Assembly (NCBI GenBank): GCA_030425195.1
Contig: JAUIAV010000024.1
Location: 1-64,000 of the forward strand
DNA length: 64,000 nt
Source: Gammaproteobacteria bacterium
GTDB taxonomy: Bacteria; Pseudomonadota; Gammaproteobacteria; Pseudomonadales; Azotimanducaceae
Direction: 5' to 3'
In this document: in pieces, positions 1-64,000 of the stretch
Position numbering within the stretch: the stretch's first letter is position 1
Layout: each line of letters begins with the position of its first letter
Program-made: the position numbers and the translations under genes
Notes under the pieces: generated by a model
What the model was told of the DNA's origin: nothing
The model's input: only the letters and a program-made list of their open reading frames with translations
Databases searched by the model: none

Positions 1-353
1 TCGACCTCACCGGGCGTCTCACAGTCGACGATGGTGCGCTCGGCGATGGCTATGGGGTCGAGACGGCGCCGTCGCATGCGGCCATCGGGCTCCTGGCCCG
101 CACCGAGGAGATCCGGGCCGCGAAGGTGGTGATCGTGGTGGCAGGCATGGAAGGCGCCCTGCCCTCGGTGGTCGGCGGCCTGGTGGACAAGCCGGTGATC
201 GCGGTTCCGACCAGCGTCGGATACGGCGCCTCCTTTTCCGGCATCACGGCGCTGCTCGGCATGCTGAACAGCTGCGCCAGCGGGGTTTCCGTGGTAAACA
301 TCGACAACGGCTTCGGTGCCGGATACCTGGCCAACATGATCAACGGACTCTGA
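1..353 (+). CDS. larB: LarB, C-terminal part (nickel-pincer cofactor biosynthesis carboxylase/hydrolase)
   Basis: The reading frame is already open at base 3 and ends at the TGA at 351-353, so only the C-terminal ~116 residues are present. The frame carries the AIR-carboxylase-like block [14 protein letters not shown], then [10 protein letters not shown] and [14 protein letters not shown], which are hallmark LarB sequences. LarB is known to carboxylate the pyridine ring of nicotinic acid adenine dinucleotide and hydrolyse it, the first step to the nickel-pincer nucleotide of lactate racemase-type enzymes. larE follows 21 bases downstream on the same strand, which supports the call. No larA or larC is in the window; they may lie to the left. 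Confidence 0.93.
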
Positions 354-374
354 TCACACAACCGGACAAGCGCA

Positions 375-1208
375 ATGTCTTTGAACTCTGATCTGGAACG
401 GAAGTACGAACGCCTGAAAACCCTCATCGGCGCTCATGAGCGGGTGATCGTGGCATTCTCCGGAGGCGTGGACAGTTCTCTGGTGGCCTACGTCGCCGCC
501 GAAACGCTCGGCGCCGGAGCCCTGGCGGTCACCTCCGGATCGAAGAGCCTGAAGCGCAGCGATCTCGCGCTCGCCACGGACCTGGCCCGGAAATGGGGGA
601 TGCAGCACCGCATCATCGTCACGGACGAGCTCGAGAAGGCCGACTACCGGGCCAACCCCGTGGACCGCTGCTTTCACTGCAAGACGTCCCTCTACGACGC
701 CCTCGACGGGATCGCCGCGGAACTCGGCGGCGCCAGAGTACTCAACGGTACGAACTGCGACGACCTGGGCGATCACCGCCCCGGGCTGGTCGCAGCCGCG
801 GACCATGACGTGGGCTCGCCGCTGGTGGACGCCGGCTTCAGCAAAGCCGACATCCGCGCTCTGGCCGCCCATCTCGGTCTCGACAACGCAGCCAAACCCC
901 AGGCTGCCTGCCTGTCCAGCCGGTTCCCGTACGGCAGCCCTATCACGGAGGCCCGTCTCGAACAGGTTGAACGAGCCGAGAACGTGCTCGCGGAACTGGG
1001 ATTCAGCCAGTACCGGGTCCGGCATCACGAGGACGTAGCCAGGCTGGAGCTGCTGGCGGAAGAGATGCCACGGGCACTGGAGCTGACTGAAGAGATCGAG
1101 CGGCGCATCCGCGCCTGCGGATACCGGTTTGTCGCCCTGGACCTGACCGGATTCCGCTCCGGCTCGCTCAATCAGGGTGTGATCCGGCTCAAACGGGTCG
1201 GTAACTAG
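375..1208 (+). CDS. larE: LarE, ATP-dependent sacrificial sulfur transferase
   Basis: 277 residues, the usual LarE length. A PP-loop ATP pyrophosphatase motif FSGGVDSS lies at residues 28-35. A CxxC (Cys99, Cys102, in DRCFHCK) and Cys179 in ACLSSRFPYG are visible. In studied LarE proteins the cysteine of the last motif gives up its sulfur, or three cysteines hold a [4Fe-4S] cluster; with three cysteines here either type is possible. LarE converts the LarB product to the dithiolated pincer nucleotide. It follows larB directly and is probably co-transcribed. The TAG stop lies inside the left end of a palindromic element (1206-1364), so that element seems to have inserted at, or to have replaced, the original gene end. 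Confidence 0.95.
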   Translation: MSLNSDLERKYERLKTLIGAHERVIVAFSGGVDSSLVAYVAAETLGAGALAVTSGSKSLKRSDLALATDLARKWGMQHRIIVTDELEKADYRANPVDRCFHCKTSLYDALDGIAAELGGARVLNGTNCDDLGDHRPGLVAAADHDVGSPLVDAGFSKADIRALAAHLGLDNAAKPQAACLSSRFPYGSPITEARLEQVERAENVLAELGFSQYRVRHHEDVARLELLAEEMPRALELTEEIERRIRACGYRFVALDLTGFRSGSLNQGVIRLKRVGN

Positions 1209-1364
1209 GGAACCTCTGAACAAGTCTGCACAACGCTGCGTGGCCAGAGGTGTTCCTCTGCAAGGCGCCGCGCGCAGTACATGGCCGTAGCCCTTTGCAA
1301 GCGCGGCAACGCGACAGAGGGGCGCCTCTGGCCGCGCCCTCCGGGGCTTACAGAGGCTCCCTAA
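1206..1364. repeat. MITE-like palindromic element with terminal inverted repeats
   Basis: The ends are imperfect inverted repeats: TAGGGAACCTCTGAA at 1206-1220, and TACAGAGGCTCCCTA at 1349-1363, whose reverse complement is TAGGGAGCCTCTGTA. Inside sit two small hairpins of the same form, CAGAGG-N4-CCTCTG, at 1245-1260 and 1315-1330, each flanked by GGCC on the outer side, so the whole ~159 bp can fold as a nested palindrome. No coding capacity is evident. This fits a non-autonomous MITE or another dispersed structured repeat. The first bases supply the larE stop codon. Confidence 0.6.
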
Positions 1365-1485
1365 CTCGACGCGCTCTGATAAGCACCACTCAACTGTCTG
1401 ATCCCCAAGTATTTACGTACTCAGCACACGGTCCGGCCGGCCGGGGCGTATAGTGCCTGTCCTTTCTGCTTTGGGGGAAGCGGAG

Positions 1486-1569
1486 GTGGATCGCAACACG
1501 AAGTTGCTGATTATGGCGGCCCTGGGACTGGCTCTGCTCGCCTCGTACTCAGCACAGGCACTCGTCTAG
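1486..1569 (+). CDS. Possible micro-ORF: signal-peptide-like 27-residue peptide
   Basis: GTG at 1486 opens a 27-codon frame ending at TAG 1567-1569. The peptide has a short charged start (DRNTK), a hydrophobic core (LLIMAALGLALLASY) and an AQA-like signal peptidase site close to its end, so almost nothing would remain after cleavage. A GGAGG overlaps the GTG; in-frame TTG (1471) or GTG (1453) starts are alternatives. It converges on and overlaps by four bases the end of the thioesterase gene. It could be a real small membrane peptide or chance. Confidence 0.25.
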   Translation: MDRNTKLLIMAALGLALLASYSAQALV

Positions 1570-2006
1570 CTCAACGGCCGATAAGCCTCGAGAAACTCCG
1601 CGGGCATGCGGACCGGTCTGCCTGTCTGAAGATTCATGCACACGTACAGCACCTCCGCCCTGAACGCCACCTGCCTCCGGGTCCGATTGATCACCTGAAA
1701 ACGGCGCGTGGCTCTGAGCCTGCCGTCGTTGGCGATCAGCCAGTTCGCCACCGCAATCTCGTCACCTTCATAGCAGGCCGCCAGATAGTCCGCCCGCAGG
1801 GTGCGTACCGCCATGCCGCGCTGCATCTCCAGGCATCGGGCTTCCGAAAGCCCTACTGCATCCGAATGGGCCCAGGCACACTGCTCGAGCCAGCCGAGGT
1901 AAACCGTATTGTTGACGTGGCCGTAAGAGTCGATGGTCTCCGCTCCGGCCCTCACCTCGATCGCGAACGGATCGGGTAAGTCCCAATCGGGCAGTTCACT
2001 GCTCAT
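1566..2006 (-). CDS. Acyl-CoA thioesterase, 4-hydroxybenzoyl-CoA thioesterase/YbgC-like hotdog
   Basis: About 146 residues with the hotdog signature DSYGHVNNTVYLGWLE near the N terminus, whose Asp is the usual catalytic position of 4HBT/YbgC enzymes. It hydrolyses acyl- or aroyl-CoA thioesters in the cytoplasm; the substrate is unknown. The start at 2006 is preferred because AAGGA lies nine bases before it; an in-frame ATG at 2045 would add 13 low-complexity residues without a ribosome site. The ferredoxin gene lies just upstream on the same strand, so both are likely one unit. Confidence 0.8.
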   Translation of the reverse strand: MSSELPDWDLPDPFAIEVRAGAETIDSYGHVNNTVYLGWLEQCAWAHSDAVGLSEARCLEMQRGMAVRTLRADYLAACYEGDEIAVANWLIANDGRLRATRRFQVINRTRRQVAFRAEVLYVCMNLQTGRPVRMPAEFLEAYRPLS

Positions 2007-2057
2007 CCTGTCTGGTCCTTGCTCACGCTCCGATGGCGTCGTCATGAGGGTAGGCGG

Positions 2058-2390
2058 TCATCCCCGCTCCGGCAGCTGTCTCGGCGGCAGCCTGACCGTG
2101 ATGCCGTCGAGTGCGTCCGTCATCCGGATCTGACAGGACAGGCGGCTGTCCGCCGCTACGGCCTCGGCAAAAGGCAGCAGCTCCGCTTCGTCCGGATCGG
2201 GCGGCGGGAGCCGGTCGAACCACGGGGCATCCACATAGCAGTGACAGGTTACACAGGTCAGCGCCCCGCCACACTGGCCGATGATGCCGGGCACGTTGTT
2301 GTCCAGAGCGCCGTCCATGACCGTATCGCCCACCGCCACGTCCACGGAATCCCGGCGGCCATCCGGCCCCACATAGGTCACTCGCGGCAC
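2058..2390 (-). CDS. [2Fe-2S] ferredoxin, adrenodoxin/putidaredoxin type
   Basis: 110 residues. Four cysteines at 40, 46, 49 and 86 have the vertebrate-type/putidaredoxin spacing (C-x5-C-x2-C, then C in SRLSCQI). Such ferredoxins carry electrons to bacterial P450s. It is a diverged relative of the ferredoxin at 12871-13191, with the same ligand positions and a similar DNNVPGI stretch. No P450 is adjacent; the nearest is about 9 kb away. An extra cysteine (C51) sits just after the third ligand. Its gene is divergent from the PHP gene. Confidence 0.88.
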   Translation of the reverse strand: MPRVTYVGPDGRRDSVDVAVGDTVMDGALDNNVPGIIGQCGGALTCVTCHCYVDAPWFDRLPPPDPDEAELLPFAEAVAADSRLSCQIRMTDALDGITVRLPPRQLPERG

Positions 2391-2452
2391 TTCTGGCGGC
2401 CTGATACACTGCCCCGCTTCGCCCGTGTCCGGGTCTTCGGCAAGTCAGCAAC

Positions 2453-3088
2453 GTGATACTCGATCTGCACACACATTCCATAAAATCCGACGATGGCCGG
2501 GCCAAGGTGGAAAACTACTGTCAGTGGATCCGCACCCGCGAACTCCCCATCGACGGCTTCGTCCTCACCGAACATCGGCAGTTCGATCTGGAATCGGACT
2601 ATTCCGGTCTGGCCGGCGAGTTCGGCCTGACCATCTTAAAGGGTGCGGAAGTGGAAACCGAGTACGGTCACGTGCTCGTCTTCGGAGTGACCGAGCCCCT
2701 GATGCAGGAGTTCGACTTCGGTAACATCCATCTGCCGCTGGCCAGGGTCATCGAAGCCTGTGAGTCCCACGGCGCGGTGCCGGTACCCTGTCATCCCGGA
2801 CGCAAGCGGGTGGGTATGAGCGCGCACCTGGAGGAGCACGGCGTCCCCGAGGGTGTGCGTATCGTGGAGATCTACAATGGCGGCAGCCGCGACAACGAAG
2901 ACCAGGTGGCACAGGACATGGCCCGGGATCTCGGCTACCTCGGCATCGGCGGCAGCGACGCCCACATCGTCAGCCATGTCGGCCGCTGCGCCACCCGGTT
3001 CCCGGCGCCGATCACCTCCGAGCAGGTTCTGGTCGAAGCGCTGAACGCGGGAGAATTCGAAGCCGTGACATTCCGGGAGGCAGGATGA
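2453..3088 (+). CDS. PHP-domain metal-dependent phosphoesterase-like protein
   Basis: 211 residues starting with a GTG codon. The PHP metal-site motifs are in order: DLHTHS near the N terminus, LTEH, a GAEVE/YGHVLVFG segment, CHPGR and GGSDAH near the C terminus. PHP proteins hydrolyse phosphoesters with two or three metal ions; the substrate here is not known. It is the first gene of a tightly coupled four-gene operon: its TGA overlaps the next ATG by four bases, and the same happens at each following junction. The pairing with MaoC-like proteins gives no obvious function. Confidence 0.85.
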   Translation: MILDLHTHSIKSDDGRAKVENYCQWIRTRELPIDGFVLTEHRQFDLESDYSGLAGEFGLTILKGAEVETEYGHVLVFGVTEPLMQEFDFGNIHLPLARVIEACESHGAVPVPCHPGRKRVGMSAHLEEHGVPEGVRIVEIYNGGSRDNEDQVAQDMARDLGYLGIGGSDAHIVSHVGRCATRFPAPITSEQVLVEALNAGEFEAVTFREAG

Positions 3089-3540
3089 GCGCACTGGACA
3101 TCGAGGCCCTGCGCGATCAGTGGATCGGCGTGCAGTTCGAGGAGCGGGCATTCGAGCTGGATGCCGCCGCCATGGCCGAATATGCAAAGGCCTGCGGCGA
3201 GGTGGCCGGTCTCTACACCGACCCGGAAGATCCCGACTTCCAGGCGCCGCCGACCTTCGCATCCAGCCTCCAGCGCGGTCGCGGGCTGCCCGAGAACTTC
3301 CCGCAGATGCCGGGCCTCGGCATGGATGCGGGCAAGGCCGTGGAGGCCTTCGCGCCCATCCGCCCGGGACCGAAGACGAGCAGGACACACATGCACGACA
3401 TCTACACCAAGACGGGCCGATCGGGCCGCATGATCTTCCTGGTGGTCCGCATGGCGCTCTATGACGACGCGGGGACACACCTGGCGAACGCGGATACCCG
3501 CGTGGTGATCCGGGAGAAGCCCACCGGGGAGGAAGCATGA
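3085..3540 (+). CDS. MaoC-like N-terminal hotdog protein (FAS1-type dehydratase fold)
   Basis: 151 residues. The segment AEYAKACGEVAGLYTDPED followed by APPTFA is typical of the N-terminal MaoC/FAS1-dehydratase family (the APPTFA motif is diagnostic). The catalytic Asp/His positions of (R)-hydratases are replaced (GEVAGLY in place of GDxNPxH), which is normal for this half. Such halves usually pair with a catalytic MaoC partner as in double-hotdog hydratases. The partner is the next gene, overlapping by four bases, but it too lacks the dyad (see next entry). Confidence 0.8.
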   Translation: MSALDIEALRDQWIGVQFEERAFELDAAAMAEYAKACGEVAGLYTDPEDPDFQAPPTFASSLQRGRGLPENFPQMPGLGMDAGKAVEAFAPIRPGPKTSRTHMHDIYTKTGRSGRMIFLVVRMALYDDAGTHLANADTRVVIREKPTGEEA

Positions 3541-3959
3541 CCGTTCAGACCGTCAGGGATGTGGAGTTCGGCGAGGATCTTCCCGTGTTCGATCCGGATA
3601 CCACCCTGGATAACGTGATCCGTTTCACCGAAGCCGCCGGCTGGCGGGGGCCCAGGTTCACCGACCACGAAGCGGCCAGGAAGGAAGGCCTGCCCGGTGC
3701 TCTGGTGCCCGGCATCATGAGCCAGGGATTTCTCTGCGCCATGATTCACCGCTGGGCGCCGCCTGCGAGGATCGTCGAGGTGGACACCATCTTCCGCGCA
3801 CCCGTCATCGTCGATCAGGCCTACCACATCAACGGCGTGGTTACCGACATCGATGAGGATGCCGGCCGCGTGGAAGTGGATCTCACCGTGACCAACGACA
3901 AGGGCGAAACCCGGGTGTTCGGTACCGCCAAGGTGGATCTTCCCACCGCCGGAACGTGA
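3537..3959 (+). CDS. MaoC-like C-terminal hotdog protein, catalytic dyad not visible
   Basis: 140 residues with a hotdog pattern: helix residues TDHEAARKEGLPGALVPGIM, then the strand DTIFRAPVIVDQ. In active (R)-enoyl-CoA hydratases the motif before this helix is GDxNPxH; here residues 35-41 read GWRGPRF, so Asp is Trp and His is Phe. It overlaps both neighbours by four bases and is probably a heteromer with the preceding protein. It may bind acyl-CoA or steroid-CoA rather than hydrate it, or catalyse by other residues. Confidence 0.75.
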   Translation: MTVQTVRDVEFGEDLPVFDPDTTLDNVIRFTEAAGWRGPRFTDHEAARKEGLPGALVPGIMSQGFLCAMIHRWAPPARIVEVDTIFRAPVIVDQAYHINGVVTDIDEDAGRVEVDLTVTNDKGETRVFGTAKVDLPTAGT

Positions 3960-4483
3960 TCGATTCCGACTATGTCCGTCTCATGGCCGCCTACACGGGC
4001 TGGCAGAACCGGAGTGTCTACGAGGCTGCAGGCGCCCTGACCGACGAAGCCCGGCGGGAGGACCGCGGTGCCTTTTTCGGCTCCATACACGCGACCCTGA
4101 ATCACCTGCTCTGGGGCGACCAGCTCTGGCTGCATCGCCTGGCAGGCACACCCGCGCCCGCTTCCCCGGACATTCCCGGATCCATCGGCCAGCACGCGGA
4201 CTGGGCCGGACTGGCCGCCGATCGCCAGGCCACGGACGCCGCGATCCAGACATGGGCCGCACGGGTCACCGGTGAGGATCTGGCGGGAGCGCTGTCCTGG
4301 CACTCGGGCGCCATCGGCCGGGAGGTGATCCGGCCCCGCTGGGTGCTGGTGGTTCAGCTCTTCAACCACGGCACCCACCATCGCGGCCAGGTCCACGCCA
4401 TGCTCACCGCAGCCGGTGCCCGTCCGGAGGACACCGACGTGCCCTTCATGCCGGATGGCGACTATGCCTGGCCGGAGGGCTGA
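3956..4483 (+). CDS. DinB-family putative metal-dependent protein
   Basis: 175 residues. The DinB fold is indicated by TLNHLLWGD (His50) and the later FNHGTHHRGQ with His138 and His142 in HxxxH spacing, the usual three-histidine metal site of this family of four-helix bundles. Some relatives are thiol-dependent S-transferases, others have no known role. It is the last gene of the PHP/MaoC operon, translationally coupled by an ATGA overlap, and converges on the DUF35 gene. Confidence 0.85.
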   Translation: MIDSDYVRLMAAYTGWQNRSVYEAAGALTDEARREDRGAFFGSIHATLNHLLWGDQLWLHRLAGTPAPASPDIPGSIGQHADWAGLAADRQATDAAIQTWAARVTGEDLAGALSWHSGAIGREVIRPRWVLVVQLFNHGTHHRGQVHAMLTAAGARPEDTDVPFMPDGDYAWPEG

Positions 4484-4504
4484 TGCTCCGGCGTCCTCCG
4501 GGAA

Positions 4505-4921
4505 TCAGAACGGCTCGAACAGAGGGATGTTGAGCGCCTCGTGCTCTTCCCACACCACTCGGACGCGCTGTCCGATCTCCAGAGTCGCCGGATCCTCGAC
4601 GCCGGTGATGTTCGTCAACAGCCTCGGCCCCTCATCCAGGTCCACCCAGGCCACCGCGAAGGGCACCTGTGTGCGGAAGAACGGATGATAGGCCTGACGG
4701 ATGATGCTGTAGGAATAGAGCGTGCCCTCTCCGTTGCTGGCCTGCCAGGTGAGATTCGAACCGAGACATCCCGTGCAGTGCCGTCGGGGATAGAAAACCA
4801 CGGTGCCGCAATCGTCACAGTGCTGGTAGCCGAGCACCTTGTCCTTCGTCTTCCGCCAGAACTCGGCGGTATCCGGTTCATCCGGATTCGGCAGCGGTCT
4901 CGTGGGTGTGGTGTCGCTCAT
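4505..4921 (-). CDS. DUF35 zinc-ribbon/OB-fold protein, partner of thiolase-like enzyme
   Basis: 138 residues. A zinc ribbon is visible as Cys35-x2-Cys38 (CDDC) and Cys49-x2-Cys52 (CTGC), followed by an OB-fold segment (YSYSIIRQAYHPFF... PFAVAWVDLDEGPRL). DUF35 proteins form complexes with thiolase-fold enzymes, for example in thiolase/HMG-CoA synthase complexes and in steroid side-chain retro-aldolases (Ltp2 with the ChsH2 DUF35 domain). It lies two bases downstream of such a thiolase-fold gene, so a complex is very likely. Confidence 0.9.
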   Translation of the reverse strand: MSDTTPTRPLPNPDEPDTAEFWRKTKDKVLGYQHCDDCGTVVFYPRRHCTGCLGSNLTWQASNGEGTLYSYSIIRQAYHPFFRTQVPFAVAWVDLDEGPRLLTNITGVEDPATLEIGQRVRVVWEEHEALNIPLFEPF

Positions 4922-4923
4922 GA

Positions 4924-6114
4924 TCAGTCCCTCGCCAGAATCACGGTACCGGCACAGTGCCGGGTGCCGAGCATGCCTCCATTGCCATGGGCCACGGCCA
5001 GGCGGGCATCCGGTACCTGTGCCGTGGATTCGCCCCTGAGCTGTCTCGCCGCTTCGATCAGCAGGAAGATGCCCCGCATCCCCGGATGATTGGAGGACAG
5101 GCCGCCACCATCCGTATTCAGCGCCGGGCCTCCCGCCTGATCGAATCGGAGCCGGCCCCCTTCCACCCAGGCACCCCCTTCGCCCTTGGCGCAGAAACCG
5201 AGATCCTCGAGCAGCGCCAGCACCGTGATGCTGAACGAGTCATAGATCATGGCGATGTCCATCTCCGCCGGCGAAACGCCCGCTTCCCCGAACGCCTGGG
5301 GCCCCGATTGCGCTGCAGCGCTGACCGTCATATCGCCGCCGTTCTCCGGATACCTGGTCGCTTCACCGCTCCCCAGAATCCACACCGGCGGCTTCGCGCA
5401 GTTCTTCGCCACCTCGGGTGAGGCGATCACCACGGCACCGCCGCCGTCGGAGATCATGCAGCACTCCAGCAGGTGCAGCGGATCCGCGATCATCCGGGAC
5501 CCGATCACGTCCGCAATGGTGGTTTCCCGGATGTCGAGAAACTCCAGATCTTCCATGGCCCTGACGGCTTCCGGGTTGCGCATCGCGTGATAGCGGGTCG
5601 CCACTGAGATCTCGGCCAGCTGCTCCGACGTGGTGCCGTACTCGTGCATGTGCCGTTTCGCAACCATGGCGTAGTTGGCGATCAGCGTCATTCCGGTGAA
5701 GGATTCCATGTTGTCCGCCGGATGAATGCCGCCTGCCCGGCCGCCGGCACCGATCCGCTGGACGTTGCTGTGCGCGGTGGATCCGTAGGTGAGCAGCGCC
5801 ACCTTCGCTTTGCCTGCGGCAATGTCCCGTTTCGCGTGGGCCGCATGATACTCATAGGAGCTGCCGCCCACGTTGGTGGTGTCGATCACGCTGGGTTTCA
5901 GCCCGAAATATTCGGCGATGGTAAGGCCCGACATGCCGCCTCCGTCACCCGCATCGTAGATGGCATCCACATCGGACAATGCCAGGCCCGCGTCCGCCAG
6001 CGCGGCAGCCGCGGACTCTGCTTTGATCTGCAGCGGACTGACCCGCCCCTCCACATCCCTCGAGGGGTATTCGTGAATGCCGACGATGGCGGCTTCTCTT
6101 GCCTGACTGACCAT
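4924..6114 (-). CDS. Thiolase-fold protein (SCP2-thiolase/Ltp2-like), nucleophilic cysteine absent
   Basis: 396 residues across the whole thiolase fold: N-terminal AAIVGIHEYPSR, mid-region CMISDGGGAVVIAS, C-terminal LSSNHPGMRG and AVAHGNGG. Where true thiolases have the nucleophilic Cys (about residue 90) this one reads NVGGSSYEYH, with no cysteine. Ltp2-type proteins that lack this Cys are known as retro-aldolases in steroid side-chain breakdown and need a DUF35 partner, which is encoded directly downstream. I therefore infer an aldolase or lyase of a CoA thioester rather than a beta-ketothiolase. The convergent MaoC-like pair fits the same type of pathway. Confidence 0.85.
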   Translation of the reverse strand: MVSQAREAAIVGIHEYPSRDVEGRVSPLQIKAESAAAALADAGLALSDVDAIYDAGDGGGMSGLTIAEYFGLKPSVIDTTNVGGSSYEYHAAHAKRDIAAGKAKVALLTYGSTAHSNVQRIGAGGRAGGIHPADNMESFTGMTLIANYAMVAKRHMHEYGTTSEQLAEISVATRYHAMRNPEAVRAMEDLEFLDIRETTIADVIGSRMIADPLHLLECCMISDGGGAVVIASPEVAKNCAKPPVWILGSGEATRYPENGGDMTVSAAAQSGPQAFGEAGVSPAEMDIAMIYDSFSITVLALLEDLGFCAKGEGGAWVEGGRLRFDQAGGPALNTDGGGLSSNHPGMRGIFLLIEAARQLRGESTAQVPDARLAVAHGNGGMLGTRHCAGTVILARD

Positions 6115-6223
6115 GCCTCGCGCTCTCTTCCCTTCCCGTTATCCGGCGCTCAGTCTACGGTGAAAGGTGGCGCTGACCAAGGTAGGCTAGGAACCGGTAC
6201 ACCTTCAGGGAGCAGGGACGGCA

Positions 6224-7138
6224 ATGTCGCAGACGAGCACAACGAGTCAGATCGAGCGGATTCCGTTCGGCGCCACCGGTCACGATTCCACCCGCATCAT
6301 CTTCGGGGCGGCTGCCCTCGGCGGCATGCGTCAGGATAAGGCGGACGATGTGCTGGAAATGGTGGTCAGGGCTGGCATCAATCACTTCGACGTGGCCCGC
6401 AGTTACGGGGAGGCGGAACTGCGGCTGGCACCCTTCCTCTCGGAGCATCGATCCGAGCTGTTCCTCGCCACCAAGACGGGACAGCGGAACGGTTCTGATG
6501 CCCGTCGGGAGCTGGAGGAGTCTCTCTCGCGCATGCAGGTGGATCAGGTGGACCTCATTCAACTGCACAACCTCACCGATCAGCCGGGCTGGGAACGGGC
6601 CATGGCCGCCGACGGTGCGCTGGCTGCCCTGGTCAGGGCCCGGGATGAAGGCCTCGTGCGTTTCATCGGCGTCACCGGGCATGGCACCTATGCGCCGGAG
6701 ATGCACTCTAAGAGCCTCGCCGAATACGACTTCGCCTCGGTCCTGGTGCCCTACAATTTCTCCATGCGGCAGAATCCGCAGTACCGCGATGATCTGGAGG
6801 CCCTGCTGACAACCTGTGCCGAAAAGCAGGTGGCCGTGCAGACGATCAAGGCCATCGCCCGCCGCCGGTGGACCGACGACGATGCCGGGAAGCGTTTTTC
6901 CTGGTACATGCCGATCCGGGATCCGGATGCCATCGCCCGCGCGGTGGCTTACGTGCTCGGCCGCGCCAGCCTGTTCCTCAATACCACCAGCGACGCCACG
7001 CTGCTCCCTGCCGTGTTCGAAGCGGCCATGACCCGCTCGCCGGTACCGGACGACGCGGCCATGGCGGCGGATGCACAGGCGCTGGGCGTGGAGCCGCTGT
7101 TCATCCGGGACGAGACCGACGACGTCCGGGTCGCGTAG
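6224..7138 (+). CDS. Aldo/keto reductase
   Basis: 304 residues. The AKR catalytic elements are visible: DVARSYGEAE (Asp and Tyr), LATKTGQR (Lys) and LIQLHNL (His). The N-terminal strand IPFGATGHDSTRIIFGAAALGG is typical of the NAD(P)H-dependent family. The substrate is unknown. A plausible ribosome site AGGGAGCAGGGA lies before the ATG. It is divergent from the thiolase-like gene (109-bp intergenic, no convincing promoter read) and convergent with the WYL regulator. Confidence 0.88.
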   Translation: MSQTSTTSQIERIPFGATGHDSTRIIFGAAALGGMRQDKADDVLEMVVRAGINHFDVARSYGEAELRLAPFLSEHRSELFLATKTGQRNGSDARRELEESLSRMQVDQVDLIQLHNLTDQPGWERAMAADGALAALVRARDEGLVRFIGVTGHGTYAPEMHSKSLAEYDFASVLVPYNFSMRQNPQYRDDLEALLTTCAEKQVAVQTIKAIARRRWTDDDAGKRFSWYMPIRDPDAIARAVAYVLGRASLFLNTTSDATLLPAVFEAAMTRSPVPDDAAMAADAQALGVEPLFIRDETDDVRVA

Positions 7139-7221
7139 CAGCGATGCGCCGGTGCTCAGCGTAGAAAGTTGCGGGCCGAAGTGGGGCCGCCGCAGCCCGT
7201 AGATTTCTGCCGCCCAGACTC

Positions 7222-7905
7222 CTAGCGCTCTCTGCCGGCACAGATCAGGTAGTCCTCCAGCCGCTTGCCGGCTTCGTCCGGAAAGGTGGAGTTCAGCACG
7301 TTCAGCGTGCTGATCCGATCGACCCGGAAGCTGCGGAACGCCTGGCGCAGCTCGCACCAGGCACCGAGTGTCCAGGTTTTACCCCAGTACAGGAGCGTCA
7401 GCGGCCAGACGATGCGCTCGGTTCCGTGATCCGAGGCATCCCGGTAATCGAGAAAGATCCGCACCCGCCGGTTGATTCCGTCGCGCACCGCACCCAGCAT
7501 TTCCGAGGTCCGCTCGTTCATGCTCGTATCCGGTACCACGAGGCGATGTGAATCCAGCGCCGGCCGGAGCTTTTCAGGCAGCACGGCGTCCACTTTGGCG
7601 AGAATGCTGTCGGCGGCCCGGGCCATCTGCGCATCGCCCCAGCTTCTGGCCACATCGGCCCCGAAGACCAGCGCCTGAAGTTCCTCCTCGTTGAACATGA
7701 GCGGCGGTATCTGATAGCCCCGTCGGAGGACGTAACCGACACCCGCCTCCCCCTCGATGGGCACGCCGGAGGCGGCCAGATCCTGAATGTCCCGGTAGAT
7801 GGTCCGCTCGGAAACCTCCAGGCGCTCCGCCAGGGTCTTTGCTGTCACTACCCGGCCGCGCCCGAGTTGAAGCACGATCTGAAAAAGTCTGTCTGCCGGT
7901 CTCAC
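7222..7905 (-). CDS. HTH/WYL-domain transcriptional regulator (YafY-like)
   Basis: 227 residues from a GTG start. An N-terminal DeoR-like winged helix is seen at about residues 5-60 (LQLGRGRVVTAKTLAERL, VSERTIYRDIQDL), followed by PPLMFNEEELQALVFG and a C-terminal WYL-type domain. These regulators usually control divergent or neighbouring genes and sense ligands through the WYL domain. Its upstream region (7925-8060) holds many CTGTCAG/CTGACAG sites, likely operators for this protein and for the small gene at 8105. Confidence 0.9.
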   Translation of the reverse strand: MRPADRLFQIVLQLGRGRVVTAKTLAERLEVSERTIYRDIQDLAASGVPIEGEAGVGYVLRRGYQIPPLMFNEEELQALVFGADVARSWGDAQMARAADSILAKVDAVLPEKLRPALDSHRLVVPDTSMNERTSEMLGAVRDGINRRVRIFLDYRDASDHGTERIVWPLTLLYWGKTWTLGAWCELRQAFRSFRVDRISTLNVLNSTFPDEAGKRLEDYLICAGRER

Positions 7906-7924
7906 GTCTACCGCCTGCTCCGAT

Positions 7925-8060
7925 CTGTCAGCTGACAGCAGTCTACCAGCCGACGCTGACAGCAGGTCGATAGAAATTGACCAGATACTGTCATAACGCT
8001 GTCAGCAGTCACGCAAATACGGGGACTTTCTGGTGAAGCTCCTGACACACAGCTGTCAGG
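7925..8060. promoter_or_regulatory. Cluster of CTGTCAG operator-like sites
   Basis: Five exact copies of CTGTCAG or its reverse complement lie at 7925, 7932, 7956, 7999 and 8053, plus six-base matches at 7988 and 8042. The first two form a perfect 14-bp palindrome CTGTCAGCTGACAG (7925-7938). The last form a dyad CCTGACA-N6-TGTCAGG (8041-8060). They fill the gap between the WYL regulator start (7905) and a small ORF (8105). Spacing and symmetry suggest binding sites of a dimeric regulator, most simply the WYL protein itself. Confidence 0.7.
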
Positions 8061-8104
8061 AGGACCGGTTTAAAGTGACACCAACAGATGAGGAGGCGGG
8101 AATC

Positions 8105-8254
8105 ATGCGAAAGATCGGAATCCGGAAGGTGAAACTGGGTGCACCCTGGCGTCGGTTCGTCCGCCTGCGGTCCGCCGGGCGCACCGGGCTGGCCGCTGCC
8201 TGGCACCGGCCCCCGTGCTGCCCCTGTGCCGCCCAGCCGCGGCACATGCACTGA
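8105..8254 (+). CDS. Small Arg-rich, Cys-containing protein of unknown function
   Basis: A 49-codon frame from ATG 8105 to TGA 8252-8254. A strong ribosome site GGAGG sits at 8092-8096, eight bases before the ATG. The product is basic (Arg and Lys through the first half) and has a PPCCPC cluster with three cysteines near the C terminus. It lies directly behind the CTGTCAG cluster and ends seven bases before the convergent amidohydrolase gene. No family is recognised. With the 356-bp gap otherwise empty, this is the best candidate for what the sites regulate. Confidence 0.45.
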   Translation: MRKIGIRKVKLGAPWRRFVRLRSAGRTGLAAAWHRPPCCPCAAQPRHMH

Positions 8255-8261
8255 CCCGGCG

Positions 8262-9995
8262 TCAGTCGTCGGCCCGGAAAACCGTCCGGCCGCCCGCGAT
8301 GGTACGCACCACGCGAGCATCCCGGAGCTTGTCGGGTGCGATGGCGGTCAGATCCCGGTCGATCAGCACCAGATCGGCCAGGCGTCCCGTTTCAATCGTC
8401 CCCTTCAGGTCCTCCTCGAAGGACGCATAGGCGGCTGTCCTGGTATAGGCCACCAGGGCTTCTTCCACACTGATCTTTTCTTCCGGCACCCAGCCTCCGG
8501 GATGTGCCCCATCGAGCGTGCGCCGGGTGACGGCCGCATGGATGCCCAGCAGCGGCATGGGCGGTGCCACCATGAGATCGCTGCCGAAAGCCACCGGAAC
8601 TCCGGCGTCGAGCAGGGACCGGAACGCGTAGGTCGTTCTCGATCGTTCGGGTCCGATGACCCGCTCCGCCCAGCGTCCATCGTCAATGGCATGGTAAGGC
8701 TGCATGCTGGCGATCACGCCCTGCTGCGCGAAGCGCTGGATGTCGTCCGGATGAATGTGCTGGGCATGCTCAATACGGAACCGCCGGTCCTTCGGACCGT
8801 TCAGCGCCAGCATGTCCGCCTGGATGTCGAGCAGCGCCGAAATCGCCCGGTCACCAATGGCGTGCACCATCACCTGCAGACCGGCCCGGTCCGCCTCGCG
8901 GATCCAGCGGGACATGTCGTCCAGCTCGTTGATGAAAAAGCCCCGCTCCTCGGGCGTGTCCGTGAAGGGTTCGAAGAAAGCCGCCGTATGCGAGCCGAGG
9001 GAACCGTCCATGAAACCCTTGAGCCCGCCGATGCGGAGCCATTCATCACCGGTGCCGCTCGCGGCGACCTCCCCGGCGAGTCTCGCCCAGTCTGACAGCG
9101 GCACTATGGAATAGACCCGCGTGCTCAGCGTTCCTGCCGCCTGTGCACGCCGGTAGGTGGCCAGGCTCTGCCACCCTGCCATGTCCTGAACACTGGTCAC
9201 GCCCTGTGCGGCCACGTGTGCGCTGATCGCCTCGAGCGCCCGGTCGAGCTGCGCATGGCTCGGATCCGGCATGACCCGGTAGACGAGGTCCATGGCGTTG
9301 TCCTTGAGCACACCGGTGGGCGAGCCGTCCGGATACCGGACGATCTCACCGCCAGCCACGTCCGCCGTATCGGCGCTCACCCCGGCCAGTGACAACGCTG
9401 CGGAGTTCGCAAGCACCATGTGACCATCGAGCCGGTTGATCACCACGGGATGATCCGGCGTCACCGCGTCGATCCAGTCCCGTCTGGGAAGCTCGCCTCC
9501 CCAGTTCTCGTGATCCCAGTCTCCATTGGTGATCCATTCACCCACCGGCAGACCCGCGGCATAGTCGCCGATCCGCCGGGTAAACTCCTCCGGCGTCGCG
9601 GCGTCCCGCAACTGTACCGAGGCGAGCGCGAAACCGCCGTCCAGGAAATGCACGTGGGAATCGATGAAGCCGGGGACCACCATGCCCCGCGGTGACTCTA
9701 TGTGCTCCGTGTCCGGCCCGATCAGAGCGGCCACCTCGGCATCCGCACCGACCGCCACGATCTGATCCCCACGCACAGCCAGAGCATCCGCCCAGGGCCG
9801 GGCGTCGTTCGCCGTGAATATCCTCGCGCCGGTGATCACCAGATCAGCCCCGGTGGGGGCGGTGACAGGCTCGCCTGGTACCGGAGCGCCCGCAGACTCA
9901 CCTGCGGGCTCGGTGCACGCACTCAGCAGAGCGATCCCGGTGGCCAGAGCCAGCCACCGGAACCGATCCGCGAGTGCGGATCGTGGGTCGGTCAT
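8262..9995 (-). CDS. Amidohydrolase family 3 (YtcJ-like) predicted lipoprotein
   Basis: 577 residues from ATG 9995. The N terminus is a lipoprotein signal: charged start, hydrophobic LALATGIALL and lipobox LSAC with Cys27, so it is probably membrane-anchored in the periplasm. The metal motif HVH is at residues 114-116 (DSHVH), and later IEHAQHIHP and FGSDLMVAPP fit YtcJ-like metal-dependent hydrolases of the amidohydrolase superfamily. The substrate is unknown. It starts four bases after the aldehyde dehydrogenase stop, so the two are co-transcribed. Confidence 0.88.
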   Translation of the reverse strand: MTDPRSALADRFRWLALATGIALLSACTEPAGESAGAPVPGEPVTAPTGADLVITGARIFTANDARPWADALAVRGDQIVAVGADAEVAALIGPDTEHIESPRGMVVPGFIDSHVHFLDGGFALASVQLRDAATPEEFTRRIGDYAAGLPVGEWITNGDWDHENWGGELPRRDWIDAVTPDHPVVINRLDGHMVLANSAALSLAGVSADTADVAGGEIVRYPDGSPTGVLKDNAMDLVYRVMPDPSHAQLDRALEAISAHVAAQGVTSVQDMAGWQSLATYRRAQAAGTLSTRVYSIVPLSDWARLAGEVAASGTGDEWLRIGGLKGFMDGSLGSHTAAFFEPFTDTPEERGFFINELDDMSRWIREADRAGLQVMVHAIGDRAISALLDIQADMLALNGPKDRRFRIEHAQHIHPDDIQRFAQQGVIASMQPYHAIDDGRWAERVIGPERSRTTYAFRSLLDAGVPVAFGSDLMVAPPMPLLGIHAAVTRRTLDGAHPGGWVPEEKISVEEALVAYTRTAAYASFEEDLKGTIETGRLADLVLIDRDLTAIAPDKLRDARVVRTIAGGRTVFRADD

Positions 9996-9999
9996 GGGT

Positions 10000-11433
10000 T
10001 CAGCCGGCGGCGTTGTAGCCGAGCAGCGCCTTCGTCTCGAGAAACTCCTCGAGCCCCCACTTGCTGAACTCCCGACCGTTACCCGACTGCTTGTAGCCGC
10101 CGAACGGTGCGCCCGGATCCACTCCGGCACCGTTCAGATGCACGTTACCGGCGCGGATCTTCCGACCGATCTGAGCTGCATGCTCCAGGTCTCCGCTGGA
10201 AACATAGGCAGCCAGGCCGTACACCGTGTCGTTGGCAATCTCGACGGCTTCCTCTTCGTCCGCGTAGGGAATCAGGGACAGCACGGGACCGAAAATCTCT
10301 TCCTGGGCGATGGCCATGTCGTTGCGCACGTCCGAGAAGATCGTCGGCTTGACGAAATACCCGCGATTGAGCCCATCCGGACGACCCACCCCGCCGGTCT
10401 GCAGGGTTGCGCCTTCGTCGATGCCCTTCTGAATCAGAGCCTGCACCTTGTTGAACTGGGTCTCGGAGACCAGCGGACCGATCTGCGTTTCCTGACTGGA
10501 CGGGTCGCCCACCTTGATCTGTTCCGCCGTCGCCTTGGCGATGGCGGCCGCCTCTTCCATCCGGCTGGCGGGAACCAGCATGCGGGTGGGCGCATTACAG
10601 GACTGGCCCGTGTTCATGCAGACGCCGAAGGTATCCCGGGCGATGACCTCCGGGAAGGTCGCGTCATCCAGGATCACGTTCGGAGATTTTCCGCCGAGTT
10701 CCTGCGCTACCCGCTTGACCGTGGTGGCTGCTTCCTGCGCAACGGAGATGCCTGCGCGGGTGGAGCCCGTGAAGGACATCATGTCGATGTCCGGATGGGA
10801 GGACATGGCCACACCCACGTTCGGACCGTCACCGTGGACCAGGTTGAAGACACCGGGCGGCGTACCGGCCTCGTGCATGACCTCGGCGAAGATGATGGCG
10901 TTCAGAGGTGCGACCTCCGAGGGCTTGAGCACCATGGTGCAGCCGGCGGCGATGGCCGGTCCGACTTTGGCCGCAATCTGATTGAGCGGCCAGTTCCAGG
11001 GCGTGATCAGGCCGCACACACCGATGGGCTCGCGGACGATCTTCGCGGTGCCTGCATCCTCTTCCCAGGGGAAGCTGTTCAGCGCATTCAGCGAATACAT
11101 GAGATGACCGAGGCCTGCCGGTGCCTGAGCTGCGGTGGCGAGCCCGATGGGTGCGCCCATCTCCTGAGAGACGATGCCGGCAATGTCGCCCATGCGTGCC
11201 TTGTAGCACTCGATGATGCGACCGAGGAGCGCGGCCCGCTCTTCAACCGTGGTCTGTGAGAAGGTCTCAAAAGCCGCCTTGGCCGCTGCGACTGCCTTGT
11301 CCACGTCGGCCTTGCCGCCCATGCTGATGCTGGCAATGGGCTCTTCCGTGGCCGGGTTGATCACCTCCAGCGTGTCACTGGTCGAGGGATCGACCCACTC
11401 ACCATTGATGTAGAACTTGTTGGTGTTTTCCAT
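10000..11433 (-). CDS. Aldehyde dehydrogenase (NAD(P)+-dependent)
   Basis: 477 residues. ALDH hallmarks are present: TPWNWPLNQ (oxyanion Asn), FTGSTRAG, ELGGKSPN (general base Glu) and GQSCNAPTR (catalytic Cys), with C-terminal PFGGYKQSGNGRE. It oxidises an aldehyde to the carboxylic acid. The start at 11433 has an AGAGGA ribosome site; an upstream in-frame ATG at 11490 would fall in the terminator region. It lies downstream of a CYP153-like P450, so oxidation of a fatty or terpenoid aldehyde made by that route is a reasonable inference. Confidence 0.93.
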   Translation of the reverse strand: MENTNKFYINGEWVDPSTSDTLEVINPATEEPIASISMGGKADVDKAVAAAKAAFETFSQTTVEERAALLGRIIECYKARMGDIAGIVSQEMGAPIGLATAAQAPAGLGHLMYSLNALNSFPWEEDAGTAKIVREPIGVCGLITPWNWPLNQIAAKVGPAIAAGCTMVLKPSEVAPLNAIIFAEVMHEAGTPPGVFNLVHGDGPNVGVAMSSHPDIDMMSFTGSTRAGISVAQEAATTVKRVAQELGGKSPNVILDDATFPEVIARDTFGVCMNTGQSCNAPTRMLVPASRMEEAAAIAKATAEQIKVGDPSSQETQIGPLVSETQFNKVQALIQKGIDEGATLQTGGVGRPDGLNRGYFVKPTIFSDVRNDMAIAQEEIFGPVLSLIPYADEEEAVEIANDTVYGLAAYVSSGDLEHAAQIGRKIRAGNVHLNGAGVDPGAPFGGYKQSGNGREFSKWGLEEFLETKALLGYNAAG

Positions 11434-11464
11434 GCTGTCCTCTCTTGGTTGTCTTGAATGCCGG

Positions 11465-11502
11465 AAAAAACGAAGCCCCGGGAAACCCAAGCCTCCCGGG
11501 GC
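11465..11502 (-). terminator. Rho-independent terminator after the CYP153-like P450
   Basis: A perfect 9-bp stem, GCCCCGGGA at 11475-11483 with TCCCGGGGC at 11494-11502, encloses a 10-base loop. On the minus strand it is followed by TTCG and six T residues (11470-11465). It lies about 20 bases past the P450 stop and separates the ferredoxin/P450 unit from the aldehyde dehydrogenase. Confidence 0.85.
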
Positions 11503-11521
11503 GATGGGTACCGAAGCAGAC

Positions 11522-12802
11522 TTACTTCGCAGTAAGCCGTACCGGCAGGTCCAGGTAGCCCTTGACGAAGCTCGACCGCACGCGAACCGGATCGCCCATG
11601 ACCTCGACCTTCCCGAACCGCTTCAGAATCTCGTCCCAGGCGATTCTGAGCTGCATCTCGGCCACCCGGTTACCCATGCAGCGGTGCAGGCCGAATCCGA
11701 AAGCAATGTGCTTGCGTGCGTTTTCCCGGTCGATGATGAACTCGTTGGCATTCGGAAACATGGCCTCGTCCCGGTTGCCCGAAACGTACCACATGACCAC
11801 GCGGTCGCCTTCCCTGATCTGCTTTCCGCCGAGGACAGTGTCCCGGGTCGCCGTTCTGCGCATGTGCGCCAGCGGCGTCTGCCAGCGGATGATCTCGGAA
11901 ACCATATTGGGAATATGGCCGGGATCCGCCTTCAGCTTCTCAAACTGCGACGGGAACTGGTTCAGAGCCACCACACCCCCGGACAGGGAATTTCTGGTGG
12001 TGTCGTTGCCGCCGACTATGAGAAGAATCAGGTTGCCGAGAAACTCCATGGGGCGTTCCGGGAGATCGCGGGTGGCTTCACCGTGGGCGAGCAACGAAAT
12101 CAGATCATTTCCCGGTTCGGTCTGTTTCACCCGCTCGTGCCAGAGGCCGGTGAAGTACTCGAGACACTCGAACAGCTCCGCCCTGCGCTGTTCCTCCGAG
12201 TCGACGATCCCCATGGTCTCGTCCGCAGTGGCCACGTCCGACCAGCGGGTCAGCTTGCGGCGATCTTCCCAGGGAAAGTCGAAAAGCGTCGCGAGCATCT
12301 GGGTCGTGAGCTCGATGGAGACGCGATCCACCCAGTTGAACGTCTCCCCTACGGGCAGACTATCCAGAATGTCACATACCCGCTGGCGGATAACGGGCTC
12401 CAGCGCCGCCAGATTGCGAGGGCCCACAACCGGGGAGACCACCTTGCGTTGCTCATCGTGCTGCGGCGGGTCCATGGCAATGAACATGGGCAGCACGAAA
12501 TCCTCGTCCGGATCGTCGATGACGATGGTCGGTTCCGATGAGAACGTCTCGTGATTGGTATCCACTTCCTTGATCAGGTCGTAGGTGGATACGGACCAGT
12601 AGGGACCGTTGGCGAACTCGGGTTCCGCGCAGTAGTGCACGGGGGCTTCCGCCCGCAGACGCTCGAAATAGGGCCAGATCAGATCCTTTTCGAAGAGTTC
12701 GCCGTTGGCCACGTCCAGCTTGTCCAGCGGTGTGCCATAGGCGTCCTGTCTGGCCTGCTCCAGCGCGGTGGCGGGAGCGGTCAGATCGATTGCTTCACTC
12801 AT
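11522..12802 (-). CDS. Cytochrome P450, CYP153-like (alkane/fatty acid terminal hydroxylase)
   Basis: 426 residues. The heme-binding loop is FGFGLHRCMGNR with Cys375; the I-helix reads GGNDTTRN and the ExxR motif is EIIR. The strings NLILLIVGGNDTTRN and GNRVAEMQLR are characteristic of the bacterial CYP153 family, soluble terminal hydroxylases of alkanes, fatty acids and cyclic terpenes. A strong AGGAGGAAGGAA ribosome site precedes the ATG. The ferredoxin at 12871 lies upstream on the same strand and likely supplies electrons. A second, similar P450 is at 20378-21673. No ferredoxin reductase is in the window. Confidence 0.93.
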   Translation of the reverse strand: MSEAIDLTAPATALEQARQDAYGTPLDKLDVANGELFEKDLIWPYFERLRAEAPVHYCAEPEFANGPYWSVSTYDLIKEVDTNHETFSSEPTIVIDDPDEDFVLPMFIAMDPPQHDEQRKVVSPVVGPRNLAALEPVIRQRVCDILDSLPVGETFNWVDRVSIELTTQMLATLFDFPWEDRRKLTRWSDVATADETMGIVDSEEQRRAELFECLEYFTGLWHERVKQTEPGNDLISLLAHGEATRDLPERPMEFLGNLILLIVGGNDTTRNSLSGGVVALNQFPSQFEKLKADPGHIPNMVSEIIRWQTPLAHMRRTATRDTVLGGKQIREGDRVVMWYVSGNRDEAMFPNANEFIIDRENARKHIAFGFGLHRCMGNRVAEMQLRIAWDEILKRFGKVEVMGDPVRVRSSFVKGYLDLPVRLTAK

Positions 12803-12870
12803 TTCCTTCCTCCTTCTTCCGTCGACACAGACGCCGGCGGAAGTACTTGTTCAGAATGGGCCGGGCGTCC

Positions 12871-13191
12871 TTACATCTGGAATTCGGGGACGTTGACCAC
12901 CAGTCCGTCCAGCTCATCCCGCACGGGAATCTGGCAGGACAGCCGCGAATGTGCTTCACGCTCCGGATTCAGATCCAGCATGGACTCCTCACGATCGCTG
13001 GGGCCGCCGACCTTGTCCCACCAGGCATCGTCCACCACCACGTGACAGGTCGCGCACGAACATTCTCCGCCGCAATCCGCATCGATCCCGGGAACCAGGT
13101 TGTCGATCGCCGCGTTCATGACCGAGGTATCGTTCGCAGCTTCTACTACGTGCTCCTGGCCGTCGTGGGTGATGAAGGTAATCTTCGCCAT
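12871..13191 (-). CDS. [2Fe-2S] ferredoxin, electron donor to the adjacent P450
   Basis: 106 residues. Cysteines 40, 46, 49 and 86 have the putidaredoxin-type spacing ([12 protein letters not shown], then SRLSCQI). It is encoded 68 bp upstream of the CYP153-like P450 on the same strand, the usual arrangement for the CYP153 electron transfer chain. The C terminus VVNVPEFQM is typical of this ferredoxin class. Confidence 0.93.
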
Positions 13192-13290
13192 GAAAAACTC
13201 CTGAACTGATCAGAGCGTAGGCCGCTCTCTTGGATAGTGTCAGCGCGCGCTTCGACGCCGCCGGTTTGCAAATTGGAACAGCGGATTGTA

Positions 13291-13322
13291 GCCGGATACG
13301 GCGTAAATGCGACCCATCCGGC
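13291..13322. repeat. Single REP-like palindrome
   Basis: GCCGGAT (13291-13297) and ATCCGGC (13316-13322) form a 7-bp inverted repeat around ACGGCGTAAATGCGACCC, with a second inner pairing between GGCG and TGCG-like bases. The arrangement resembles enterobacterial REP/PU units, which also begin with GCCGGAT and contain GGCGTAAA. It lies alone between the ferredoxin gene and the small gene before the Rieske oxygenase. Confidence 0.4.
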
Positions 13323-13473
13323 GCCCCGGTGCTTACCGCTGTCTACCACCCTGAAATGCCCGTGCCTATAGGGAAAGTCCACAGTCCGGAGAACGCCGCG
13401 CCAGCCGGTCTTGCCCGGCAACTCCGGGAGTCCCTAGAATGACCCTCCAGGGGTGAATGGGAGAGCTGCTCGG

Positions 13474-13683
13474 ATGACCGTCCTGAGACACCCGTTGAGC
13501 GGTGCCACCTACAGGCTCCGGGATGACGGGCTCGTGGAGGTGGAAAACAACGGCCTTTCCGGCGTGTTCTCCTTCGAAGGCCGGCATCACGCAGGCAGCC
13601 TGCGCCAGGCTGATCCGCACATGCTGCTGTGGATTGCAGGACCTCAGCTGCCGGCACGCCACAACGTCCGCAGAAACCGCTGA
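13474..13683 (+). CDS. Small conserved-looking protein of unknown function before Rieske oxygenase
   Basis: 69 residues from ATG 13474, with GGGAG nine bases upstream. The sequence starts with beta-strand-like segments (TVLRHPLSGATYRLRDDG, LVEVENNGLSGVF) and has no membrane segment. It ends 23 bases before the oxygenase ATG, on the same strand, with normal coding composition. No family is recognised; its position suggests an accessory or regulatory role for the oxygenase. Confidence 0.55.
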   Translation: MTVLRHPLSGATYRLRDDGLVEVENNGLSGVFSFEGRHHAGSLRQADPHMLLWIAGPQLPARHNVRRNR

Positions 13684-13706
13684 CGGGACATCGGGGAGAC
13701 GACCAC

Positions 13707-15056
13707 ATGGCAAGCAGAGCGGAACCGCCAGGACAGCGTTCGGCCGGGATCAGCTACCAGGCGCTCATTGCACAAGACAGGGTCCCTCCGCCCGCACCCC
13801 TGACCTGGGAGAATCCCCTGGACGTGCCCACGGTACGGGTCCCCGTGCTCCGGTACACGAGCAGAGAGTACTACGACCGCGAGATCCGCGAACTCTGGCC
13901 ACGGGTCTGGCAGATGGCCTGCCGGGAAGAGGAGATCCCGCAGACAGGCGATTACCACCTGTACGAACTCGGCCCCTATTCCATCATCATCGTGCGTACG
14001 CACGACGGCATCCGTGCGCATCACAACGTCTGCCGCCACCGAGGCCGGAAGCTGTGCGACTTTGCGACCGGTCATGCGGCCAGCTTCATCTGCCCTTTCC
14101 ACGGCTTCAGCTGGAACATCGACGGCTCGCTGCGCACGATCACGTCTGAGTGGGATTTTCCACACATAGACCGGCAGAATTTCGGTCTGACGCCGGTGAG
14201 GGCCGAGCTCTGGGGCGGCTGGGTGTTCATCAACATGGACATGAACGCGGAACCGCTGGCGGACTTCATGGGCGACCTGCCCCGGCACTTCGACTTCTGG
14301 CCGCCGGAGGAACGCTACGTGGAAGCCCACGTCGGCAAGGTGATGAAGGCCAACTGGAAGCTGGTGCAGGAAGCCTTCATGGAAGCCTTCCACGTGATTA
14401 CCACCCATCCGCAGATTCTGGACGGCATCGGTGACGAGAATTCCCAGTACGACGCCTGGGACAATTTCTCCCGGGCCATCACGCCGAACGGAACACCGAG
14501 CCCGCACCTCAAGCGTCAGCCCACGGAGCAGGAACTGTTCGACTCAGTGACCATGCGGGCGCTGGACGACCCGCCCAACCCGGAGGTCCCGGACGGTATG
14601 ACCGCGCGGGCCATGCTCTCGGCAGGTGCCCGGGCCGGGCTCCAGAAAATTCTCGGCACCGATGCGGTGATCGCCGATGCGGAGGTTTCGGACAGCATCT
14701 ACTACACGCTTTTCCCGAACTTCCATCCCTGGGGCGGTTACAACCGCATCGTCTACCGCTTCAGACCCTGGGACAACCGGCACGACCGGTGTCTGATGGA
14801 ATGCTACTACCTGAGTCCGTTTGCCGGCGATCGGCCGGCGCCGGCCCCGCTCCGGCTGCTCGATGAGGACACGCCCTGGACCGAGGCACCGGAACTCGGC
14901 CTGCTGGCCAAGGTGTTCACTCAGGACACCTTCAATCTGCCCCAGGTGCAGGCAGGACTGGAAGCCGCGCAGTACCAGGAGGTCGTGCTGGCGCGGTATC
15001 AGGAAACCAAGATCCGCCACTTTCACCACCTGCTCTCGCAGTGGCTGCCCGACTGA
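13707..15056 (+). CDS. Rieske non-heme iron oxygenase, large subunit
   Basis: 449 residues. The Rieske [2Fe-2S] site is Cys109-x-His111 (NVCRHRGRKL) and Cys129-x2-His132 (CPFHGFSW). The catalytic iron motif is in EAFMEAFHVITTHPQ. This is the oxygenase component of an aromatic-ring or steroid/terpenoid hydroxylase; the substrate cannot be read from sequence. The start at 13707 has a GGGGAG site eight bases upstream. No small (beta) subunit, reductase or dedicated ferredoxin is adjacent, so it is probably an alpha-only type enzyme using electron carriers encoded elsewhere. Confidence 0.92.
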   Translation: MASRAEPPGQRSAGISYQALIAQDRVPPPAPLTWENPLDVPTVRVPVLRYTSREYYDREIRELWPRVWQMACREEEIPQTGDYHLYELGPYSIIIVRTHDGIRAHHNVCRHRGRKLCDFATGHAASFICPFHGFSWNIDGSLRTITSEWDFPHIDRQNFGLTPVRAELWGGWVFINMDMNAEPLADFMGDLPRHFDFWPPEERYVEAHVGKVMKANWKLVQEAFMEAFHVITTHPQILDGIGDENSQYDAWDNFSRAITPNGTPSPHLKRQPTEQELFDSVTMRALDDPPNPEVPDGMTARAMLSAGARAGLQKILGTDAVIADAEVSDSIYYTLFPNFHPWGGYNRIVYRFRPWDNRHDRCLMECYYLSPFAGDRPAPAPLRLLDEDTPWTEAPELGLLAKVFTQDTFNLPQVQAGLEAAQYQEVVLARYQETKIRHFHHLLSQWLPD

Positions 15057-15071
15057 TCCGGCCGGGGAAAT

Positions 15072-15971
15072 TCAGGACGCTTCGGACCGGGACTTCAGAA
15101 ACTGATAAAGCTGCCGGTCGTGCCGGGAAGTGGCCGACAGCCGGCCCGGGCGGACGAACGGTTCCCAGCGCGGCTGCCCACCCTCGGGCCGGTCGCCCAT
15201 CACGGTGACCCGCTGAATCACCCGCTCACCTTCGAAATCGTTGAGCACGAAATGCTGGGTACAGCGGTTGTCCCAGATCGCGTACGTGTGCTCGCGCCAC
15301 TGATAACGCACCGTGAATCGCGGATTGGTCACCCAGCGGGTGAGATGACGCAGCAGCGCATCGCTTTCATAGGCATTCATTTCGACGATGCGCCGGGTGA
15401 AGTGCTCGTTCACGTAGAGCGCTTTTCTGCCGGTCTCCGGATGCACCCGGACCACCGGATGGATGGCCATCTGATCCGGCCGGTTGTGCGGCAGCGCATC
15501 GTGCAGCGCTGTCAGCCCGTCGCAGAGCGTCTGCATCGGCGCAGACAGCTCTTCGTAGGCGCGGTACAGGCTCGCCCACATGGTGTCGCCGCCGGTAGGC
15601 GGACAGCGGACCATGTGCAGAATGCTCATGAGCGCCGGCTCGTCCCGGAAGGTGATGTCCGTGTGCCATTCGTCAGCCACGCCGCCGTGGGTCGCCGCCA
15701 GCTCGAACATCTCGGTGTGCGGCGTGTAGGGATTCTTCAGATGCGGGTGCCCCTCCAGCTCACCGAAGCACCGGCCGAGCGCCACGTGCTCGTCCACGCT
15801 CAGAGTCTGATCCGGGAAGAAGATGACCAGATGCTCCAGAAGCAGACTTTTCAGTGCGTCGATGACTTCATCGCTCTGATCACGCAGATCGGCACCCGTG
15901 ATCTCCGCACCCAGCGCCGGCGCGACTTTTCGGACCTGCCAGCCTTCGGGCAGTGCTGCGGACTCGGCCAT
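15072..15971 (-). CDS. TauD/TfdA-family Fe(II)/2-oxoglutarate-dependent dioxygenase
   Basis: 299 residues. The facial triad is visible as HTD in EWHTDITFRDEP and a distal His in RCTQHFVLNDF, with Arg in ERVIQRVTVMG for 2-oxoglutarate. The family hydroxylates taurine, phenoxyacetates, sulfates and other small acids. Two adjacent ATGs exist; the one at 15971 is preferred because GGGGG lies seven bases before it, while 15974 has only four. It is convergent with the Rieske gene (15-bp gap) and divergent from the secreted protein. Confidence 0.9.
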   Translation of the reverse strand: MAESAALPEGWQVRKVAPALGAEITGADLRDQSDEVIDALKSLLLEHLVIFFPDQTLSVDEHVALGRCFGELEGHPHLKNPYTPHTEMFELAATHGGVADEWHTDITFRDEPALMSILHMVRCPPTGGDTMWASLYRAYEELSAPMQTLCDGLTALHDALPHNRPDQMAIHPVVRVHPETGRKALYVNEHFTRRIVEMNAYESDALLRHLTRWVTNPRFTVRYQWREHTYAIWDNRCTQHFVLNDFEGERVIQRVTVMGDRPEGGQPRWEPFVRPGRLSATSRHDRQLYQFLKSRSEAS

Positions 15972-16079
15972 CATTGTTCCCCCACCGGTTTTCCGGGATA
16001 TCTTGGCGGCGCCGGTGACGGAGCACAAGTGCACGTACGTGTTCTTGACCCGCGAGTTGCTCGGACGGACGATGAACGC

Positions 16080-16490
16080 ATGTTCATGCGGATTCTTCTT
16101 CTGCTGCTGCTCTGCTCGCCCGCAGGCCTGCCCGGGACCCGCCTTCTGGCGCAGGAACGCACCGGCGCCCGCGATCAGCGGGTATTGATCATCGAATCGG
16201 GTCTGAGAGATCTGTCCGAGGCAAATGAGGCTGCGCTCGCCCGTCAGCGTGTGGACCCCGTGCCTTCTTCGGATGCGCTCGGCGCACCGCGCGTTCGCCT
16301 GGAGCCACGGCCGCCAGCAGATGCCTCCGAACGCGTTCGGGCGGAGATTCAGAGCAGCCTGCACAGACTCCGGCGCGAATCGGTCAGTGCGCAGACTGAG
16401 GACTCGCGTAAGGTGATCGTGGACGACATGCTCGAGCGGCAGGCCGGCCAGCATGGCGCCTCAGGGAAATCGGCCACCGACACACCCTGA
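16080..16490 (+). CDS. Predicted secreted/periplasmic protein of unknown function
   Basis: About 136 residues from ATG 16080 (or 134 from ATG 16086). The N terminus is a signal peptide: MFMRILLLLLLCSPAGLPG with a likely cleavage after LLA. The mature part is charged and probably helical (SLHRLRRESVSAQTEDSRK, VIVDDMLERQAG), with no recognised domain. It is divergent from the TauD gene and ends 27 bp before the convergent DUF6152 gene. The ribosome site is weak, so the gene is only moderately supported. Confidence 0.5.
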   Translation: MFMRILLLLLLCSPAGLPGTRLLAQERTGARDQRVLIIESGLRDLSEANEAALARQRVDPVPSSDALGAPRVRLEPRPPADASERVRAEIQSSLHRLRRESVSAQTEDSRKVIVDDMLERQAGQHGASGKSATDTP

Positions 16491-16517
16491 GACGCTCGAT
16501 CCGCCGCGAACCGGAAC

Positions 16518-16970
16518 TCAGCGTTCGGTAGGATCGCGCCCATCACGGGGCGCTCCGGTACCGGAGGAACCCATGAAGATCTTGCGGCCATCCGTAAAGG
16601 TCACGTCTCTGCCGTTCGCCCGGTTGGACCGGTCCTTGCTCTGATATCCGTCGACGATGATCTCCGTGCCTGGCGTGAGCGTGTTCCGAGTCAGGCCACG
16701 GCGCAGCAGCGTGTTCGGGGTCCCCCCCTCCACCATCCAGACTTCCTTGGAGCCATCGTCCTTGGTGATCTCCATGTGAATCCAGGTATGGGGATTTACC
16801 CACTCGACCCGCACCACCGGTCCGCGAAGCACGAGGGGGCGGTTTGGATCGAATTCCGCACCGAAGGCGTGGTGCGCCAGCGAAGGCGCTGCCGCAGCCA
16901 GCGCGCCCGCCGCGAGACCCATGGCGCTCAGACGGACGACTTTCTGCTTGATCAGATACTGCTTGAACAT
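16518..16970 (-). CDS. DUF6152 family periplasmic protein
   Basis: About 150 residues. A signal peptide (LSAMGLAAGALAAAAPSLA) precedes HHAFGAEFD, PLVLRGPVVRVEWVNPHTW and MVEGGTPNTLLRRG, the typical DUF6152 pattern of an OB-like beta protein. Function unknown. The start at 16970 is chosen over 16991, as the extra residues are not part of a signal peptide. It lies downstream of two paralogous secreted proteins on the same strand, and the three probably act together. Confidence 0.8.
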   Translation of the reverse strand: MFKQYLIKQKVVRLSAMGLAAGALAAAAPSLAHHAFGAEFDPNRPLVLRGPVVRVEWVNPHTWIHMEITKDDGSKEVWMVEGGTPNTLLRRGLTRNTLTPGTEIIVDGYQSKDRSNRANGRDVTFTDGRKIFMGSSGTGAPRDGRDPTER

Positions 16971-17018
16971 GGTCCTCTCTCGGTCTTCCAATTCGCTGAT
17001 TCTATTCGGGGGAACGGG

Positions 17019-18143
17019 TCAGTTGCCACCGGCACCCACGTCGGCCTCCTCGACCGACTGCCCCGTCGTTTCTGCTTCCGCTTCCAGAATCCGTGCGCCT
17101 CTGAGAATCCCTTCCATGGCGTAGTTGCCCTCATGACAGGCGTATTCATACACACGGTCATCCGTGGCCGGCCAGGGATACTCGCCGCCCCAGGGTTCGG
17201 TCCAGACGTTCGGATCCTCCACCATGAAGCTGTACAGCAGGGTCCCGTCGTCGAGGCGGCGGAAGCGTTCCACCACGTGGAGGTCCCTCGTCGCCAGGGA
17301 CAGGGCCGGCTCGTCGGTGAAGTTCGTGGTGTCCACCACCAGCGTATCCCCTTCCCACCAGCCGATGGAGTCGCCGAGCCAGCGGCGGACCTCGGGCGGC
17401 GCGTGCTCGCCGTTCAGCCGGATGACCCGGGCATCGTGCACCATCTCCACCAGAATCATCACGTGATCGGGGGTCTGCACGATCCGTTTGTGATTGTTGT
17501 AGAGCGTGGGGAGCATGGGGGGGCCGCCGGTGGACCCGAAACCGAGCAGGCAGCGGTCCGAGAGTGTTCGGCTTTCCGGTCCGTCGTAAGGTCCGGGCCC
17601 ATCCATCTCGAGCCACCAGGCATCACCCTGGTTCTCCCGGAAGAACGCACGCCGCGCCATGGCCTGCTTCTGTCCTTCCGGCGTCATTTCCGGGCGACGG
17701 CCGTTCTCAGGCACTGTGATGATGGACGTGCGGTATTCTCCATCGATCTTGATGGCCGTCTCACCATTGTCCACCCAGAAGGTGTTGTAGCCGCCCACGT
17801 TGCCCGCGGCACCCGTGGACCCGTCGCCGCCTTCCGGCGGTGCGCCACGGTTCGGATCGCTGTCCTGGTTCTGGGCCGCCTTGTAGTCCGCAATCCGTTT
17901 CGCCGCGGCTTCTGCCATTTCCGGCGTCAGCGTCAGACTGTTCCCGAATTCCTCCGGTCGCTGCAGCGGCGTGATGGTGGCCGTGTCATAGGTACCGGTA
18001 AAATCCGGTCGCCCGTCGCTGGTCCGGGCGTCGGCAAAGGCGAAACCGGACGCACAGGTGATCGCGGCAAACATCGCGAGGCTCGAAGCCGCTCTCACCA
18101 TGGCTTTCGTCATGGCTTTCGTCCTGGTTTTCGTTGCATTCAT
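17019..18143 (-). CDS. Periplasmic protein with WEGDTLVV motif, unknown function
   Basis: 374 residues with a signal peptide (SSLAMFAAITCASGFAFA). The mature protein begins GRPDFTGTYD and later carries GWWEGDTLVVDTTNF, VVERFRRLDDGTLLYS and EDPNVWTEPW. The same pattern is in the next gene upstream (18175-19017). These proteins are common and uncharacterised in gammaproteobacteria. A Gly/Pro/Asp-rich stretch near residues 90-120 looks like a linker. A very strong ribosome site GGAGGGAGGGG precedes the ATG. Confidence 0.75.
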   Translation of the reverse strand: MNATKTRTKAMTKAMVRAASSLAMFAAITCASGFAFADARTSDGRPDFTGTYDTATITPLQRPEEFGNSLTLTPEMAEAAAKRIADYKAAQNQDSDPNRGAPPEGGDGSTGAAGNVGGYNTFWVDNGETAIKIDGEYRTSIITVPENGRRPEMTPEGQKQAMARRAFFRENQGDAWWLEMDGPGPYDGPESRTLSDRCLLGFGSTGGPPMLPTLYNNHKRIVQTPDHVMILVEMVHDARVIRLNGEHAPPEVRRWLGDSIGWWEGDTLVVDTTNFTDEPALSLATRDLHVVERFRRLDDGTLLYSFMVEDPNVWTEPWGGEYPWPATDDRVYEYACHEGNYAMEGILRGARILEAEAETTGQSVEEADVGAGGN

Positions 18144-18174
18144 GATCCCCTCCCTCCGGCTTCCTGCTTCTCGT

Positions 18175-19017
18175 CTAGTCTAGCGGTTTCCGTCGATACT
18201 CACCGTACAGCAGCTCTTCGACGAATTCCGGGCATTTGAAATCCATCAGCTGAATGTCCGGTTCCATGCGCCGGTAGAGGGGCATCTCGATGGTCCAGGG
18301 CTCCGTGAAGGTTTCAGGATCCTCGATGGTTGCCTCGTAGTGCAGGTGATACGGGCTCATGGGTGTGTATCGCTCTGTCACTTTCAGCTTCCAGCTGGTG
18401 TGATTGCCGGCACGGTCCAGCCAGGCCTGACCATGGAAACCGGTGGCTTCCACCACCAGTGTGTCCCCCTCCCAGCGGCCCACCGACTGGCCCATCCAGG
18501 AATCCACCTGAGGCGGACCCGGATCTTCCATGTAGATGTCACGGACCGCGCCCGCCCACTGATAGGCGATGAAAATGTCTTCCTTGCCCTGGAAGATCTG
18601 GAACGGCTGCGGCATGTAGGTGGCCCGCGGCACGCCCGGCATGTAGCACTTCACCTCCGGGTCCAGCTCGGCCCAGTTGGCCTGATTGGCCTGCTTCTTC
18701 TCCAGCGCCTCAGGCTTGTAGGGAATTCTGCCGCCGCCCTTGATCACGCCCATCCCGGGCGGAACCGAGCCCACCGCGCCCATGGCAAGCACGTTTTTCG
18801 CCGGAACCGGCCCGTGCGGACCTTCCCTTTCCTGCAGTGCCGAGCGGGCCATGTGCAGCTCGAGATCGTAGTTGGCTTCGTTCAGCGCCTGCCAGATGCC
18901 GTTCAGGTCCGGATGCACGCCGTCCGGGCCACGCGGCGCTTTGTAGGCCTCCGCGTTGACAAGAGCCGGCACGGCGAGCGAAGCGATAGAAACGGCCACG
19001 AGCAGAAAACGACGCAT
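18175..19017 (-). CDS. Periplasmic protein with WEGDTLVV motif, paralogue of the neighbour
   Basis: 280 residues from ATG 19017; signal peptide MRRFLLVAVSIASLAVPALVNA. It shares HPDLNGIW, GRWEGDTLVVEATGF, KVTERYTPM and EDPETFTEPW with the downstream paralogue, but lacks the linker region. Function unknown. It is first in a three-gene run with the paralogue and the DUF6152 gene. The bases before its start hold a 10-bp tandem duplication that doubles the ribosome site (see repeat entry). Confidence 0.75.
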   Translation of the reverse strand: MRRFLLVAVSIASLAVPALVNAEAYKAPRGPDGVHPDLNGIWQALNEANYDLELHMARSALQEREGPHGPVPAKNVLAMGAVGSVPPGMGVIKGGGRIPYKPEALEKKQANQANWAELDPEVKCYMPGVPRATYMPQPFQIFQGKEDIFIAYQWAGAVRDIYMEDPGPPQVDSWMGQSVGRWEGDTLVVEATGFHGQAWLDRAGNHTSWKLKVTERYTPMSPYHLHYEATIEDPETFTEPWTIEMPLYRRMEPDIQLMDFKCPEFVEELLYGEYRRKPLD

Positions 19018-19020
19018 ATG

Positions 19021-19112
19021 TTCCCCTGAATTCCCCTGAAACAATCTGAGATACCAAAATGTTCGACCCTAATAGCACCAGAGCACCAGAGCACCAGAGC
19101 ACCAGAGCACCG
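19021..19112. repeat. Duplicated ribosome site and 8-bp tandem repeat
   Basis: TTCCCCTGAA occurs twice in tandem at 19021-19040; on the minus strand this gives two copies of CAGGGGAA before the ATG at 19017. Further upstream, GCACCAGA is repeated four full times plus a partial copy at 19075-19112. Such short repeats change length by slippage and could alter promoter spacing of the minus-strand gene or of the plus-strand CoA-transferase at 19181. Confidence 0.8.
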
Positions 19113-19180
19113 GGCAGCATTCACCACCGCCGGGCCGAACGACGTATATTAACCAGCTTCAAGTATCGCAGGATAGCGCG

Positions 19181-20341
19181 ATGAAACTGAGCGGGATCAC
19201 CTGCCTGGATCTGTCCCTGTTTCTCCCCGGACCCACGGTCAGCCAGATGATGAGCGATCACGGGGCCCGGGTGATCAAGATCGAAAGCCTGGGAGAAGGA
19301 GAGCCGAACCGGCACATCGGTCAGCGGCGCGGCGACGAAAGCGTCTATTTCGCCTGCACGCATCGGGGCAAGGAGAGCCTGACCCTGAATCTCAAGGCAC
19401 CCGAAGGGCTCGACGTGTTCATGCGTCTGGTACAGCATGCCGACGTGATCCTGGAGTCTTTCCGGCCCGGCGTCGTCAAACGTCTCGGCGTCGATTACGA
19501 CGCCGTCAGGCAGGTGCGGCCGGACATCGTCTACGCCTCCATCTCGGCCTATGGTCAGACGGGTCCGCTGGCTTCCGACCCTGCCCACGACCTCTCCGTG
19601 GAGGCCATGTGCGGACTCCTTTCGAACAATGTCGACGACGCGGGCCGTCCGGTCATGCCGGGCATGCCTGCCGGAGACATGCTGGCGGCCACCCTCACTC
19701 TCTCCGGGATCCTCATGGCCCTGCTCCGGCGCAAAGAGACAGGCGAAGGCGATTACCTGGACGTCGCCATGATGGACTCGATTCTCTCCTGCATGCCGAA
19801 CAGCATGGGCGCGGTTTTCGCCGATCACATGCCACCGGTACCGCGCAACGAAAGGATCTGGGGAGGCGCCGCGTTCTATCGGATTTACGAGACCAAGGAT
19901 GGCGGCCACATCACCCTGGGGGGCTCGGAGATCAAGTTCGCCCGGAATGCCTTGGAAGCGCTGGGACGTCCGGATCTGGTGGCACTGTGCACCCTGCCGC
20001 CCGGCGAAGGTCAGCTGCCGGTGGTCGAGTTTCTCTCGGAGACCTTTCTCACCCGGACCCGGGCCGAATGGATCGAGTTCTTCGCACCGCTGGATGTCTG
20101 CTTCGCGCCCGTCAACGACCTGCGCACGGGTCTGGACCTGGCCCAGACCCGTCACCGGGAAATGTGCCTCACAGACGACTCAGGCCGGGAACATCTCGGC
20201 ACACCTCTGAAGTTTGCCGCCGAGCCGGCAGACATCGACTTCCGGGCACCGGCACATGGCGAGCACACACGCAGGATCCTGACCGAACTGGGCTATGACG
20301 ACGACGGGATATCAGCGCTGTCCGGAAACGGCGTGGTCTGA
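19181..20341 (+). CDS. Class III CoA-transferase (CaiB/BaiF family), racemase-like possible
   Basis: 386 residues. Family motifs: LFLPGPTVSQMMSDHGARVIKIE at the N terminus, ESFRPGVVKRLGVDY, SISAYGQTGP and the catalytic Asp in MPAGDMLAATL. These enzymes move CoA between acids, or racemise 2-methylacyl-CoA as in AMACR; sequence alone does not separate the two. It is convergent with the P450 at 20378, 36 bp away. Confidence 0.88.
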   Translation: MKLSGITCLDLSLFLPGPTVSQMMSDHGARVIKIESLGEGEPNRHIGQRRGDESVYFACTHRGKESLTLNLKAPEGLDVFMRLVQHADVILESFRPGVVKRLGVDYDAVRQVRPDIVYASISAYGQTGPLASDPAHDLSVEAMCGLLSNNVDDAGRPVMPGMPAGDMLAATLTLSGILMALLRRKETGEGDYLDVAMMDSILSCMPNSMGAVFADHMPPVPRNERIWGGAAFYRIYETKDGGHITLGGSEIKFARNALEALGRPDLVALCTLPPGEGQLPVVEFLSETFLTRTRAEWIEFFAPLDVCFAPVNDLRTGLDLAQTRHREMCLTDDSGREHLGTPLKFAAEPADIDFRAPAHGEHTRRILTELGYDDDGISALSGNGVV

Positions 20342-20377
20342 CCTCGAAGGCGCACCGTCGGCGGTGTGCCGGTCGTA

Positions 20378-21673
20378 TCAGCGCTCGTGGACCTGCACCG
20401 GCAGCTCCGTGAAACCATGCACGAAGGCCGAGAGATTCCGCTGCGGCTCGCCCACCACTTCCACCATCCGGAAGCGCTTCATGATCTCTTCCCAGACGAT
20501 GCGGAGCTGCATCTCCGCCAGGCGGTTCCCCATGCATCGGTGAATGCCGAACCCGAACGAGAGATGGTGGCGCGCCTGGGGGCGGTCGATGAGAAACTCG
20601 TTGGGCCGGTCGATGGCCTCCTCATCCCGGTTCCCGGAGATGTACCACATCACCACCTTGTCCCCTTCACGGATCGGCTTGCCCCCGAGTTCCGTGTCTT
20701 TCGTCGCGGTGCGCCGCATGTGAGCCAGAGGCGTCTGCCAGCGGATGATTTCGGAGACCATGTTGGGAATGAGACCCGGATCGCTCCTGAGCTTGTCGTA
20801 CTCGCCGGGATGCTCGTTCAATGCAAGCACGCCGCCGCTGATGGAATTCCGAGTGGTATCGTTGCCCCCGACGATCAGCAGAATCAGATTGCCCAGATAC
20901 TCCATGGGCCGGTTGATCATGTCCCGGGTGTCTTCGCCGTGCACGAGCATGGAGATCAGATCCGTTTTCGGAGGCTGACCGGCACGCTCGTGCCAGAGTG
21001 TCGTAAAGGCTTCCAGGCACTCCATCATGACCGCCCGCCGCTCCTCCATGGATTCGACCATCACGCCGGGTGCCGAGGTGACCACATCGGACCACCGGGT
21101 GAGCTTGCGCCGATCTTCGAAAGGGAAATCGAACAGCGTCGCCAGCATCTGGGTGGTGAGCTCGATGGACACCCGGTCTACCCAGTTGAAGGTTTCGCCT
21201 CGCGGCAGCCCGTCCAGAATTCGCCCCGCCCGCTCCCGGATGGTGCCCTCCAGCGCCGCCAGATTCCGGGGCGCCACCACAGGGGCAACGGTGGCACGCT
21301 GAACGTCGTGCACCGGAGGATCCATGGCGATGAACATGGGCGTGCGCATCCGCTGCTCCGGCTTCAGGCTGATCGGGGGACCGAGACCGATTCCGTCCGC
21401 CGAAGAAAAAGTCTCGTGGTCGTTGTCCACCTGGAAGATGTCCCTGAACCGGGTTACTGACCAGAAAGGTCCCACGTCACTTTCCCGGCAGTAGTGCACC
21501 GGGTCTTCCGCCCGCAGGCGTTCGAAGTAACGCCAGTGCTCCTGGCACTGGAACAGCCTCCCCTGCGCCAGGTTGATGTCCTCCAGCGGAACCTCCCAGG
21601 GATCGGGAAATTCCAGAGCACGTATCCCCTTCCCGGCTGCCGCCCCTTTCCCGAGCTCCGTAGCCTCGCTCAT
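20378..21673 (-). CDS. Cytochrome P450, second CYP153-like enzyme
   Basis: 431 residues. Heme loop FGFGIHRCMGNR with Cys380, I-helix GGNDTTRN, ExxR as EIIR. Long stretches such as NLILLIVGGNDTTRNS and ETFNWVDRVSIELTTQML are shared with the P450 at 11522-12802, so the two are paralogues, with divergence in the N-terminal region and substrate-recognition segments. No ferredoxin is adjacent; it may use the one at 12871 or 2058. Likely a terminal hydroxylase of alkanes, fatty acids or terpenes. Confidence 0.92.
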   Translation of the reverse strand: MSEATELGKGAAAGKGIRALEFPDPWEVPLEDINLAQGRLFQCQEHWRYFERLRAEDPVHYCRESDVGPFWSVTRFRDIFQVDNDHETFSSADGIGLGPPISLKPEQRMRTPMFIAMDPPVHDVQRATVAPVVAPRNLAALEGTIRERAGRILDGLPRGETFNWVDRVSIELTTQMLATLFDFPFEDRRKLTRWSDVVTSAPGVMVESMEERRAVMMECLEAFTTLWHERAGQPPKTDLISMLVHGEDTRDMINRPMEYLGNLILLIVGGNDTTRNSISGGVLALNEHPGEYDKLRSDPGLIPNMVSEIIRWQTPLAHMRRTATKDTELGGKPIREGDKVVMWYISGNRDEEAIDRPNEFLIDRPQARHHLSFGFGIHRCMGNRLAEMQLRIVWEEIMKRFRMVEVVGEPQRNLSAFVHGFTELPVQVHER

Positions 21674-21726
21674 CTCTTCACCACTCCCAGCCCTGTTCCG
21701 GTCCGTTCTACCGGATCCGGAAGGGC

Positions 21727-22749
21727 ATGTACAATGGCCGGATGGACTGGCTGCCGCTGCTCGAGAAATGGTTGGTGCCCGTGGCCGCTACCCTCGGCGT
21801 CACGGCGCTCGTGCTCGTGGTGCTCAGGCGCCTCATCCCGGATGAAGCCGCCACCCGGGTCGCCCGCCAGCTCGCCACCGTGGGCGTGCTCGTGGTCGCG
21901 AATATCGCTCTCGTCCTGGCACTGCCTCTGGACAGCGCGACCACCGGTCAGCTGCTGAGCCTGTTCGGCCTCGTGATCACCGCGGTGATCGCCCTCTCCT
22001 CGACCACGTTCGTGAGCAATGCCATGGCCGGACTCATGCTCCGCTCGGTAGGTGGATTTCATACCGGCGATTTCATCCGGGTCGGCGAGAGCTTCGGCCG
22101 TGTCACCCAGAAGGGTCTGCTGCACACGGAGATTCAGAGCGAAGACCGGGACCTCATCACGCTGCCGAATCTCTTCGTGATGAATCAGCCGGTTCGGGTG
22201 GTACGGTCCTCCGGCACGCTCATTTCGGCAGAAGTCTCCCTCGGCTACGACATCCACCGGCACCGCGTCCGCGACCTGCTCAAACTGGCTGCCGAGGATG
22301 CGGCGCTCACGGATCCATTCCTGCAGATCACCGAGCTGGGCGATCACGCCATCTCCTATCGTATCTACGGATTCCTCGAAGACGTGAGCAACCTGGTCAC
22401 CAAGCGCACGGAGCTGAGGGGCAAGATGCTCGACCGCCTGCACGAAGACGGCGTGGAGATCGTTTCCCCCAGCTTCATGAATCAGCGCGCTCTGGATCCC
22501 ACCCGCCCCATCCGCCCGCCGGAGCAGGCCCGGGCCGAGGTGGAGGATTCCCACGCCGAATCGCTCATGTTCGACAAAGCCGACCTCGCCGCCCGCGTCG
22601 ATCGCCTGCGCACCAAGCGGAGCGAACTGCAGGCCAGGCTCGAGGGTCTGGACATGCCGGACGAGGCGGAAAGAGCCAGGGAAGTGCACTGGCTGGAACG
22701 TCAGATCGAACACCTGGACGACATCCTCGGTACGCTGGAGAAACAGTAG
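21727..22749 (+). CDS. MscS-type mechanosensitive channel family protein
   Basis: 340 residues. Two or three N-terminal membrane segments (LVPVAATLGVTALVLVVL, VGVLVVANIALVLALP, LFGLVITAVIALS), then the MscS pore/beta-domain pattern SNAMAGLMLRSVGGFHTGDFIRVG and GRVTQKGLLHTEIQ with TLPNLFV. The last ~80 residues are charged and probably coiled coil. It is a small-conductance channel or relative in the inner membrane. The ATG at 21727 has GGAAGG very close; 21742 is an alternative. It overlaps the next gene by one base (TAGTG). Confidence 0.87.
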   Translation: MYNGRMDWLPLLEKWLVPVAATLGVTALVLVVLRRLIPDEAATRVARQLATVGVLVVANIALVLALPLDSATTGQLLSLFGLVITAVIALSSTTFVSNAMAGLMLRSVGGFHTGDFIRVGESFGRVTQKGLLHTEIQSEDRDLITLPNLFVMNQPVRVVRSSGTLISAEVSLGYDIHRHRVRDLLKLAAEDAALTDPFLQITELGDHAISYRIYGFLEDVSNLVTKRTELRGKMLDRLHEDGVEIVSPSFMNQRALDPTRPIRPPEQARAEVEDSHAESLMFDKADLAARVDRLRTKRSELQARLEGLDMPDEAERAREVHWLERQIEHLDDILGTLEKQ

Positions 22750-24233
22750 TGCGGATCGCGATTGCCGGAATCTCCCACGAGACCAATACCTACTGTCAGG
22801 CGCCTACCACCGGGCGTGACTTCCACCAGATGCGCGGCGAAAAGATTCTGACCACGCTGGGACAGGAATCGGATGTCGGCGGCGCTGTGGCGGCCTGTGA
22901 ACGCCTGGGCGTGGAAGCGGTGCCGCTGCTGTTCGCCTCCGCGCAGCCTTCCGGAACCATCGAACGGGAGGTCTATGAGGCCTTCAGGGACGAGATCCTC
23001 GATGGTCTTGCCGCGGCCCTGCCGCTGGACGGGCTCGTCCTCTGTCTGCACGGTGCCGGGGTGGTGGACGGCATCGAGGATCTGGAAGGTGATCTGGTCG
23101 GGGCCATCCGCGCTCTGGTCGGAACCGATCTGCCGATCACGGCTTCCTTCGACCTGCACGGGAACGTCACCCAGGCCATGGCCGATGCGCTGGACGGCAC
23201 CTTCGCCTGCCACCACTATCCGCACGTCGACCTGCACGAACGGGCGGCAGAAGCGGTCGAGCTGATCGTCCGCATGCACGGGGAAGGCGTGCGCCCGGTC
23301 AGCGTGGTGACCTATCTGCCCATGCTTCTGCCCACGACGACCACCTTCATCGATCCCGGCAGAAGCCGTCTGGAGCAGATGCTCGACGCGGAAGCGGAGC
23401 CCGGCGTGATCGACGTGAGCTGGTTTCACGGCTTTCCGTACACGGATGTGGCACACGTGGGCACCTATGTGGTGGTCACCACGGACGGCGACCGGGATCA
23501 GGCAGCGCGCATAGGCCGGGTACTGGCCTCCGAGCTCTGGCATGACCGGGCGGATTTTGAACCGAGAAGCCTGAGCGCCGAGGAAGCCGTCGCAGAGGCG
23601 GCCAACCTGCCCTGGTCCCCTGAGGCGGGCCCGATCGTAATTCATGAAACCTCGGACAACTGCGGCGGCGGTTCGCCCGGTGACGGCACTCACCTGCTGC
23701 GGGCCATGCTCGCGAGTGACCTCGAGAACGCCTGCTTCGGCTTCATCGTGGACCCGGAAGTGGCCGCGGCAGCGCATGCCGCCGGTGTGGGGCAGACCAT
23801 GGACGTACGTCTGGGCGGAAAGACGGACGATCTGCACGGGGATCCACTGGAGCTGTCCGTTTACGTGAAAGCGCTTCATGACGGTCGCATCCGGCTTCAG
23901 GCCATGTTCCGGGGTATGCCCCTGAACCTGGGACCCATGGCCAGGCTGCAGCCCGTGGGTTCGAACGTGGAAATCATCGTCGCCAGCCGCCGGTCCCAGA
24001 CTTTCGACCCTGAGCCCTTCCTGGCGCTGGGCATGGACGTGCGTCGTTACCGTTTCGTCGCCCTGAAATCGAGCAATCACTTCCGGGCCGGTTTCCAGGA
24101 TCTGGCCAGCGCCATCGTCACCGCCGACCCTCCCGGCCTGACCACACACCACATCGAAGTCTTCCCGCGGCAGCGGTCCAGCCGGCCTCTCTGGCCCATC
24201 GATCCGAAAGCCCGGTTCGAAACGGCGGACTGA
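22749..24233 (+). CDS. M81 family metallopeptidase (MlrC/microcystinase C-like)
   Basis: 494 residues from a GTG that overlaps the previous stop. The M81 pattern is clear: RIAIAGISHETNTY, GLVLCLHGAGV, SFDLHGN with Asp and His, CHHYPHVDLHERA and NCGGGSPGDGTHLL. MlrC is a zinc peptidase first known from microcystin breakdown, but most relatives have unknown substrates. Next to a CoA-transferase and a transporter it may act on a small amide or peptide-like substrate. Confidence 0.88.
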   Translation: MRIAIAGISHETNTYCQAPTTGRDFHQMRGEKILTTLGQESDVGGAVAACERLGVEAVPLLFASAQPSGTIEREVYEAFRDEILDGLAAALPLDGLVLCLHGAGVVDGIEDLEGDLVGAIRALVGTDLPITASFDLHGNVTQAMADALDGTFACHHYPHVDLHERAAEAVELIVRMHGEGVRPVSVVTYLPMLLPTTTTFIDPGRSRLEQMLDAEAEPGVIDVSWFHGFPYTDVAHVGTYVVVTTDGDRDQAARIGRVLASELWHDRADFEPRSLSAEEAVAEAANLPWSPEAGPIVIHETSDNCGGGSPGDGTHLLRAMLASDLENACFGFIVDPEVAAAAHAAGVGQTMDVRLGGKTDDLHGDPLELSVYVKALHDGRIRLQAMFRGMPLNLGPMARLQPVGSNVEIIVASRRSQTFDPEPFLALGMDVRRYRFVALKSSNHFRAGFQDLASAIVTADPPGLTTHHIEVFPRQRSSRPLWPIDPKARFETAD

Positions 24234-24234
24234 C

Positions 24235-25416
24235 ATGCTGCTCAACGGAATACGGATCATCGATCTGACCCGCGTCGTCGCCGGACCCTGCTGCACGAGA
24301 ACGCTCGCGGATCTGGGCGCCGAGGTGATCAAGATCGAGCCGCCTGACGGTGATCTGCTCCGACGGGGGGTTCCGAAGGTTGGCGGCGTGGCCGTGGGTT
24401 ACGCGCAGCAGAACGCCGGCAAGCAGCACCTGTCCATCGATCTCACCCGGGAAGAGGGCCAGGCGCTGGTTCTCGAGCTGGCAGCCGGGGCAGACGTTCT
24501 CGTGGAGAACTATCGGCCCGGCGTTGCCGCGCGTCTGGGGCTCGGCTACGAAGCGGTCCGGGCATGCAGGCCGGACATCGTCTACTGCTCCATCTCCGGC
24601 TACGGGCAGACCGGGCCGGCCGCAGGGCGGCGGGCCTATGCGCCGGTCATTCATGCAGAGCTCGGTCTGATCGATCTGAATGCCCGGGAACGGGGCACCG
24701 ATCCGCTGCCCGAAGCCGTCTCCCACGCGGATTTCGCGGTCGGCGCTCAGGCGGCAACCGGCATCCTGGCCGCCCTCGTTCACCGGCTGCGCACCGGCGA
24801 GGGTCAGCACCTGGACGTTTCCATGGCGGAAACCATGCTGGCAGTGAACGAATGGACCGCCGTCGAAGCCAACGGCGGTTTCGGTGATGAGATCAGTCCC
24901 TTCCGTCCGGGCAAGGCGGCCCTGCTCAGATTCCCGGACGGCGCCTGGATTCAGGTTCCCGGTAATCCCACCACCTGGATATTCGGTGTCGCCCGAGCAC
25001 TCGGCAGAGAGGACGAACTCGAGGCCAGGGGCTGGACGGAACCGCGCCTCACTCAGGGGAAGGACGAGGAGATCAAAGCCCTGATGCAGGCCTGGGCGGC
25101 CGAATTCCCTACCCGGGAAGCCTTCGAAGCCGCGCTCGCGAGCGCCCGTATCCCGCTGGGAGAGGTGAAGCCGCTGGCAGGCATCGCCGACGAGGATTGG
25201 GCGGTGGCCCGTGGGGCATTCACGGACATCCCCGTCGGCACGGAACGGATACGGATACCGCGTTCCCCGTTCAGGATCGCTGGCGCAGAGATCGGTCCAC
25301 GCAGCGGTGCAACCACGCGGGGTTGCGACAACCGCCGGACGCTGAAGACCCTGCTCGGCAGAACGGATGCGGACATCGATACGCTGGAAGCTTCCGGTGT
25401 GTTGAGCTCAGAGTGA
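24235..25416 (+). CDS. Class III CoA-transferase (CaiB/BaiF family)
   Basis: 393 residues. Motifs: RVVAGPCCTRTLADLGAEVIKIE, ENYRPGVAARLGLGYE, SISGYGQTGP and the catalytic Asp in VSHADFAVGAQ. It begins one base after the MlrC stop, so the MscS, MlrC and CoA-transferase genes form one run. Likely activates a carboxylic acid by CoA transfer; donor and acceptor are unknown. Confidence 0.9.
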   Translation: MLLNGIRIIDLTRVVAGPCCTRTLADLGAEVIKIEPPDGDLLRRGVPKVGGVAVGYAQQNAGKQHLSIDLTREEGQALVLELAAGADVLVENYRPGVAARLGLGYEAVRACRPDIVYCSISGYGQTGPAAGRRAYAPVIHAELGLIDLNARERGTDPLPEAVSHADFAVGAQAATGILAALVHRLRTGEGQHLDVSMAETMLAVNEWTAVEANGGFGDEISPFRPGKAALLRFPDGAWIQVPGNPTTWIFGVARALGREDELEARGWTEPRLTQGKDEEIKALMQAWAAEFPTREAFEAALASARIPLGEVKPLAGIADEDWAVARGAFTDIPVGTERIRIPRSPFRIAGAEIGPRSGATTRGCDNRRTLKTLLGRTDADIDTLEASGVLSSE

Positions 25417-25466
25417 GCCCGCTTGTCAAGTTGTCACCCGTTGACTGAGGCGACATCATCACCGCG

Positions 25467-27254
25467 ATGAGCACCCAGGCAGAGAAGCTGCCCCTCAGAA
25501 TCAAGCTGGCTTATGGCGCACCGAGCTTTGCCGGAGCCGGCATGGCGATCCCCATCGCCATACACCTGACGATCTTCTATTCGGACACCATCCTTGTACC
25601 CCTCGGGCTGATCGCGCTCGTCAAAGCCCTGGCACGTGCCCTGGATGCGCTCACGGATCCGTTCATGGGCTGGCTGACCGACAGCACCCGCAGCCGCTGG
25701 GGGCGCCGCCGTCCCTGGATTCTGTTCGGGGCCCCGGCGGCAGCACTGTCCTTCTATCTCATGTTCTCTCCTCCGGACGGCCTGGCGGGCGCCAACGCCG
25801 CTGCCTGGTTTGCCGCCACCTACATCGGTTATTACGTGTTCCACACGGTTTACATCATCCCGCACAACGGCCTCGGCCCCGAGCTCACGCTGGATTACAA
25901 CGAGCGCAGCACGCTGTTCGGAATCCGTGAGGCCTTCGTCGTTCTGGGAACCCTGGTTGCCGCGGTCGCGCCGCCCATCTTCATTCAGACTCTCGGCGGC
26001 GCCCGGGAAGGCTATTCCGGATTTGCCGCGCTTCTCGGCGTGCTGCTCGTGGGTCTTTATCTGAATCTGGTGATGCAGATCCGGGAGCGCCCGGACTTCA
26101 CCAGCCGGGCGCCCAACCCCCTGGTGCCCGGGCTGCGGCGCGTATTCCGCAACCGGGCGTTCCGCATCCTCCTGGCGGTCTATCTGACCAGCGCGACCAC
26201 CGGCGCCATCCCCGGACTGATGATGCCGTACTTCACCAAATACGTGCTGCAGCCCGAGAATCCGGACACCTGGCTCGCCGCTTTTCTGGCCGTCTACTTC
26301 GGAGCCGGCTTTCTCTTCCTGCCGGTCTGGATCTGGCTGGCCCGGCGCTTCGAAAAGAAACCGGTCTGGCTGGCCAGCTTCATCCCCAGTATCACAGGCT
26401 CAGGAGCGCTGTTCTTCATGGGCCCCGGAGACATCTGGCCCACTTTCTTCATCCTCATCTGGGCGGGAGCTGCCTTCGGAGCCGGCCTCTTTCTCGGCCC
26501 GGCCATGCAGGCGGATGTGATCGACTACGACGAGCTCTACACCGGAAAACGCCGCGAAGCGCAGTACGGCGCGCTCTGGTCGATCATGCAGAAATTCGTG
26601 ATCATTCCCAGCATGTCCATTCCCCTGGCCATTCTCGCCACCGCCGGCTATCTGCCCAATGTGCCCCAGACCGAGGAAGTGCAGTTCGCCATACGCGCCA
26701 TCTTCGGTCTCGGCCCGGCGGCCACCGCATCGGCCGCCCTCCTGATCGGCCTTCTGTATCCGATCAGCAGAAAGGTCCACCAGGAAATCTGGGACGGTAT
26801 CGATCGGCTGAAACAGGGACAGAGTGCCATCGATCCGATCAATGGCCATCGCATCCCGCCATACAGCGAGCGTCACGAGGACGAAGATCTGGGCTGGTAC
26901 CTGGATCACTACACCAGCGGCGAGCTGCAGATGGTGATGGCCCGCGGCACACGGGCGCTGAAAGGCAGGATCGCATGGCTGCTGGCCGGATCGCTCGCGG
27001 TGCTGGCTCTGTCCGTGTTCGCCGTCACTGCCGAAGTGCAGCTGGATGCGAAGCCCGGCATCATGGCCGTGCTCTACGTCGTCACCGGCGGTCTGGCGCT
27101 GGCCGCTCTGCTCTTTCACTTCATCCGCTGGCGGGCAATGGACCGACTCGAGCAGGTCGACCACCGGGTGATCACGGGGCACATCGAGCTGAATCAGCTG
27201 CTGAAGGGTCATGAGGTGGATCTGACCCCGGAACCCGGTGCTGCGGGTCGCTAG
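25467..27254 (+). CDS. MFS transporter of the GPH (glycoside-pentoside-hexuronide:cation symporter) type
   Basis: 595 residues with twelve predicted membrane segments in the GPH pattern: KLAYGAPSFAGAG at the start, DALTDPFMGWLTDSTRSRWGRRRP, and QADVIDYDELYTGKRREAQY in the second half. Longer than usual: after a loop at about residues 440-500 there are two more hydrophobic segments (IAWLLAGSLAVLALSVFAVT; MAVLYVVTGGLALAALLFHF) and a charged tail. Solute unknown. It follows the MlrC/CoA-transferase run and overlaps the convergent nuclease-fold gene by four bases. Confidence 0.9.
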   Translation: MSTQAEKLPLRIKLAYGAPSFAGAGMAIPIAIHLTIFYSDTILVPLGLIALVKALARALDALTDPFMGWLTDSTRSRWGRRRPWILFGAPAAALSFYLMFSPPDGLAGANAAAWFAATYIGYYVFHTVYIIPHNGLGPELTLDYNERSTLFGIREAFVVLGTLVAAVAPPIFIQTLGGAREGYSGFAALLGVLLVGLYLNLVMQIRERPDFTSRAPNPLVPGLRRVFRNRAFRILLAVYLTSATTGAIPGLMMPYFTKYVLQPENPDTWLAAFLAVYFGAGFLFLPVWIWLARRFEKKPVWLASFIPSITGSGALFFMGPGDIWPTFFILIWAGAAFGAGLFLGPAMQADVIDYDELYTGKRREAQYGALWSIMQKFVIIPSMSIPLAILATAGYLPNVPQTEEVQFAIRAIFGLGPAATASAALLIGLLYPISRKVHQEIWDGIDRLKQGQSAIDPINGHRIPPYSERHEDEDLGWYLDHYTSGELQMVMARGTRALKGRIAWLLAGSLAVLALSVFAVTAEVQLDAKPGIMAVLYVVTGGLALAALLFHFIRWRAMDRLEQVDHRVITGHIELNQLLKGHEVDLTPEPGAAGR

Positions 27255-28102
27255 CCGAAATCGAGATCGATGCTGATCGGATAGTGATCCGAACCCCGCC
27301 GTGCCCTCTGGCTGGCATGAATGGTCGCGCTGTCGCCCACCATCCTGTCTCGCGCCGTTTCTCCGAGCAGCAGAAAGTCCAGGCGCATCCGCCGCTTTGG
27401 CCAGTAGGTGGACGGGTTGGAACCGCTGGCGGCCAGACTCTCGCCCAGCGGGTCGCTGAGAGGCAGATCGAAGATGGGACGCAGAATCGCGCTGGAACGG
27501 AGGTCGTTGAAATCGCCGCCGAGGATCACCAGCCGGTCTGCGTGCTCGAGCAGGTATTCTCCGATTCTCGCTGCCACCTCGCGGACCTCAGCTGCGCGGA
27601 TGTCGTCCGCCGCAAGCCGCCGCCAGGGTCGGTTGGTTTTCGATTTCAGGTGCACGTTGAACAGCGCCAGCACTCCCTGATCCGCGAGATCGACTTCCGC
27701 CAGCATCAGATCGCGCTGGATGCGCACGGGCGTCGCCCGTTCGGCCGCAGCATCTGCCTCGCTCGCGTACTCGAGGAGCGCCATGCCGGATTCGTCCCAG
27801 AGGGTCAGCGTGCGATGGGATGTGAGCTCGAAGGGTTCCCGGCTGAGAATACCGAGGTGGATGCCCCGATCGCTGTTTCCGGGCAGGACCGACGTGAAAG
27901 GAAAAGGTCGTTTCAGTGCGTCGTTCACCCTATTCAGCACACGATGGGAGCCCACCTCCTGCAGCAGGATGACGTCCGCCCGGAGCGCTTCGATGGTGCC
28001 GGACAGCGCTTTCAACGCAGCGGGTGTCTTCACAGCGCCCCCGTTGGCACCGGCATCGGTTTCATCGAACAGGTTCTGAACGTTGTAGCTGGCGATTCGC
28101 AA
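27251..28102 (-). CDS. Endonuclease/exonuclease/phosphatase family protein
   Basis: 283 residues from a TTG start; the homologous N terminus (RIASYNVQNLFDET) begins there and no nearer ATG exists. EEP-fold residues are visible: N in YNVQNL, E in ILLQEVGSH, NVHLKS, GDFNDLRSS and the final SDHYPI with Asp-His. Metal-dependent phosphodiesterase activity is expected on DNA, RNA or phospholipid headgroups. It starts three bases after the M28 peptidase stop, so both share a transcript. Confidence 0.88.
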   Translation of the reverse strand: MRIASYNVQNLFDETDAGANGGAVKTPAALKALSGTIEALRADVILLQEVGSHRVLNRVNDALKRPFPFTSVLPGNSDRGIHLGILSREPFELTSHRTLTLWDESGMALLEYASEADAAAERATPVRIQRDLMLAEVDLADQGVLALFNVHLKSKTNRPWRRLAADDIRAAEVREVAARIGEYLLEHADRLVILGGDFNDLRSSAILRPIFDLPLSDPLGESLAASGSNPSTYWPKRRMRLDFLLLGETARDRMVGDSATIHASQRARRGSDHYPISIDLDFG

Positions 28103-28105
28103 GGC

Positions 28106-29494
28106 TCAGCGCACCGGATCCGCCGGGGTCATGGCGCCTGCCGGGCCGGGAAACACCACAGGGGATTCGAAGCCCGCGGCAGAGACGGCCGACACGCCAA
28201 ACAGGTAGTTGTCGATCACCAGGTTCTCGAGGGTCGCTTCGCCGACGTCGCCGACGAACCGGCTGCGTGTCCAGACCGGCGCAGTGGTCAGCCGCCAGTG
28301 CACGCGGTATCCGGCGGCACCTGCGGAACGCTGCCAGCGCAGCGTGGTGCTCGGCTGCACGGCGCCTTCGATTTCCACAGCCGCCGGCGGTGCGGGGGCA
28401 GAAGCCATGGCGGCGAGCGAGACCACGTTCAGCGCCGTCAGCCGGGCGGCATAGTCGAAGCTCACGCCTTCGATCACATCGCCATAGGCAATGCCGTCCT
28501 CAATGCGGAGATCCTGATGCTGCCGGGTGTAATTCTCGTTCGTCTCCATGATCCGCACTGCGGGATAACCGGCATCGTTGAACGGCCGGTGATGACCGCC
28601 TCTGCCGAAGCGATCCAGGCGGTAGATCATCATCACATCCAGATTCGCCAGATAGCGGTCGGCCATGACGTCGATGTAGCGAGCCAGGTTCCGCGACGCG
28701 GAATCCACCTCGCCCCCGGTGAAACGGCGCAGTCTGGCTTCTTCCGCCGTCTCCACCGCCCGGGTCCCTTCGGAAAATACCCGCGCGCTGCTGTTGTCGA
28801 CGACGCCGTTCACGCCTTCGATGTTGCCGATCATGTCGTTGTTGAGCACCGCCTGAACGCGCCAGCCTGCCGCCCTCGCCGCTTCCGCCATGATCCGGCC
28901 GCCGTACAGGCCCTGTTCTTCTCCCGAGAGTCCCGCATAGACGATCGAGCCGCGGAAACGATGGCCACAGAGCACCCTCGCCGCCTCCATCACGCCCGCC
29001 ATGCCACTGGCATTGTCGTTGGCGCCGGGTGAGTCCGACGTGTAGTCGAGCGGGTCGCTGACCCGGGAATCGATGTCGCCGCTCATGATCACGTAGCGGT
29101 CGGGATCGTCGGTACCGCGCTGGACGGCGACGACGTTGACCACCTCCGTGGGTTCGGGAATCCGGGGGCCCTGAACCACGTCGCTCTGCGTGAAGACTTC
29201 CAGGGTGTCGCCGCAGTCCGCGGAGATCTTCCGGAACTCCGTTTCGATCCATCGCCGTGCCGCGCCGATACCGCGCACTTCGGATGCCGTTTCGCTCAGC
29301 GTGTGCCGGGTGCCGAATCCGACCAGCGCTTTCACGTCCTGCTCGAGCCGGTCGGCGTTCACCGAGCCCACCAGATCGTACAGTTGCTCAGGTGACGCCA
29401 GCAGACCACCCGCACCTGCCGCCGGTGGGGCGAGGAAAACCTCGCAAAGCACTGCGATCAGACAGCTTTGAGTTATTTTATTGATATTTTTCAT
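28106..29494 (-). CDS. Secreted M28 family metallopeptidase with C-terminal FnIII-like domain
   Basis: 462 residues with a signal peptide (SCLIAVLCEVFLAPPAAGA). M28 features: GANDNASG with Asp160, GEEQGLYGG with Glu192/193, LNNDMIGN and a late His (TRQHQDL). The first zinc ligand, normally His in a HxD motif, reads GDIDSR, with Asp140 at the His position. The last ~100 residues resemble a fibronectin III or similar beta domain (TLRWQRSAGAAGYRVHWR). The N-terminal codons are AT-rich compared with the rest. An amino- or carboxypeptidase role is likely if the changed site still binds two zincs. Confidence 0.85.
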   Translation of the reverse strand: MKNINKITQSCLIAVLCEVFLAPPAAGAGGLLASPEQLYDLVGSVNADRLEQDVKALVGFGTRHTLSETASEVRGIGAARRWIETEFRKISADCGDTLEVFTQSDVVQGPRIPEPTEVVNVVAVQRGTDDPDRYVIMSGDIDSRVSDPLDYTSDSPGANDNASGMAGVMEAARVLCGHRFRGSIVYAGLSGEEQGLYGGRIMAEAARAAGWRVQAVLNNDMIGNIEGVNGVVDNSSARVFSEGTRAVETAEEARLRRFTGGEVDSASRNLARYIDVMADRYLANLDVMMIYRLDRFGRGGHHRPFNDAGYPAVRIMETNENYTRQHQDLRIEDGIAYGDVIEGVSFDYAARLTALNVVSLAAMASAPAPPAAVEIEGAVQPSTTLRWQRSAGAAGYRVHWRLTTAPVWTRSRFVGDVGEATLENLVIDNYLFGVSAVSAAGFESPVVFPGPAGAMTPADPVR

Positions 29495-29497
29495 AGA

Positions 29498-29526
29498 GTT
29501 ATATGATGTTTCTAACCTGATTCCAA
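29498..29526 (-). promoter_or_regulatory. Sigma70-like promoter close to the M28 start codon
   Basis: On the minus strand TTGGAA (29526-29521), a 17-base spacer and TATAAC (29503-29498) resemble -35 and -10 boxes. Only three bases separate the -10 from the ATG at 29494, so a transcript would start at or within the start codon (leaderless). The alternative is a promoter further upstream. Confidence 0.4.
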
Positions 29527-29624
29527 AAATTTTGCAGGGCTCGCGTCCAGCGCCGACTCATGGATAATGCACAGGGAGAACGCCACGAGGCAAAGGGCCT
29601 GGCGCGAATGTCTCAGGGGAGCAG

Positions 29625-30026
29625 ATGACCACAGAAGAACAGACGGCCGAGATCCTGTCGGCCATGGAGATTCTGGCCGAGAAGGCCGGCGATGTCGCAC
29701 CTGCCGTGTTCGAGCGGTACTTCGAACGGTGTCAGGAGTCCAAGGCTCTGATGGATCACATGGACGAGCACATGCTCGGTCGCATGATGGACCAGGTGCT
29801 CCTGCTGATCATGGAATCAGGGGAAGAGGAGCTCGCCAGCTATCTCACCTTCGAGACCGCCAATCACCGCTCATACGGTGTCGAGGCCCATATGTACGGA
29901 TCGCTGCTGAACAGTGTTCAGGACGTGATCGCCGAAACCCTGGGTGAGGACCTTACGCCGCGCATGGGGCAGGCGATCAGAGCCCGCATCGACTACCTGC
30001 TCGGGGCTCTGACCGCGGCGGCCTGA
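29625..30026 (+). CDS. Globin-family protein
   Basis: 133 residues, all helical. The pattern FERYFERC near residue 29, then FETANHRSYGVEAHMYGSLL with His81, fits a single-domain globin; His81 is the likely proximal heme ligand. Such bacterial globins bind oxygen or nitric oxide. SD AGGGGAG lies just before the ATG. The CoA-transferase gene follows after 33 bp on the same strand. Confidence 0.75.
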   Translation: MTTEEQTAEILSAMEILAEKAGDVAPAVFERYFERCQESKALMDHMDEHMLGRMMDQVLLLIMESGEEELASYLTFETANHRSYGVEAHMYGSLLNSVQDVIAETLGEDLTPRMGQAIRARIDYLLGALTAAA

Positions 30027-30059
30027 GACGTTCAGACGGAATTCTGCGGGGAGGGGACC

Positions 30060-31277
30060 ATGCCGGATTCGATTTCAACACCCACGCTCACGGGGCCGCT
30101 GGCCGGTGTGCGCATCATTGATTTCACCTCCATCTACTCGGGGCCCATCGGCACCGCGATTCTCGGGGATCAAGGCGCGGACGTCATCAAAATCGAACCG
30201 GCCGAAGGCGATGTGATGCGGCGCGGCGTACCAGCCCGCAACGGTGTGGGCGCAGCTTTCGCCATGATGAACCGCAACAAACGTTCGCTGGTGATTGATG
30301 CTCGAAGCGACCGGGGACGCGAAACCCTGCGGCGTCTGATTCTCGGCGCCGACGTGGTGATCGAAAACTTCCGGCCGGGCGTGATGGACCGTCTCGGTCT
30401 CGGCTACGAAAGTTTCCGGGAAGCCCATCCGAAGCTGATCTACGTATCGATCAACGGCGTCGGCAGTGAAGGTCCTTATGCACGGCGACGCGTCTACGAT
30501 GCGGTTGTCCAGGCAGTCTCGGGCATCGCTGCCCTGCAGGCGGACGCGGACAACGGCCGGCCGCAGCTGGTCAATACGCTGATCTGCGACAAGGTCACCT
30601 CGGTGAATGCCGCTCAGGTGGTGACGGCGGCACTGTTCTCCCGGGAGCGCACCGGCCAGGGTCAGCAGGTGGAGCTCACCATGCTGGACGCGGCCCTGAA
30701 TTTCATCTGGCCGGACGGGATGTACAACTACAGCCTGATCGATGACGACAGCGAGCCCGTGCCGACCCTGGACTATTCCTCGTTCGTCCGCCAGACGGCG
30801 GATGGCTTTGTGGCCGTGATGCCCGTGAAGGCAGCGGAATGGCAGGGTGTCTTCAGGTCTCTGGATCTGGATGAACTCTGGGGGGATCCGAGGTTCGACA
30901 GTGCCGTATCCCGCCGGAAGAACTCGGAGGCACTTCAGGCGTTGCTGAATGCCGCGTACATCCGGTTCACCACTGCCGAGCTCTGCCAGCGCCTGGAAGC
31001 CAACGACGTGCCTTATGCGGAGATCAACAGCCGGGAGGACGTGATCAACGACCCGCAGATAGTCGCCATGGGCGCCCTGCGCACGTTCGAGCACCATCTG
31101 GCCGGCCCCATGCGGCAGCCGAGACCTCAGGGACAGTTCAGAGGGACACCGGCCGGGCTGTTCAGAAGCTCACCGGGCCTCGGTGAGCACACGGATGAGG
31201 TGCTGCTGGAAGCCGGGTTCGACGCTGGAGAAATTCAGGCGCTGCGGAAAGAAGGGGTCATTCCCGACACCGACTGA
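30060..31277 (+). CDS. Class III CoA-transferase (CaiB/BaiF family)
   Basis: 405 residues. Motifs: SIYSGPIGTAILGDQGADVIKIE, ENFRPGVMDRLGLGYE, SINGVGSEGPYARRRVYD and the catalytic Asp in LICDKVTSVNAAQ, the variant seen in many uncharacterised formyl-CoA-transferase-like proteins. A very strong ribosome site GGGGAGGGG precedes ATG. It stops two bases before the convergent GST gene stop. Confidence 0.9.
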   Translation: MPDSISTPTLTGPLAGVRIIDFTSIYSGPIGTAILGDQGADVIKIEPAEGDVMRRGVPARNGVGAAFAMMNRNKRSLVIDARSDRGRETLRRLILGADVVIENFRPGVMDRLGLGYESFREAHPKLIYVSINGVGSEGPYARRRVYDAVVQAVSGIAALQADADNGRPQLVNTLICDKVTSVNAAQVVTAALFSRERTGQGQQVELTMLDAALNFIWPDGMYNYSLIDDDSEPVPTLDYSSFVRQTADGFVAVMPVKAAEWQGVFRSLDLDELWGDPRFDSAVSRRKNSEALQALLNAAYIRFTTAELCQRLEANDVPYAEINSREDVINDPQIVAMGALRTFEHHLAGPMRQPRPQGQFRGTPAGLFRSSPGLGEHTDEVLLEAGFDAGEIQALRKEGVIPDTD

Positions 31278-31279
31278 CC

Positions 31280-31897
31280 TCAGGCAGCTGCTGCTGCCAG
31301 ATACGCTGGGCGGGCACTGAGTGCTTTCCAGTAACGGGCCACCGCGTCCGGCAGATCGCCGGGGGCCAACGCCGTGTGCAGCATGAGGGAGTAGCCGAGC
31401 ATCACATCGGCCGCGCTGAATTCCTCACCCAGAATCCAGGGTCCCGCCGTAACCGCCGCGTCGATGGCGGATACGCACAACCAGGAACGCTCCTGCATCT
31501 CCTCAATGGCGCGATCGCTTCTCTCCCCTTCCGCGAACACCCGGCGATGATTGACGATCTCTCCGAGCGGACGGGCAAAGGTGGCTTCCGCAAACCAGCT
31601 CCATTGCAGATATCGGGCGTGTGTCTCCGTACCGGGTGCCGGCTGGAGCGCGGGTCGACCCTGCCCGCCGTAGCGGTCCACCAGGTACTGCACCATGGCC
31701 CCCGACTCGAACAGGGTCAGGTCACCGTCTACGAGCACGGGCACCTTGCCGACCGGATTCATCCGCCGCCAGGCCGGGCTCGCACGATACTCACTGGAGA
31801 AATCCACGGGTACCACCGAATAGGGCAGGCCCAGTTCCTCGCAGACCCAGATCGGTCGGATGCCCCGTGTCATGGGCGCGTGATAGATCTCAATCAT
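31280..31897 (-). CDS. Glutathione S-transferase family protein
   Basis: 205 residues. N-terminal thioredoxin fold (IEIYHAPMTRGIRPIWVCEELG, then NPVGKVPVLVDGDLTLFESGAM with the cis-Pro and the Glu-Ser glutathione site) and an all-helical C-terminal domain (FSAADVMLGYSLML). Conjugation or isomerisation of an electrophile is expected. It is divergent from the acyl-CoA dehydrogenase pair with 60 bp between starts, so they may share a control region. GGAGG is nine bases before the ATG. Confidence 0.9.
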   Translation of the reverse strand: MIEIYHAPMTRGIRPIWVCEELGLPYSVVPVDFSSEYRASPAWRRMNPVGKVPVLVDGDLTLFESGAMVQYLVDRYGGQGRPALQPAPGTETHARYLQWSWFAEATFARPLGEIVNHRRVFAEGERSDRAIEEMQERSWLCVSAIDAAVTAGPWILGEEFSAADVMLGYSLMLHTALAPGDLPDAVARYWKALSARPAYLAAAAA

Positions 31898-31957
31898 GGC
31901 CCAAGACCTCCTCTACCGTGGTACATTCATCCGCTTTCCGATCTGGAGCGGCAACGC

Positions 31958-33076
31958 GTGCAGTTTACCTTCACGGAAGAACAGGAGCAGTTCCGGGACA
32001 TGGTACGCCGGTTCGCGCTCGAACAGTCTCCCGCCAGCACCGTCCGCCGGCTCATGGCAACCGATGAAGGATTCGAACCGGCTCTCTGGGAGCAGCTGAG
32101 CCGCCAGCTCGGCCTCACCGCGCTGCGAATTCCGGAGCCGTATGGCGGCAGCGGCTTTAGCGCCGTGGAGTTGGGCATCGTCATGGAAGAGTTCGGCCGC
32201 ACCCTCCTGTGTGCGCCCTATTTCTCGTCCGCCGTTCTGTCGACGGAAGTGATTCTGGCGGCCGGTACCGAAACTGACCGGTCTGCCCTGCTCCCCGGTC
32301 TGGCCGATGGGTCACGACGGGCAGCATTCGCTTTCACGGAAGTTTCCGGATCCCGGGCAGTGGATGAGATCGACACCCGGGCGACCACCGACGGAAACGG
32401 CCGCTGGCAGGTGAGCGGCAGCAAGCGCTTTGTGATCGACGGCCACACCGCCGATTGTCTCATCGTCACCGCACGCGCAGACGACGATGTCGGGCTCTTT
32501 CTCGTGGAAGACGACGCCGGCGGCCTGCTTCGACGGCCGCTCGTCACCATGGACGCCACCAGAAAGCTGGCCGATGTGGACTTCGACGGAACGCCGGCAA
32601 TCCGCATCGGCGGCCCGGGTGATTGCCGGGAACAGATCGAGGCAGCCCTGGATGCGGCTTCGGTAGCGCTGGCCGGTGAAATGATCGGCGGCGCTCAGAC
32701 CCTGCTCGATTCCGCCGTCGCCTATGCAAAGATGCGGGTGCAGTTCGGGCGCACGATCGGATCCTTCCAGGCCATCAAGCACAAGTGCGCCGACATGCTG
32801 CTGGATGTGGAGTCTGCCCGATCCGCCGTTTACGCGGCGGCGGGGGCTGCCGCCGGGAACCACCCGGAAGCACCTGCGCTGGCCTGCCTGGCAAAAGCCG
32901 CCGCCTCCGAAGCCTACGTGCGCACGGCCGCGGAAACCATTCAGATCCATGGCGGCATCGGTTTCACCTGGGAAAACGACACGCATCTGTGGTTCAAACG
33001 GGCGAAGAGCAGCGAGGTGCTGCTCGGGGATCCCACCTGGCACCGGGAAAAGCTCATGCAGCGCTGGGGATACTGA
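31958..33076 (+). CDS. Acyl-CoA dehydrogenase subunit, probably non-catalytic partner
   Basis: 372 residues from a GTG start with GGAG about ten bases upstream. Acyl-CoA dehydrogenase pattern: FTEEQEQFRDMVRRFA, GLTALRIPEPYGGSG, QFGRTIGSFQAIKHKCADML, and the C-terminal IHGGIGFTWENDTHLW. The catalytic Glu position of the YEGT type reads LLGD here, and the alternative site (ER in the long-chain type) is also not Glu. Together with the neighbour two bases downstream this suggests a heteromeric (alpha2beta2) enzyme as known for steroid side-chain dehydrogenases. Confidence 0.88.
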   Translation: MQFTFTEEQEQFRDMVRRFALEQSPASTVRRLMATDEGFEPALWEQLSRQLGLTALRIPEPYGGSGFSAVELGIVMEEFGRTLLCAPYFSSAVLSTEVILAAGTETDRSALLPGLADGSRRAAFAFTEVSGSRAVDEIDTRATTDGNGRWQVSGSKRFVIDGHTADCLIVTARADDDVGLFLVEDDAGGLLRRPLVTMDATRKLADVDFDGTPAIRIGGPGDCREQIEAALDAASVALAGEMIGGAQTLLDSAVAYAKMRVQFGRTIGSFQAIKHKCADMLLDVESARSAVYAAAGAAAGNHPEAPALACLAKAAASEAYVRTAAETIQIHGGIGFTWENDTHLWFKRAKSSEVLLGDPTWHREKLMQRWGY

Positions 33077-33078
33077 CA

Positions 33079-34314
33079 ATGAACGATCCGGAGGATCTGC
33101 GGCAGTCGGTCACCGACTGGCTGGAAGAAAACTGGGACCCCGATGCGAAGCTGGTTGAGTGGCGGTCGAAGCTGGTGGACTCGGGCTGGGGCATGCCGAC
33201 CTGGCCGGAACGCTGGTACGGCCGCGGGCTGTCCGGCGAGCAGGCGGCCGCGGTGCTCGACGTCTTCGCAGAGGCCGGCGCGGTCGGCGTCGCGAGCGGG
33301 GGCCCCGGGCGTCTCGCGGCGGTCACCATTCTCGAGCACGGCACTGACGCCCAGAAGGAGAAGTATCTGCGCCGTATCCTCACCGGGGAGGATCTGTGGT
33401 GCCAGCTGTTCAGCGAACCCGGCAGCGGGTCCGATCTGGCGGGTGCCACGACCAGAGCCGACCGGATCGACGATGGCTGGCGGATCAATGGCCAGAAAGT
33501 CTGGAACACCAGTGCGCATCACGCCCGCTATGGTCTCCTGGTCGCGAGAACCGACTGGGACCTGCCGAAGCACCAGGGCCTTTCCTACTTCCTGCTGGAT
33601 ATGGATCAGGAAGGAGTGAACGTCAAGCAGCTCAAACAGATGAACGGACACGCGTCCTTCAACGAGGTGTTCTTCACCGATGCCTTCATACCCCACGGCG
33701 AGATGCTCGGACAGGAAGGCGATGGCTGGAAGGTGGCCATGACGACGCTGGCCAACGAGCGGCGCATGGCCGACGTGCTGCGGAACGCCTCGTCTGGGGA
33801 ACGCAGAGGGTCGATCTACGAGGAGGTCCGCCGCGAGAACGAGGTGCTCATGGCACCCTACACCTGGTATCCCCAGCGCGCTGGACGCGTGGATCTGCTT
33901 GTGAAACGGGCGCAGGAGACCGGACGGATCCAGGATCCGGTGGTCCGACAGGAAATCGCGAAGGTGCTCATCATGGCCCGTTCCGCCGAATGGACGGCAA
34001 AGCGGGCGCGTGCTGCTCAGCAGCAGGGCAGACCTCAGGGGCCCGAAGGCTCCCTCGGAAAGCTGGCCGCCAGCAACGTGGCCCGTGCAGCAGCACAGGC
34101 GCACACGCTGATCACCGGCGCCGACGCGCTGCTGTCCGGCGAACAGAGTGCGGAGAACGGTATCATCGCGGAGATCCTGGTTTCCGTGCCGGCGATTTCC
34201 ATCGCCGGCGGCACGGATGAGATTCAGCGGAACATTATCGCAGAACGGGTACTGGGTATGGAGAAGGAACCCCGGTTCGACCAGGGACCGTTCCGTGACG
34301 TCCGCCGCAACTGA
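33079..34314 (+). CDS. Acyl-CoA dehydrogenase subunit, probable catalytic partner
   Basis: 411 residues. GDP motifs: WCQLFSEPGSGSDLAGATTR (FAD/substrate contact), NGQKVWNTSAHHA, TTLANERRM with a Glu at the position used as base in long-chain-type enzymes, and C-terminal GGTDEIQRNIIAERVLGM. It begins two bases after the preceding dehydrogenase gene. A CoA-transferase follows. The three genes look like one acid-activation and dehydrogenation unit. SD GGGGA lies nine bases before the ATG. Confidence 0.92.
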   Translation: MNDPEDLRQSVTDWLEENWDPDAKLVEWRSKLVDSGWGMPTWPERWYGRGLSGEQAAAVLDVFAEAGAVGVASGGPGRLAAVTILEHGTDAQKEKYLRRILTGEDLWCQLFSEPGSGSDLAGATTRADRIDDGWRINGQKVWNTSAHHARYGLLVARTDWDLPKHQGLSYFLLDMDQEGVNVKQLKQMNGHASFNEVFFTDAFIPHGEMLGQEGDGWKVAMTTLANERRMADVLRNASSGERRGSIYEEVRRENEVLMAPYTWYPQRAGRVDLLVKRAQETGRIQDPVVRQEIAKVLIMARSAEWTAKRARAAQQQGRPQGPEGSLGKLAASNVARAAAQAHTLITGADALLSGEQSAENGIIAEILVSVPAISIAGGTDEIQRNIIAERVLGMEKEPRFDQGPFRDVRRN

Positions 34315-34358
34315 GCCGGAACCTGCTGATATCAACGAAGCATTGGAAGGAAAACGTT

Positions 34359-35552
34359 TTGAGTAGAACGAGACCGCTGGACGGCATTCGGGTCGTGGAA
34401 GTCGGACAGCTGCTGGCCGGCCCTTTCGCAGGCACCCTGCTCGCCTATTTCGGCGCCGAGGTGATCAAGGTCGAACCCCCGGGTACCGGGGACCCCATCC
34501 GCACCTGGCGGATGGTGGACGAGAACGGCACCTCCTACTGGTGGCGCTCGCTGGCCCGCAACAAGAAATCGGTGACGGCGAATCTGAGAAGCGAGGCCGG
34601 CCGTGAGGTGGTGCGGCGTCTGATCGGGTCGGCAGATGTGGTGATCGAAAATTTCAAACCCGGCACCATGGAGAAGTGGGGGCTGGGGCCGGAGGACTTC
34701 AAGGCGGTCAACCCTGGGCTCATCTTTGCCCGCATTTCCGGCTACGGTCAGACCGGACCGTACGCGACGAAACCGGGCTTCGCCTCCGTCACGGAAGGAT
34801 TCAGCGGATTCCGGCATCTGAACGGTTTTCCCGGCGAAGCACCCGTGCGACCGAATCTGAGCACCGGGGATACGGTGGCCGGACTGCACGCCGCACTCGG
34901 TATTCTGCTGGCGCTCCTCGAACGGCGACAGGCCGAGGAAGGCCAGGTGGTGGACGTGGCCCTGTACGAGTCCATGTACAACCTCATGGAAGGCGTGGTG
35001 CCCGAATACTCGGGCACTGGTGAGATCCGCCAGGCATCCGGCACCACCATCACGGGCATCGTGCCCACCAACACCTATCCCTGCAGCGACGGAAAGTACG
35101 TGGTGATCGGCGGCAACGGGGATTCCATCTTCGTCCGCCTCATGGAAGCCATGGACCGGCACGATCTGGCGAGCGATCCCGCGCTGGCGGACAACACGGG
35201 ACGGGTCGCTCAGCAGACTCTGCTCGATGAAGCGATAGCCGAATGGACGGCCGCACGGACCGCAGCGGACGTGGTCGAGGCGCTGGAAGCAGCCGACGTA
35301 CCCGTCGGTCTGATCTACGACGTGGCAGACATGATGGCGGACCCTCAGTATCAGGCTCGCGGCATGTTCGAGTCCGTGGACGTGAACGGCAGGGAGCTGG
35401 CGATCCCCGCGATCCTGCCGAAGCTCACCCGAACTCCCGGCTTCACGGACTGGCCCGGCCCCGAGGTGGGCGAGCACCGGGACGAAGTGCTCAAGACCGC
35501 AGGGTATACGGACGGGGAGATTGCCGACCTTCAGAAGAACGGCGACGTCTGA
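34359..35552 (+). CDS. Class III CoA-transferase (CaiB/BaiF family)
   Basis: 397 residues from a TTG start; GGAAGG lies eight bases upstream and no in-frame ATG precedes the conserved N terminus RPLDGIRVVEVGQLLAGPFA. Other motifs: ENFKPGTMEKWGLGPED, RISGYGQTGP and the catalytic Asp in LSTGDTVAGLHAALG. Closest in pattern to succinyl-CoA-dependent transferases. Lies 44 bp behind the dehydrogenase pair, so it likely activates or recycles the same acid. Confidence 0.91.
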   Translation: MSRTRPLDGIRVVEVGQLLAGPFAGTLLAYFGAEVIKVEPPGTGDPIRTWRMVDENGTSYWWRSLARNKKSVTANLRSEAGREVVRRLIGSADVVIENFKPGTMEKWGLGPEDFKAVNPGLIFARISGYGQTGPYATKPGFASVTEGFSGFRHLNGFPGEAPVRPNLSTGDTVAGLHAALGILLALLERRQAEEGQVVDVALYESMYNLMEGVVPEYSGTGEIRQASGTTITGIVPTNTYPCSDGKYVVIGGNGDSIFVRLMEAMDRHDLASDPALADNTGRVAQQTLLDEAIAEWTAARTAADVVEALEAADVPVGLIYDVADMMADPQYQARGMFESVDVNGRELAIPAILPKLTRTPGFTDWPGPEVGEHRDEVLKTAGYTDGEIADLQKNGDV

Positions 35553-35558
35553 GAGAAA

Positions 35559-36626
35559 TCAGTTGCCCGCACCGATGGTGACCGCCGGGCCTCTGTTCAC
35601 CTGCTGGGCCGCCGTCAGCTGCATGATGATCATGAGAAAGGAGAACGTCTTCTTGGAGTCGATGTCCCGGTCGTCGATGTAATACCAGAAGCCGCGGCTC
35701 TGAATGCTCACCAGCGCATCTTCGGGTTTCTCCGGACTCGAGTAGACCCAGAGCAGCGGTCGGCTCCGGTGATCGTCTTCGGCCACGGTCCGGTTGGCCC
35801 GGGTACGGCCCTCCTGAACATGCTCCTCGGGCACCAGAATGTAGGCGGCGCTTTCCGTCAGAATGTCCATGATCGACATGGTCTGCATGGCGATGGTCCG
35901 GCCGTCTCTGAAGTAGGGACCGAAGACCACCTCCACGCCTTCTCCTCCGCCATCACTGAGCCGCAGATGCGACATCAGCGTCCCGATCGCCTGCACGATG
36001 GCCGGATTCTCGTCCACGTCCCGCAGATAGACGAACGTCCTTACCCTGTCCGTGTCTTCGCCTTTCTCCCGCCGGATACCCAGCGCTTCCTCGTCCTGCA
36101 GGACCTTGAACGCATCCAGCACCTCGAAGAAGTGCGGGTTCAACTGCCGGGTCGCCGGATCGTAAGCACCGACACCGTTGATCGACTTCAACAGCAGCCG
36201 GAGTGAGCGTTCAGCGTTCCAGCCCGCCTCGATCAGCGAGAAGACTTCGTCCGGATTGATGGGCGTGAGCAGATTGGCGGCAAAGTCCTGACCTTCGACC
36301 GGCGAGTAGGTGATGGTGGGGCGTTCGGACCACACGGCACGGCCGCCCCCCTGCACGGTATCGTCTCCGGTGAAGCTCGTCTGATAGCCGGCCCGGAGCT
36401 CGGCAGAGGTCTCCAGCCCGTACTGGGCAATCACCGAAGTCACGTTCAGAAACACCGGGGATTCGCCGTAGCGCATGGCCACCATGTTGGTGAGCATCTG
36501 TTCCTCCCAGGAATCCCGGATGGCGCGGTTGTACTCGAAGCGATCCCGCAGGATGGTATTCGGGCCGATGTTCAGACAGCCGCCGACGAGGAGGCAGAGG
36601 CCGATGAGGACGACGGAACGGATCAC
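35559..36626 (-). CDS. Predicted lipoprotein of unknown function
   Basis: 355 residues. The N terminus MIRSVVLIGLCLLVGGC is a lipoprotein signal with Cys17 acylated. The mature protein has LRDRFEYNRAIRDSWEEQML, GYQTSFTGDD and a C-terminal YSSPEKPEDALVSIQSRGFW with SFLMIIMQLTAA. I do not recognise a named domain. It is the last gene of an operon with two PaaI-type thioesterases and a PLDc_N protein; its start overlaps the preceding stop by four bases. Confidence 0.7.
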   Translation of the reverse strand: MIRSVVLIGLCLLVGGCLNIGPNTILRDRFEYNRAIRDSWEEQMLTNMVAMRYGESPVFLNVTSVIAQYGLETSAELRAGYQTSFTGDDTVQGGGRAVWSERPTITYSPVEGQDFAANLLTPINPDEVFSLIEAGWNAERSLRLLLKSINGVGAYDPATRQLNPHFFEVLDAFKVLQDEEALGIRREKGEDTDRVRTFVYLRDVDENPAIVQAIGTLMSHLRLSDGGGEGVEVVFGPYFRDGRTIAMQTMSIMDILTESAAYILVPEEHVQEGRTRANRTVAEDDHRSRPLLWVYSSPEKPEDALVSIQSRGFWYYIDDRDIDSKKTFSFLMIIMQLTAAQQVNRGPAVTIGAGN

Positions 36627-37060
36627 AGCGGCGCCAGCAGATAGTGGCCCTGAGACAGGGCGATGGGACGGTCTCGGCTTTCCTGCCAGATTTCCGATCG
36701 GACGTTGGCCACCCGCCTGCCCTGCCGGTTGACGATGGCACGGCCGTAGGTCGTCACGCCCCGTCCGGAACGGAGATAGTCGAAGTTCACGTCAACGGTC
36801 TTCGGGATGCGTTCACACGCGGTCTCGTACAGCAGCTGCAGCACCGCCGTGATTTCGAGGAAGGCACCGATCACACCGCCGTGAATCGCAGGCAGGATCG
36901 GGTTGCCGACCAGCTCGTCCTTGAACGGCAGGACGGTGATCACTTCGTTCCCCTGCTGCTGTACCTCCACGCCGAGAAAGGCCGCATAAGGAATGGCGGC
37001 AACGACCGCGGCCATGTCCTGGCCCTTGCCCTGCTGCCGGAGCTCACTGAGGATCTTCAA
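36623..37060 (-). CDS. PaaI-family thioesterase (hotdog)
   Basis: 145 residues from a TTG start, whose TTGA overlaps the stop of the upstream thioesterase. The hotdog motif IHGGVIGAFLEITAV is typical of PaaI/YigI-like acyl-CoA thioesterases, with NFDYLRSG on the following strand. Adjacent thioesterase genes suggest a heteromer or different chain specificities. Confidence 0.85.
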   Translation of the reverse strand: MKILSELRQQGKGQDMAAVVAAIPYAAFLGVEVQQQGNEVITVLPFKDELVGNPILPAIHGGVIGAFLEITAVLQLLYETACERIPKTVDVNFDYLRSGRGVTTYGRAIVNRQGRRVANVRSEIWQESRDRPIALSQGHYLLAPL

Positions 37061-37488
37061 AGAGGCGGCCTCGGTGTGTTGGGCGTATTCATCATGAAAG
37101 CGGCCACGCAGGTGGCCACCGGATCGTCCCGGGTCTCATGGAACGCCCAGGCACGGACGAAGGCGATGTTCGGGGTCCGCTTGTAGCACTCCCCGGCCGC
37201 CCAGAGATCCCTGCCCGGGGTCGCCGGGCCCATGTAGTCGATTCTGAGATCGAGTGTGGCGATGGCCGCCTCCTCCCTCGGACTGTCCGGCGGCCGGGCC
37301 ACCATGCCTGCCGTCTGATCGAGGAGCGCGGTGATGACCCCGCCATGCAGAACCCCTGTGTCCGGGTCACCGATGAGATGCTCCGAGTACGGCAGACGGA
37401 TCGCCGGGGTCCCGTCAGCCAGGGTATCCATGACCAGACCGATGGCGAGCCCGTGCGGGACCTGGGAGTATCCGTCCACATCCGTCAT
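37057..37488 (-). CDS. PaaI-family thioesterase (hotdog)
   Basis: 143 residues with VLHGGVITALLDQTAGM, the Asp/Glu-containing hotdog helix of PaaI-type acyl-CoA thioesterases, then LDLRIDYMGPATPG. It is followed by the second thioesterase with a four-base overlap; the pair probably removes CoA from aromatic or medium-chain acyl groups. Confidence 0.87.
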   Translation of the reverse strand: MTDVDGYSQVPHGLAIGLVMDTLADGTPAIRLPYSEHLIGDPDTGVLHGGVITALLDQTAGMVARPPDSPREEAAIATLDLRIDYMGPATPGRDLWAAGECYKRTPNIAFVRAWAFHETRDDPVATCVAAFMMNTPNTPRPPL

Positions 37489-37494
37489 GCCGGG

Positions 37495-37677
37495 TCAGTC
37501 GCCCTTGGGTCCCAGCAGAAACCAGAGAAGAACCCCGAGCAGCGGCAGCAGAAGAATCAGCACCGTCCAGCCTACCTTGGCGCCCGTGCTCGCATTGCTG
37601 CCGATCACCTTGACGATGGCGTACACATCCAGAATGAGGATGATCAGACCGCCGATTCCGCCGACTTCGATTCCCAT
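37495..37677 (-). CDS. Small membrane protein, PLD nuclease N-terminal-like (PLDc_N)
   Basis: 60 residues with two hydrophobic segments (GIGGLIILILDVYAIVKVIG and GWTVLILLLPLLGVLLWFLLG) ending in GPKGD; the LPLLGVLLWFLLG string is the PLDc_N signature. Start 37677 has GAGGT five bases upstream; an ATG at 37698 would add seven residues. First gene of the thioesterase operon. Confidence 0.8.
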   Translation of the reverse strand: MGIEVGGIGGLIILILDVYAIVKVIGSNASTGAKVGWTVLILLLPLLGVLLWFLLGPKGD

Positions 37678-37767
37678 GAGAGACCTCGCGTTGCTCAATA
37701 CCGGTATTCAGAGCATAGCGGATCAGGAGGCGGAACGAGTGACCGCTTCCCGACCGTCGCGCTGATG

Positions 37768-38172
37768 TTATTGAACCGGCGAAAAATCGGCCGCCGTCAT
37801 GAACTGACTGACGATGCCGTTCTCAATCAGGATGGGACCATCCCTGCGCGAATCACGGTAAACGGTCTGCCACTCCGGATCACTGACGAAAGACTGCCAG
37901 TTGGCGGCCGGATCACCATTGTCATGCGCGAGGATGTAGATGAGGGTGTTCTGCGTATCCACGGGAATCCAGTAGCCCACATTGCGCATGCCGTGCTTCT
38001 GGAAGATGCGCATGGTGTGCTCTCGAAATCGCGCCTGCAGGGCCGGCAACCGGCCCTCGTGCACGGTATAGGTCCGCAGCTCGAATACCGGCGTTTCTCC
38101 CGCGCGCGCATTCATGGTCAGGCCCGCCATCGCCAGTCCGATCAGCAGGCCTGACGTCATCATCTTCCGCAT
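37768..38172 (-). CDS. NIPSNAP-family secreted protein
   Basis: 134 residues with a signal peptide (SGLLIGLAMAGLTMNARA). The mature part FELRTYTVHEGRLPALQARF and RIFQKHGMRNVGYW matches the NIPSNAP ferredoxin-like fold. Members are of unclear function. GGGGAG lies seven bases before the ATG. It lies alone between the PLDc_N operon and the enoyl-CoA hydratase gene. Confidence 0.88.
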   Translation of the reverse strand: MRKMMTSGLLIGLAMAGLTMNARAGETPVFELRTYTVHEGRLPALQARFREHTMRIFQKHGMRNVGYWIPVDTQNTLIYILAHDNGDPAANWQSFVSDPEWQTVYRDSRRDGPILIENGIVSQFMTAADFSPVQ

Positions 38173-38242
38173 CGTCTTTCTCCCCTGGAGTCCGGTCGTA
38201 TGAAGCCGGACAGTTTACGGCATCGCGCACACCGGAGACGAT

Positions 38243-39052
38243 CTATCGGAAGCTGAACTGCGGTTTGCGCTTCTCCCTGAATGCACGGATGGCTTCCGCC
38301 GCATCTTCGCTCTGGCCCGAGAGAATCATGTGCTGGGCTTCCATGGCCAGCGACTCGCGCAGTCCCTGGAACGCTCCGCGGTTCAGATTCCGCTTCATCA
38401 GCCGGAGCGCGGTAGCCGGCCCGTTGGCGATCTCGGCGGCATAGTTCTGCGCATCCTCCCGGAAGCTGTCCGGATCGAACACCCGGTTTACCAGTGAGAG
38501 ACGCTCACAGGTTTCTGCATCCACTCTCTCCGATCGGAACATGAGCTCCTTCGCCTTTGCCTGACCGACCAGACGGTTCAGGAACCAGCTGGCGCCGTAA
38601 TCCCCTGACAGCCCGATGCTGGCGAACGCCGTCACGATGAAGGCGTCCCGCGCCGCCACCCGGAGATCACAGGCGAGAGCAATGGAGAGTCCCGCGCCGG
38701 CGGCCGGCCCGGGCAATGCCGCTACCGTCGGCTTGGCGAACTCATAAAGCCGCAGCGTCAGGGTCTCCTGACGGAGGGTCAGCTCGGTGACCCGTTCCTC
38801 CTGCGATCCTGATGAGGTACCGCTGCCCATTCCGCTCACGTCGCCTCCGGAGCAGAACGCCTTGCCTGCCCCGGTGATCATCACGCAACCCACACGGGAA
38901 TCCGCTTCCAGCACCGGCAGGATCTCCCGCAATGCGGGCGTGAGCACGTCGCCGAGGGCGTTCCGTTTTTCGGGTTTGTTGAGCGTTACCGTGGCAACCC
39001 GATTCTCGAGCGTCACCAGCAGCTCGTCCGTACCTGTGTCCATAGTGATCAC
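38243..39052 (-). CDS. Enoyl-CoA hydratase/isomerase
   Basis: 269 residues. Crotonase motifs: LNKPEKRNALG, AFCSGGDVSGMG (oxyanion hole), AAGAGLSIALACDLRVA and IGLSGDYGASW. In true hydratases the latter segment has a catalytic Glu; here Asp occurs, as in PaaG-type isomerases. GTG 39052 is chosen as start because GGGGAG lies eight bases before it; the ATG at 39043 is further from the site. It is divergent from the isomerase gene, with 88 bp between. Confidence 0.9.
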   Translation of the reverse strand: MITMDTGTDELLVTLENRVATVTLNKPEKRNALGDVLTPALREILPVLEADSRVGCVMITGAGKAFCSGGDVSGMGSGTSSGSQEERVTELTLRQETLTLRLYEFAKPTVAALPGPAAGAGLSIALACDLRVAARDAFIVTAFASIGLSGDYGASWFLNRLVGQAKAKELMFRSERVDAETCERLSLVNRVFDPDSFREDAQNYAAEIANGPATALRLMKRNLNRGAFQGLRESLAMEAQHMILSGQSEDAAEAIRAFREKRKPQFSFR

Positions 39053-39140
39053 GAATCGTTCTCCCCGGCCATTTTGAGTTGCATTATAAAACTAATCAGC
39101 TTATGTTTTCGAAGTCTTTCCAGCACCCGGAGTCTCTGCC

Positions 39141-39758
39141 ATGGCCATCCCCACCGTGGAGTTTCACTTCGATTTCGGCAGTCCCAACGCCTACCTGTCC
39201 CACCTGGTCGTTCCACAGATCGAAACGCGAACGGGTGTGAAATTCGAGTACGTACCCGTCCTCCTCGGTGGTGTGTTCAAGGCGACCGGTAACGTCTCAC
39301 CCGCGGTTTCTCTGCACGGGATTCGAAACAAGCCGGACTATGCGCGTATCGAAACCGAACGCTTTCTGGCGGCCTACGGGGTGCCCGCCTATACGCCGAA
39401 TCCGCACTTCCCGGTCAATACGCTGAAGATCATGCGCGGCGCGGTCTATGCGCAGACACAGAAATTTTTCGACGCCTATGTGGACGCGGTCTACGGCCAC
39501 ATGTGGCGGGACGCACTGAAGATGGACGACGTGGATGTGATCGAAGCGGCGCTGACCAGGTCCGGACTGCCTGCGTCTGAAATCCTCACCGGGATGGAAG
39601 ACCCGGAGGTGAAAGCGAAACTCATCGCCAACACGGAGGCTTCGGTGACGCGCGGCACCTTCGGTTCTCCCACGTTCTACGTGAACGGCGAGATCTACTT
39701 CGGCAAAGACCGGCTGCGGGACGTGGAAGAGGCCATCCAGGCAGTCATGGCCGCCTGA
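39141..39758 (+). CDS. 2-hydroxychromene-2-carboxylate isomerase-like (DsbA-fold, GST kappa)
   Basis: 205 residues. The active-site serine is in FDFGSPNAYL (Ser14), followed by the helical insert and the cis-Pro loop GTFGSPTFYVNGEIYFGKDRL near the C terminus. The family includes NahD of naphthalene breakdown and glutathione-dependent isomerases. With aromatic and steroid-type genes nearby it may act in ring breakdown; the true substrate is unknown. Confidence 0.88.
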   Translation: MAIPTVEFHFDFGSPNAYLSHLVVPQIETRTGVKFEYVPVLLGGVFKATGNVSPAVSLHGIRNKPDYARIETERFLAAYGVPAYTPNPHFPVNTLKIMRGAVYAQTQKFFDAYVDAVYGHMWRDALKMDDVDVIEAALTRSGLPASEILTGMEDPEVKAKLIANTEASVTRGTFGSPTFYVNGEIYFGKDRLRDVEEAIQAVMAA

Positions 39759-39774
39759 TTCTCAACGTCAGCCC

Positions 39775-40320
39775 TCAGTCCCCGCTGGCTGCAATCCGGT
39801 TCAGCACGTCTCTGCGCAGCCGGCGCATCCGGTTCGAATCACCAGCCTCGGCCGCGACTCTGAGAAACCGGCCATAGGCACCCCGCGCGCTCTCCGCATC
39901 ACCGAGACTCTCGTAGGCGACCGCGGCGTTCAGATACGCCAGCGACGCTTTCGAATCCACCTGCAGGGCCACCTCCAGGAACTGGAGGGCTACCTGAGGT
40001 CGACCCCGCTCCTGGGCAATCACGGCCCGCTGAACCCAGAGGTCGGCCAGGTCGGATTCCAGGGTGAGCGCGTCATCGAGCAGCGCTGCAGCCTCGTCCA
40101 GGTTGCCTTCGAGCAGATGTGCCGTGCCCAGCCAGAAAGGTACTTCCCATCGGCTGCCGGTCTCGACGTTTTCCAGCATCCGGATCGCTGCCGCGTGGTC
40201 GCTGCGTTCGAGCGCGCCGGCGGCTTCAGCAATCCGGTCGTCCACCCTGTCAGCGGCTGCCTGCACGGCCGAGCACAGCAGCAGTCCGGCCAGAAGGGTC
40301 CGGTAGTTGAATGTCTTCAT
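39775..40320 (-). CDS. TPR protein, last gene of the MSHA-like operon (MshN-like position)
   Basis: 181 residues with a signal peptide (YRTLLAGLLLCSAVQAAA) and TPR-like repeats between about residues 30 and 150 (AHLLEGNLDEAAALLDDAL, AVIAQERGRPQVALQFLEVA, AVAYESLGDAESARGAYGRF). In the Vibrio MSHA locus a TPR protein (MshN) follows the secretin gene, so this may be its counterpart. Its ATG overlaps the secretin stop (TGATG); GAGGAG is seven bases upstream. Confidence 0.8.
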   Translation of the reverse strand: MKTFNYRTLLAGLLLCSAVQAAADRVDDRIAEAAGALERSDHAAAIRMLENVETGSRWEVPFWLGTAHLLEGNLDEAAALLDDALTLESDLADLWVQRAVIAQERGRPQVALQFLEVALQVDSKASLAYLNAAVAYESLGDAESARGAYGRFLRVAAEAGDSNRMRRLRRDVLNRIAASGD

Positions 40321-41930
40321 CAGATGTCTCCTCTGCGCAGTGCCCGCTGAGTCACATCGGAAGCATCCGGCGTGTCCGGATGTCCGATCAGCCGCGGCGT
40401 GACGAACATCACCAGTTCCGTCCGCTCCGTCGCGTCGTACTGTCCCTTGAACAACCCGCCGATCCCCGGCACACCGGCAAGGCCGATGATGCCGCGGTCG
40501 GTTTTGCTGCTGATGTCCTGTATGAGACCGCCGATCACGATGGTGTTGCCGCTGCGCGTGCGGACCAGAGAGGAGGCCTGACTCACGTCCAGATTGGGTG
40601 CGGAGGAGACCACGTTACCGGTGTCGTCCTTGACCTCGCTGACACTGGAAACCCGGGTGACCACCGGTGAGACGTCCATGGTGATCCATCCATCCATGGA
40701 GATCTGCGGAGTGATTGCCAGCACCACACCCTCTGTCACCACCTGAGGAACATCCGTGGAAAATACCTGTGATCCCGCCGACGTGCTGTCCGTGAGCTGC
40801 TCCCGGCGAAAGAAGGTGCGGTCCGTACCCACCTTGATCAGCGCCGACTGGTTGTTGAGCGTGCGGATCCTCGGCTGAGAAACCACCTCCACGTCGCCCT
40901 GCTCCTCCAGAGCCGTGATCACGGCGGTGAGATTGTTCGTACCGTCCGCATCGACGTCGGAGAACACCAGGTTCACCACATTCGACAACGGCGCAAAACC
41001 GCCGGCCGGGCTGGTCACCGTATTGTTGATGTTGAAATCCCAGTTGCTTCCCGCATTGGTTTCCGAGACCAGCCGGGACCAGTCGATCCCCAGCGCCTGG
41101 TCTTCCCGCAGAACCACCTGGACGATCTTCACTTCGATGTCCACCTGCCGGTAGATGGAGCGGTTGACCTGATCCACGAAGCGGGCGACCTCGTTCACGC
41201 GACGGTGCTGATCCGTGATCTGCACCATACCCGCCAGACGGTTCACCACCAGGCGTCCGGTCTCGGACACGATGGCCTCCAGCTGCGCCTCGATCTCTTC
41301 CCAGAAGTCCACCTTGTCCACCTGCTCGATGGTCATCGCGCCGGCCGTGTTGTCGGATCCGCTGCCACCGGCGCTGCCGCTGCTGCCGCCGCCGTCCACG
41401 CCGGAATTCACCTGCGCACGGCTGCTGCCGGAACCGCTGCGCACCAGACGGATGTAGTCGATGGTGAAGGTACGCGTTTCCGTGGACTTCACGTGGATCA
41501 GGTTTTCCTCCCGGGTGAAAAAGTAGCCCCTGCTGTCCAGCAGGGCAGCCATGGCGTGGGCAAAGGGCAGATTGCTGAAGTCCACGTTGACCGTCCCGCT
41601 GACCTCCTCGTCGATCACCATGTTGAGGTCATAGGCTTCGCCGAAGAGCTCCAGCGCGCGCCGCAGCGGCAGGTCATCCGCAGCAAAGGTGAACAGCGGC
41701 TCGCTGGCTTCTGCCGGAACCAGCGGCAGGAGCGCGGGCCAGGCGATGCGGTCCGACACCGGGAAGCCGGCTTCGCCGAGCTGCACCGCTGCTGCCGTCG
41801 ACGTGTCTTCCACAGGCGCCGTTTCCGGCGCAGCACCCGCACATCCACCCAGCAGCACCAGTATCAGCACGATGCCGTTCTGCCAACGGGAGGTCCTTCG
41901 CCCGATCATCATTCGTGTCATCCTTGTCAT
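40320..41930 (-). CDS. MshL-like secretin (outer-membrane pore), lipoprotein
   Basis: 536 residues. N-terminal lipobox VLLGGC with Cys30. Secretin and TonB short N-terminal segment is visible as LFTFAADDLPLRRALELFGE and VSGTVNVDFSNLPFAHAM; then the Ser/Gly-rich region typical of MshL (RSGSGSSRAQVNSG...), and the C-terminal secretin domain with VVSQPRIRTLNNQSALIKVG and VIGGLIQDI. It forms the outer-membrane channel for the pilus. It starts four bases past the upstream stop and runs straight into the TPR gene. Confidence 0.92.
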   Translation of the reverse strand: MTRMTRMMIGRRTSRWQNGIVLILVLLGGCAGAAPETAPVEDTSTAAAVQLGEAGFPVSDRIAWPALLPLVPAEASEPLFTFAADDLPLRRALELFGEAYDLNMVIDEEVSGTVNVDFSNLPFAHAMAALLDSRGYFFTREENLIHVKSTETRTFTIDYIRLVRSGSGSSRAQVNSGVDGGGSSGSAGGSGSDNTAGAMTIEQVDKVDFWEEIEAQLEAIVSETGRLVVNRLAGMVQITDQHRRVNEVARFVDQVNRSIYRQVDIEVKIVQVVLREDQALGIDWSRLVSETNAGSNWDFNINNTVTSPAGGFAPLSNVVNLVFSDVDADGTNNLTAVITALEEQGDVEVVSQPRIRTLNNQSALIKVGTDRTFFRREQLTDSTSAGSQVFSTDVPQVVTEGVVLAITPQISMDGWITMDVSPVVTRVSSVSEVKDDTGNVVSSAPNLDVSQASSLVRTRSGNTIVIGGLIQDISSKTDRGIIGLAGVPGIGGLFKGQYDATERTELVMFVTPRLIGHPDTPDASDVTQRALRRGDI

Positions 41931-41934
41931 CGAT

Positions 41935-42444
41935 TCACCTATGTCCTTCAGGTGTGTTGTTCCTGATCGCGAGCCAGTGAGAGCGGTTCACGGACGCAAT
42001 GAGGACCCCGTTCTCCCTGATGCGTTCTACCCGGTATTCGCCAATGCGGTCGCCTACACGGACGATCCGATCGTCCAGCACGGCCAGCAGAGATTCCGGC
42101 CCGGCGACCAGCGCATCCAGCCGCGGCAGCACCGGTGTGCGCCCCATCGGTACTGATCTGCGCACGACGGTCTCTGTATCGCCAGACACCGGAGAGAACG
42201 GATCCCGCCGGGGCGAGTCATTCCAGGTGAGCAGACCGCTGAGCACGGACCGGCCCGGACGGACGACAACCGGCTGGTCTTCGTCTGCCGTCTCTTCGGC
42301 AAGCAGATAGAAGTCCGGGTCCTCCGCGTCGTCGAATTCGGGCCGTTCCAGAAAAGGTGCACCGATCGACGTGAGCATCAGCATCAGGGAACACGCCGCC
42401 AGGCCGATGACGAAATACCGGTTGTTGAACAGCCGTCTGATCAC
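41935..42444 (-). CDS. PilP/MshK-like inner-membrane protein of the pilus operon
   Basis: 169 residues from GTG 42444 with GGGAGG upstream. One N-terminal membrane anchor (FVIGLAACSLMLMLTSIGA), a disordered acidic linker, and a C-terminal beta domain (RIVRVGDRIGEYRVERIREN) resembling PilP or GspC homology regions, which contact the secretin. GTGA overlap with the PilO-like gene. Identification rests mainly on position and topology. Confidence 0.65.
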   Translation of the reverse strand: MIRRLFNNRYFVIGLAACSLMLMLTSIGAPFLERPEFDDAEDPDFYLLAEETADEDQPVVVRPGRSVLSGLLTWNDSPRRDPFSPVSGDTETVVRRSVPMGRTPVLPRLDALVAGPESLLAVLDDRIVRVGDRIGEYRVERIRENGVLIASVNRSHWLAIRNNTPEGHR

Positions 42445-43136
42445 GATCTGCCTCCCGGGAGCGCGCCTGCATCCACCCAGACATGCACCGTGGCATCCAG
42501 GCTCTGAATGCTCCGGCCATCCGATGCCACGACGGTATCGATGATCTCCAGATGCCAGCGGGTACCGACCATCTGCGCGAGAAAGTTCAGAAGATGCTGG
42601 TAGGTGCTCTCCGGAATCCCTTCGACCGGCCGCAGGCTCAGGGTGATGGGCACCTCCTCCACGCCTCTGATCTGGGCGGCAACGGTCTCATGCATCACGT
42701 AGGTTAGGAGCAGACCCTGTCCGGCGGCGAACTCCGATTGAGCAGACAGCCAGGAAGCGAGGCTCGGAAAGTCCTGAAAGATGCTGCTTTCGGCAGACGA
42801 GATCTGTTCGAGCAGCTTCCTGAGCTCGTCCCGGGAGTAGTGTTCCGTCAGCGCTTCGTATTCCCGTTCGAGCGAAGCCCGCTCGCTGATCAGTTCGTAG
42901 GTGGCGTCAAACGTTGCGACCCGGGTGGTCATGTTCCAGTAAATGAAGCCGATGCAGGCAGTGCAGATGAGCAGGAACGCCAACCAGCCGGCAGGACCGG
43001 ACTCGATTTTTTCCGCGTGCCAGTCCACGAGCTGACGCACCCGTGGTGCCAGTCCGGGGGGCGGGGGTTCCGGCCGCGGTGACTTCCGGCGTTCCGGCTC
43101 TCCCAGAGGTACGAGCTCCAGATCTTCCGCGATCAT
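42441..43136 (-). CDS. PilO/MshJ-like inner-membrane protein of the pilus operon
   Basis: 231 residues from ATG 43136, overlapping the upstream stop by four bases. A proline-rich start (PEPPPPGLAP), one membrane segment (GWLAFLLICTACIGFIYWNM), a coiled-coil stretch (SLEREYEALTEHYSRDELRK) and a C-terminal ferredoxin-like domain fit PilO/GspM/MshJ. It would pair with the PilM/N-like protein. Family assignment is by topology and order. Confidence 0.72.
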   Translation of the reverse strand: MIAEDLELVPLGEPERRKSPRPEPPPPGLAPRVRQLVDWHAEKIESGPAGWLAFLLICTACIGFIYWNMTTRVATFDATYELISERASLEREYEALTEHYSRDELRKLLEQISSAESSIFQDFPSLASWLSAQSEFAAGQGLLLTYVMHETVAAQIRGVEEVPITLSLRPVEGIPESTYQHLLNFLAQMVGTRWHLEIIDTVVASDGRSIQSLDATVHVWVDAGALPGGRS

Positions 43137-44521
43137 CGCAACCTCCCCGTAATCCGGAAACCGACGGCACCATCGTTCGCCGCCCCGCCGCTCTTCAGCT
43201 GCTCCATCCAGGTATCCCGCCAGCTCTCCGTGACTTCCGCGTTCCATGGCGCCGCCGTCAGTCTCGATTCCAGCAGCGCAAACTCGGCGGGCGCGAGGTC
43301 GAACGGCAGACTGCTGGTGCCCGCCAGCTCGAGGCGCCAGTGATGTTCCTCCCGGATCACGTTCGCGTGCAGGAGAACGAGCCCGTCAGGCACGATGTCG
43401 CCAAGGTGACTCAGGAAGAGCGCAGGCAGATTGAACGCATCTGCGGTCAGCTGATTCAGGCGGAGCTGCTCCACGTCGAATACCCTGAGTTCCTCCTCCA
43501 TCTGGAGGATGTCCTGTTCCAGTCCGGCAATGTCGGCACCGATCTTTTCCGCATCCAGCGCTCTGGTAGCCACCAGCCACTGAACCAGTCCGCCCAGGAG
43601 CGCAGCTGCGCCGAACAGGCTGAATCCGGTCAGCACCGCCGCGCGCATCAGGCTCTTTCGACTTACGGCGCGCCTGGCCAGACGCGGGACGAAATTGCTG
43701 TCGAGGCGCTGCGGAAGATCGGCGACCTCTTCCATCCAGAAGTCGGCCCCCGTACTGCCGCGATCCACTTCCACCTGACAGTCCAGATCCCGCTGGAAAG
43801 CGTCCACGACCCGCTCTGCATGCTCGCCCATGATCCAGGCCCGGTCCGGCCGCAGACTGATCCGTTGCTTGACGTAGCCGATGGTGCGGTTGATGTCGAG
43901 CACCAGACGGTCGATGTTGTCGTTCTGCCATGAGTACTGCAGCTCCCGCACGAAGAGCACTGCGCCGTCGCCATAGGCAACCACCAGCTGCACCCGCTCG
44001 GCGAACACGGCTATGAGCAGCAGCACCTCCTGCGCCTCTGCTTCCAGTTTCGGTACGTGCTCGGAGATGATCTCGGTGAGGGGTACGAGTCGTTTGGGGG
44101 TCAGGTAGTACTCACCGCAGATCCGGATGACGGCCTCCACGACTTCTCTCGGCATCAGATGCAGGAGCACACCATCCATTTTGTCGCCGGGTTTGGCCGG
44201 GTGATAACACCAGGCTGCCGGGCCTTCGAACGTCTTGCCCTGTTCCACCCGCAGCGCCAGATGTTTTTCCAGATCCCGCTTCCTGAGCGGAGGACCCTCC
44301 AGAAACTCGTGCGTGTGCAGATCGTCCTCATAAGCGATGGCCACATCACCACCCCGGGGCAGATCGATGTGCTCGCTGGCATCATGCATGGCCTGGCCCA
44401 GGCTCTTCAGATCGCTCACCGCATAAGGTGCCTGCCAGCGTTCCACGACCCTGCCGCCGGCGAATCGGGATATCAGAAACTCGCCGTAGATCCACTCGAT
44501 GCCGAAGCGTGTATTGCTCAT
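43133..44521 (-). CDS. PilM-PilN fusion-like protein (MshI/GspL-like)
   Basis: 462 residues. The first ~290 residues look like an actin-like PilM fold (RFGIEWIYGEFLISRF, VQLVVAYGDGAVLFVRELQ, LVLDINRTIGYVKQRI). A membrane segment follows (VLTGFSLFGAAALLGGLVQWLV), then a coiled coil and PilN-like domain. Fusions of this kind are MshI or GspL. It links the cytoplasmic ATPase to the periplasmic alignment proteins. Overlaps of four bases on both sides. Confidence 0.8.
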   Translation of the reverse strand: MSNTRFGIEWIYGEFLISRFAGGRVVERWQAPYAVSDLKSLGQAMHDASEHIDLPRGGDVAIAYEDDLHTHEFLEGPPLRKRDLEKHLALRVEQGKTFEGPAAWCYHPAKPGDKMDGVLLHLMPREVVEAVIRICGEYYLTPKRLVPLTEIISEHVPKLEAEAQEVLLLIAVFAERVQLVVAYGDGAVLFVRELQYSWQNDNIDRLVLDINRTIGYVKQRISLRPDRAWIMGEHAERVVDAFQRDLDCQVEVDRGSTGADFWMEEVADLPQRLDSNFVPRLARRAVSRKSLMRAAVLTGFSLFGAAALLGGLVQWLVATRALDAEKIGADIAGLEQDILQMEEELRVFDVEQLRLNQLTADAFNLPALFLSHLGDIVPDGLVLLHANVIREEHHWRLELAGTSSLPFDLAPAEFALLESRLTAAPWNAEVTESWRDTWMEQLKSGGAANDGAVGFRITGRLR

Positions 44522-45324
44522 GACCGCTCCCAGAACCAGCTGCTGCCATCCGTCGCGTAGTGCAGGGCCATATCGTCACGGACGAGCGTTCGCGTATGTA
44601 CGCCCCCGGACGGATAGGGGCTGTAAAACACCTGCAGCGTGGTGGCTCCGAGCACGTACCGGGTCAGAGAACCGTCCATACCGCCTGCCGCCGCCGGTAC
44701 GGGAACGGCGGTGCCGTTCTCCAGTGCATAGGCGGGCTGCAGAGTGTGACTGTTCGTGAGAAGCAGTCGGTGAAAGGAACCGCTGAGATTGAGCCGTGCT
44801 ACCTTGACCTTCTCGCCTTCGACAACCGACGGGGAACCGGTCTGATCCCAGATTGCCGCAAACTCGGCAGCCGTGCGGGGCGGCGCGGGCGCATTGCGGG
44901 TGAGATCGGAGACGAGCATGAGCCGCGGCGAGTACGGACGCCCGGACAGACCGCCGGTCTGTGTGTAGCCTGGAAACACCGCCTCCGAACCCGAGAAGAA
45001 CTGCGGATCCACATACAGGCGGCGCCGGTACCCGCGGGCATTGAATTCCACGTCTGCCCGGGCAAGGTCCGCATGGGCGGCCACGGCGGCAGTCCACTCG
45101 GCTACCGCCTCGCGGGGAATCTGTTTGTTCTGTTCGACGTGTTCCTGCAGCGCGTCCATGAGCCCATCGAGGTTGCCGGCCTCGGCAGCGGAGTAGCCAC
45201 GGTCGATGCCGTCGGTCACGCTCGGCGCGAGCACGGCGGCCAGAATGGCGATGATCGCCATGGCGCCGATCAGCTCCATGAGAGTGAAGCCGCTCTGATT
45301 CGCCCTGTAGGCTGCAACGCGCAT
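44518..45324 (-). CDS. Type IV pilin-like/pseudopilin protein, second pilin
   Basis: 268 residues. Class III signal QSGFTLMELIGAMAIIAILA: cleavage after Gly12, Glu at +5 and a hydrophobic helix. The large C-terminal part (about 230 residues) is bigger than a usual major pilin, suggesting a tip or minor pilin with a beta-rich head. The ATG overlaps the platform gene stop by one base (TGATG). Confidence 0.9.
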   Translation of the reverse strand: MRVAAYRANQSGFTLMELIGAMAIIAILAAVLAPSVTDGIDRGYSAAEAGNLDGLMDALQEHVEQNKQIPREAVAEWTAAVAAHADLARADVEFNARGYRRRLYVDPQFFSGSEAVFPGYTQTGGLSGRPYSPRLMLVSDLTRNAPAPPRTAAEFAAIWDQTGSPSVVEGEKVKVARLNLSGSFHRLLLTNSHTLQPAYALENGTAVPVPAAAGGMDGSLTRYVLGATTLQVFYSPYPSGGVHTRTLVRDDMALHYATDGSSWFWERS

Positions 45325-46526
45325 CAGTGACTCAACCCGGACATCAGACTGAACATGGGCAGAAAGACAGCACCGCCGATCAGACCGACGATGCCGATGA
45401 GCGTCATCATGATGGCCGGTTCGAGCACGGCGAACGCGGCCTGAATACGGCGGGGAATGTCTTCGTCGAATCTCCGGGCAGCGTGCGCGAGCGCTTCGTC
45501 GAGCCGGCCGGTTTCCTCTCCGACCGTCAGCATCCTGAGCACCATGGGCGAGATGATCTGGTGTTCGCGAAGGGCCTCGCTGACCCGGTGACCGTCGTTG
45601 ACCGCCGTCTCCGCCGCGCGGATCGCGCTTTCCATCACGCGATTTCCGACCACGCCCCGGCAGAGCGCCAGAGCCTGCAGAATCGGTATTCCGGCCGCGA
45701 TCATCAGCGACATGTTGTGAGCGAAGCGCGACAGTACCAGCATCCGGTTCAGAGGCCCGAACACGGGCACCTGCAGCCAGAGACCGTCGATCAGCAGCCG
45801 GGCCTCATCAATGTTCCGGTAGGCGAACCGGACGGCAAAGCCGGCGGCGATCAGAACCAGCGCCACAATCCAGCCGAAGCTCTGTGCCCACTCCCCTAGC
45901 GCGATCACTCCCCGGGTCAGAACCGGCAGATCCATGTCCAGGTCTTCAAATATCGCCGCGAAACGGGGTACCACAAAGGTCACCATCAGTGCGATCAGGC
46001 CGAATACGCCGGTGAGAATCATGGCGGGATAGAGCGTCGCCTGCTTCACGTCAGCAAGGAGTTTCTGCGTCCACTCGATGTGTTCGGCCAGATCCCTGAA
46101 CGCGGTTGCCAGGTTCCCGCTGTATTCGCCGGCGTTGATCAGGTGGCGGGCCTGAGTGTTGAAGATGTGGGGATGTTTCGAAATCGCATCGTGGATGGTG
46201 GAACCGGCATTCAGATTCAGCTCGATGTCTTCCAGCGCAACACGGAAGCTCTCGTTCTCGGTTTCCTCCACCATTGCGCGCAATGCGTCCGCCGCCGTTA
46301 CACCGGCCGTCAGCAGAGACGCCATGCCGTAGAGGAACTCCACGAGTTCGGCGCGGGAGACGCGCCCCCTTCCGCTCGTATGCTTTCTCGCGCCGGATCT
46401 TGCGTCGATCAGCCAGTAGCCGACCTCGCGCAATCGATGTTCCAGGGCCATTTCGTTCTCGGCGGCCATCACTCCGCGGGTGGCGTGACCGCTGGCATCG
46501 ACGGCATGGTAGGAGAATTCCGGCAT
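45324..46526 (-). CDS. GspF/PilC/MshG-like inner-membrane platform protein
   Basis: 400 residues from ATG 46526. Two T2SSF repeats are visible: LVEFLYGMASLLTAGVTAAD and LSRFAHNMSLMIAAGIPILQ, each followed by membrane segments (MILTGVFGLIALMVTFVVPRF; IMMTLIGIVGLIGGAVFLPM). It anchors pilin polymerisation by the ATPase encoded eight bases upstream. Confidence 0.93.
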   Translation of the reverse strand: MPEFSYHAVDASGHATRGVMAAENEMALEHRLREVGYWLIDARSGARKHTSGRGRVSRAELVEFLYGMASLLTAGVTAADALRAMVEETENESFRVALEDIELNLNAGSTIHDAISKHPHIFNTQARHLINAGEYSGNLATAFRDLAEHIEWTQKLLADVKQATLYPAMILTGVFGLIALMVTFVVPRFAAIFEDLDMDLPVLTRGVIALGEWAQSFGWIVALVLIAAGFAVRFAYRNIDEARLLIDGLWLQVPVFGPLNRMLVLSRFAHNMSLMIAAGIPILQALALCRGVVGNRVMESAIRAAETAVNDGHRVSEALREHQIISPMVLRMLTVGEETGRLDEALAHAARRFDEDIPRRIQAAFAVLEPAIMMTLIGIVGLIGGAVFLPMFSLMSGLSH

Positions 46527-46534
46527 GGCACTGT

Positions 46535-48271
46535 TCACCGCACGATGCGGAGAACCTCCTCCACCGTGGTCAGGCCGTTGAGTGCCTTGCTGATTCCGTC
46601 CTCGAGCATGGTCTTCATGCCGCCCGCCCGGGCGATCCGTTCGAGCTCTGTGGTCGGAGCTTCTTCGACGATGGCGGTATGGAAGGTCTCGTCGATGATC
46701 ATCACTTCGTAGATGGCCTGGCGTCCGGCGTAGCCCGTACCCCTGCAGCCGGGGCAACCCGTGCCCTTCCAGAGCCGGAAACGGCCATCCGGTGCGCATC
46801 TGCCGGCCGTGTCGGTGAGATGAAAACGGGCGAGCTCTGCTTCGGCATCGTCGATCTCTTCACGGCAGCTGGTGCAGGTCCTGCGGACCAGGCGCTGGCC
46901 GACGACGGCAGTCAAAGCTCCCGGCAGCAGATAACGTTCCACCCCCATGTCTATGAGCCGCGGAATCACACCGGCGGCAGTGTTGGTGTGCAGAGTGGAG
47001 AGCACCAGGTGACCGGTGAGCGCAGCCCGCGTCGCGAGCTGGGCCGTTTCCGTATCTCTGATCTCACCCACCAGAATGACGTCCGGGTCCTGTCGCAGCA
47101 GCGCCCGAAGACCGGCGGCGAAATCCATACCCACTTCCGGCCGGATCTGGGTCTGACGGATGTTTCCGATGGCGTACTCGATCGGATCTTCCAGGGTGAA
47201 CACGCTGCGGGCCCTGGCATCCACCTGGGAGAGCGCGGTATACAGCGTCGTCGTCTTGCCGCTGCCGGTCGGGCCGGTGACGAGCACCATACCGTACGGC
47301 CGCTGCATGATTCCGGAGAAACGTTCCTGGTCCTGCTGACTGAATCCGAGTCCCTCGAGGGACAGTGTGATCCCGGCATTGTTGAGAATCCGCAGCACCA
47401 GGCTTTCGCCATGATTGGTCGGCAGGGTGGAGACCCTGAGGTCCACTTCCGACTGACCGTTTGCAAAACGTATCCGTCCGTCCTGAGGCGCCCGCTTTTC
47501 GGTGATGTCGAGTCCGGCCATGAGCTTCAGCCGGGCGGTCAGCGGTAGCTGAATCGGTTTCGGTGCCAGCACCTCCTGATGCAGCACCCCGTCCACGCGA
47601 AGACGGATCCGGAGTACCCGATCGTCCGGTTCCACATGGATGTCCGTGGCTTTCTGTTTGATGCCCAGCGCGATGATCTGATCCACGAGCCGGATCATGG
47701 GCGAGCCGTCGGCCAGACCGTCGTCCTCCTCTTCCGCCTCGACCCCTTCGCGCAGGATGCGATCGATGGTCTCGTTGATGCTCTGGCCCTGCGCGTAGTG
47801 GAGCGCGAGTGCTTCGAGGATGTCCGACTCGGCGGCCGTGACGACCCGGACAACCAGACCGGTGATCTTTTCGATCTGATCGATGGCCACCACGTCGAAG
47901 GCATCGCCCAGAGCAACGGTCAGCACGCCGTCCTCGACCATCAGCGGCAGCACCCGGTGCCGTCGCGCCAGGTCGTAGTCGATGAGCGCCATCACGTCCG
48001 GATCGATACTGACGCCGAGCACGTCGACCACTTCGGTCTTCGCCTCGGAGGCCAGCGCATCGGTGATCACACCGGGCGGGACGAAACCCAGATCAATGAG
48101 AACCTCGCCCAGTTTCCGCCGCTGGCGCTTCTGTTCTCTGAGCGCCAGATCCAGCTGCTGCTCGTCGATCAGCCCATCATCGAGCAGCCGCTGACCGAGC
48201 GGTTTCGGCGGTGCCGTATCGACAGCCGTGACCGGGCCACGACCCTGTGAGATCGTCGCTTCGCGGGCCAT
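46535..48271 (-). CDS. GspE/PilB/MshE-like assembly ATPase
   Basis: 578 residues. N-terminal MshEN-like domain (GQRLLDDGLIDEQQLDLALR, LGVSIDPDVMALID), Walker A GPTGSGKTTT near residue 333, Asp box and Walker B LRQDPDVILVGEIRD, and a tetracysteine zinc site CTSC/CPGC. It extends pili or drives secretion. No PilT-like retraction ATPase is encoded nearby. It lies nine bases after the pilin gene stop. Confidence 0.95.
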   Translation of the reverse strand: MAREATISQGRGPVTAVDTAPPKPLGQRLLDDGLIDEQQLDLALREQKRQRRKLGEVLIDLGFVPPGVITDALASEAKTEVVDVLGVSIDPDVMALIDYDLARRHRVLPLMVEDGVLTVALGDAFDVVAIDQIEKITGLVVRVVTAAESDILEALALHYAQGQSINETIDRILREGVEAEEEDDGLADGSPMIRLVDQIIALGIKQKATDIHVEPDDRVLRIRLRVDGVLHQEVLAPKPIQLPLTARLKLMAGLDITEKRAPQDGRIRFANGQSEVDLRVSTLPTNHGESLVLRILNNAGITLSLEGLGFSQQDQERFSGIMQRPYGMVLVTGPTGSGKTTTLYTALSQVDARARSVFTLEDPIEYAIGNIRQTQIRPEVGMDFAAGLRALLRQDPDVILVGEIRDTETAQLATRAALTGHLVLSTLHTNTAAGVIPRLIDMGVERYLLPGALTAVVGQRLVRRTCTSCREEIDDAEAELARFHLTDTAGRCAPDGRFRLWKGTGCPGCRGTGYAGRQAIYEVMIIDETFHTAIVEEAPTTELERIARAGGMKTMLEDGISKALNGLTTVEEVLRIVR

Positions 48272-48280
48272 GACCGGTGC

Positions 48281-48862
48281 TTAAACCTTACTGATGTAGA
48301 TGAGCAGCGAGTGGGCGTGATCGCTGTTCACGCCGAACCTTTTCACCCGACCGCCCGCATTCCAGGCATCGCTGCCGGAATCGATGCTGCCGTCATTGTC
48401 GAAGATGTCACTGATCGCTTTCGCTTCCTCGTCGGTGACCCGGTCGATGCGCAGAACGGCAACGTTGCTGGTGTCCATGGTGCCATCGCCGTCCAGATCG
48501 AACTGGAAGTTCGCGTTCGAGCTGACCAGCACGCCGCTGTATGCACCTTCCTGGAAAGGATTCTGCAGATCTTTCTCCATATAGGGACCGTTCCAGCCGA
48601 GAATCGGGCTGGACGGATTGTCCTTCATCAGCTGCTTGTTCCGGTCCCGCCGGTCGGTGGGGATGTGGGTGGGAAAGTTACCGGTGTCCTCGTAATACTG
48701 GGCCACCGCCCCTTTTACCATGTTCACGTCCTCCACGAATGCCGTCACCTTGGCATTGCGGATCGCGTCGAAAATCATGGGGGTGGCGACGGAAACCAGG
48801 ATGGCGATGACCGCCATGACGCCGATCATCTCCATCAGCGTGAATCCCTGTTGTCTGTTCAT
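48281..48862 (-). CDS. GspG-like/MSHA-like pilin, first gene of the operon
   Basis: 193 residues. Class III signal MNRQQGFTLMEMIGVMAV: cleavage after Gly6, Glu at +5. The mature part has a YYEDTGNFPTH segment and a calcium-loop-like FDLDGDGTMDTSN region. Probably the major (pseudo)pilin. A strong ribosome site AAAGGAG precedes ATG by eight bases, better than any other in the operon, as expected for an abundant subunit. No prepilin peptidase is in the window. Confidence 0.9.
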   Translation of the reverse strand: MNRQQGFTLMEMIGVMAVIAILVSVATPMIFDAIRNAKVTAFVEDVNMVKGAVAQYYEDTGNFPTHIPTDRRDRNKQLMKDNPSSPILGWNGPYMEKDLQNPFQEGAYSGVLVSSNANFQFDLDGDGTMDTSNVAVLRIDRVTDEEAKAISDIFDNDGSIDSGSDAWNAGGRVKRFGVNSDHAHSLLIYISKV

Positions 48863-48968
48863 CTTGTCAGCTCCTTTGACATGCCTGCTTGCGCAATGGG
48901 TATCCTTCCCGGAACGAGAGGAGTTACCCGTTCAGGTCGGACGGGAGCTGCATTTCTTGAGTACAGGA

Positions 48969-48992
48969 GTCACGTTTCCGGACGAACGTGAC
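48969..48992. promoter_or_regulatory. 24-bp palindrome upstream of the pilus operon
   Basis: GTCACGTT (48969-48976), eight bases including TCCGGA, and AACGTGAC (48985-48992) make an inverted repeat with perfect arms. It lies 106 bp before the pilin ATG and 48 bp after the NMO gene stop. No T run follows on either strand, so an operator is more likely than a terminator. Confidence 0.45.
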
Positions 48993-49040
48993 CGTTCTGG
49001 AGATGGGCGGTCAGACGCCGCAGGCCGGGATCAATCCTCT

Positions 49041-50180
49041 TCAGTCCTCGAGGATTCCAGTCAGGCGATCGCAGGATTCCGCGAACTCTTCCATGAAGGC
49101 ATAAACCACGCTGCGAGCGCTGACCGGGCTGTTCATGAGACCAACTCCCTGCCCGACCCAGTAGGTCGCGAGGCGTTTCGCATTGGGATCGCCGGCTTCC
49201 GCCAGCTTGTCGATCCGTGCCAGCGCGGGACCGGATACGAGTCCCTGCAGCGGCATGGGCAGCGGCTCCGGCGCATCCTTATCCTGCCAGGCATCCGTCC
49301 AGGGCGAGCGCAGCTGGCGCGTGTACTTGCCCGTCCGGCTCCGGGAGCGCACGGTCTGCCGGGATGTGGCGGCGAGCATCTTCTCTTTCACGGCCGGGGC
49401 GGTTTCCGCCTCCGCCGTGGTCAGCCAGACGGACCCCGTCCAGGCACCGGCGGCACCCATGGCCATGCAGGCGGCCATCTGCCGGCCGGTGACGATGCCT
49501 CCGGCAGCCAGAACCAGGGTATCGGCGCCCATCTCTGCAATGGTATCCAGCACCTCCGGAACCACGACCAGGGTGGAGATTTCGCCGCAATGGCCGCCCG
49601 CCTCCGTGCCGGAAACCACCAGCACGTCCACGCCGGCCTCGATGTGCTTCACCGCATGTTCCCTTGAACCGGTGAGCGCGCCGACTACGATGCCCTTCTC
49701 CCGCGCCGCTTCCATCATGAAAGGCGGCGGTACCCCGAGCGCGTTCACCACCATCCGGATCGGGTGCTCGAGCGCAACGGCCAGCTGACGGCTGGCCCCC
49801 CGCTCCCGCATGGCATCGCCCGTATCTGCCCGGATCTCGCGGTCCCAGAGCCCCGCGGTATCGATTCCGTTCTCGGCCAGAATCCGCTCCACGTGCAGTT
49901 TGTGCTCCGGCGGTATCCGCGCTTCCAGATCCTCCGGGGTCAACGCGCCTTCCTTGTCCGCAATGCTCGTCGGCACGATCAGGTCGACGCCGTAAGGTTT
50001 TCCATCCACCTCGGCATCGATCCAGTTGAGGTCGATCTCGAGAGATTCCGGCGTATGTCCCACCGCGCCAAGCACACCGAAGCCGCCGGCCTTGCTGACC
50101 TCGGCCACCACGTCCCGGCAATGGCTGAACGCGAACAGTGGAAACTCACACCCCAGCAGATCACAGATTCCGGATTTCAT
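49041..50180 (-). CDS. NAD(P)H-dependent flavin oxidoreductase, nitronate monooxygenase-like
   Basis: 379 residues. TIM-barrel FMN enzyme pattern: start CEFPLFAFSHCRDVVAEVSK, core VDVLVVSGTEAGGHCGEIST, GADTLVLAAGGIVTGRQMAA and GAAGAWTGSVWL. The family includes nitronate monooxygenases, though many relatives reduce quinones or act in fatty acid breakdown. A long C-terminal part contains RSRSRTGKYTRQLRSPW. GGGGAG precedes the start. Gene context gives no substrate. Confidence 0.87.
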   Translation of the reverse strand: MKSGICDLLGCEFPLFAFSHCRDVVAEVSKAGGFGVLGAVGHTPESLEIDLNWIDAEVDGKPYGVDLIVPTSIADKEGALTPEDLEARIPPEHKLHVERILAENGIDTAGLWDREIRADTGDAMRERGASRQLAVALEHPIRMVVNALGVPPPFMMEAAREKGIVVGALTGSREHAVKHIEAGVDVLVVSGTEAGGHCGEISTLVVVPEVLDTIAEMGADTLVLAAGGIVTGRQMAACMAMGAAGAWTGSVWLTTAEAETAPAVKEKMLAATSRQTVRSRSRTGKYTRQLRSPWTDAWQDKDAPEPLPMPLQGLVSGPALARIDKLAEAGDPNAKRLATYWVGQGVGLMNSPVSARSVVYAFMEEFAESCDRLTGILED

Positions 50181-50207
50181 ATCCGCTCCCCTTCAGTTAA
50201 GTCCAGC

Positions 50208-51215
50208 TCAATCCAGTTCGATCCCCACACCAACCAGGTAGGTGATATCCGTCTTCTTCCGACCCTCCGCAGGATTCGATTCATAGTCGTAATCCACCTG
50301 AAGATTCACGTAGACGTCCCTGGGCAGCTCCCAGCGGAGCCCGGTGCTCGTGTTGATGATCTTGTTCTCACGTCCCTGCACCACCCGCTGAGCGTCGGTC
50401 TGCTGAAACAGCACCAGATCATCATGCAGGAACAGCTGCTCATAGCGGAACACCGTCTGGATGGAAATCGAATTTTCGTCCTCGCCGCCAATGGTCTCAA
50501 CCAGGTAGTTCGGTCCCAGTGACAGGTTCAGCGTCCGCTTGGAGTCGTCCCAGAAATGGATACCCGGGCCGATGTAGTACTGACTCCGGCTGTCCAGATC
50601 CCGGATCGTGTCCCTGGTCCAGGTGACGGAGCCGCGTACGAACCAGTCGTCGCGGAACGTCCAGACGTCCTCGTAGTAGACGTTGTACTGATCCTTGGTG
50701 GTTTCTCCGTCCGCCTCCGCACCGTCACGGGTCAGCTCGAGCTTGTGCCGGTGCTCGCCCAGCTTCAGAGCACCCATGCCGTAGAAGCGTCCGCTGTTGG
50801 TATCCGTGTTACCGCTGGCGACGTTCACGCTGATGTCGCTGCGCAGTTCCCAGTCGAAGAATTCCTCGATCTCCAGCATGTTGTCCACTTCCGACAGCGG
50901 ATAGCTGTCCGCACCGCCATCGACGATGACCGAGGGCTTTCCATCTGCATTCAGTCCGAGCCGGCCCGTAACCTTCTCGGTGCGGCGCCCGCGTCGGAAT
51001 TCCACATCGAAGTCCTCGTCCGTATGTACGTACGCAACGTGCTCGAGTTCGATGGCGTAGGTATCCCCGTATTCCGGCTCGATGAACACCTCCTCATTCC
51101 AGATCTTCTCAATGTCCCCGGTGATTCGGTCGCCATTCTTCATGATCACGTAGTCGCTGGCGTCGGCCCCGACTGACAGAATCAGCAGGCAGGCAGCGGA
51201 ATAAAGCTTGTGCAT
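50208..51215 (-). CDS. DUF481 outer-membrane beta-barrel-like protein
   Basis: 335 residues from ATG 51215. Signal peptide MHKLYSAACLLILSVGADA; then DYVIMKNGDRITGDIEKI, a periplasmic domain common before DUF481, and alternating beta strands (DISVNVASGNTDTNSGRFYG, LNLSLGPNYLVET, VNLQVDYDYESNP) ending in VGVGIELD. Probably a salt-induced-type outer-membrane protein of unknown cargo. The 227-bp region upstream shows no recognised element. Confidence 0.87.
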   Translation of the reverse strand: MHKLYSAACLLILSVGADASDYVIMKNGDRITGDIEKIWNEEVFIEPEYGDTYAIELEHVAYVHTDEDFDVEFRRGRRTEKVTGRLGLNADGKPSVIVDGGADSYPLSEVDNMLEIEEFFDWELRSDISVNVASGNTDTNSGRFYGMGALKLGEHRHKLELTRDGAEADGETTKDQYNVYYEDVWTFRDDWFVRGSVTWTRDTIRDLDSRSQYYIGPGIHFWDDSKRTLNLSLGPNYLVETIGGEDENSISIQTVFRYEQLFLHDDLVLFQQTDAQRVVQGRENKIINTSTGLRWELPRDVYVNLQVDYDYESNPAEGRKKTDITYLVGVGIELD

Positions 51216-51442
51216 GGTCAGTAGTCGTCTCCTCTCTGTCGGGGGGCATTCTAGCCCGAGGCGCAGGCGGGCTTCACCGCCGGCGCCTGCCCTTGCAGAG
51301 AATCCGGGATTTCCCCTGGACGGGACGGCCGTATGACGACGCATCTGCCTGAGGTGTATTCGAGTATCCGGGCATCCGCTTCCGGATGATCAACGGGCAG
51401 GATGAGATGCGGCCTCACATCGGATGAGACCGCCGCCCGGTT

Positions 51443-51967
51443 TCAGTCTTCGTGCAGCCAGGCAGCGTGACGCGGGGCCCGGCGGGTACGGCTCCACTCC
51501 TCGAGCATGTCGTCGGCGACCGCGCGCAGCCGTTCCAGGTCTTCGGCCGTGCCTTTGTCGGCGGCGAGTTCCAGGCGGTGACCGTTAGGGTCGAAGAAAT
51601 AGATGGAATCGAAAATGCCGTGGTTCACCGGACCGAGCACGTCGATGCCGGCGGCTTCCAGCCGTGCCTTCGTGGCGAGCAGTTCGGCGTGATCGGCAAC
51701 CCGGAAGGCGATGTGCTGGACCCATTCCGGCGTGTTCCGATCCCGGTCCATGTCCGGCGCGGTGGGAAGTTCGAAGAACGCCAGCACGTTGCCACCGCCC
51801 GCATCGAGAAAGACGTGCATGTAGGGGTCATCTGCGCCTGTGGACGGTACCCGGTCCTCGGCTATGGCCAGCTTGAAGTCCATGCCCAGATGCTGCCGGT
51901 AGAAGTCCACCGTCTCCCTGGCATCCCGGCAGCGGTAAGCCACGTGATGGATCCCCTGCAGGCTCAT
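51443..51967 (-). CDS. VOC-family (glyoxalase/bleomycin resistance) protein
   Basis: 174 residues. Vicinal oxygen chelate pattern: [29 protein letters not shown] and the Glu-bearing strand [14 protein letters not shown] supply the likely metal ligands. The C-terminal helix is longer than needed for the fold. Its gene overlaps the hppD end by four bases and is co-transcribed with it, so a role in aromatic amino acid breakdown is inferred. Confidence 0.88.
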
Positions 51968-53091
51968 GCGACGTCCGCCTTCCCGCCTTCCAGCACGCCG
52001 CGGCTCTCTTCAAGCACGCCGCGCCTCTCTTTAAGCACGCCGCGGCGCTTCTGATCCCGCTCCATGGATTCGAAGAGGGCCTGGAAGTTGCCTTCGCCGA
52101 AGCCTTCGTCGCGGCGCCGCTCGATGAACTCGAAGAAGATGGGACCGATCAGCGTCTCGGAGAAAATCTGCAGCAGCAGCCGGACATCCCCACCCTCGAC
52201 GCTGCCGTCGAGCAGGATGCCGCGGGCGGCCAGACCGGCGACGTCCTGGCCGTGTCCCGGCAGGCGCTCATCGAGCATGTCGTAGTAGGTATCCGGCGGC
52301 GGCGTCATGAAGGGGACCCCTCTCGCCGCGAGCGCATCCACGGTCCGATTCAGGTCGTCACAGGCCAGGGCGATGTGCTGAATGCCCTCCCCGTTGTACT
52401 GCAGCAGAAACTCCTCGATCTGACCGTCCGCGCCGCCTCGAGCTTCTTCATTGAGCGGAATCCGGATCTTGCCATCCGGTGCCGTCATCGCCCGGGAAAC
52501 CAGTCCGGTCTCCTGTCCCCGGATGTCGAAGTGACGGATCTCCTCGAACGAGAAGTAGCGCTCGTAGAAATCGGCCCAGTAATCCATGCGCCCGCGGTAG
52601 ACGTTGTGGGTGAGATGGTCGATCACCTCGAGACCCACGCCGGCGGGATGGCGGTCCACGCCGTCGAGAAAATTGAAATCGATGTCGTAGATGCTCGCAC
52701 CGTCACCATAGCGGTCGATCAGGTACAGCGGCGCGCCACCGATGCCACGGATGGCCGGGAGACGGAGCTCCATGGGACCGGTGGGGATCTCCAGCGGCTG
52801 GGCGCCCAGGGTCAGCGCCCGATCATAGGCCTGGTGTGCGTCCCGCACCCGGAAGGCCAGCCCGCAGGCCGACGGGCCATGCTCTTCCGCGTGATAAGCC
52901 GCCAGGCTTCTGGGCTCGTAGTTGACGACGAAGTTGATGTCGCCCTGCCGCCAGAGGGTGACCTGCTTCGAGCGATGCACAGCCACCTGCCGGAAACCGA
53001 GCATCTCGAAGACGGGTTCCAGCGCTCCCGGAGCGCGTGCCGAGAATTCGACGAATTCGAATCCATCCAGTCCCATTGGATTGTCTTTCAC
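51964..53091 (-). CDS. hppD: 4-hydroxyphenylpyruvate dioxygenase with repeat-extended C terminus
   Basis: 375 residues from GTG 53091, where GAGGAG lies seven bases upstream; an ATG at 53121 has no ribosome site and one at 53076 would cut the usual start ([12 protein letters not shown]). The HPPD pattern is complete: [11 protein letters not shown] and GIQHIALA (Fe-His), FFEFIERR (Fe-Glu) and [18 protein letters not shown]. It makes homogentisate from 4-hydroxyphenylpyruvate. The normal end (RRGVL) is followed by two near-copies (RRGVL, SRGVL) and a short tail encoded by 21-bp tandem repeats. It is divergent from an Lrp-type regulator. Confidence 0.96.
51992..52054. repeat. 21-bp tandem repeat at the 3' end of hppD
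   Basis: Three successive 21-bp units start with AGCACGCCGCG at 51992, 52013 and 52034. The first two differ at only a few bases; the third diverges in its last third, where it is the original hppD sequence. In the minus-strand reading each adds seven residues. The unit is in frame, so the protein is lengthened without a frameshift. Confidence 0.85.
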
Positions 53092-53162
53092 CGGCCGTCT
53101 CCTCGAATACGCAGATGTCATGAGTTTAGAGGGAACGATCGGCAGAGTTTCTTCTTTTTCTT

Positions 53163-53182
53163 CTAAAAAACAACATTTTCAG
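53163..53182. promoter_or_regulatory. Candidate Lrp-type operator between hppD and its regulator
   Basis: In the AT-rich 161-bp region between the two start codons, CTAAAAAACAACATTTTCAG is a partial dyad (seven of ten positions symmetrical), similar in form to Lrp/AsnC sites with an AT-rich centre. No binding data can be read from sequence, so this remains a suggestion. Confidence 0.3.
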
Positions 53183-53252
53183 GTGGTTTTATCCGCTAAC
53201 CGGCACAATACTGGCAGCATATTGTCTTTTCATACGGATGGAGGCGAACGCC

Positions 53253-53705
53253 ATGGATCAGATCGAGCGACAGATCATCTCTCTCCTTCAGGCCGACGGA
53301 CGCCTGTCCAACGTGGCCCTGGCGGAACAGATCGGTCTGTCCGAATCGCCCACTTACCGACGGGTGAAACAGCTCGAAGACCTGGGTGTGATCCAGGGCT
53401 ATGCCGCCCTCGCGGATCAGCGGCTGCTCGGACTGGAGGTGACCGCGTTCGTGCAGGTCACCATGGAGCGTCAGCCGGACTCCGCCACCGATGCTTTCCA
53501 TGCCCGGGTCGCAGCAGAGCCGCACATCATGGAATGCCATGCCATGAGCGGCTCACACGACTACCTGATGAAGGTGGTTGCCCGGAGCATCGACCACTTC
53601 TCGGAATTGTGCATGGAGCAGATCCTGAAGTTCCCCGGCGTGCAGCACGTGGAATCCAGTTTCAGTCTCAAGGAGATCAAGCACAGCCGGGTGCTTCCTG
53701 CCTGA
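53253..53705 (+). CDS. Lrp/AsnC-family transcriptional regulator
   Basis: 150 residues. N-terminal HTH (MDQIERQIISLLQADGRLSN, ALAEQIGLSESPTYRRVKQL) and C-terminal RAM/ActR-type domain (HIMECHAMSGSHDYLMKVVA). The start at 53253 is chosen since GGAGG lies eight bases before it; the ATG at 53238 is part of that site. Divergent from hppD and convergent with phhA, it probably controls phenylalanine/tyrosine breakdown in response to an aromatic amino acid. Confidence 0.93.
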   Translation: MDQIERQIISLLQADGRLSNVALAEQIGLSESPTYRRVKQLEDLGVIQGYAALADQRLLGLEVTAFVQVTMERQPDSATDAFHARVAAEPHIMECHAMSGSHDYLMKVVARSIDHFSELCMEQILKFPGVQHVESSFSLKEIKHSRVLPA

Positions 53706-53721
53706 GTCCGGAACCGGCCGC

Positions 53722-54966
53722 TCAGGGCTCGCGGCGTATGGCGCGATCCACCCAGATCCGTTGCGTCGCCGGATTGTACCGGGCATAGAACGGCCTCGGC
53801 AGCTGCCGGCAGTGCTCGCGCATGCGCCGCTTCGCTTCCTGCAGCGAGGGTGCCACGAAGTAGGCGTTCTGATAGTCCGTGATCGGAAACGGCCGCTCGG
53901 CAGCAACGGCCGGGGCCCAGTCGAGCCATTCGGGATCGCTGCGTGACACCCCATCGGGCGGATGGCCGCCGCAGGCGTAGGCCAGCTCGCCGGCACTGGA
54001 CAGAAGACCCGCACCGTAGGCCTTGAGCACACCACCTTCCCTCAGCAATCCGAACTCCACCGAATACCAGTAACAGCGGGCCAGACGTTCGATCTCGGCG
54101 TCCGTGGCTCCAAGGCTGGCCAGTCCGATCTCCTGTGAGAATTCGGCGAACGCTGCGTCAGCGAACATGGGCGCATGCCCCATGAGCTCGTGGCAGACAT
54201 CCGGTTCCGGCGTGTAGAGGGGTCTGGAATGGTGCCGGACATACTGGGTCGAGAAGAAGACGCGGAAGGCGAGACCGGCCAGAAAATCCCTCGAGGCCAG
54301 AAGCCCGGGCACCGGGTGGATGCGGAAGCCGGTCCGTGCCGTGAGAAAGGCGCTGACGGTAGCCGCCTGCGGAATATGGTCGGGCCCGAATCCACAGGCA
54401 GCCTCCAGCTCCCGCACCGTTCTGAGGTACGCCTCGCAGGCGTGTCGCGCATGAAGTGGCTTGAGCCATTCATAGACCTGCCGCCAGGTGCCGGTTTCCT
54501 CTTCGCTGTATTCGATCTCAGGGAGCGGCGCGCCCTGCCGGTACGCTCTGGCATGGCGATCGATGCGGGCCCGGCTCTGCCGGTAGTCGGGATCGTTGAA
54601 TCCCGGATGGTCGGCGTCCAGCGCGACCCCGGCATCCAGCGTATTGCCTGCAATTCGGTCGAGCTCGCTGACATGTCGCGGAAACCAGGCTACGGTTTTC
54701 TCATCCAGCAGCAGCACCGGTACCCGTTCGCGCTCGAACGCGTCGAGGAGCTGTCGGATGGCGGGATCATCCGGCTCGCCCTCACAATCCACATAGAAGT
54801 CGAAGCGCTCTCCACGACTCGGCCGGGATTCGATGTGGGTGAGGTTCACTCCGGCGGCGGAGAACCGGTTCAACGCGTCAGCCAGAGCACCCGGCCGGTC
54901 CTTCAATGCGATCAGCAGAGAAAGACGCGGCTCGGACGCCCGTCGCTTCGCCTGTTCCTCGCTCAT
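53722..54966 (-). CDS. phhA: Phenylalanine 4-hydroxylase with N-terminal ACT domain (animal-like architecture)
   Basis: 414 residues. Residues 15-85 are an ACT domain (LIALKDRPGALADALNRF, NLTHIESRPSR). The catalytic domain follows with FPRHVSELDR, LDADHPGFNDP, YTPEPDVCHELMGH (His259, His264), FSQEIGLASLG and YWYSVEFGL (Glu304): the iron triad is intact. Strings such as NLTHIESRPSR, YTPEPD-CHEL-GH and AYGAGLLSS occur in human PAH, whereas common bacterial PhhA proteins are about 260-300 residues without ACT. It ends near PFYARYNPATQRIWV, so the animal C-terminal tetramer helix is absent. Upstream cyclase gene is 12 bp away. Confidence 0.93.
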   Translation of the reverse strand: MSEEQAKRRASEPRLSLLIALKDRPGALADALNRFSAAGVNLTHIESRPSRGERFDFYVDCEGEPDDPAIRQLLDAFERERVPVLLLDEKTVAWFPRHVSELDRIAGNTLDAGVALDADHPGFNDPDYRQSRARIDRHARAYRQGAPLPEIEYSEEETGTWRQVYEWLKPLHARHACEAYLRTVRELEAACGFGPDHIPQAATVSAFLTARTGFRIHPVPGLLASRDFLAGLAFRVFFSTQYVRHHSRPLYTPEPDVCHELMGHAPMFADAAFAEFSQEIGLASLGATDAEIERLARCYWYSVEFGLLREGGVLKAYGAGLLSSAGELAYACGGHPPDGVSRSDPEWLDWAPAVAAERPFPITDYQNAYFVAPSLQEAKRRMREHCRQLPRPFYARYNPATQRIWVDRAIRREP

Positions 54967-54978
54967 GTCTTCATCCCG

Positions 54979-55788
54979 TCAGCGTGAGACCGACGCACCA
55001 TCGTCGAGAATGGCCACGGCCCGGGTCCAGCCCGCGGAGGCACCGCGTATCTTCATCGGAAAGCAGGCGACCCGGAACCCGAAGGGTGGCAGCACTTCCA
55101 GGTTGTGCAGCTTCTCCAGATGGCAGTAGCCGATGTGACGGCCGGCCTTGTGACCTTCCCAGATCAGGCTGGAATCCTTCGTCCTGGCGTATTTCCGGGC
55201 GGTGTGCGAAAACGGCGCATCCCAGGACCAGGCATCCGTGCCGGTCACGCGCACGCCCCGCTCGAGCAGATACATGGTCGCCTCATAGCCCATGCCGCAC
55301 CCGGTATGCACATAGTCATCGCGGCCATAGGCGGTGCCTGCGGCCGTGTTCACCAGCACGATGTCGAGCGACTGCAATCCGTAGCCGATCCGTTCGAGCT
55401 CAGAAGCCACGTCCTCCGCCGTCACCACATAGCCGTCGTCGAAGTGACGGAAGTCCAGCTTCACGCCCGGATTGAAGCACCATTCCAGAGGTACCTCGTC
55501 GATGGTGATCGCGCGCTCCGCCTGGCCCTCGAGCTGCTCGTTCATGGTCGAATGGAAGTGATACGGCGCATCGAGGTGGGTGCCGTTGTGCGTGGACAGC
55601 TTCACCCGCTCCACCGCCCAGCCTTCACCATCGGGCAGATCGCCCGGCTCGAGCCCGGGAAAGAAGGCTGTGACCTGTTCCGGAGTGTCCTGGTGATTGT
55701 AGTAGGTGATCTCCGGCTTCATGCCCGGCGGATCGGAAACCACGTCGTTCTCGAGAAAGATGGACAGATCGATGATGCTGCTCGACAT
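54979..55788 (-). CDS. Cyclase-family protein (kynurenine formamidase/PF04199-like)
   Basis: 269 residues. The metal motif HNGTHLDAPYHFH is diagnostic for this family of Mn- or Zn-dependent hydrolases, which includes bacterial kynurenine formamidase and isatin hydrolase. GTDAWSWDAPF and IWEGHKAGRHIGYCHLEKL follow. Being upstream of phhA in the same unit it may act on an aromatic metabolite. GGAG lies seven bases before the ATG. Confidence 0.87.
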   Translation of the reverse strand: MSSSIIDLSIFLENDVVSDPPGMKPEITYYNHQDTPEQVTAFFPGLEPGDLPDGEGWAVERVKLSTHNGTHLDAPYHFHSTMNEQLEGQAERAITIDEVPLEWCFNPGVKLDFRHFDDGYVVTAEDVASELERIGYGLQSLDIVLVNTAAGTAYGRDDYVHTGCGMGYEATMYLLERGVRVTGTDAWSWDAPFSHTARKYARTKDSSLIWEGHKAGRHIGYCHLEKLHNLEVLPPFGFRVACFPMKIRGASAGWTRAVAILDDGASVSR

Positions 55789-55832
55789 GACGGGCTCCAG
55801 GAAACGTGCTCCCCAAGTCTATCCTCTGGGCG

Positions 55833-55867
55833 AAAAAAAGCCCGCGCTCCCTCTCGGGAGGCGGGCT
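55833..55867 (-). terminator. Rho-independent terminator after the TonB receptor
   Basis: AGCCCGC (55839-55845) pairs with GCGGGCT (55861-55867) around a 15-base loop. On the minus strand the stem runs directly into seven T residues (55839-55833). It lies about 50 bp past the receptor stop and before the cyclase gene start. Confidence 0.88.
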
Positions 55868-55914
55868 CGAGCGTGGCGTGTCCGGCCCCAGGGGCCGGGA
55901 CGCGCATACCGGGC

Positions 55915-58617
55915 TCAGTTACCCGTGTTGTAGGACACCCGGAGGTAGTACTGACGACCGATGGCGTTGTGGTACTCCTGCGGGTAGAAGGGCCAGCTGT
56001 CGGTTTCGTCCGCTTTCGGTCCTTCGTTGGTCAGGTTGTTCACACCCACCTGAACGCGAAGCGCATCGTTGGTCCAGTAGCCGGAAAGGTTGGCCGTGGT
56101 CCAGGAGCCGATGGTCAGCTTCGGGTTGTTGGGATCGCCGGGCGTGTACAGCTCGTTGTTCGTCGCATTCATCGAATCGATGTAGTTGATGAACAGCGTG
56201 CTGCCCCACTGACCGTAGGTCCAGTTGGTGGTGAAGTTCCAGCGCCATTCCGGTACCCGATCGTCTTCCATCACGTCCTCGACCTCGGACAGCACGTCGA
56301 ACTGCTCGTCCCACTTGGTCATGTAGGTGCCCTTCAGACGGAAATCGAAGAAGCCGGCACGGGCCGTATCCCAGCCGTAGCCCAGGCTGAAGTCGATACC
56401 CTGGGTCTCGACGAAGGTGAGGTTCTGAGCGGTCGCATTGACCGAGGTCACCTCCATGTTCGCCGGGTTCCGGGTGATCAGATCGGCATAGGTATCCGGG
56501 TTGTTGACGATGTCCTGAGCAGCGAGATCGTTGACGATGTCCTCGATCTCCACGTTCCAGAAATCGACTGAGCCGTCGAAGCCGGCGAACTGAAAGACCA
56601 CGCCGATGTTCCAGTTTTCGCCGGTCTCGGCGTCGAGGTCGGCATTCGGTCCTACCGCCACGTCGATGAACACTTCGCCCCGGCAGGCGGCAATGGACGG
56701 GTCGCCGATGGTGCCGCCCTGGAACTCACAGGCTACCGGGTCGGTAACCTGCTGGAAGGCAGCGGTCGGATCACCGTACACGCGCTGCATGTCCGGTGCC
56801 CGGAAGGTCTCACCCCAGCTGGCCCGGAACATCAGCTCATCCATGGGACGCCACTGAATGCCGATCAGCGGTGCGACGTTGTCGCCGAAGTCGCTGTAAT
56901 CGTCGTAGCGCAGAGCTGCCTGAATCTCGACGGTCTCGAGTACCGGGATCAGGAACTCGGTGTAGAGGGCATCGTAGTCGCGCTTGCCCTCACCCGAGGA
57001 GCCGCCGGTGGCCAGGATGTTGCCATTGATGGATTCGGTGTCGGAGGTGTTGTAGAACCACTCACGTGCCGTTTCCGCACCCACCGCGAAGCCCACACCG
57101 CCCGCAGGCAGCTCGAACAGGCTCGCATTGGAAAGCGTGGCACTGAACTGATTCACGCTGCCCTGAGCATCCTGAGTGGGCACGTAGGTTGCTGCCATCA
57201 CTTCCTCGGGGGTCATGACGTCGAAAGAGGAACGTCCATCCGTACCGGAAGTCAGGAAGTCGAAGTAGGTATTGGCGCTGGCGTAACCACCGCTCGTGCT
57301 CTTGAAGTCGGTCCGCATGAAGGACCAGTCCACGTCATACGACCAGTTGTTGCCGAAGTCACCGCGCAGGCCGGTGAGAAGCGCGTAGTTGTCCACGTCC
57401 ATCTCGTCGGTCCGGTTGCCGAACTCGACCATACGACGGGTGTAGTAGTAGCCGCCGTCAGCCAGGCCGGCGAAGTCGCCGCCAAAGGCAGTGGCCTGGG
57501 GGAACCGGGCGGTCGCACCGCTGCGGTCGGACAGCGCAGTGACGAAACCGGCGTCCGGGTTGCCTGCGTCGTCCGTGCCGACGAAGAAGCTGTAGTCGTC
57601 AACGGGCATCGGTTCGATGGCCCGGTCGGTCGTGCTCTTGGTGTAGTCCAGGCGTCCGTAGAACTCCACGTTCTCGCCGAAGGCGTAGTTCCACTTGGTC
57701 ATCGCGGAAGTCCGCTCACGCTCCGGGAACAGATCCCGGCGGGCGGAACGGTTGAAGCCGCAGAGATCGAACGGCAGGCTGTCCCAGGGCTGCAGGCCTC
57801 GGGATTCACAGGTGGCCGGATCCAGCGACCGAACGATGCCGCCGGCGAAGGTGCGAAGAGAGATGCCGTAGGAGCTGTAGCTGCCGAGGCCGCCGAAGGC
57901 CAGGTCGGAGCCGAGATCGTCGAAGTTGTTACGCTCGCGTGCCTTCAGACGCTCAGCCGTCTCATGCTCCACGAGGAACATGATGTTCCGGTCCTCGTCA
58001 CCCACACCGACCATCAGGTTGATGTTGGCCGTCTCGAGACCACCCTTATCGGTATCGCTGTAGCGTGCATCCACGTTGACGCCGTTGAAATGGTCCTTGG
58101 TGATGATGTTCACAACACCACCCATGGCATCGGAACCGTAGATGGCCGAAGCACCCGTGGTCAGCACCTCGATACGCTCGATGGCGGCCAGCGGGATGTT
58201 GGCGGTGTCGGAGAAGTTGTCCGTACCACCGGCGGGGATCGGGTACTTGGGCGTGCGCTTGCCGTCGATCAGCGTCAGCGTGCGGCCGATGCCCACACCT
58301 CTGAGGTCGACTGCAGATGCTGCCGGCGTGAAGCCGAAGACCTGCTGCTGGTCCAGAGAGCCGCCGGAGTTCTGGGTCAGATTCGCCATCACTTCCTGGA
58401 AGCTGTTATAACCCACGTCGCGGATCTGGTCAGAGCCGATCACCACGAGGGGGTTGGCGTTTTCAGCGTCGATGCGCTTGATGCGGGAACCGGTCACAAC
58501 GATCTCTTCCATGACGCCCTCTTCCGCGAAGGAAGAAGCCGCAGGCAGAACGCCGACGACCAGTGCACACACCAGAGCCCATGCGGGCTTTAAGCCCATG
58601 GGGTTCTGATTAGTCAT
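55915..58617 (-). CDS. TonB-dependent outer-membrane receptor
   Basis: 900 residues. Signal peptide (LVCALVVGVLPAASSFA), TonB-box-like EEIVVTGSRIKRIDAENANP, plug domain (VDLRGVGIGRTLTLIDGKR, IERIEVLTTGASAIYGSDAM, GGVVNIITK) and a 22-strand barrel with FRASWGETFRAPDMQRVYG and a C-terminal YYLRVSYNTGN. Cargo unknown; plugs of this class occur in many gammaproteobacteria that take up polymers or hydrophobic compounds. A single gene with its own leader and terminator. Confidence 0.95.
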   Translation of the reverse strand: MTNQNPMGLKPAWALVCALVVGVLPAASSFAEEGVMEEIVVTGSRIKRIDAENANPLVVIGSDQIRDVGYNSFQEVMANLTQNSGGSLDQQQVFGFTPAASAVDLRGVGIGRTLTLIDGKRTPKYPIPAGGTDNFSDTANIPLAAIERIEVLTTGASAIYGSDAMGGVVNIITKDHFNGVNVDARYSDTDKGGLETANINLMVGVGDEDRNIMFLVEHETAERLKARERNNFDDLGSDLAFGGLGSYSSYGISLRTFAGGIVRSLDPATCESRGLQPWDSLPFDLCGFNRSARRDLFPERERTSAMTKWNYAFGENVEFYGRLDYTKSTTDRAIEPMPVDDYSFFVGTDDAGNPDAGFVTALSDRSGATARFPQATAFGGDFAGLADGGYYYTRRMVEFGNRTDEMDVDNYALLTGLRGDFGNNWSYDVDWSFMRTDFKSTSGGYASANTYFDFLTSGTDGRSSFDVMTPEEVMAATYVPTQDAQGSVNQFSATLSNASLFELPAGGVGFAVGAETAREWFYNTSDTESINGNILATGGSSGEGKRDYDALYTEFLIPVLETVEIQAALRYDDYSDFGDNVAPLIGIQWRPMDELMFRASWGETFRAPDMQRVYGDPTAAFQQVTDPVACEFQGGTIGDPSIAACRGEVFIDVAVGPNADLDAETGENWNIGVVFQFAGFDGSVDFWNVEIEDIVNDLAAQDIVNNPDTYADLITRNPANMEVTSVNATAQNLTFVETQGIDFSLGYGWDTARAGFFDFRLKGTYMTKWDEQFDVLSEVEDVMEDDRVPEWRWNFTTNWTYGQWGSTLFINYIDSMNATNNELYTPGDPNNPKLTIGSWTTANLSGYWTNDALRVQVGVNNLTNEGPKADETDSWPFYPQEYHNAIGRQYYLRVSYNTGN

Positions 58618-58874
58618 TGGTTTCCCTGTAGTTAGTTTTTATTACGAAATGTTTCAGGAGAAGGTCTACCTAAGGTTTTCATTCTGAATTTTTAAGGTAT
58701 TCCTCCGGCCTGGTGGCAATTACCAGGCCTGAGTGGCGCGCATCATACTCGATTTAGTTACAGATACGGCCCCATTTCCGATCCGAAAACCGTCATTTTT
58801 AGACAGAATCGTTATTAGAAGTTACAGAAGTATTACGGCACGGAGAGGATGCGGCGTCCGTAACAGCGGTCAGG
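58618..58874 (-). promoter_or_regulatory. AT-rich leader/promoter region of the TonB receptor
   Basis: This gap is AT-rich against its surroundings. It holds a perfect 8-bp hairpin, GGCCTGGT (58707-58714) with ACCAGGCC (58722-58729), and a TATGAT -10-like box on the minus strand at 58747-58742 with no good -35. AGTTACAGA occurs twice (58756-58764, 58820-58828). The weak AGGGA ribosome site lies just before the receptor ATG. Promoter placement is tentative. Confidence 0.35.
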
Positions 58875-59576
58875 CTAATCGATCAGTCGGATCCGGTCCG
58901 GAAAGATGCCGGCAACCGGGCGGGTGGCACGACCGGCCTGATAGTCGAAGTCGCACTGCGGGAGACCGAGCGCGATGGTTCCGGTGCGTCTGAGCCCCTG
59001 CCCCTGCACTTCACTCATCACGTCGTCCGTCGCGCACATGTAGGGCACCAGATCCATGGCCCCGTGCTGGCCGAAAAGGTGGCAGATTCCGCAGCGGGTC
59101 ATGGTCATGGACCAGTGCCCGTTCGGCTCATCGATCCACTGAACATCAAAGACGAAGGCGCCGTTCCCGCCAGTCGAACCCATCGCCTCAGCAGACTGAG
59201 ACCGTTCACCCGCCGACTCGAGACTGCGCACGGATTCCGCCGCGGCCCGGGGGTCCGGTGCCGTCCGGCCGATGCCGGAGGCCTCCACCGCGTCCGTGAG
59301 CGCCCGCAGCATCCGGGCGCCGAAGTCATGCACGTCCACACCCCGGTCGACGAGCTCCAGATACAGACACAGCAGGGCCGCGCAGGTGAACAGCGAGAAC
59401 GCCATGGGATGCCCGGGCTCATTCGCGTAGACGAGCCCGGGCCCCATCTCCGTGTACCGGTTCCGGGCAGCTTCGAGCACCGCGGGGACATCCGTCGTCA
59501 GATCACCGAGCCAGGACTCGTAGTAGGCTCGGGAACGGTCGAACCGGGCGCCGAAGTCTTCCGCATCCACACGCAT
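58875..59576 (-). CDS. L-2-amino-thiazoline-4-carboxylate hydrolase-like (ATC hydrolase) protein
   Basis: 233 residues from ATG 59576 with AGGGAG seven bases upstream (the GTG two codons earlier is possible). The C-terminal half carries MTRCGICHLFGQHGAMDLVP, a second Cys in PYMCATDD, and RTGTIALGLPQCDFDYQAG, the cysteine pattern of the ATC_hydrolase family. Substrates of most members are unknown. It is divergent from a methyltransferase gene. Confidence 0.68.
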   Translation of the reverse strand: MRVDAEDFGARFDRSRAYYESWLGDLTTDVPAVLEAARNRYTEMGPGLVYANEPGHPMAFSLFTCAALLCLYLELVDRGVDVHDFGARMLRALTDAVEASGIGRTAPDPRAAAESVRSLESAGERSQSAEAMGSTGGNGAFVFDVQWIDEPNGHWSMTMTRCGICHLFGQHGAMDLVPYMCATDDVMSEVQGQGLRRTGTIALGLPQCDFDYQAGRATRPVAGIFPDRIRLID

Positions 59577-59698
59577 CGTCACTCTCCCTGAGCGGGTTCT
59601 CTCACCCTACGCCTTCACAGTCGATCCTGCACGCAGGCCCCGAATTGCCTGAGGCACACAGACAAGCCATAGTCCGTCTGCAGGCAGGAAAAAACGAC

Positions 59699-60334
59699 AT
59701 GACCGGAAACGACGAGAAACGCACCCGCTGGAACCGGCGCTACGCATCGGCGGAACTGATCTGGTCTGCCGGGCCTAATGCGCTGCTGGCGGAGGAACTC
59801 GCCGGTCTCAAATCCGGAACCGCGCTCGATGCGGCCTGCGGCGAGGGACGCAACGGGCTCTGGCTGGCCGAACAGGGCTGGCAGGTCACGGCCGTGGATT
59901 TTTCCGAGGTGGCCATAGAAAAAGGCCGGAAGATCGCCCGGCACCGGGGACTGGATCTCGACTGGCGGGTGGCCGACGTGGCACGGGACCCGCTTCCCGA
60001 GGGCGCCTTTGATCTCGTCGTCGTCCTTTATCTTCACACCGACGCCGACGAACGCGCCCTCTGGCTCCCCCGCCTGGTCCGGGCGGTGGCACCCGGCGGG
60101 ACGTTTTTCTACCTGGGACACGATCCCCGGAACATCGAGCAAGGGCTCGGCGGCCCTCAGGATCCGGACCTGCTGCCGGACGCGGGAGAGATTGTCGATG
60201 CGCTGTCGGATTTTCGGATCATCAGTGCAGGCATCCATCGGCGGCCTGTGGATGCGGATCCCGGCCACGGACGCGAAACCGCCGGTACCGCCCTGGACAC
60301 GTTCGTCAGAGCCGTCGCCCCGACCCCGTTCTAG
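59699..60334 (+). CDS. Class I SAM-dependent methyltransferase (TehB-like)
   Basis: 211 residues from ATG 59699 (AGGA about ten bases before it); an in-frame ATG at 59645 is less likely. SAM motif I ALDAACGEGRNGLWLAEQGW, motif II VTAVDFSEVA and FDLVVVLYLHT are present. The WNRRYASAE start resembles small-molecule thiol or tellurite/thiopurine methyltransferases. It overlaps the end of the convergent MFS gene by four bases. Confidence 0.87.
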   Translation: MTGNDEKRTRWNRRYASAELIWSAGPNALLAEELAGLKSGTALDAACGEGRNGLWLAEQGWQVTAVDFSEVAIEKGRKIARHRGLDLDWRVADVARDPLPEGAFDLVVVLYLHTDADERALWLPRLVRAVAPGGTFFYLGHDPRNIEQGLGGPQDPDLLPDAGEIVDALSDFRIISAGIHRRPVDADPGHGRETAGTALDTFVRAVAPTPF

Positions 60335-61662
60335 CGGCTGGCCGATTCCACGTAAGCCAGATCTCCGCGCAGGGAACGGGCACCGATGAAGTAGTGACAG
60401 GCGGCCCAGACGTTGACGAACACCGCCAGGCACAGAGCATAGCGCAGCGACTGAATACCCATGTCGGCGGCGAGCAGGTCGCTGGCGACGCCCACGAGGT
60501 AAGGCCCCATCCCCATGCCGATGATGTTGAGCATGAACAGCAGAATGGCCGACGCCACCGCGCGCATCCGCAGACTCACCAGCGCCTGCGTCATGGCGAA
60601 GGACGGGCCCAGGTACATGCCGCCCAGAATCGAGACGACCATGAGCGACGGAATCACGGCCCAGATACCCCCGTACAGGTAGGCCACGAATTGAAACGGC
60701 ACCATGACGATGGTGGAGAGTCCGGGCACCCACATGTACCAGCGCCGATCGTCGAACCGTTCCGAGAGCTTGTCGGAGAGATAACCGCCGAGAAAGGTGC
60801 CGATGGCGCCGATCCCGCTGATCAGGGCCAGCCAGGATCCCACCTCGGTGATCGGCATCTCGTGGCTGCGGATCAGGAACGGCGCGTTCCAGGTACCGGC
60901 GCCGTAGCCGACGAAGGCGTGGAGTCCCGCGGCGAAAGCGATGTGCCGGAACGATACCCGCTGCCAGAGCCGGGCGATGACCTCCTTCACGCCCGGTGCC
61001 GGGGCATCGTCCACCCTGATGTGACGGTCCGCCATCCCCCGCGGCGGCTCCTTCAGGGTGACCCAGATCAGCAGAGCCACCAGAACGCCGGGCAACCCCA
61101 CAAGCACGAACGTGTGCCGCCAGCCGAGCGCTTCCGCCCCCCAGCCGCCCACGAAATTGCCGACCATGGACCCGAACGGGATGCCCAGCGCATAGATGGA
61201 CAGGGCCGTGGCCCGGGTTTCGATGGGAAAATAGTCGGAGATCAGCGAGTGGCTCGGCGGACTGGCGCCCGCCTCCCCCACCCCCACGCCGATCCTCGCC
61301 AGCAGCAGCATCCAGAAACTCTGTGCCAGCCCGCAGAGCGCCGTCATGCCGGACCAGACCACCATGGCGATGGACAGGATCTTCACCCGGCTCCAGCGAT
61401 CCGCGAGCGCGGCGATGGGAATGCCGAGCGTGGTATAGAAAAGTGCGAATGCCAGGCCTCCCAGCAGGCCCAGCTGGGTATCGTTCAACTCCAGCTCCAG
61501 CTTGATGGGCTCGAGCAGGATGGCCAGGATGGACCGGTCGACGAAGTTGACCACGTAGCCGAGAAACAGGACGGCCAGCGCATAATTCCGGTAGCCCGGT
61601 GCGAAGGTACTGCCCGCCTTTTCTGTCGTCTGCCCGTCCGGTCCGCTTCCGGCGGCGCTCAT
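60331..61662 (-). CDS. MFS transporter, spinster-like
   Basis: 443 residues, twelve membrane segments. MFS signatures: FVDRSILAILLEPIKLELELN, loop 2-3 ALADRWSRVKIL and loop-4 RIGVGVGEAGASPPSHSLIS, the latter typical of spinster-like proteins. Cargo unknown. The start overlaps the aminotransferase stop by four bases, so the two are co-expressed. Confidence 0.92.
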   Translation of the reverse strand: MSAAGSGPDGQTTEKAGSTFAPGYRNYALAVLFLGYVVNFVDRSILAILLEPIKLELELNDTQLGLLGGLAFALFYTTLGIPIAALADRWSRVKILSIAMVVWSGMTALCGLAQSFWMLLLARIGVGVGEAGASPPSHSLISDYFPIETRATALSIYALGIPFGSMVGNFVGGWGAEALGWRHTFVLVGLPGVLVALLIWVTLKEPPRGMADRHIRVDDAPAPGVKEVIARLWQRVSFRHIAFAAGLHAFVGYGAGTWNAPFLIRSHEMPITEVGSWLALISGIGAIGTFLGGYLSDKLSERFDDRRWYMWVPGLSTIVMVPFQFVAYLYGGIWAVIPSLMVVSILGGMYLGPSFAMTQALVSLRMRAVASAILLFMLNIIGMGMGPYLVGVASDLLAADMGIQSLRYALCLAVFVNVWAACHYFIGARSLRGDLAYVESASR

Positions 61663-63065
61663 GCGGACGCTGCGGCCAGGAGCAGCGCGGGCCGCTCGGC
61701 TTCGATGATCGGCCGGAGCTCGCGCAGTGTCTCGTTCAGGGCGCCAATGGCCAGGTCCACGTCGGATTCACTCATTGCCGTGCTCACGCAGTACATCAGC
61801 CGGCTCGCGGACATGACCCCGCGCCGGAGCATGCCGATGTGCAGCAGTCGGGCGATACGTCCGGCATCGATCATACCGGCCATGCTGTCGCGGGCGTTGT
61901 TGAGGGGACCCTCCGTGAAGTGCAGGTTCGTCAGCGATCCCGCTCCAACCGCCTGTCCCCGGATTCCACTCTGAAGAAACGCTTCGTTGAATCCTGCCCG
62001 GAGGCGATCCCCGAGCCTGTTGAGCCTTTTCGTTTCGTCGGATCCGTAAGCCTGCATGGCCGCCAGGCCCGCCGCCATGGTCAGCGCATTGCCGCTGAAT
62101 GTGCTGGCGTGCATGACGGGATTCTCCTGCTCCGGACTGAACAGCTGCATGAGATCCCGCCTGCCGCCCACGGCGCCTATCGGCAACCCACCACCGATGA
62201 TCTTGCCCATGCAGGTGAGATCCGGCGTGATACCGTGCAGCGACTGCGCACCACCGGTATCCAGACGCAGGGTGATTACCTCGTCGAAGATCAGCACGAT
62301 GCCGTGCCGGTGGGTCGCTTCTCTCAACGTCTCGAGAAACTCCGTCGTCGCCGCGATCATTCCCATGGATCCGAGCACGGGCTCGACGATGACGGCGGCA
62401 AGCTCATCGGCGTGCCGGTCGATCAGCGCCTTTGCGTGGACCGGCTCGTTATACGGACAGATGACGGTATCCGCCAGCACGCTGTCCGGAAAGCTGGCAT
62501 CCACCGGCTGCGACAGCGGCGCCTCGACAGAACCCCGCTTGTCCGGCATGGGTACCAGGGAGACTTCGGCCTGCTCGTAGCTGCCGTGATACCCCCCTTC
62601 CATCTTCATGACCTTCTGTCGCCCTGTCGCCGCCCGGGCACAGCGCAGGGCCATGAGCGTTCCCTCGGTTCCGGAGCTGGTGAAGCGCATCTGCTCGATG
62701 GATGGCACCCGGTCGACCAGGAGCTCGGCGAGCTCGATCTGCTTCAGGTTCGGTGCCGCATAAGCCGATCCGATCGGTGCCTGCGCCTGAATGGCCCGCA
62801 CCACACCCGGATGCGCGTGCCCGTGAATGAGCGACGTGAAGTTGTTCATGAAGTCAACGAGCTCGTTGCCATCCACGTCCGTCAGACGACAACCCTCGGC
62901 ACGGCTGATCACCAGCGGATACGGCATGTAGTGGGCGCTGGAGCGGGTGTCTCCGCCCGGAAACACCTGCTGCGCACGCTCGGCAAGCGACGCCGAGGTG
63001 GGCGAGAAATCCCGGTACGCCTTCAGCAATGAATCCGCTCCGGCGGCGGTACCCCCTGCGCTCAT
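61659..63065 (-). CDS. Class III aminotransferase, glutamate-1-semialdehyde aminomutase-like
   Basis: 468 residues from ATG 63065 with GGGGAGG upstream. PLP fold-I features: FPGGDTRSSAHYMPYP start region, FTSSGTEGTLMALRCAR, FDEVITLRL (Asp) and CMGKIIGGGLPIGAVGG with the Schiff-base lysine. The overall pattern is like HemL, but pairing with a transporter in an operon and the modified start argue for another amino compound rather than heme synthesis. Confidence 0.87.
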   Translation of the reverse strand: MSAGGTAAGADSLLKAYRDFSPTSASLAERAQQVFPGGDTRSSAHYMPYPLVISRAEGCRLTDVDGNELVDFMNNFTSLIHGHAHPGVVRAIQAQAPIGSAYAAPNLKQIELAELLVDRVPSIEQMRFTSSGTEGTLMALRCARAATGRQKVMKMEGGYHGSYEQAEVSLVPMPDKRGSVEAPLSQPVDASFPDSVLADTVICPYNEPVHAKALIDRHADELAAVIVEPVLGSMGMIAATTEFLETLREATHRHGIVLIFDEVITLRLDTGGAQSLHGITPDLTCMGKIIGGGLPIGAVGGRRDLMQLFSPEQENPVMHASTFSGNALTMAAGLAAMQAYGSDETKRLNRLGDRLRAGFNEAFLQSGIRGQAVGAGSLTNLHFTEGPLNNARDSMAGMIDAGRIARLLHIGMLRRGVMSASRLMYCVSTAMSESDVDLAIGALNETLRELRPIIEAERPALLLAAASA

Positions 63066-63214
63066 CGAACCTCCCCATGGCTCCTCTACGCTCGTTGTCT
63101 GCACTATACGCGGTAACAGCCCTGCTTCGCACGTGACCCGGGTGTGTCGCACAGTGCCTCAACTGCGCTTATCATCGGTTGGAACGGCAGATGGGGAATC
63201 AACGGAGAGAGAAG

Positions 63215-64000
63215 ATGTCTGTATCGGAGTTCCGTGCGGAAGCACGTGCCTGGCTTGAAGAGAACTGCCCGCCAGGAGCCCGTGGCGACGGTCAGATACC
63301 CACCGGCAGCACGAAGATCGAGATCGAGAATCCAGACGTCCGGCTGTGGCTCGACCGGATGGCGGAGCGCGGCTGGACCGTGCCGACCTGGCCGACCGAG
63401 TACGGCGGAGCCGGTCTCAGCACCGAGGAGTTCGTCACCCTGGTCGAGGAGATGCGCCGCATCGATGCGCGGCCGCCGCTGCTCGGCATGGGCACCAGCA
63501 TGATCGGGCCGACCCTGCTCGAGATGGGCACCGATGATCAGAAGGCCCGACATCTGCCCCGGATCGCCAGAGGTGAGATCGCCTGGTGCCAGGGCTATTC
63601 CGAGCCGGGCGCCGGGTCGGACCTGGCCAGCCTGCGCACGCGGGCCGAGGACGCAGGGGATCATTTCGTGATCAACGGGCAGAAGATCTGGACGTCAGGC
63701 GCACAGTTCGCAGACTGGATGTTCTGCCTGGTGAGGACCAATCCGGACGTGCCCAAACACGAGGGGATCAGCTTCGTGCTGCTGACCATGGATCAGCCCG
63801 GTGTGACCGTGAAGCCGATCAAGCTCATCAGCGGCAACTCGCCGTTCTGCGAAACGTTTTTCGATAACGCCATCGCCCAGAAAGTGGACCTGGTGGGCGA
63901 GCTGAACAAGGGCTGGACCGTCGGCAAACGCCTGCTGCAGCACGAGCGTTCCGGCATGTCCTCGCTGGTGGGGACCCGGCGCATGGAACCGCCCGGCAGT
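63215..64000 (+). CDS. Acyl-CoA dehydrogenase, N-terminal 262 residues (cut by window end)
   Basis: ATG 63215 opens a frame that is still open at base 64000. FRAEARAWLEENCPPGARG, VPTWPTEYGGAGLS, WCQGYSEPGAGSDLASLRTRA, NGQKIWTSGAQFADWMF and VGKRLLQHERSG match the acyl-CoA dehydrogenase family, with Glu in QHER at the long-chain-type base position. It resembles the catalytic subunit at 33079-34314. It is divergent from the aminotransferase gene, with 149 bp between. Confidence 0.93.
   Translation, partial: MSVSEFRAEARAWLEENCPPGARGDGQIPTGSTKIEIENPDVRLWLDRMAERGWTVPTWPTEYGGAGLSTEEFVTLVEEMRRIDARPPLLGMGTSMIGPTLLEMGTDDQKARHLPRIARGEIAWCQGYSEPGAGSDLASLRTRAEDAGDHFVINGQKIWTSGAQFADWMFCLVRTNPDVPKHEGISFVLLTMDQPGVTVKPIKLISGNSPFCETFFDNAIAQKVDLVGELNKGWTVGKRLLQHERSGMSSLVGTRRMEPPGS

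What the first reader, a model, noticed from the sequence alone, without database searches (positions are those of the whole stretch)
53722..54966. Bacterial phenylalanine hydroxylase with the animal ACT-plus-catalytic layout
The N-terminal ACT domain and long strings shared with animal PAH (NLTHIESRPSR, LDADHPGF-DP, YTPEP-CHEL-GH, FSQEIGLASLG, AYGAGLLSS) are unlike ordinary short bacterial PhhA. The C-terminal tetramerisation helix is missing, so regulation by phenylalanine would have to work without it. This may represent an ancestor of, or gene exchange with, eukaryotic hydroxylases.
Basis: partly seen in the sequence, partly recalled or inferred. Interest (0 to 1): 0.7.

Follow-up and report, generated by a model that had tools for sequence, protein, structure and literature searches.

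The report
Bacterial phenylalanine hydroxylase of animal type
One small family of proteobacteria carries a phenylalanine hydroxylase built like ours, with an amino-acid-sensing front domain but no tetramer-forming tail, and its closest kin found so far are animal and amoeba enzymes rather than ordinary bacterial ones.

Summary
The 414-codon gene at 54966..53722 (-) encodes an ACT domain plus a full Biopterin_H domain. The tetramerisation helix is absent in it and in all 26 relatives aligned; the beta-arm that dimerises human PAH is kept. The catalytic domain is 50-55% identical to human and Dictyostelium hydroxylases, 23-32% to short bacterial PhhA. Kinship with eukaryotic enzymes as sister group has 97/98 support but is lost on residues 130-385 alone, and only six eukaryotic sequences were available. 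The gene is in 34 of 206 genomes of its family and was found outside it in none of the order, class and phylum samples. Most likely it is a Phe 4-hydroxylase for Phe/Tyr catabolism with an ACT domain that senses Phe, exchanged with eukaryotes; direction open. Side leads: 33 of 34 carriers lack hmgA (as do 36 of 44 other family genomes) and a VOC gene follows HPPD; phage-like contigs carry ACT-less hydroxylases.

The parts
53722..54966 (-). ACT-containing phenylalanine hydroxylase gene, 414 aa
54739..54918 (-). ACT domain (residues 17-76)
   Evidence: Pfam PF01842, 46.0 bits
54814..54846 (-). NLTHIESRPSR (residues 41-51), part of the presumed Phe site
   Evidence: sequence; I45-P49 invariant in 27 of 27
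54577..54693 (-). joint between the domains (residues 92-130), with WFPR and DADHPGF
   Evidence: WFP in 27 of 27 bacterial and 6 of 6 eukaryotic rows, gap in 17 of 17 short PhhA rows
53749..54687 (-). catalytic Biopterin_H domain (residues 94-406)
54055..54192 (-). stretch with the iron ligands H259, H264 and E304
   Evidence: aligned to human H285, H290, E330; 27 of 27
53743..53790 (-). C-terminal beta-arm (residues 393-408), end of the protein without tetramerisation helix
   Evidence: two strands in the model; tails
53238..53705 (+). Lrp/AsnC-type regulator, divergent from HPPD
   Evidence: beside PAH in 9 of 17 named loci
51964..53121 (-). 4-hydroxyphenylpyruvate dioxygenase (HPPD)
   Evidence: TIGR01263 388.7 bits, cut-off 277; in 8 of 17 named loci
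51443..51967 (-). VOC-family protein overlapping the end of HPPD
   Evidence: directly after HPPD in 7 of 7 loci that hold all of HPPD
54979..55788 (-). putative cyclase (PF04199), 12 bases upstream of the PAH gene, same strand

Best explanation
The gene encodes an iron- and pterin-dependent phenylalanine 4-hydroxylase of the eukaryotic (ACT plus catalytic) architecture. An ancestor in this gammaproteobacterial family got it by exchange with the eukaryotic hydroxylase lineage (directly or through an unsampled intermediate), and some genera keep it. It feeds Phe into Tyr/4-hydroxyphenylpyruvate catabolism with the neighbouring HPPD; PhhB recycles the pterin. Inferred mechanism: two subunits pair through the C-terminal beta-arm; free Phe binds at the ACT dimer interface (GAL/ESRP site). 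With no tetramerisation helix, ACT pairing is the only remaining contact between dimers, so Phe should both activate the enzyme and shift it from dimer towards tetramer. Shown: architecture, metal and substrate residues, kinship away from PhhA, distribution, gene context. Inferred: activity, Phe activation, oligomer switch, the transfer and its direction.
For: Architecture and scores. Short PhhA a separate clade, 100/98 and 100/100; ACT-PAH plus eukaryotes 97/98 and 97/96; eukaryotes a clade 94/92 and 99/96. Equivalents of the iron ligands, Phe254, Arg270, Thr278, Glu286, Tyr325, Trp326 and Ser349 in 27 of 27; Ile/Val rather than Asp at 379. Shared WFP joint. Fold: eukaryotic hydroxylases at Z 39-45, short bacterial PAHs at Z 26.5-27.5 in the 50 rows shown. 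Context: HPPD beside it in 8 of 17 named loci; PAH and HPPD identities to the window go together (Spearman 0.95, 8 loci all compared with the window, one with a partial HPPD).
Against: On residues 130-385 with another alignment the eukaryotes are not a clade and the Streptomyces/phage-like rows fall beside the ACT-PAHs with weak support (44/91); holding ACT-PAH plus eukaryotes together costs 0.03 log units, p-AU 0.50. AU tests do not reject ACT-PAH with animals but not Dictyostelium (p 0.063), with Dictyostelium (0.053), with human PAH (0.10), with the Streptomyces/phage-like rows (0.066), or on one side with short PhhA (0.053). ACT domains score higher to prephenate dehydratases than to eukaryotic hydroxylases. 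His264 is Phe and Tyr138 is Ala in 27 of 27, so pterin handling or the lid may differ. No hmgA in this genome, so the downstream route is not the textbook one. phhB is no special sign: 33 of 34 carriers but also 43 of 44 other family genomes. No biochemistry.
Confidence: 0.72

Rival explanations
1. Deep bacterial origin: the ACT-catalytic fusion arose in bacteria, this family keeps a relic of it, and eukaryotes received their hydroxylase from that bacterial lineage; the tetramerisation helix is a later eukaryotic addition.
For: In the two fuller trees the ACT-PAHs fall outside the eukaryotic rows. Their catalytic domains differ among themselves (lowest identity 57.6%) about as much as TH and Dictyostelium PAH do (57.7%). 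ACT-less bacterial and phage-like forms lie between PhhA and this group. None of the 27 has the helix.
Against: Full-length hits outside the family: none in the order, class and phylum samples; no plasmid match covers 80% of it. A relic older than the eukaryotic family would be expected more widely. Other phyla were not searched in depth.
Confidence: 0.25
2. A short bacterial PhhA that gained an ACT domain independently, from a prephenate dehydratase.
For: ACT domains of these proteins score higher against gammaproteobacterial prephenate dehydratase ACTs (median 51.6 bits) than against eukaryotic ones (37.4).
Against: PhhA is a separate clade. The 13 dehydratase ACTs form their own clade, 100/99. 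Eukaryotic ACTs are diverged from both: 37.0 against the dehydratases. The joint between the domains is shared with eukaryotes and absent from PhhA.
Confidence: 0.03
3. Recent capture from an animal host such as a sponge, or eukaryotic contamination of the assemblies.
For: Some carriers look host-associated from their MAG names (recalled, not tested).
Against: 34 genomes, bacterial neighbours, third-position GC like that of neighbouring genes in the window and in the eight loci printed, 31 of 34 hits in one open frame (G545 has one TGA, G466 is cut at a contig end, G583 is in two pieces), and only 48-58% identity to the eukaryotic rows.
Confidence: 0.04

Closest known systems
Eukaryotic tetrameric phenylalanine hydroxylase (TIGR01268; human, rat, Dictyostelium PAH)
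   Same: ACT then catalytic domain, WFPR joint, iron and Phe residues, beta-arm; 54.6% (human) and 50.8% (Dictyostelium) catalytic identity
   Different: no tetramerisation helix, 13 residues before the ACT alignment instead of 33 in human, His264 to Phe, Tyr138 to Ala, an insert near residues 337-350; TIGR01268 score 453.8 under its 704.8 cut-off
Short bacterial PhhA (TIGR01267, NF008877; Chromobacterium, Colwellia, Legionella PAH)
   Same: catalytic fold and iron ligands
   Different: no ACT domain, no joint, no arm of this kind; 23-32% identity to the window; separate clade
ACT-less hydroxylases of Streptomyces/Embleya plasmids (L115, L116) and of phage-like contigs (L110-L114)
   Same: YTPEPD and, in six of seven, an HPG..D..YR stretch; 33-41% identity to the window
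   Different: no ACT domain, no WFPR joint
Prephenate dehydratase ACT domain
   Same: GAL and ES/TRP motifs of a Phe-sensing ACT domain
   Different: fused C-terminally to another enzyme; separate clade

Membership tests
Biopterin-dependent aromatic amino acid hydroxylases (PF00351) | profile score over the cut-off | tested here: met
   438.3 bits against 22.7
Biopterin-dependent aromatic amino acid hydroxylases (PF00351) | His-His-Glu iron triad and main pterin/substrate residues (roles recalled) | tested here: met
   H259, H264, E304, F228, E260, Y299, R244, T252, S323 in 27 of 27; one pterin contact, His264, is not kept
Tetrameric eukaryotic-type PAH (TIGR01268 equivalog) | score over the curated cut-off | tested here: not met
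   453.8 bits against 704.8; best of its models in the window and a match in 21 of 21 members
Tetrameric eukaryotic-type PAH (TIGR01268 equivalog) | N-terminal ACT domain with Phe-site motifs | tested here: met
Tetrameric eukaryotic-type PAH (TIGR01268 equivalog) | C-terminal tetramerisation helix | tested here: not met
   0 of 27 sequences
Tetrameric eukaryotic-type PAH (TIGR01268 equivalog) | activation by Phe; oligomer state | not testable with these tools
   needs the protein
Tetrameric eukaryotic-type PAH (TIGR01268 equivalog) | catalytic domain within the eukaryotic clade | tested here: inconclusive
   sister in two trees (97/98, 97/96); nesting not rejected (p 0.053-0.10); unresolved on residues 130-385
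Short bacterial PhhA (TIGR01267) | score over cut-off and a place in the PhhA clade | tested here: not met
   149.7 against 264.75 bits; PhhA clade without it 100/98, 100/100
Tyrosine or tryptophan hydroxylase | Asp at the position of human PAH 379 (TH) or Phe at 326 (TPH), roles recalled | tested here: not met
   Ile/Val and Trp in 27 of 27; scores under the cut-offs of both models

The most novel reading that the evidence does not exclude
These proteins are a surviving prokaryotic branch of the stock from which all eukaryotic aromatic amino acid hydroxylases came. The ACT-catalytic fusion, dimer arm and Phe sensing came first, as a Phe-driven dimer-to-tetramer switch made by the ACT pairs alone, and the helix that locks animal enzymes into tetramers was added later in eukaryotes.
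Probability: 0.22. Interest if true: 0.75.

Novelty: new variant of a known kind. Interest (0 to 1): 0.56.

Why it matters
Passages read in PMC3821034 describe studied PAHs as tetramers (eukaryotes) or monomers (bacteria), with the dimeric Legionella enzyme as the exception. An ACT-bearing form without the tetramer helix cuts across that split and is a natural test of whether Phe activation needs the tetramer. It is also a much closer outgroup than PhhA for rooting the family of phenylalanine, tyrosine and tryptophan hydroxylases, the enzymes of phenylketonuria and of monoamine synthesis. If it is transfer between domains of life, it is a case with many genomes and synteny to work from.

Tried and rejected
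Rejected: independent ACT fusion on PhhA, contamination, TH or TPH activity judged from two active-site positions.

Led nowhere: a viral-contig scan with two conserved peptides of the family matched 20 stretches, none a relative; phage records none. PDB fragment queries were needed to print the Dictyostelium sequence. The ACT-only tree cannot be rooted and does not make the ACT-PAHs a clade (L109 falls beside the dehydratases, 89/46). AF2 places the ACT domain differently from crystal PAH (6.0-7.3 A over both domains, 1.2-2.4 A for catalytic domains alone); from 21 sequences and one chain I draw nothing from that. phhB is no marker. The fumarylacetoacetase search had no control genome over the cut-off, so its negative is weak; the two hmgA searches rang in the control Caulobacter.

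Limits: the genome-contig scan used exact peptides of one protein and so finds close kin only. Other phyla were not searched except through plasmids and IMG/VR contigs. At most 4 or 8 candidates per genome were scored. Trees used 27 ACT-PAHs (window plus 26). Of 40 short-type loci held (L009-L013, L034-L062, L122-L127) 17 went into and 10 into; one search dropped seven short rows (the long L034 among them), seven ACT-PAH rows and rat PAH; one search dropped L109 and L008 as well. In one search only 2 prephenate dehydratases were caught because the script looked for ESRP; one search has 13. An earlier count said 8 of 8 for HPPD-VOC; entry 4 corrects it to 7 of 7.

Full report
WHAT IS THERE. The minus-strand ORF 54966..53722 encodes 414 aa with an ACT domain (17-76) and a Biopterin_H domain (94-406). 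The best PDB matches are human and rat PAH (395.8 to 392.3 bits), then TPH2 365.2, TPH1 363.1, Dictyostelium PAH 360.8 and, among full-length chains, TH 341.3; short bacterial PAHs score at most 116.4. NCBIfam gives the same order: TIGR01268 453.8, TPH 411.7, TH 395.5, short PhhA models 201.4 and 149.7; none reaches its cut-off. It is the only PF00351 match in the genome.

ANATOMY. In an alignment of the window, 26 relatives and six eukaryotic sequences from the PDB, the iron triad, the Phe contacts checked and the pterin-stacking Phe are invariant; Trp at human 326 and Ile/Val at 379 fit PAH rather than TPH or TH (residue roles are recalled). GAL (Ala to Ser/Thr in 3, Gly to Ala in 1 of 27) and ESRP (27 of 27) mark the Phe site of the ACT domain, where human TPH1 and TPH2 have ESRK. 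Two positions differ from human PAH in all 27: His264 to Phe and Tyr138 to Ala. At the first, short PhhA has Pro (17 of 17) and the two Streptomyces/Embleya forms His. All 27 end 7-14 residues after human Val423: the beta-arm is there, the helix is not. The AF2 model (mean pLDDT 81.6, pTM 0.76) shows the arm as two strands, 393-398 and 403-408, with nothing ordered after it. Structural second look: eukaryotic hydroxylases Z 39-45, short bacterial PAHs Z 26.5-27.5, among the 50 rows shown.

KINSHIP. Catalytic tree of 57 rows: short PhhA separate at 100/98; ACT-PAHs a clade 95/96; eukaryotes a clade 94/92; the two joined at 97/98; next come the Streptomyces-type and phage-like ACT-less forms. 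A 42-row tree without the long rows agrees (97/96; ACT-PAHs 92/94; eukaryotes 99/96; PhhA 100/100). Cut to residues 130-385, with another alignment and two more rows dropped, PhhA stays apart (100/100) and the ACT-PAHs stay a clade (95/94), but the order among eukaryotes, ACT-PAHs and the intermediate forms is lost. So 'not PhhA' is firm in all three trees, while 'sister to eukaryotic hydroxylases' is likely, helped by the shared ACT domain and WFP joint, but not proven. AU tests reject none of five other groupings at 0.05 (p 0.053 to 0.10). The ACT domain is not a recent loan from a prephenate dehydratase of this order: 13 such domains form their own clade, 100/99; yet the ACT-PAH ACTs are not a clade in that 89-column tree.

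DISTRIBUTION. Full-length hits: 6 of 57 close relatives, all in the window's own family; 34 of 206 genomes and 9 of 37 genera of that family, of which G545 has one internal TGA, G466 is cut by a contig end and G583 is in two pieces; 4 of 390 in the order, all own-family; 1 of 369 in the class and 1 of 398 in the phylum, the window's own genome each time. The named-genome scan gave 17 loci, all titled as Gammaproteobacteria, Pseudomonadales or K189A-clade MAGs. Plasmids: 47 records, none covering 80% of the protein. Phage records: none.

CONTEXT. An Lrp-type regulator, HPPD and a VOC gene lie beside the PAH gene in the window. Of 17 named loci, 9 have the Lrp gene, 8 HPPD (one cut by its contig end) and 7 the VOC gene directly after HPPD; in three of these PAH follows VOC. 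The other nine loci show neither HPPD nor VOC in the DNA held, some of it short. Identity to the window in PAH tracks identity in HPPD (Spearman 0.95, 8 loci, not independent pairs), so where linked the genes seem to have travelled together. PMC1173090 (passages) suggests an Lrp-family gene as the ancestral regulator of the Phh pathway. phhB is on another contig and in 33 of 34 ACT-PAH genomes, but also in 43 of 44 others.

FUNCTION. Best reading: Phe to Tyr for catabolism through HPPD, with Phe sensed by the ACT domain; activity and regulation are inferred. A gap remains downstream: no hmgA in this genome (control Caulobacter positive), and hmgA in 1 of 34 ACT-PAH genomes; but 36 of 44 other family genomes tested lack it too, so the absence is not special to carriers. 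No fumarylacetoacetase was seen (18.8 bits, cut-off 375.3), a weak negative since no control passed either. The VOC protein has conserved His and Glu residues in the five sequences aligned. Its relatives sit as hppD-VOC-fahA in an Ideonella plasmid and fahA-maiA-VOC in an Acinetobacter plasmid, but with no such genes in an Acidovorax plasmid. It may replace hmgA; that is a lead, not a result.

LITERATURE. Searches (listings and starts of abstracts seen; longest lists capped at 12-25) showed no paper on a bacterial ACT-containing PAH. Passages were read in PMC10244343, PMC3458870, PMC5046115, PMC3821034 and PMC1173090. The library lacks most subscription papers; the 2008 Dictyostelium PAH phylogeny was seen only in reference lists. 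Prior notice cannot be excluded.

VERDICT. A real, native bacterial ACT-PAH, so far seen in one family: a new variant of a known enzyme, with open and testable questions about the direction of transfer and about Phe regulation without the tetramer helix.

Noticed in passing
51443-51967 and 51964-53121; L129, L130, L131: HPPD is followed by an overlapping VOC gene while hmgA is absent from 33 of 34 ACT-PAH genomes (and 36 of 44 other family genomes). Relatives of the VOC gene lie with fahA or maiA and no hmgA in Ideonella and Acinetobacter plasmids, not in Acidovorax. Candidate alternative homogentisate-cleaving enzyme; the one paper search on it (listing) showed nothing to the point.
   Followed up: partly
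L110:4661-5467, L111:7927-8733, L112:2-604, L113:796-1593, L114:3643-4464: Five IMG/VR contigs carry ACT-less Biopterin_H hydroxylases (L110: 258.3 bits in Pfam, no PHROG match). Neighbours look phage-like on L110/L111 (dUTPase, ThyX, amidase) and L112 (endolysin, DNA methylase, HNH), weakly on L113 (T4 gp19-like, under the cut-off); L114 is unclear.
   Followed up: partly
L015, L016, L019, L021, L024: Five other genomes of the order (four of the window's family) carry a long divergent aromatic amino acid hydroxylase (565-674 aa frames, 25-29% identity over part of the catalytic core) and no full-length ACT-PAH.
   Followed up: no
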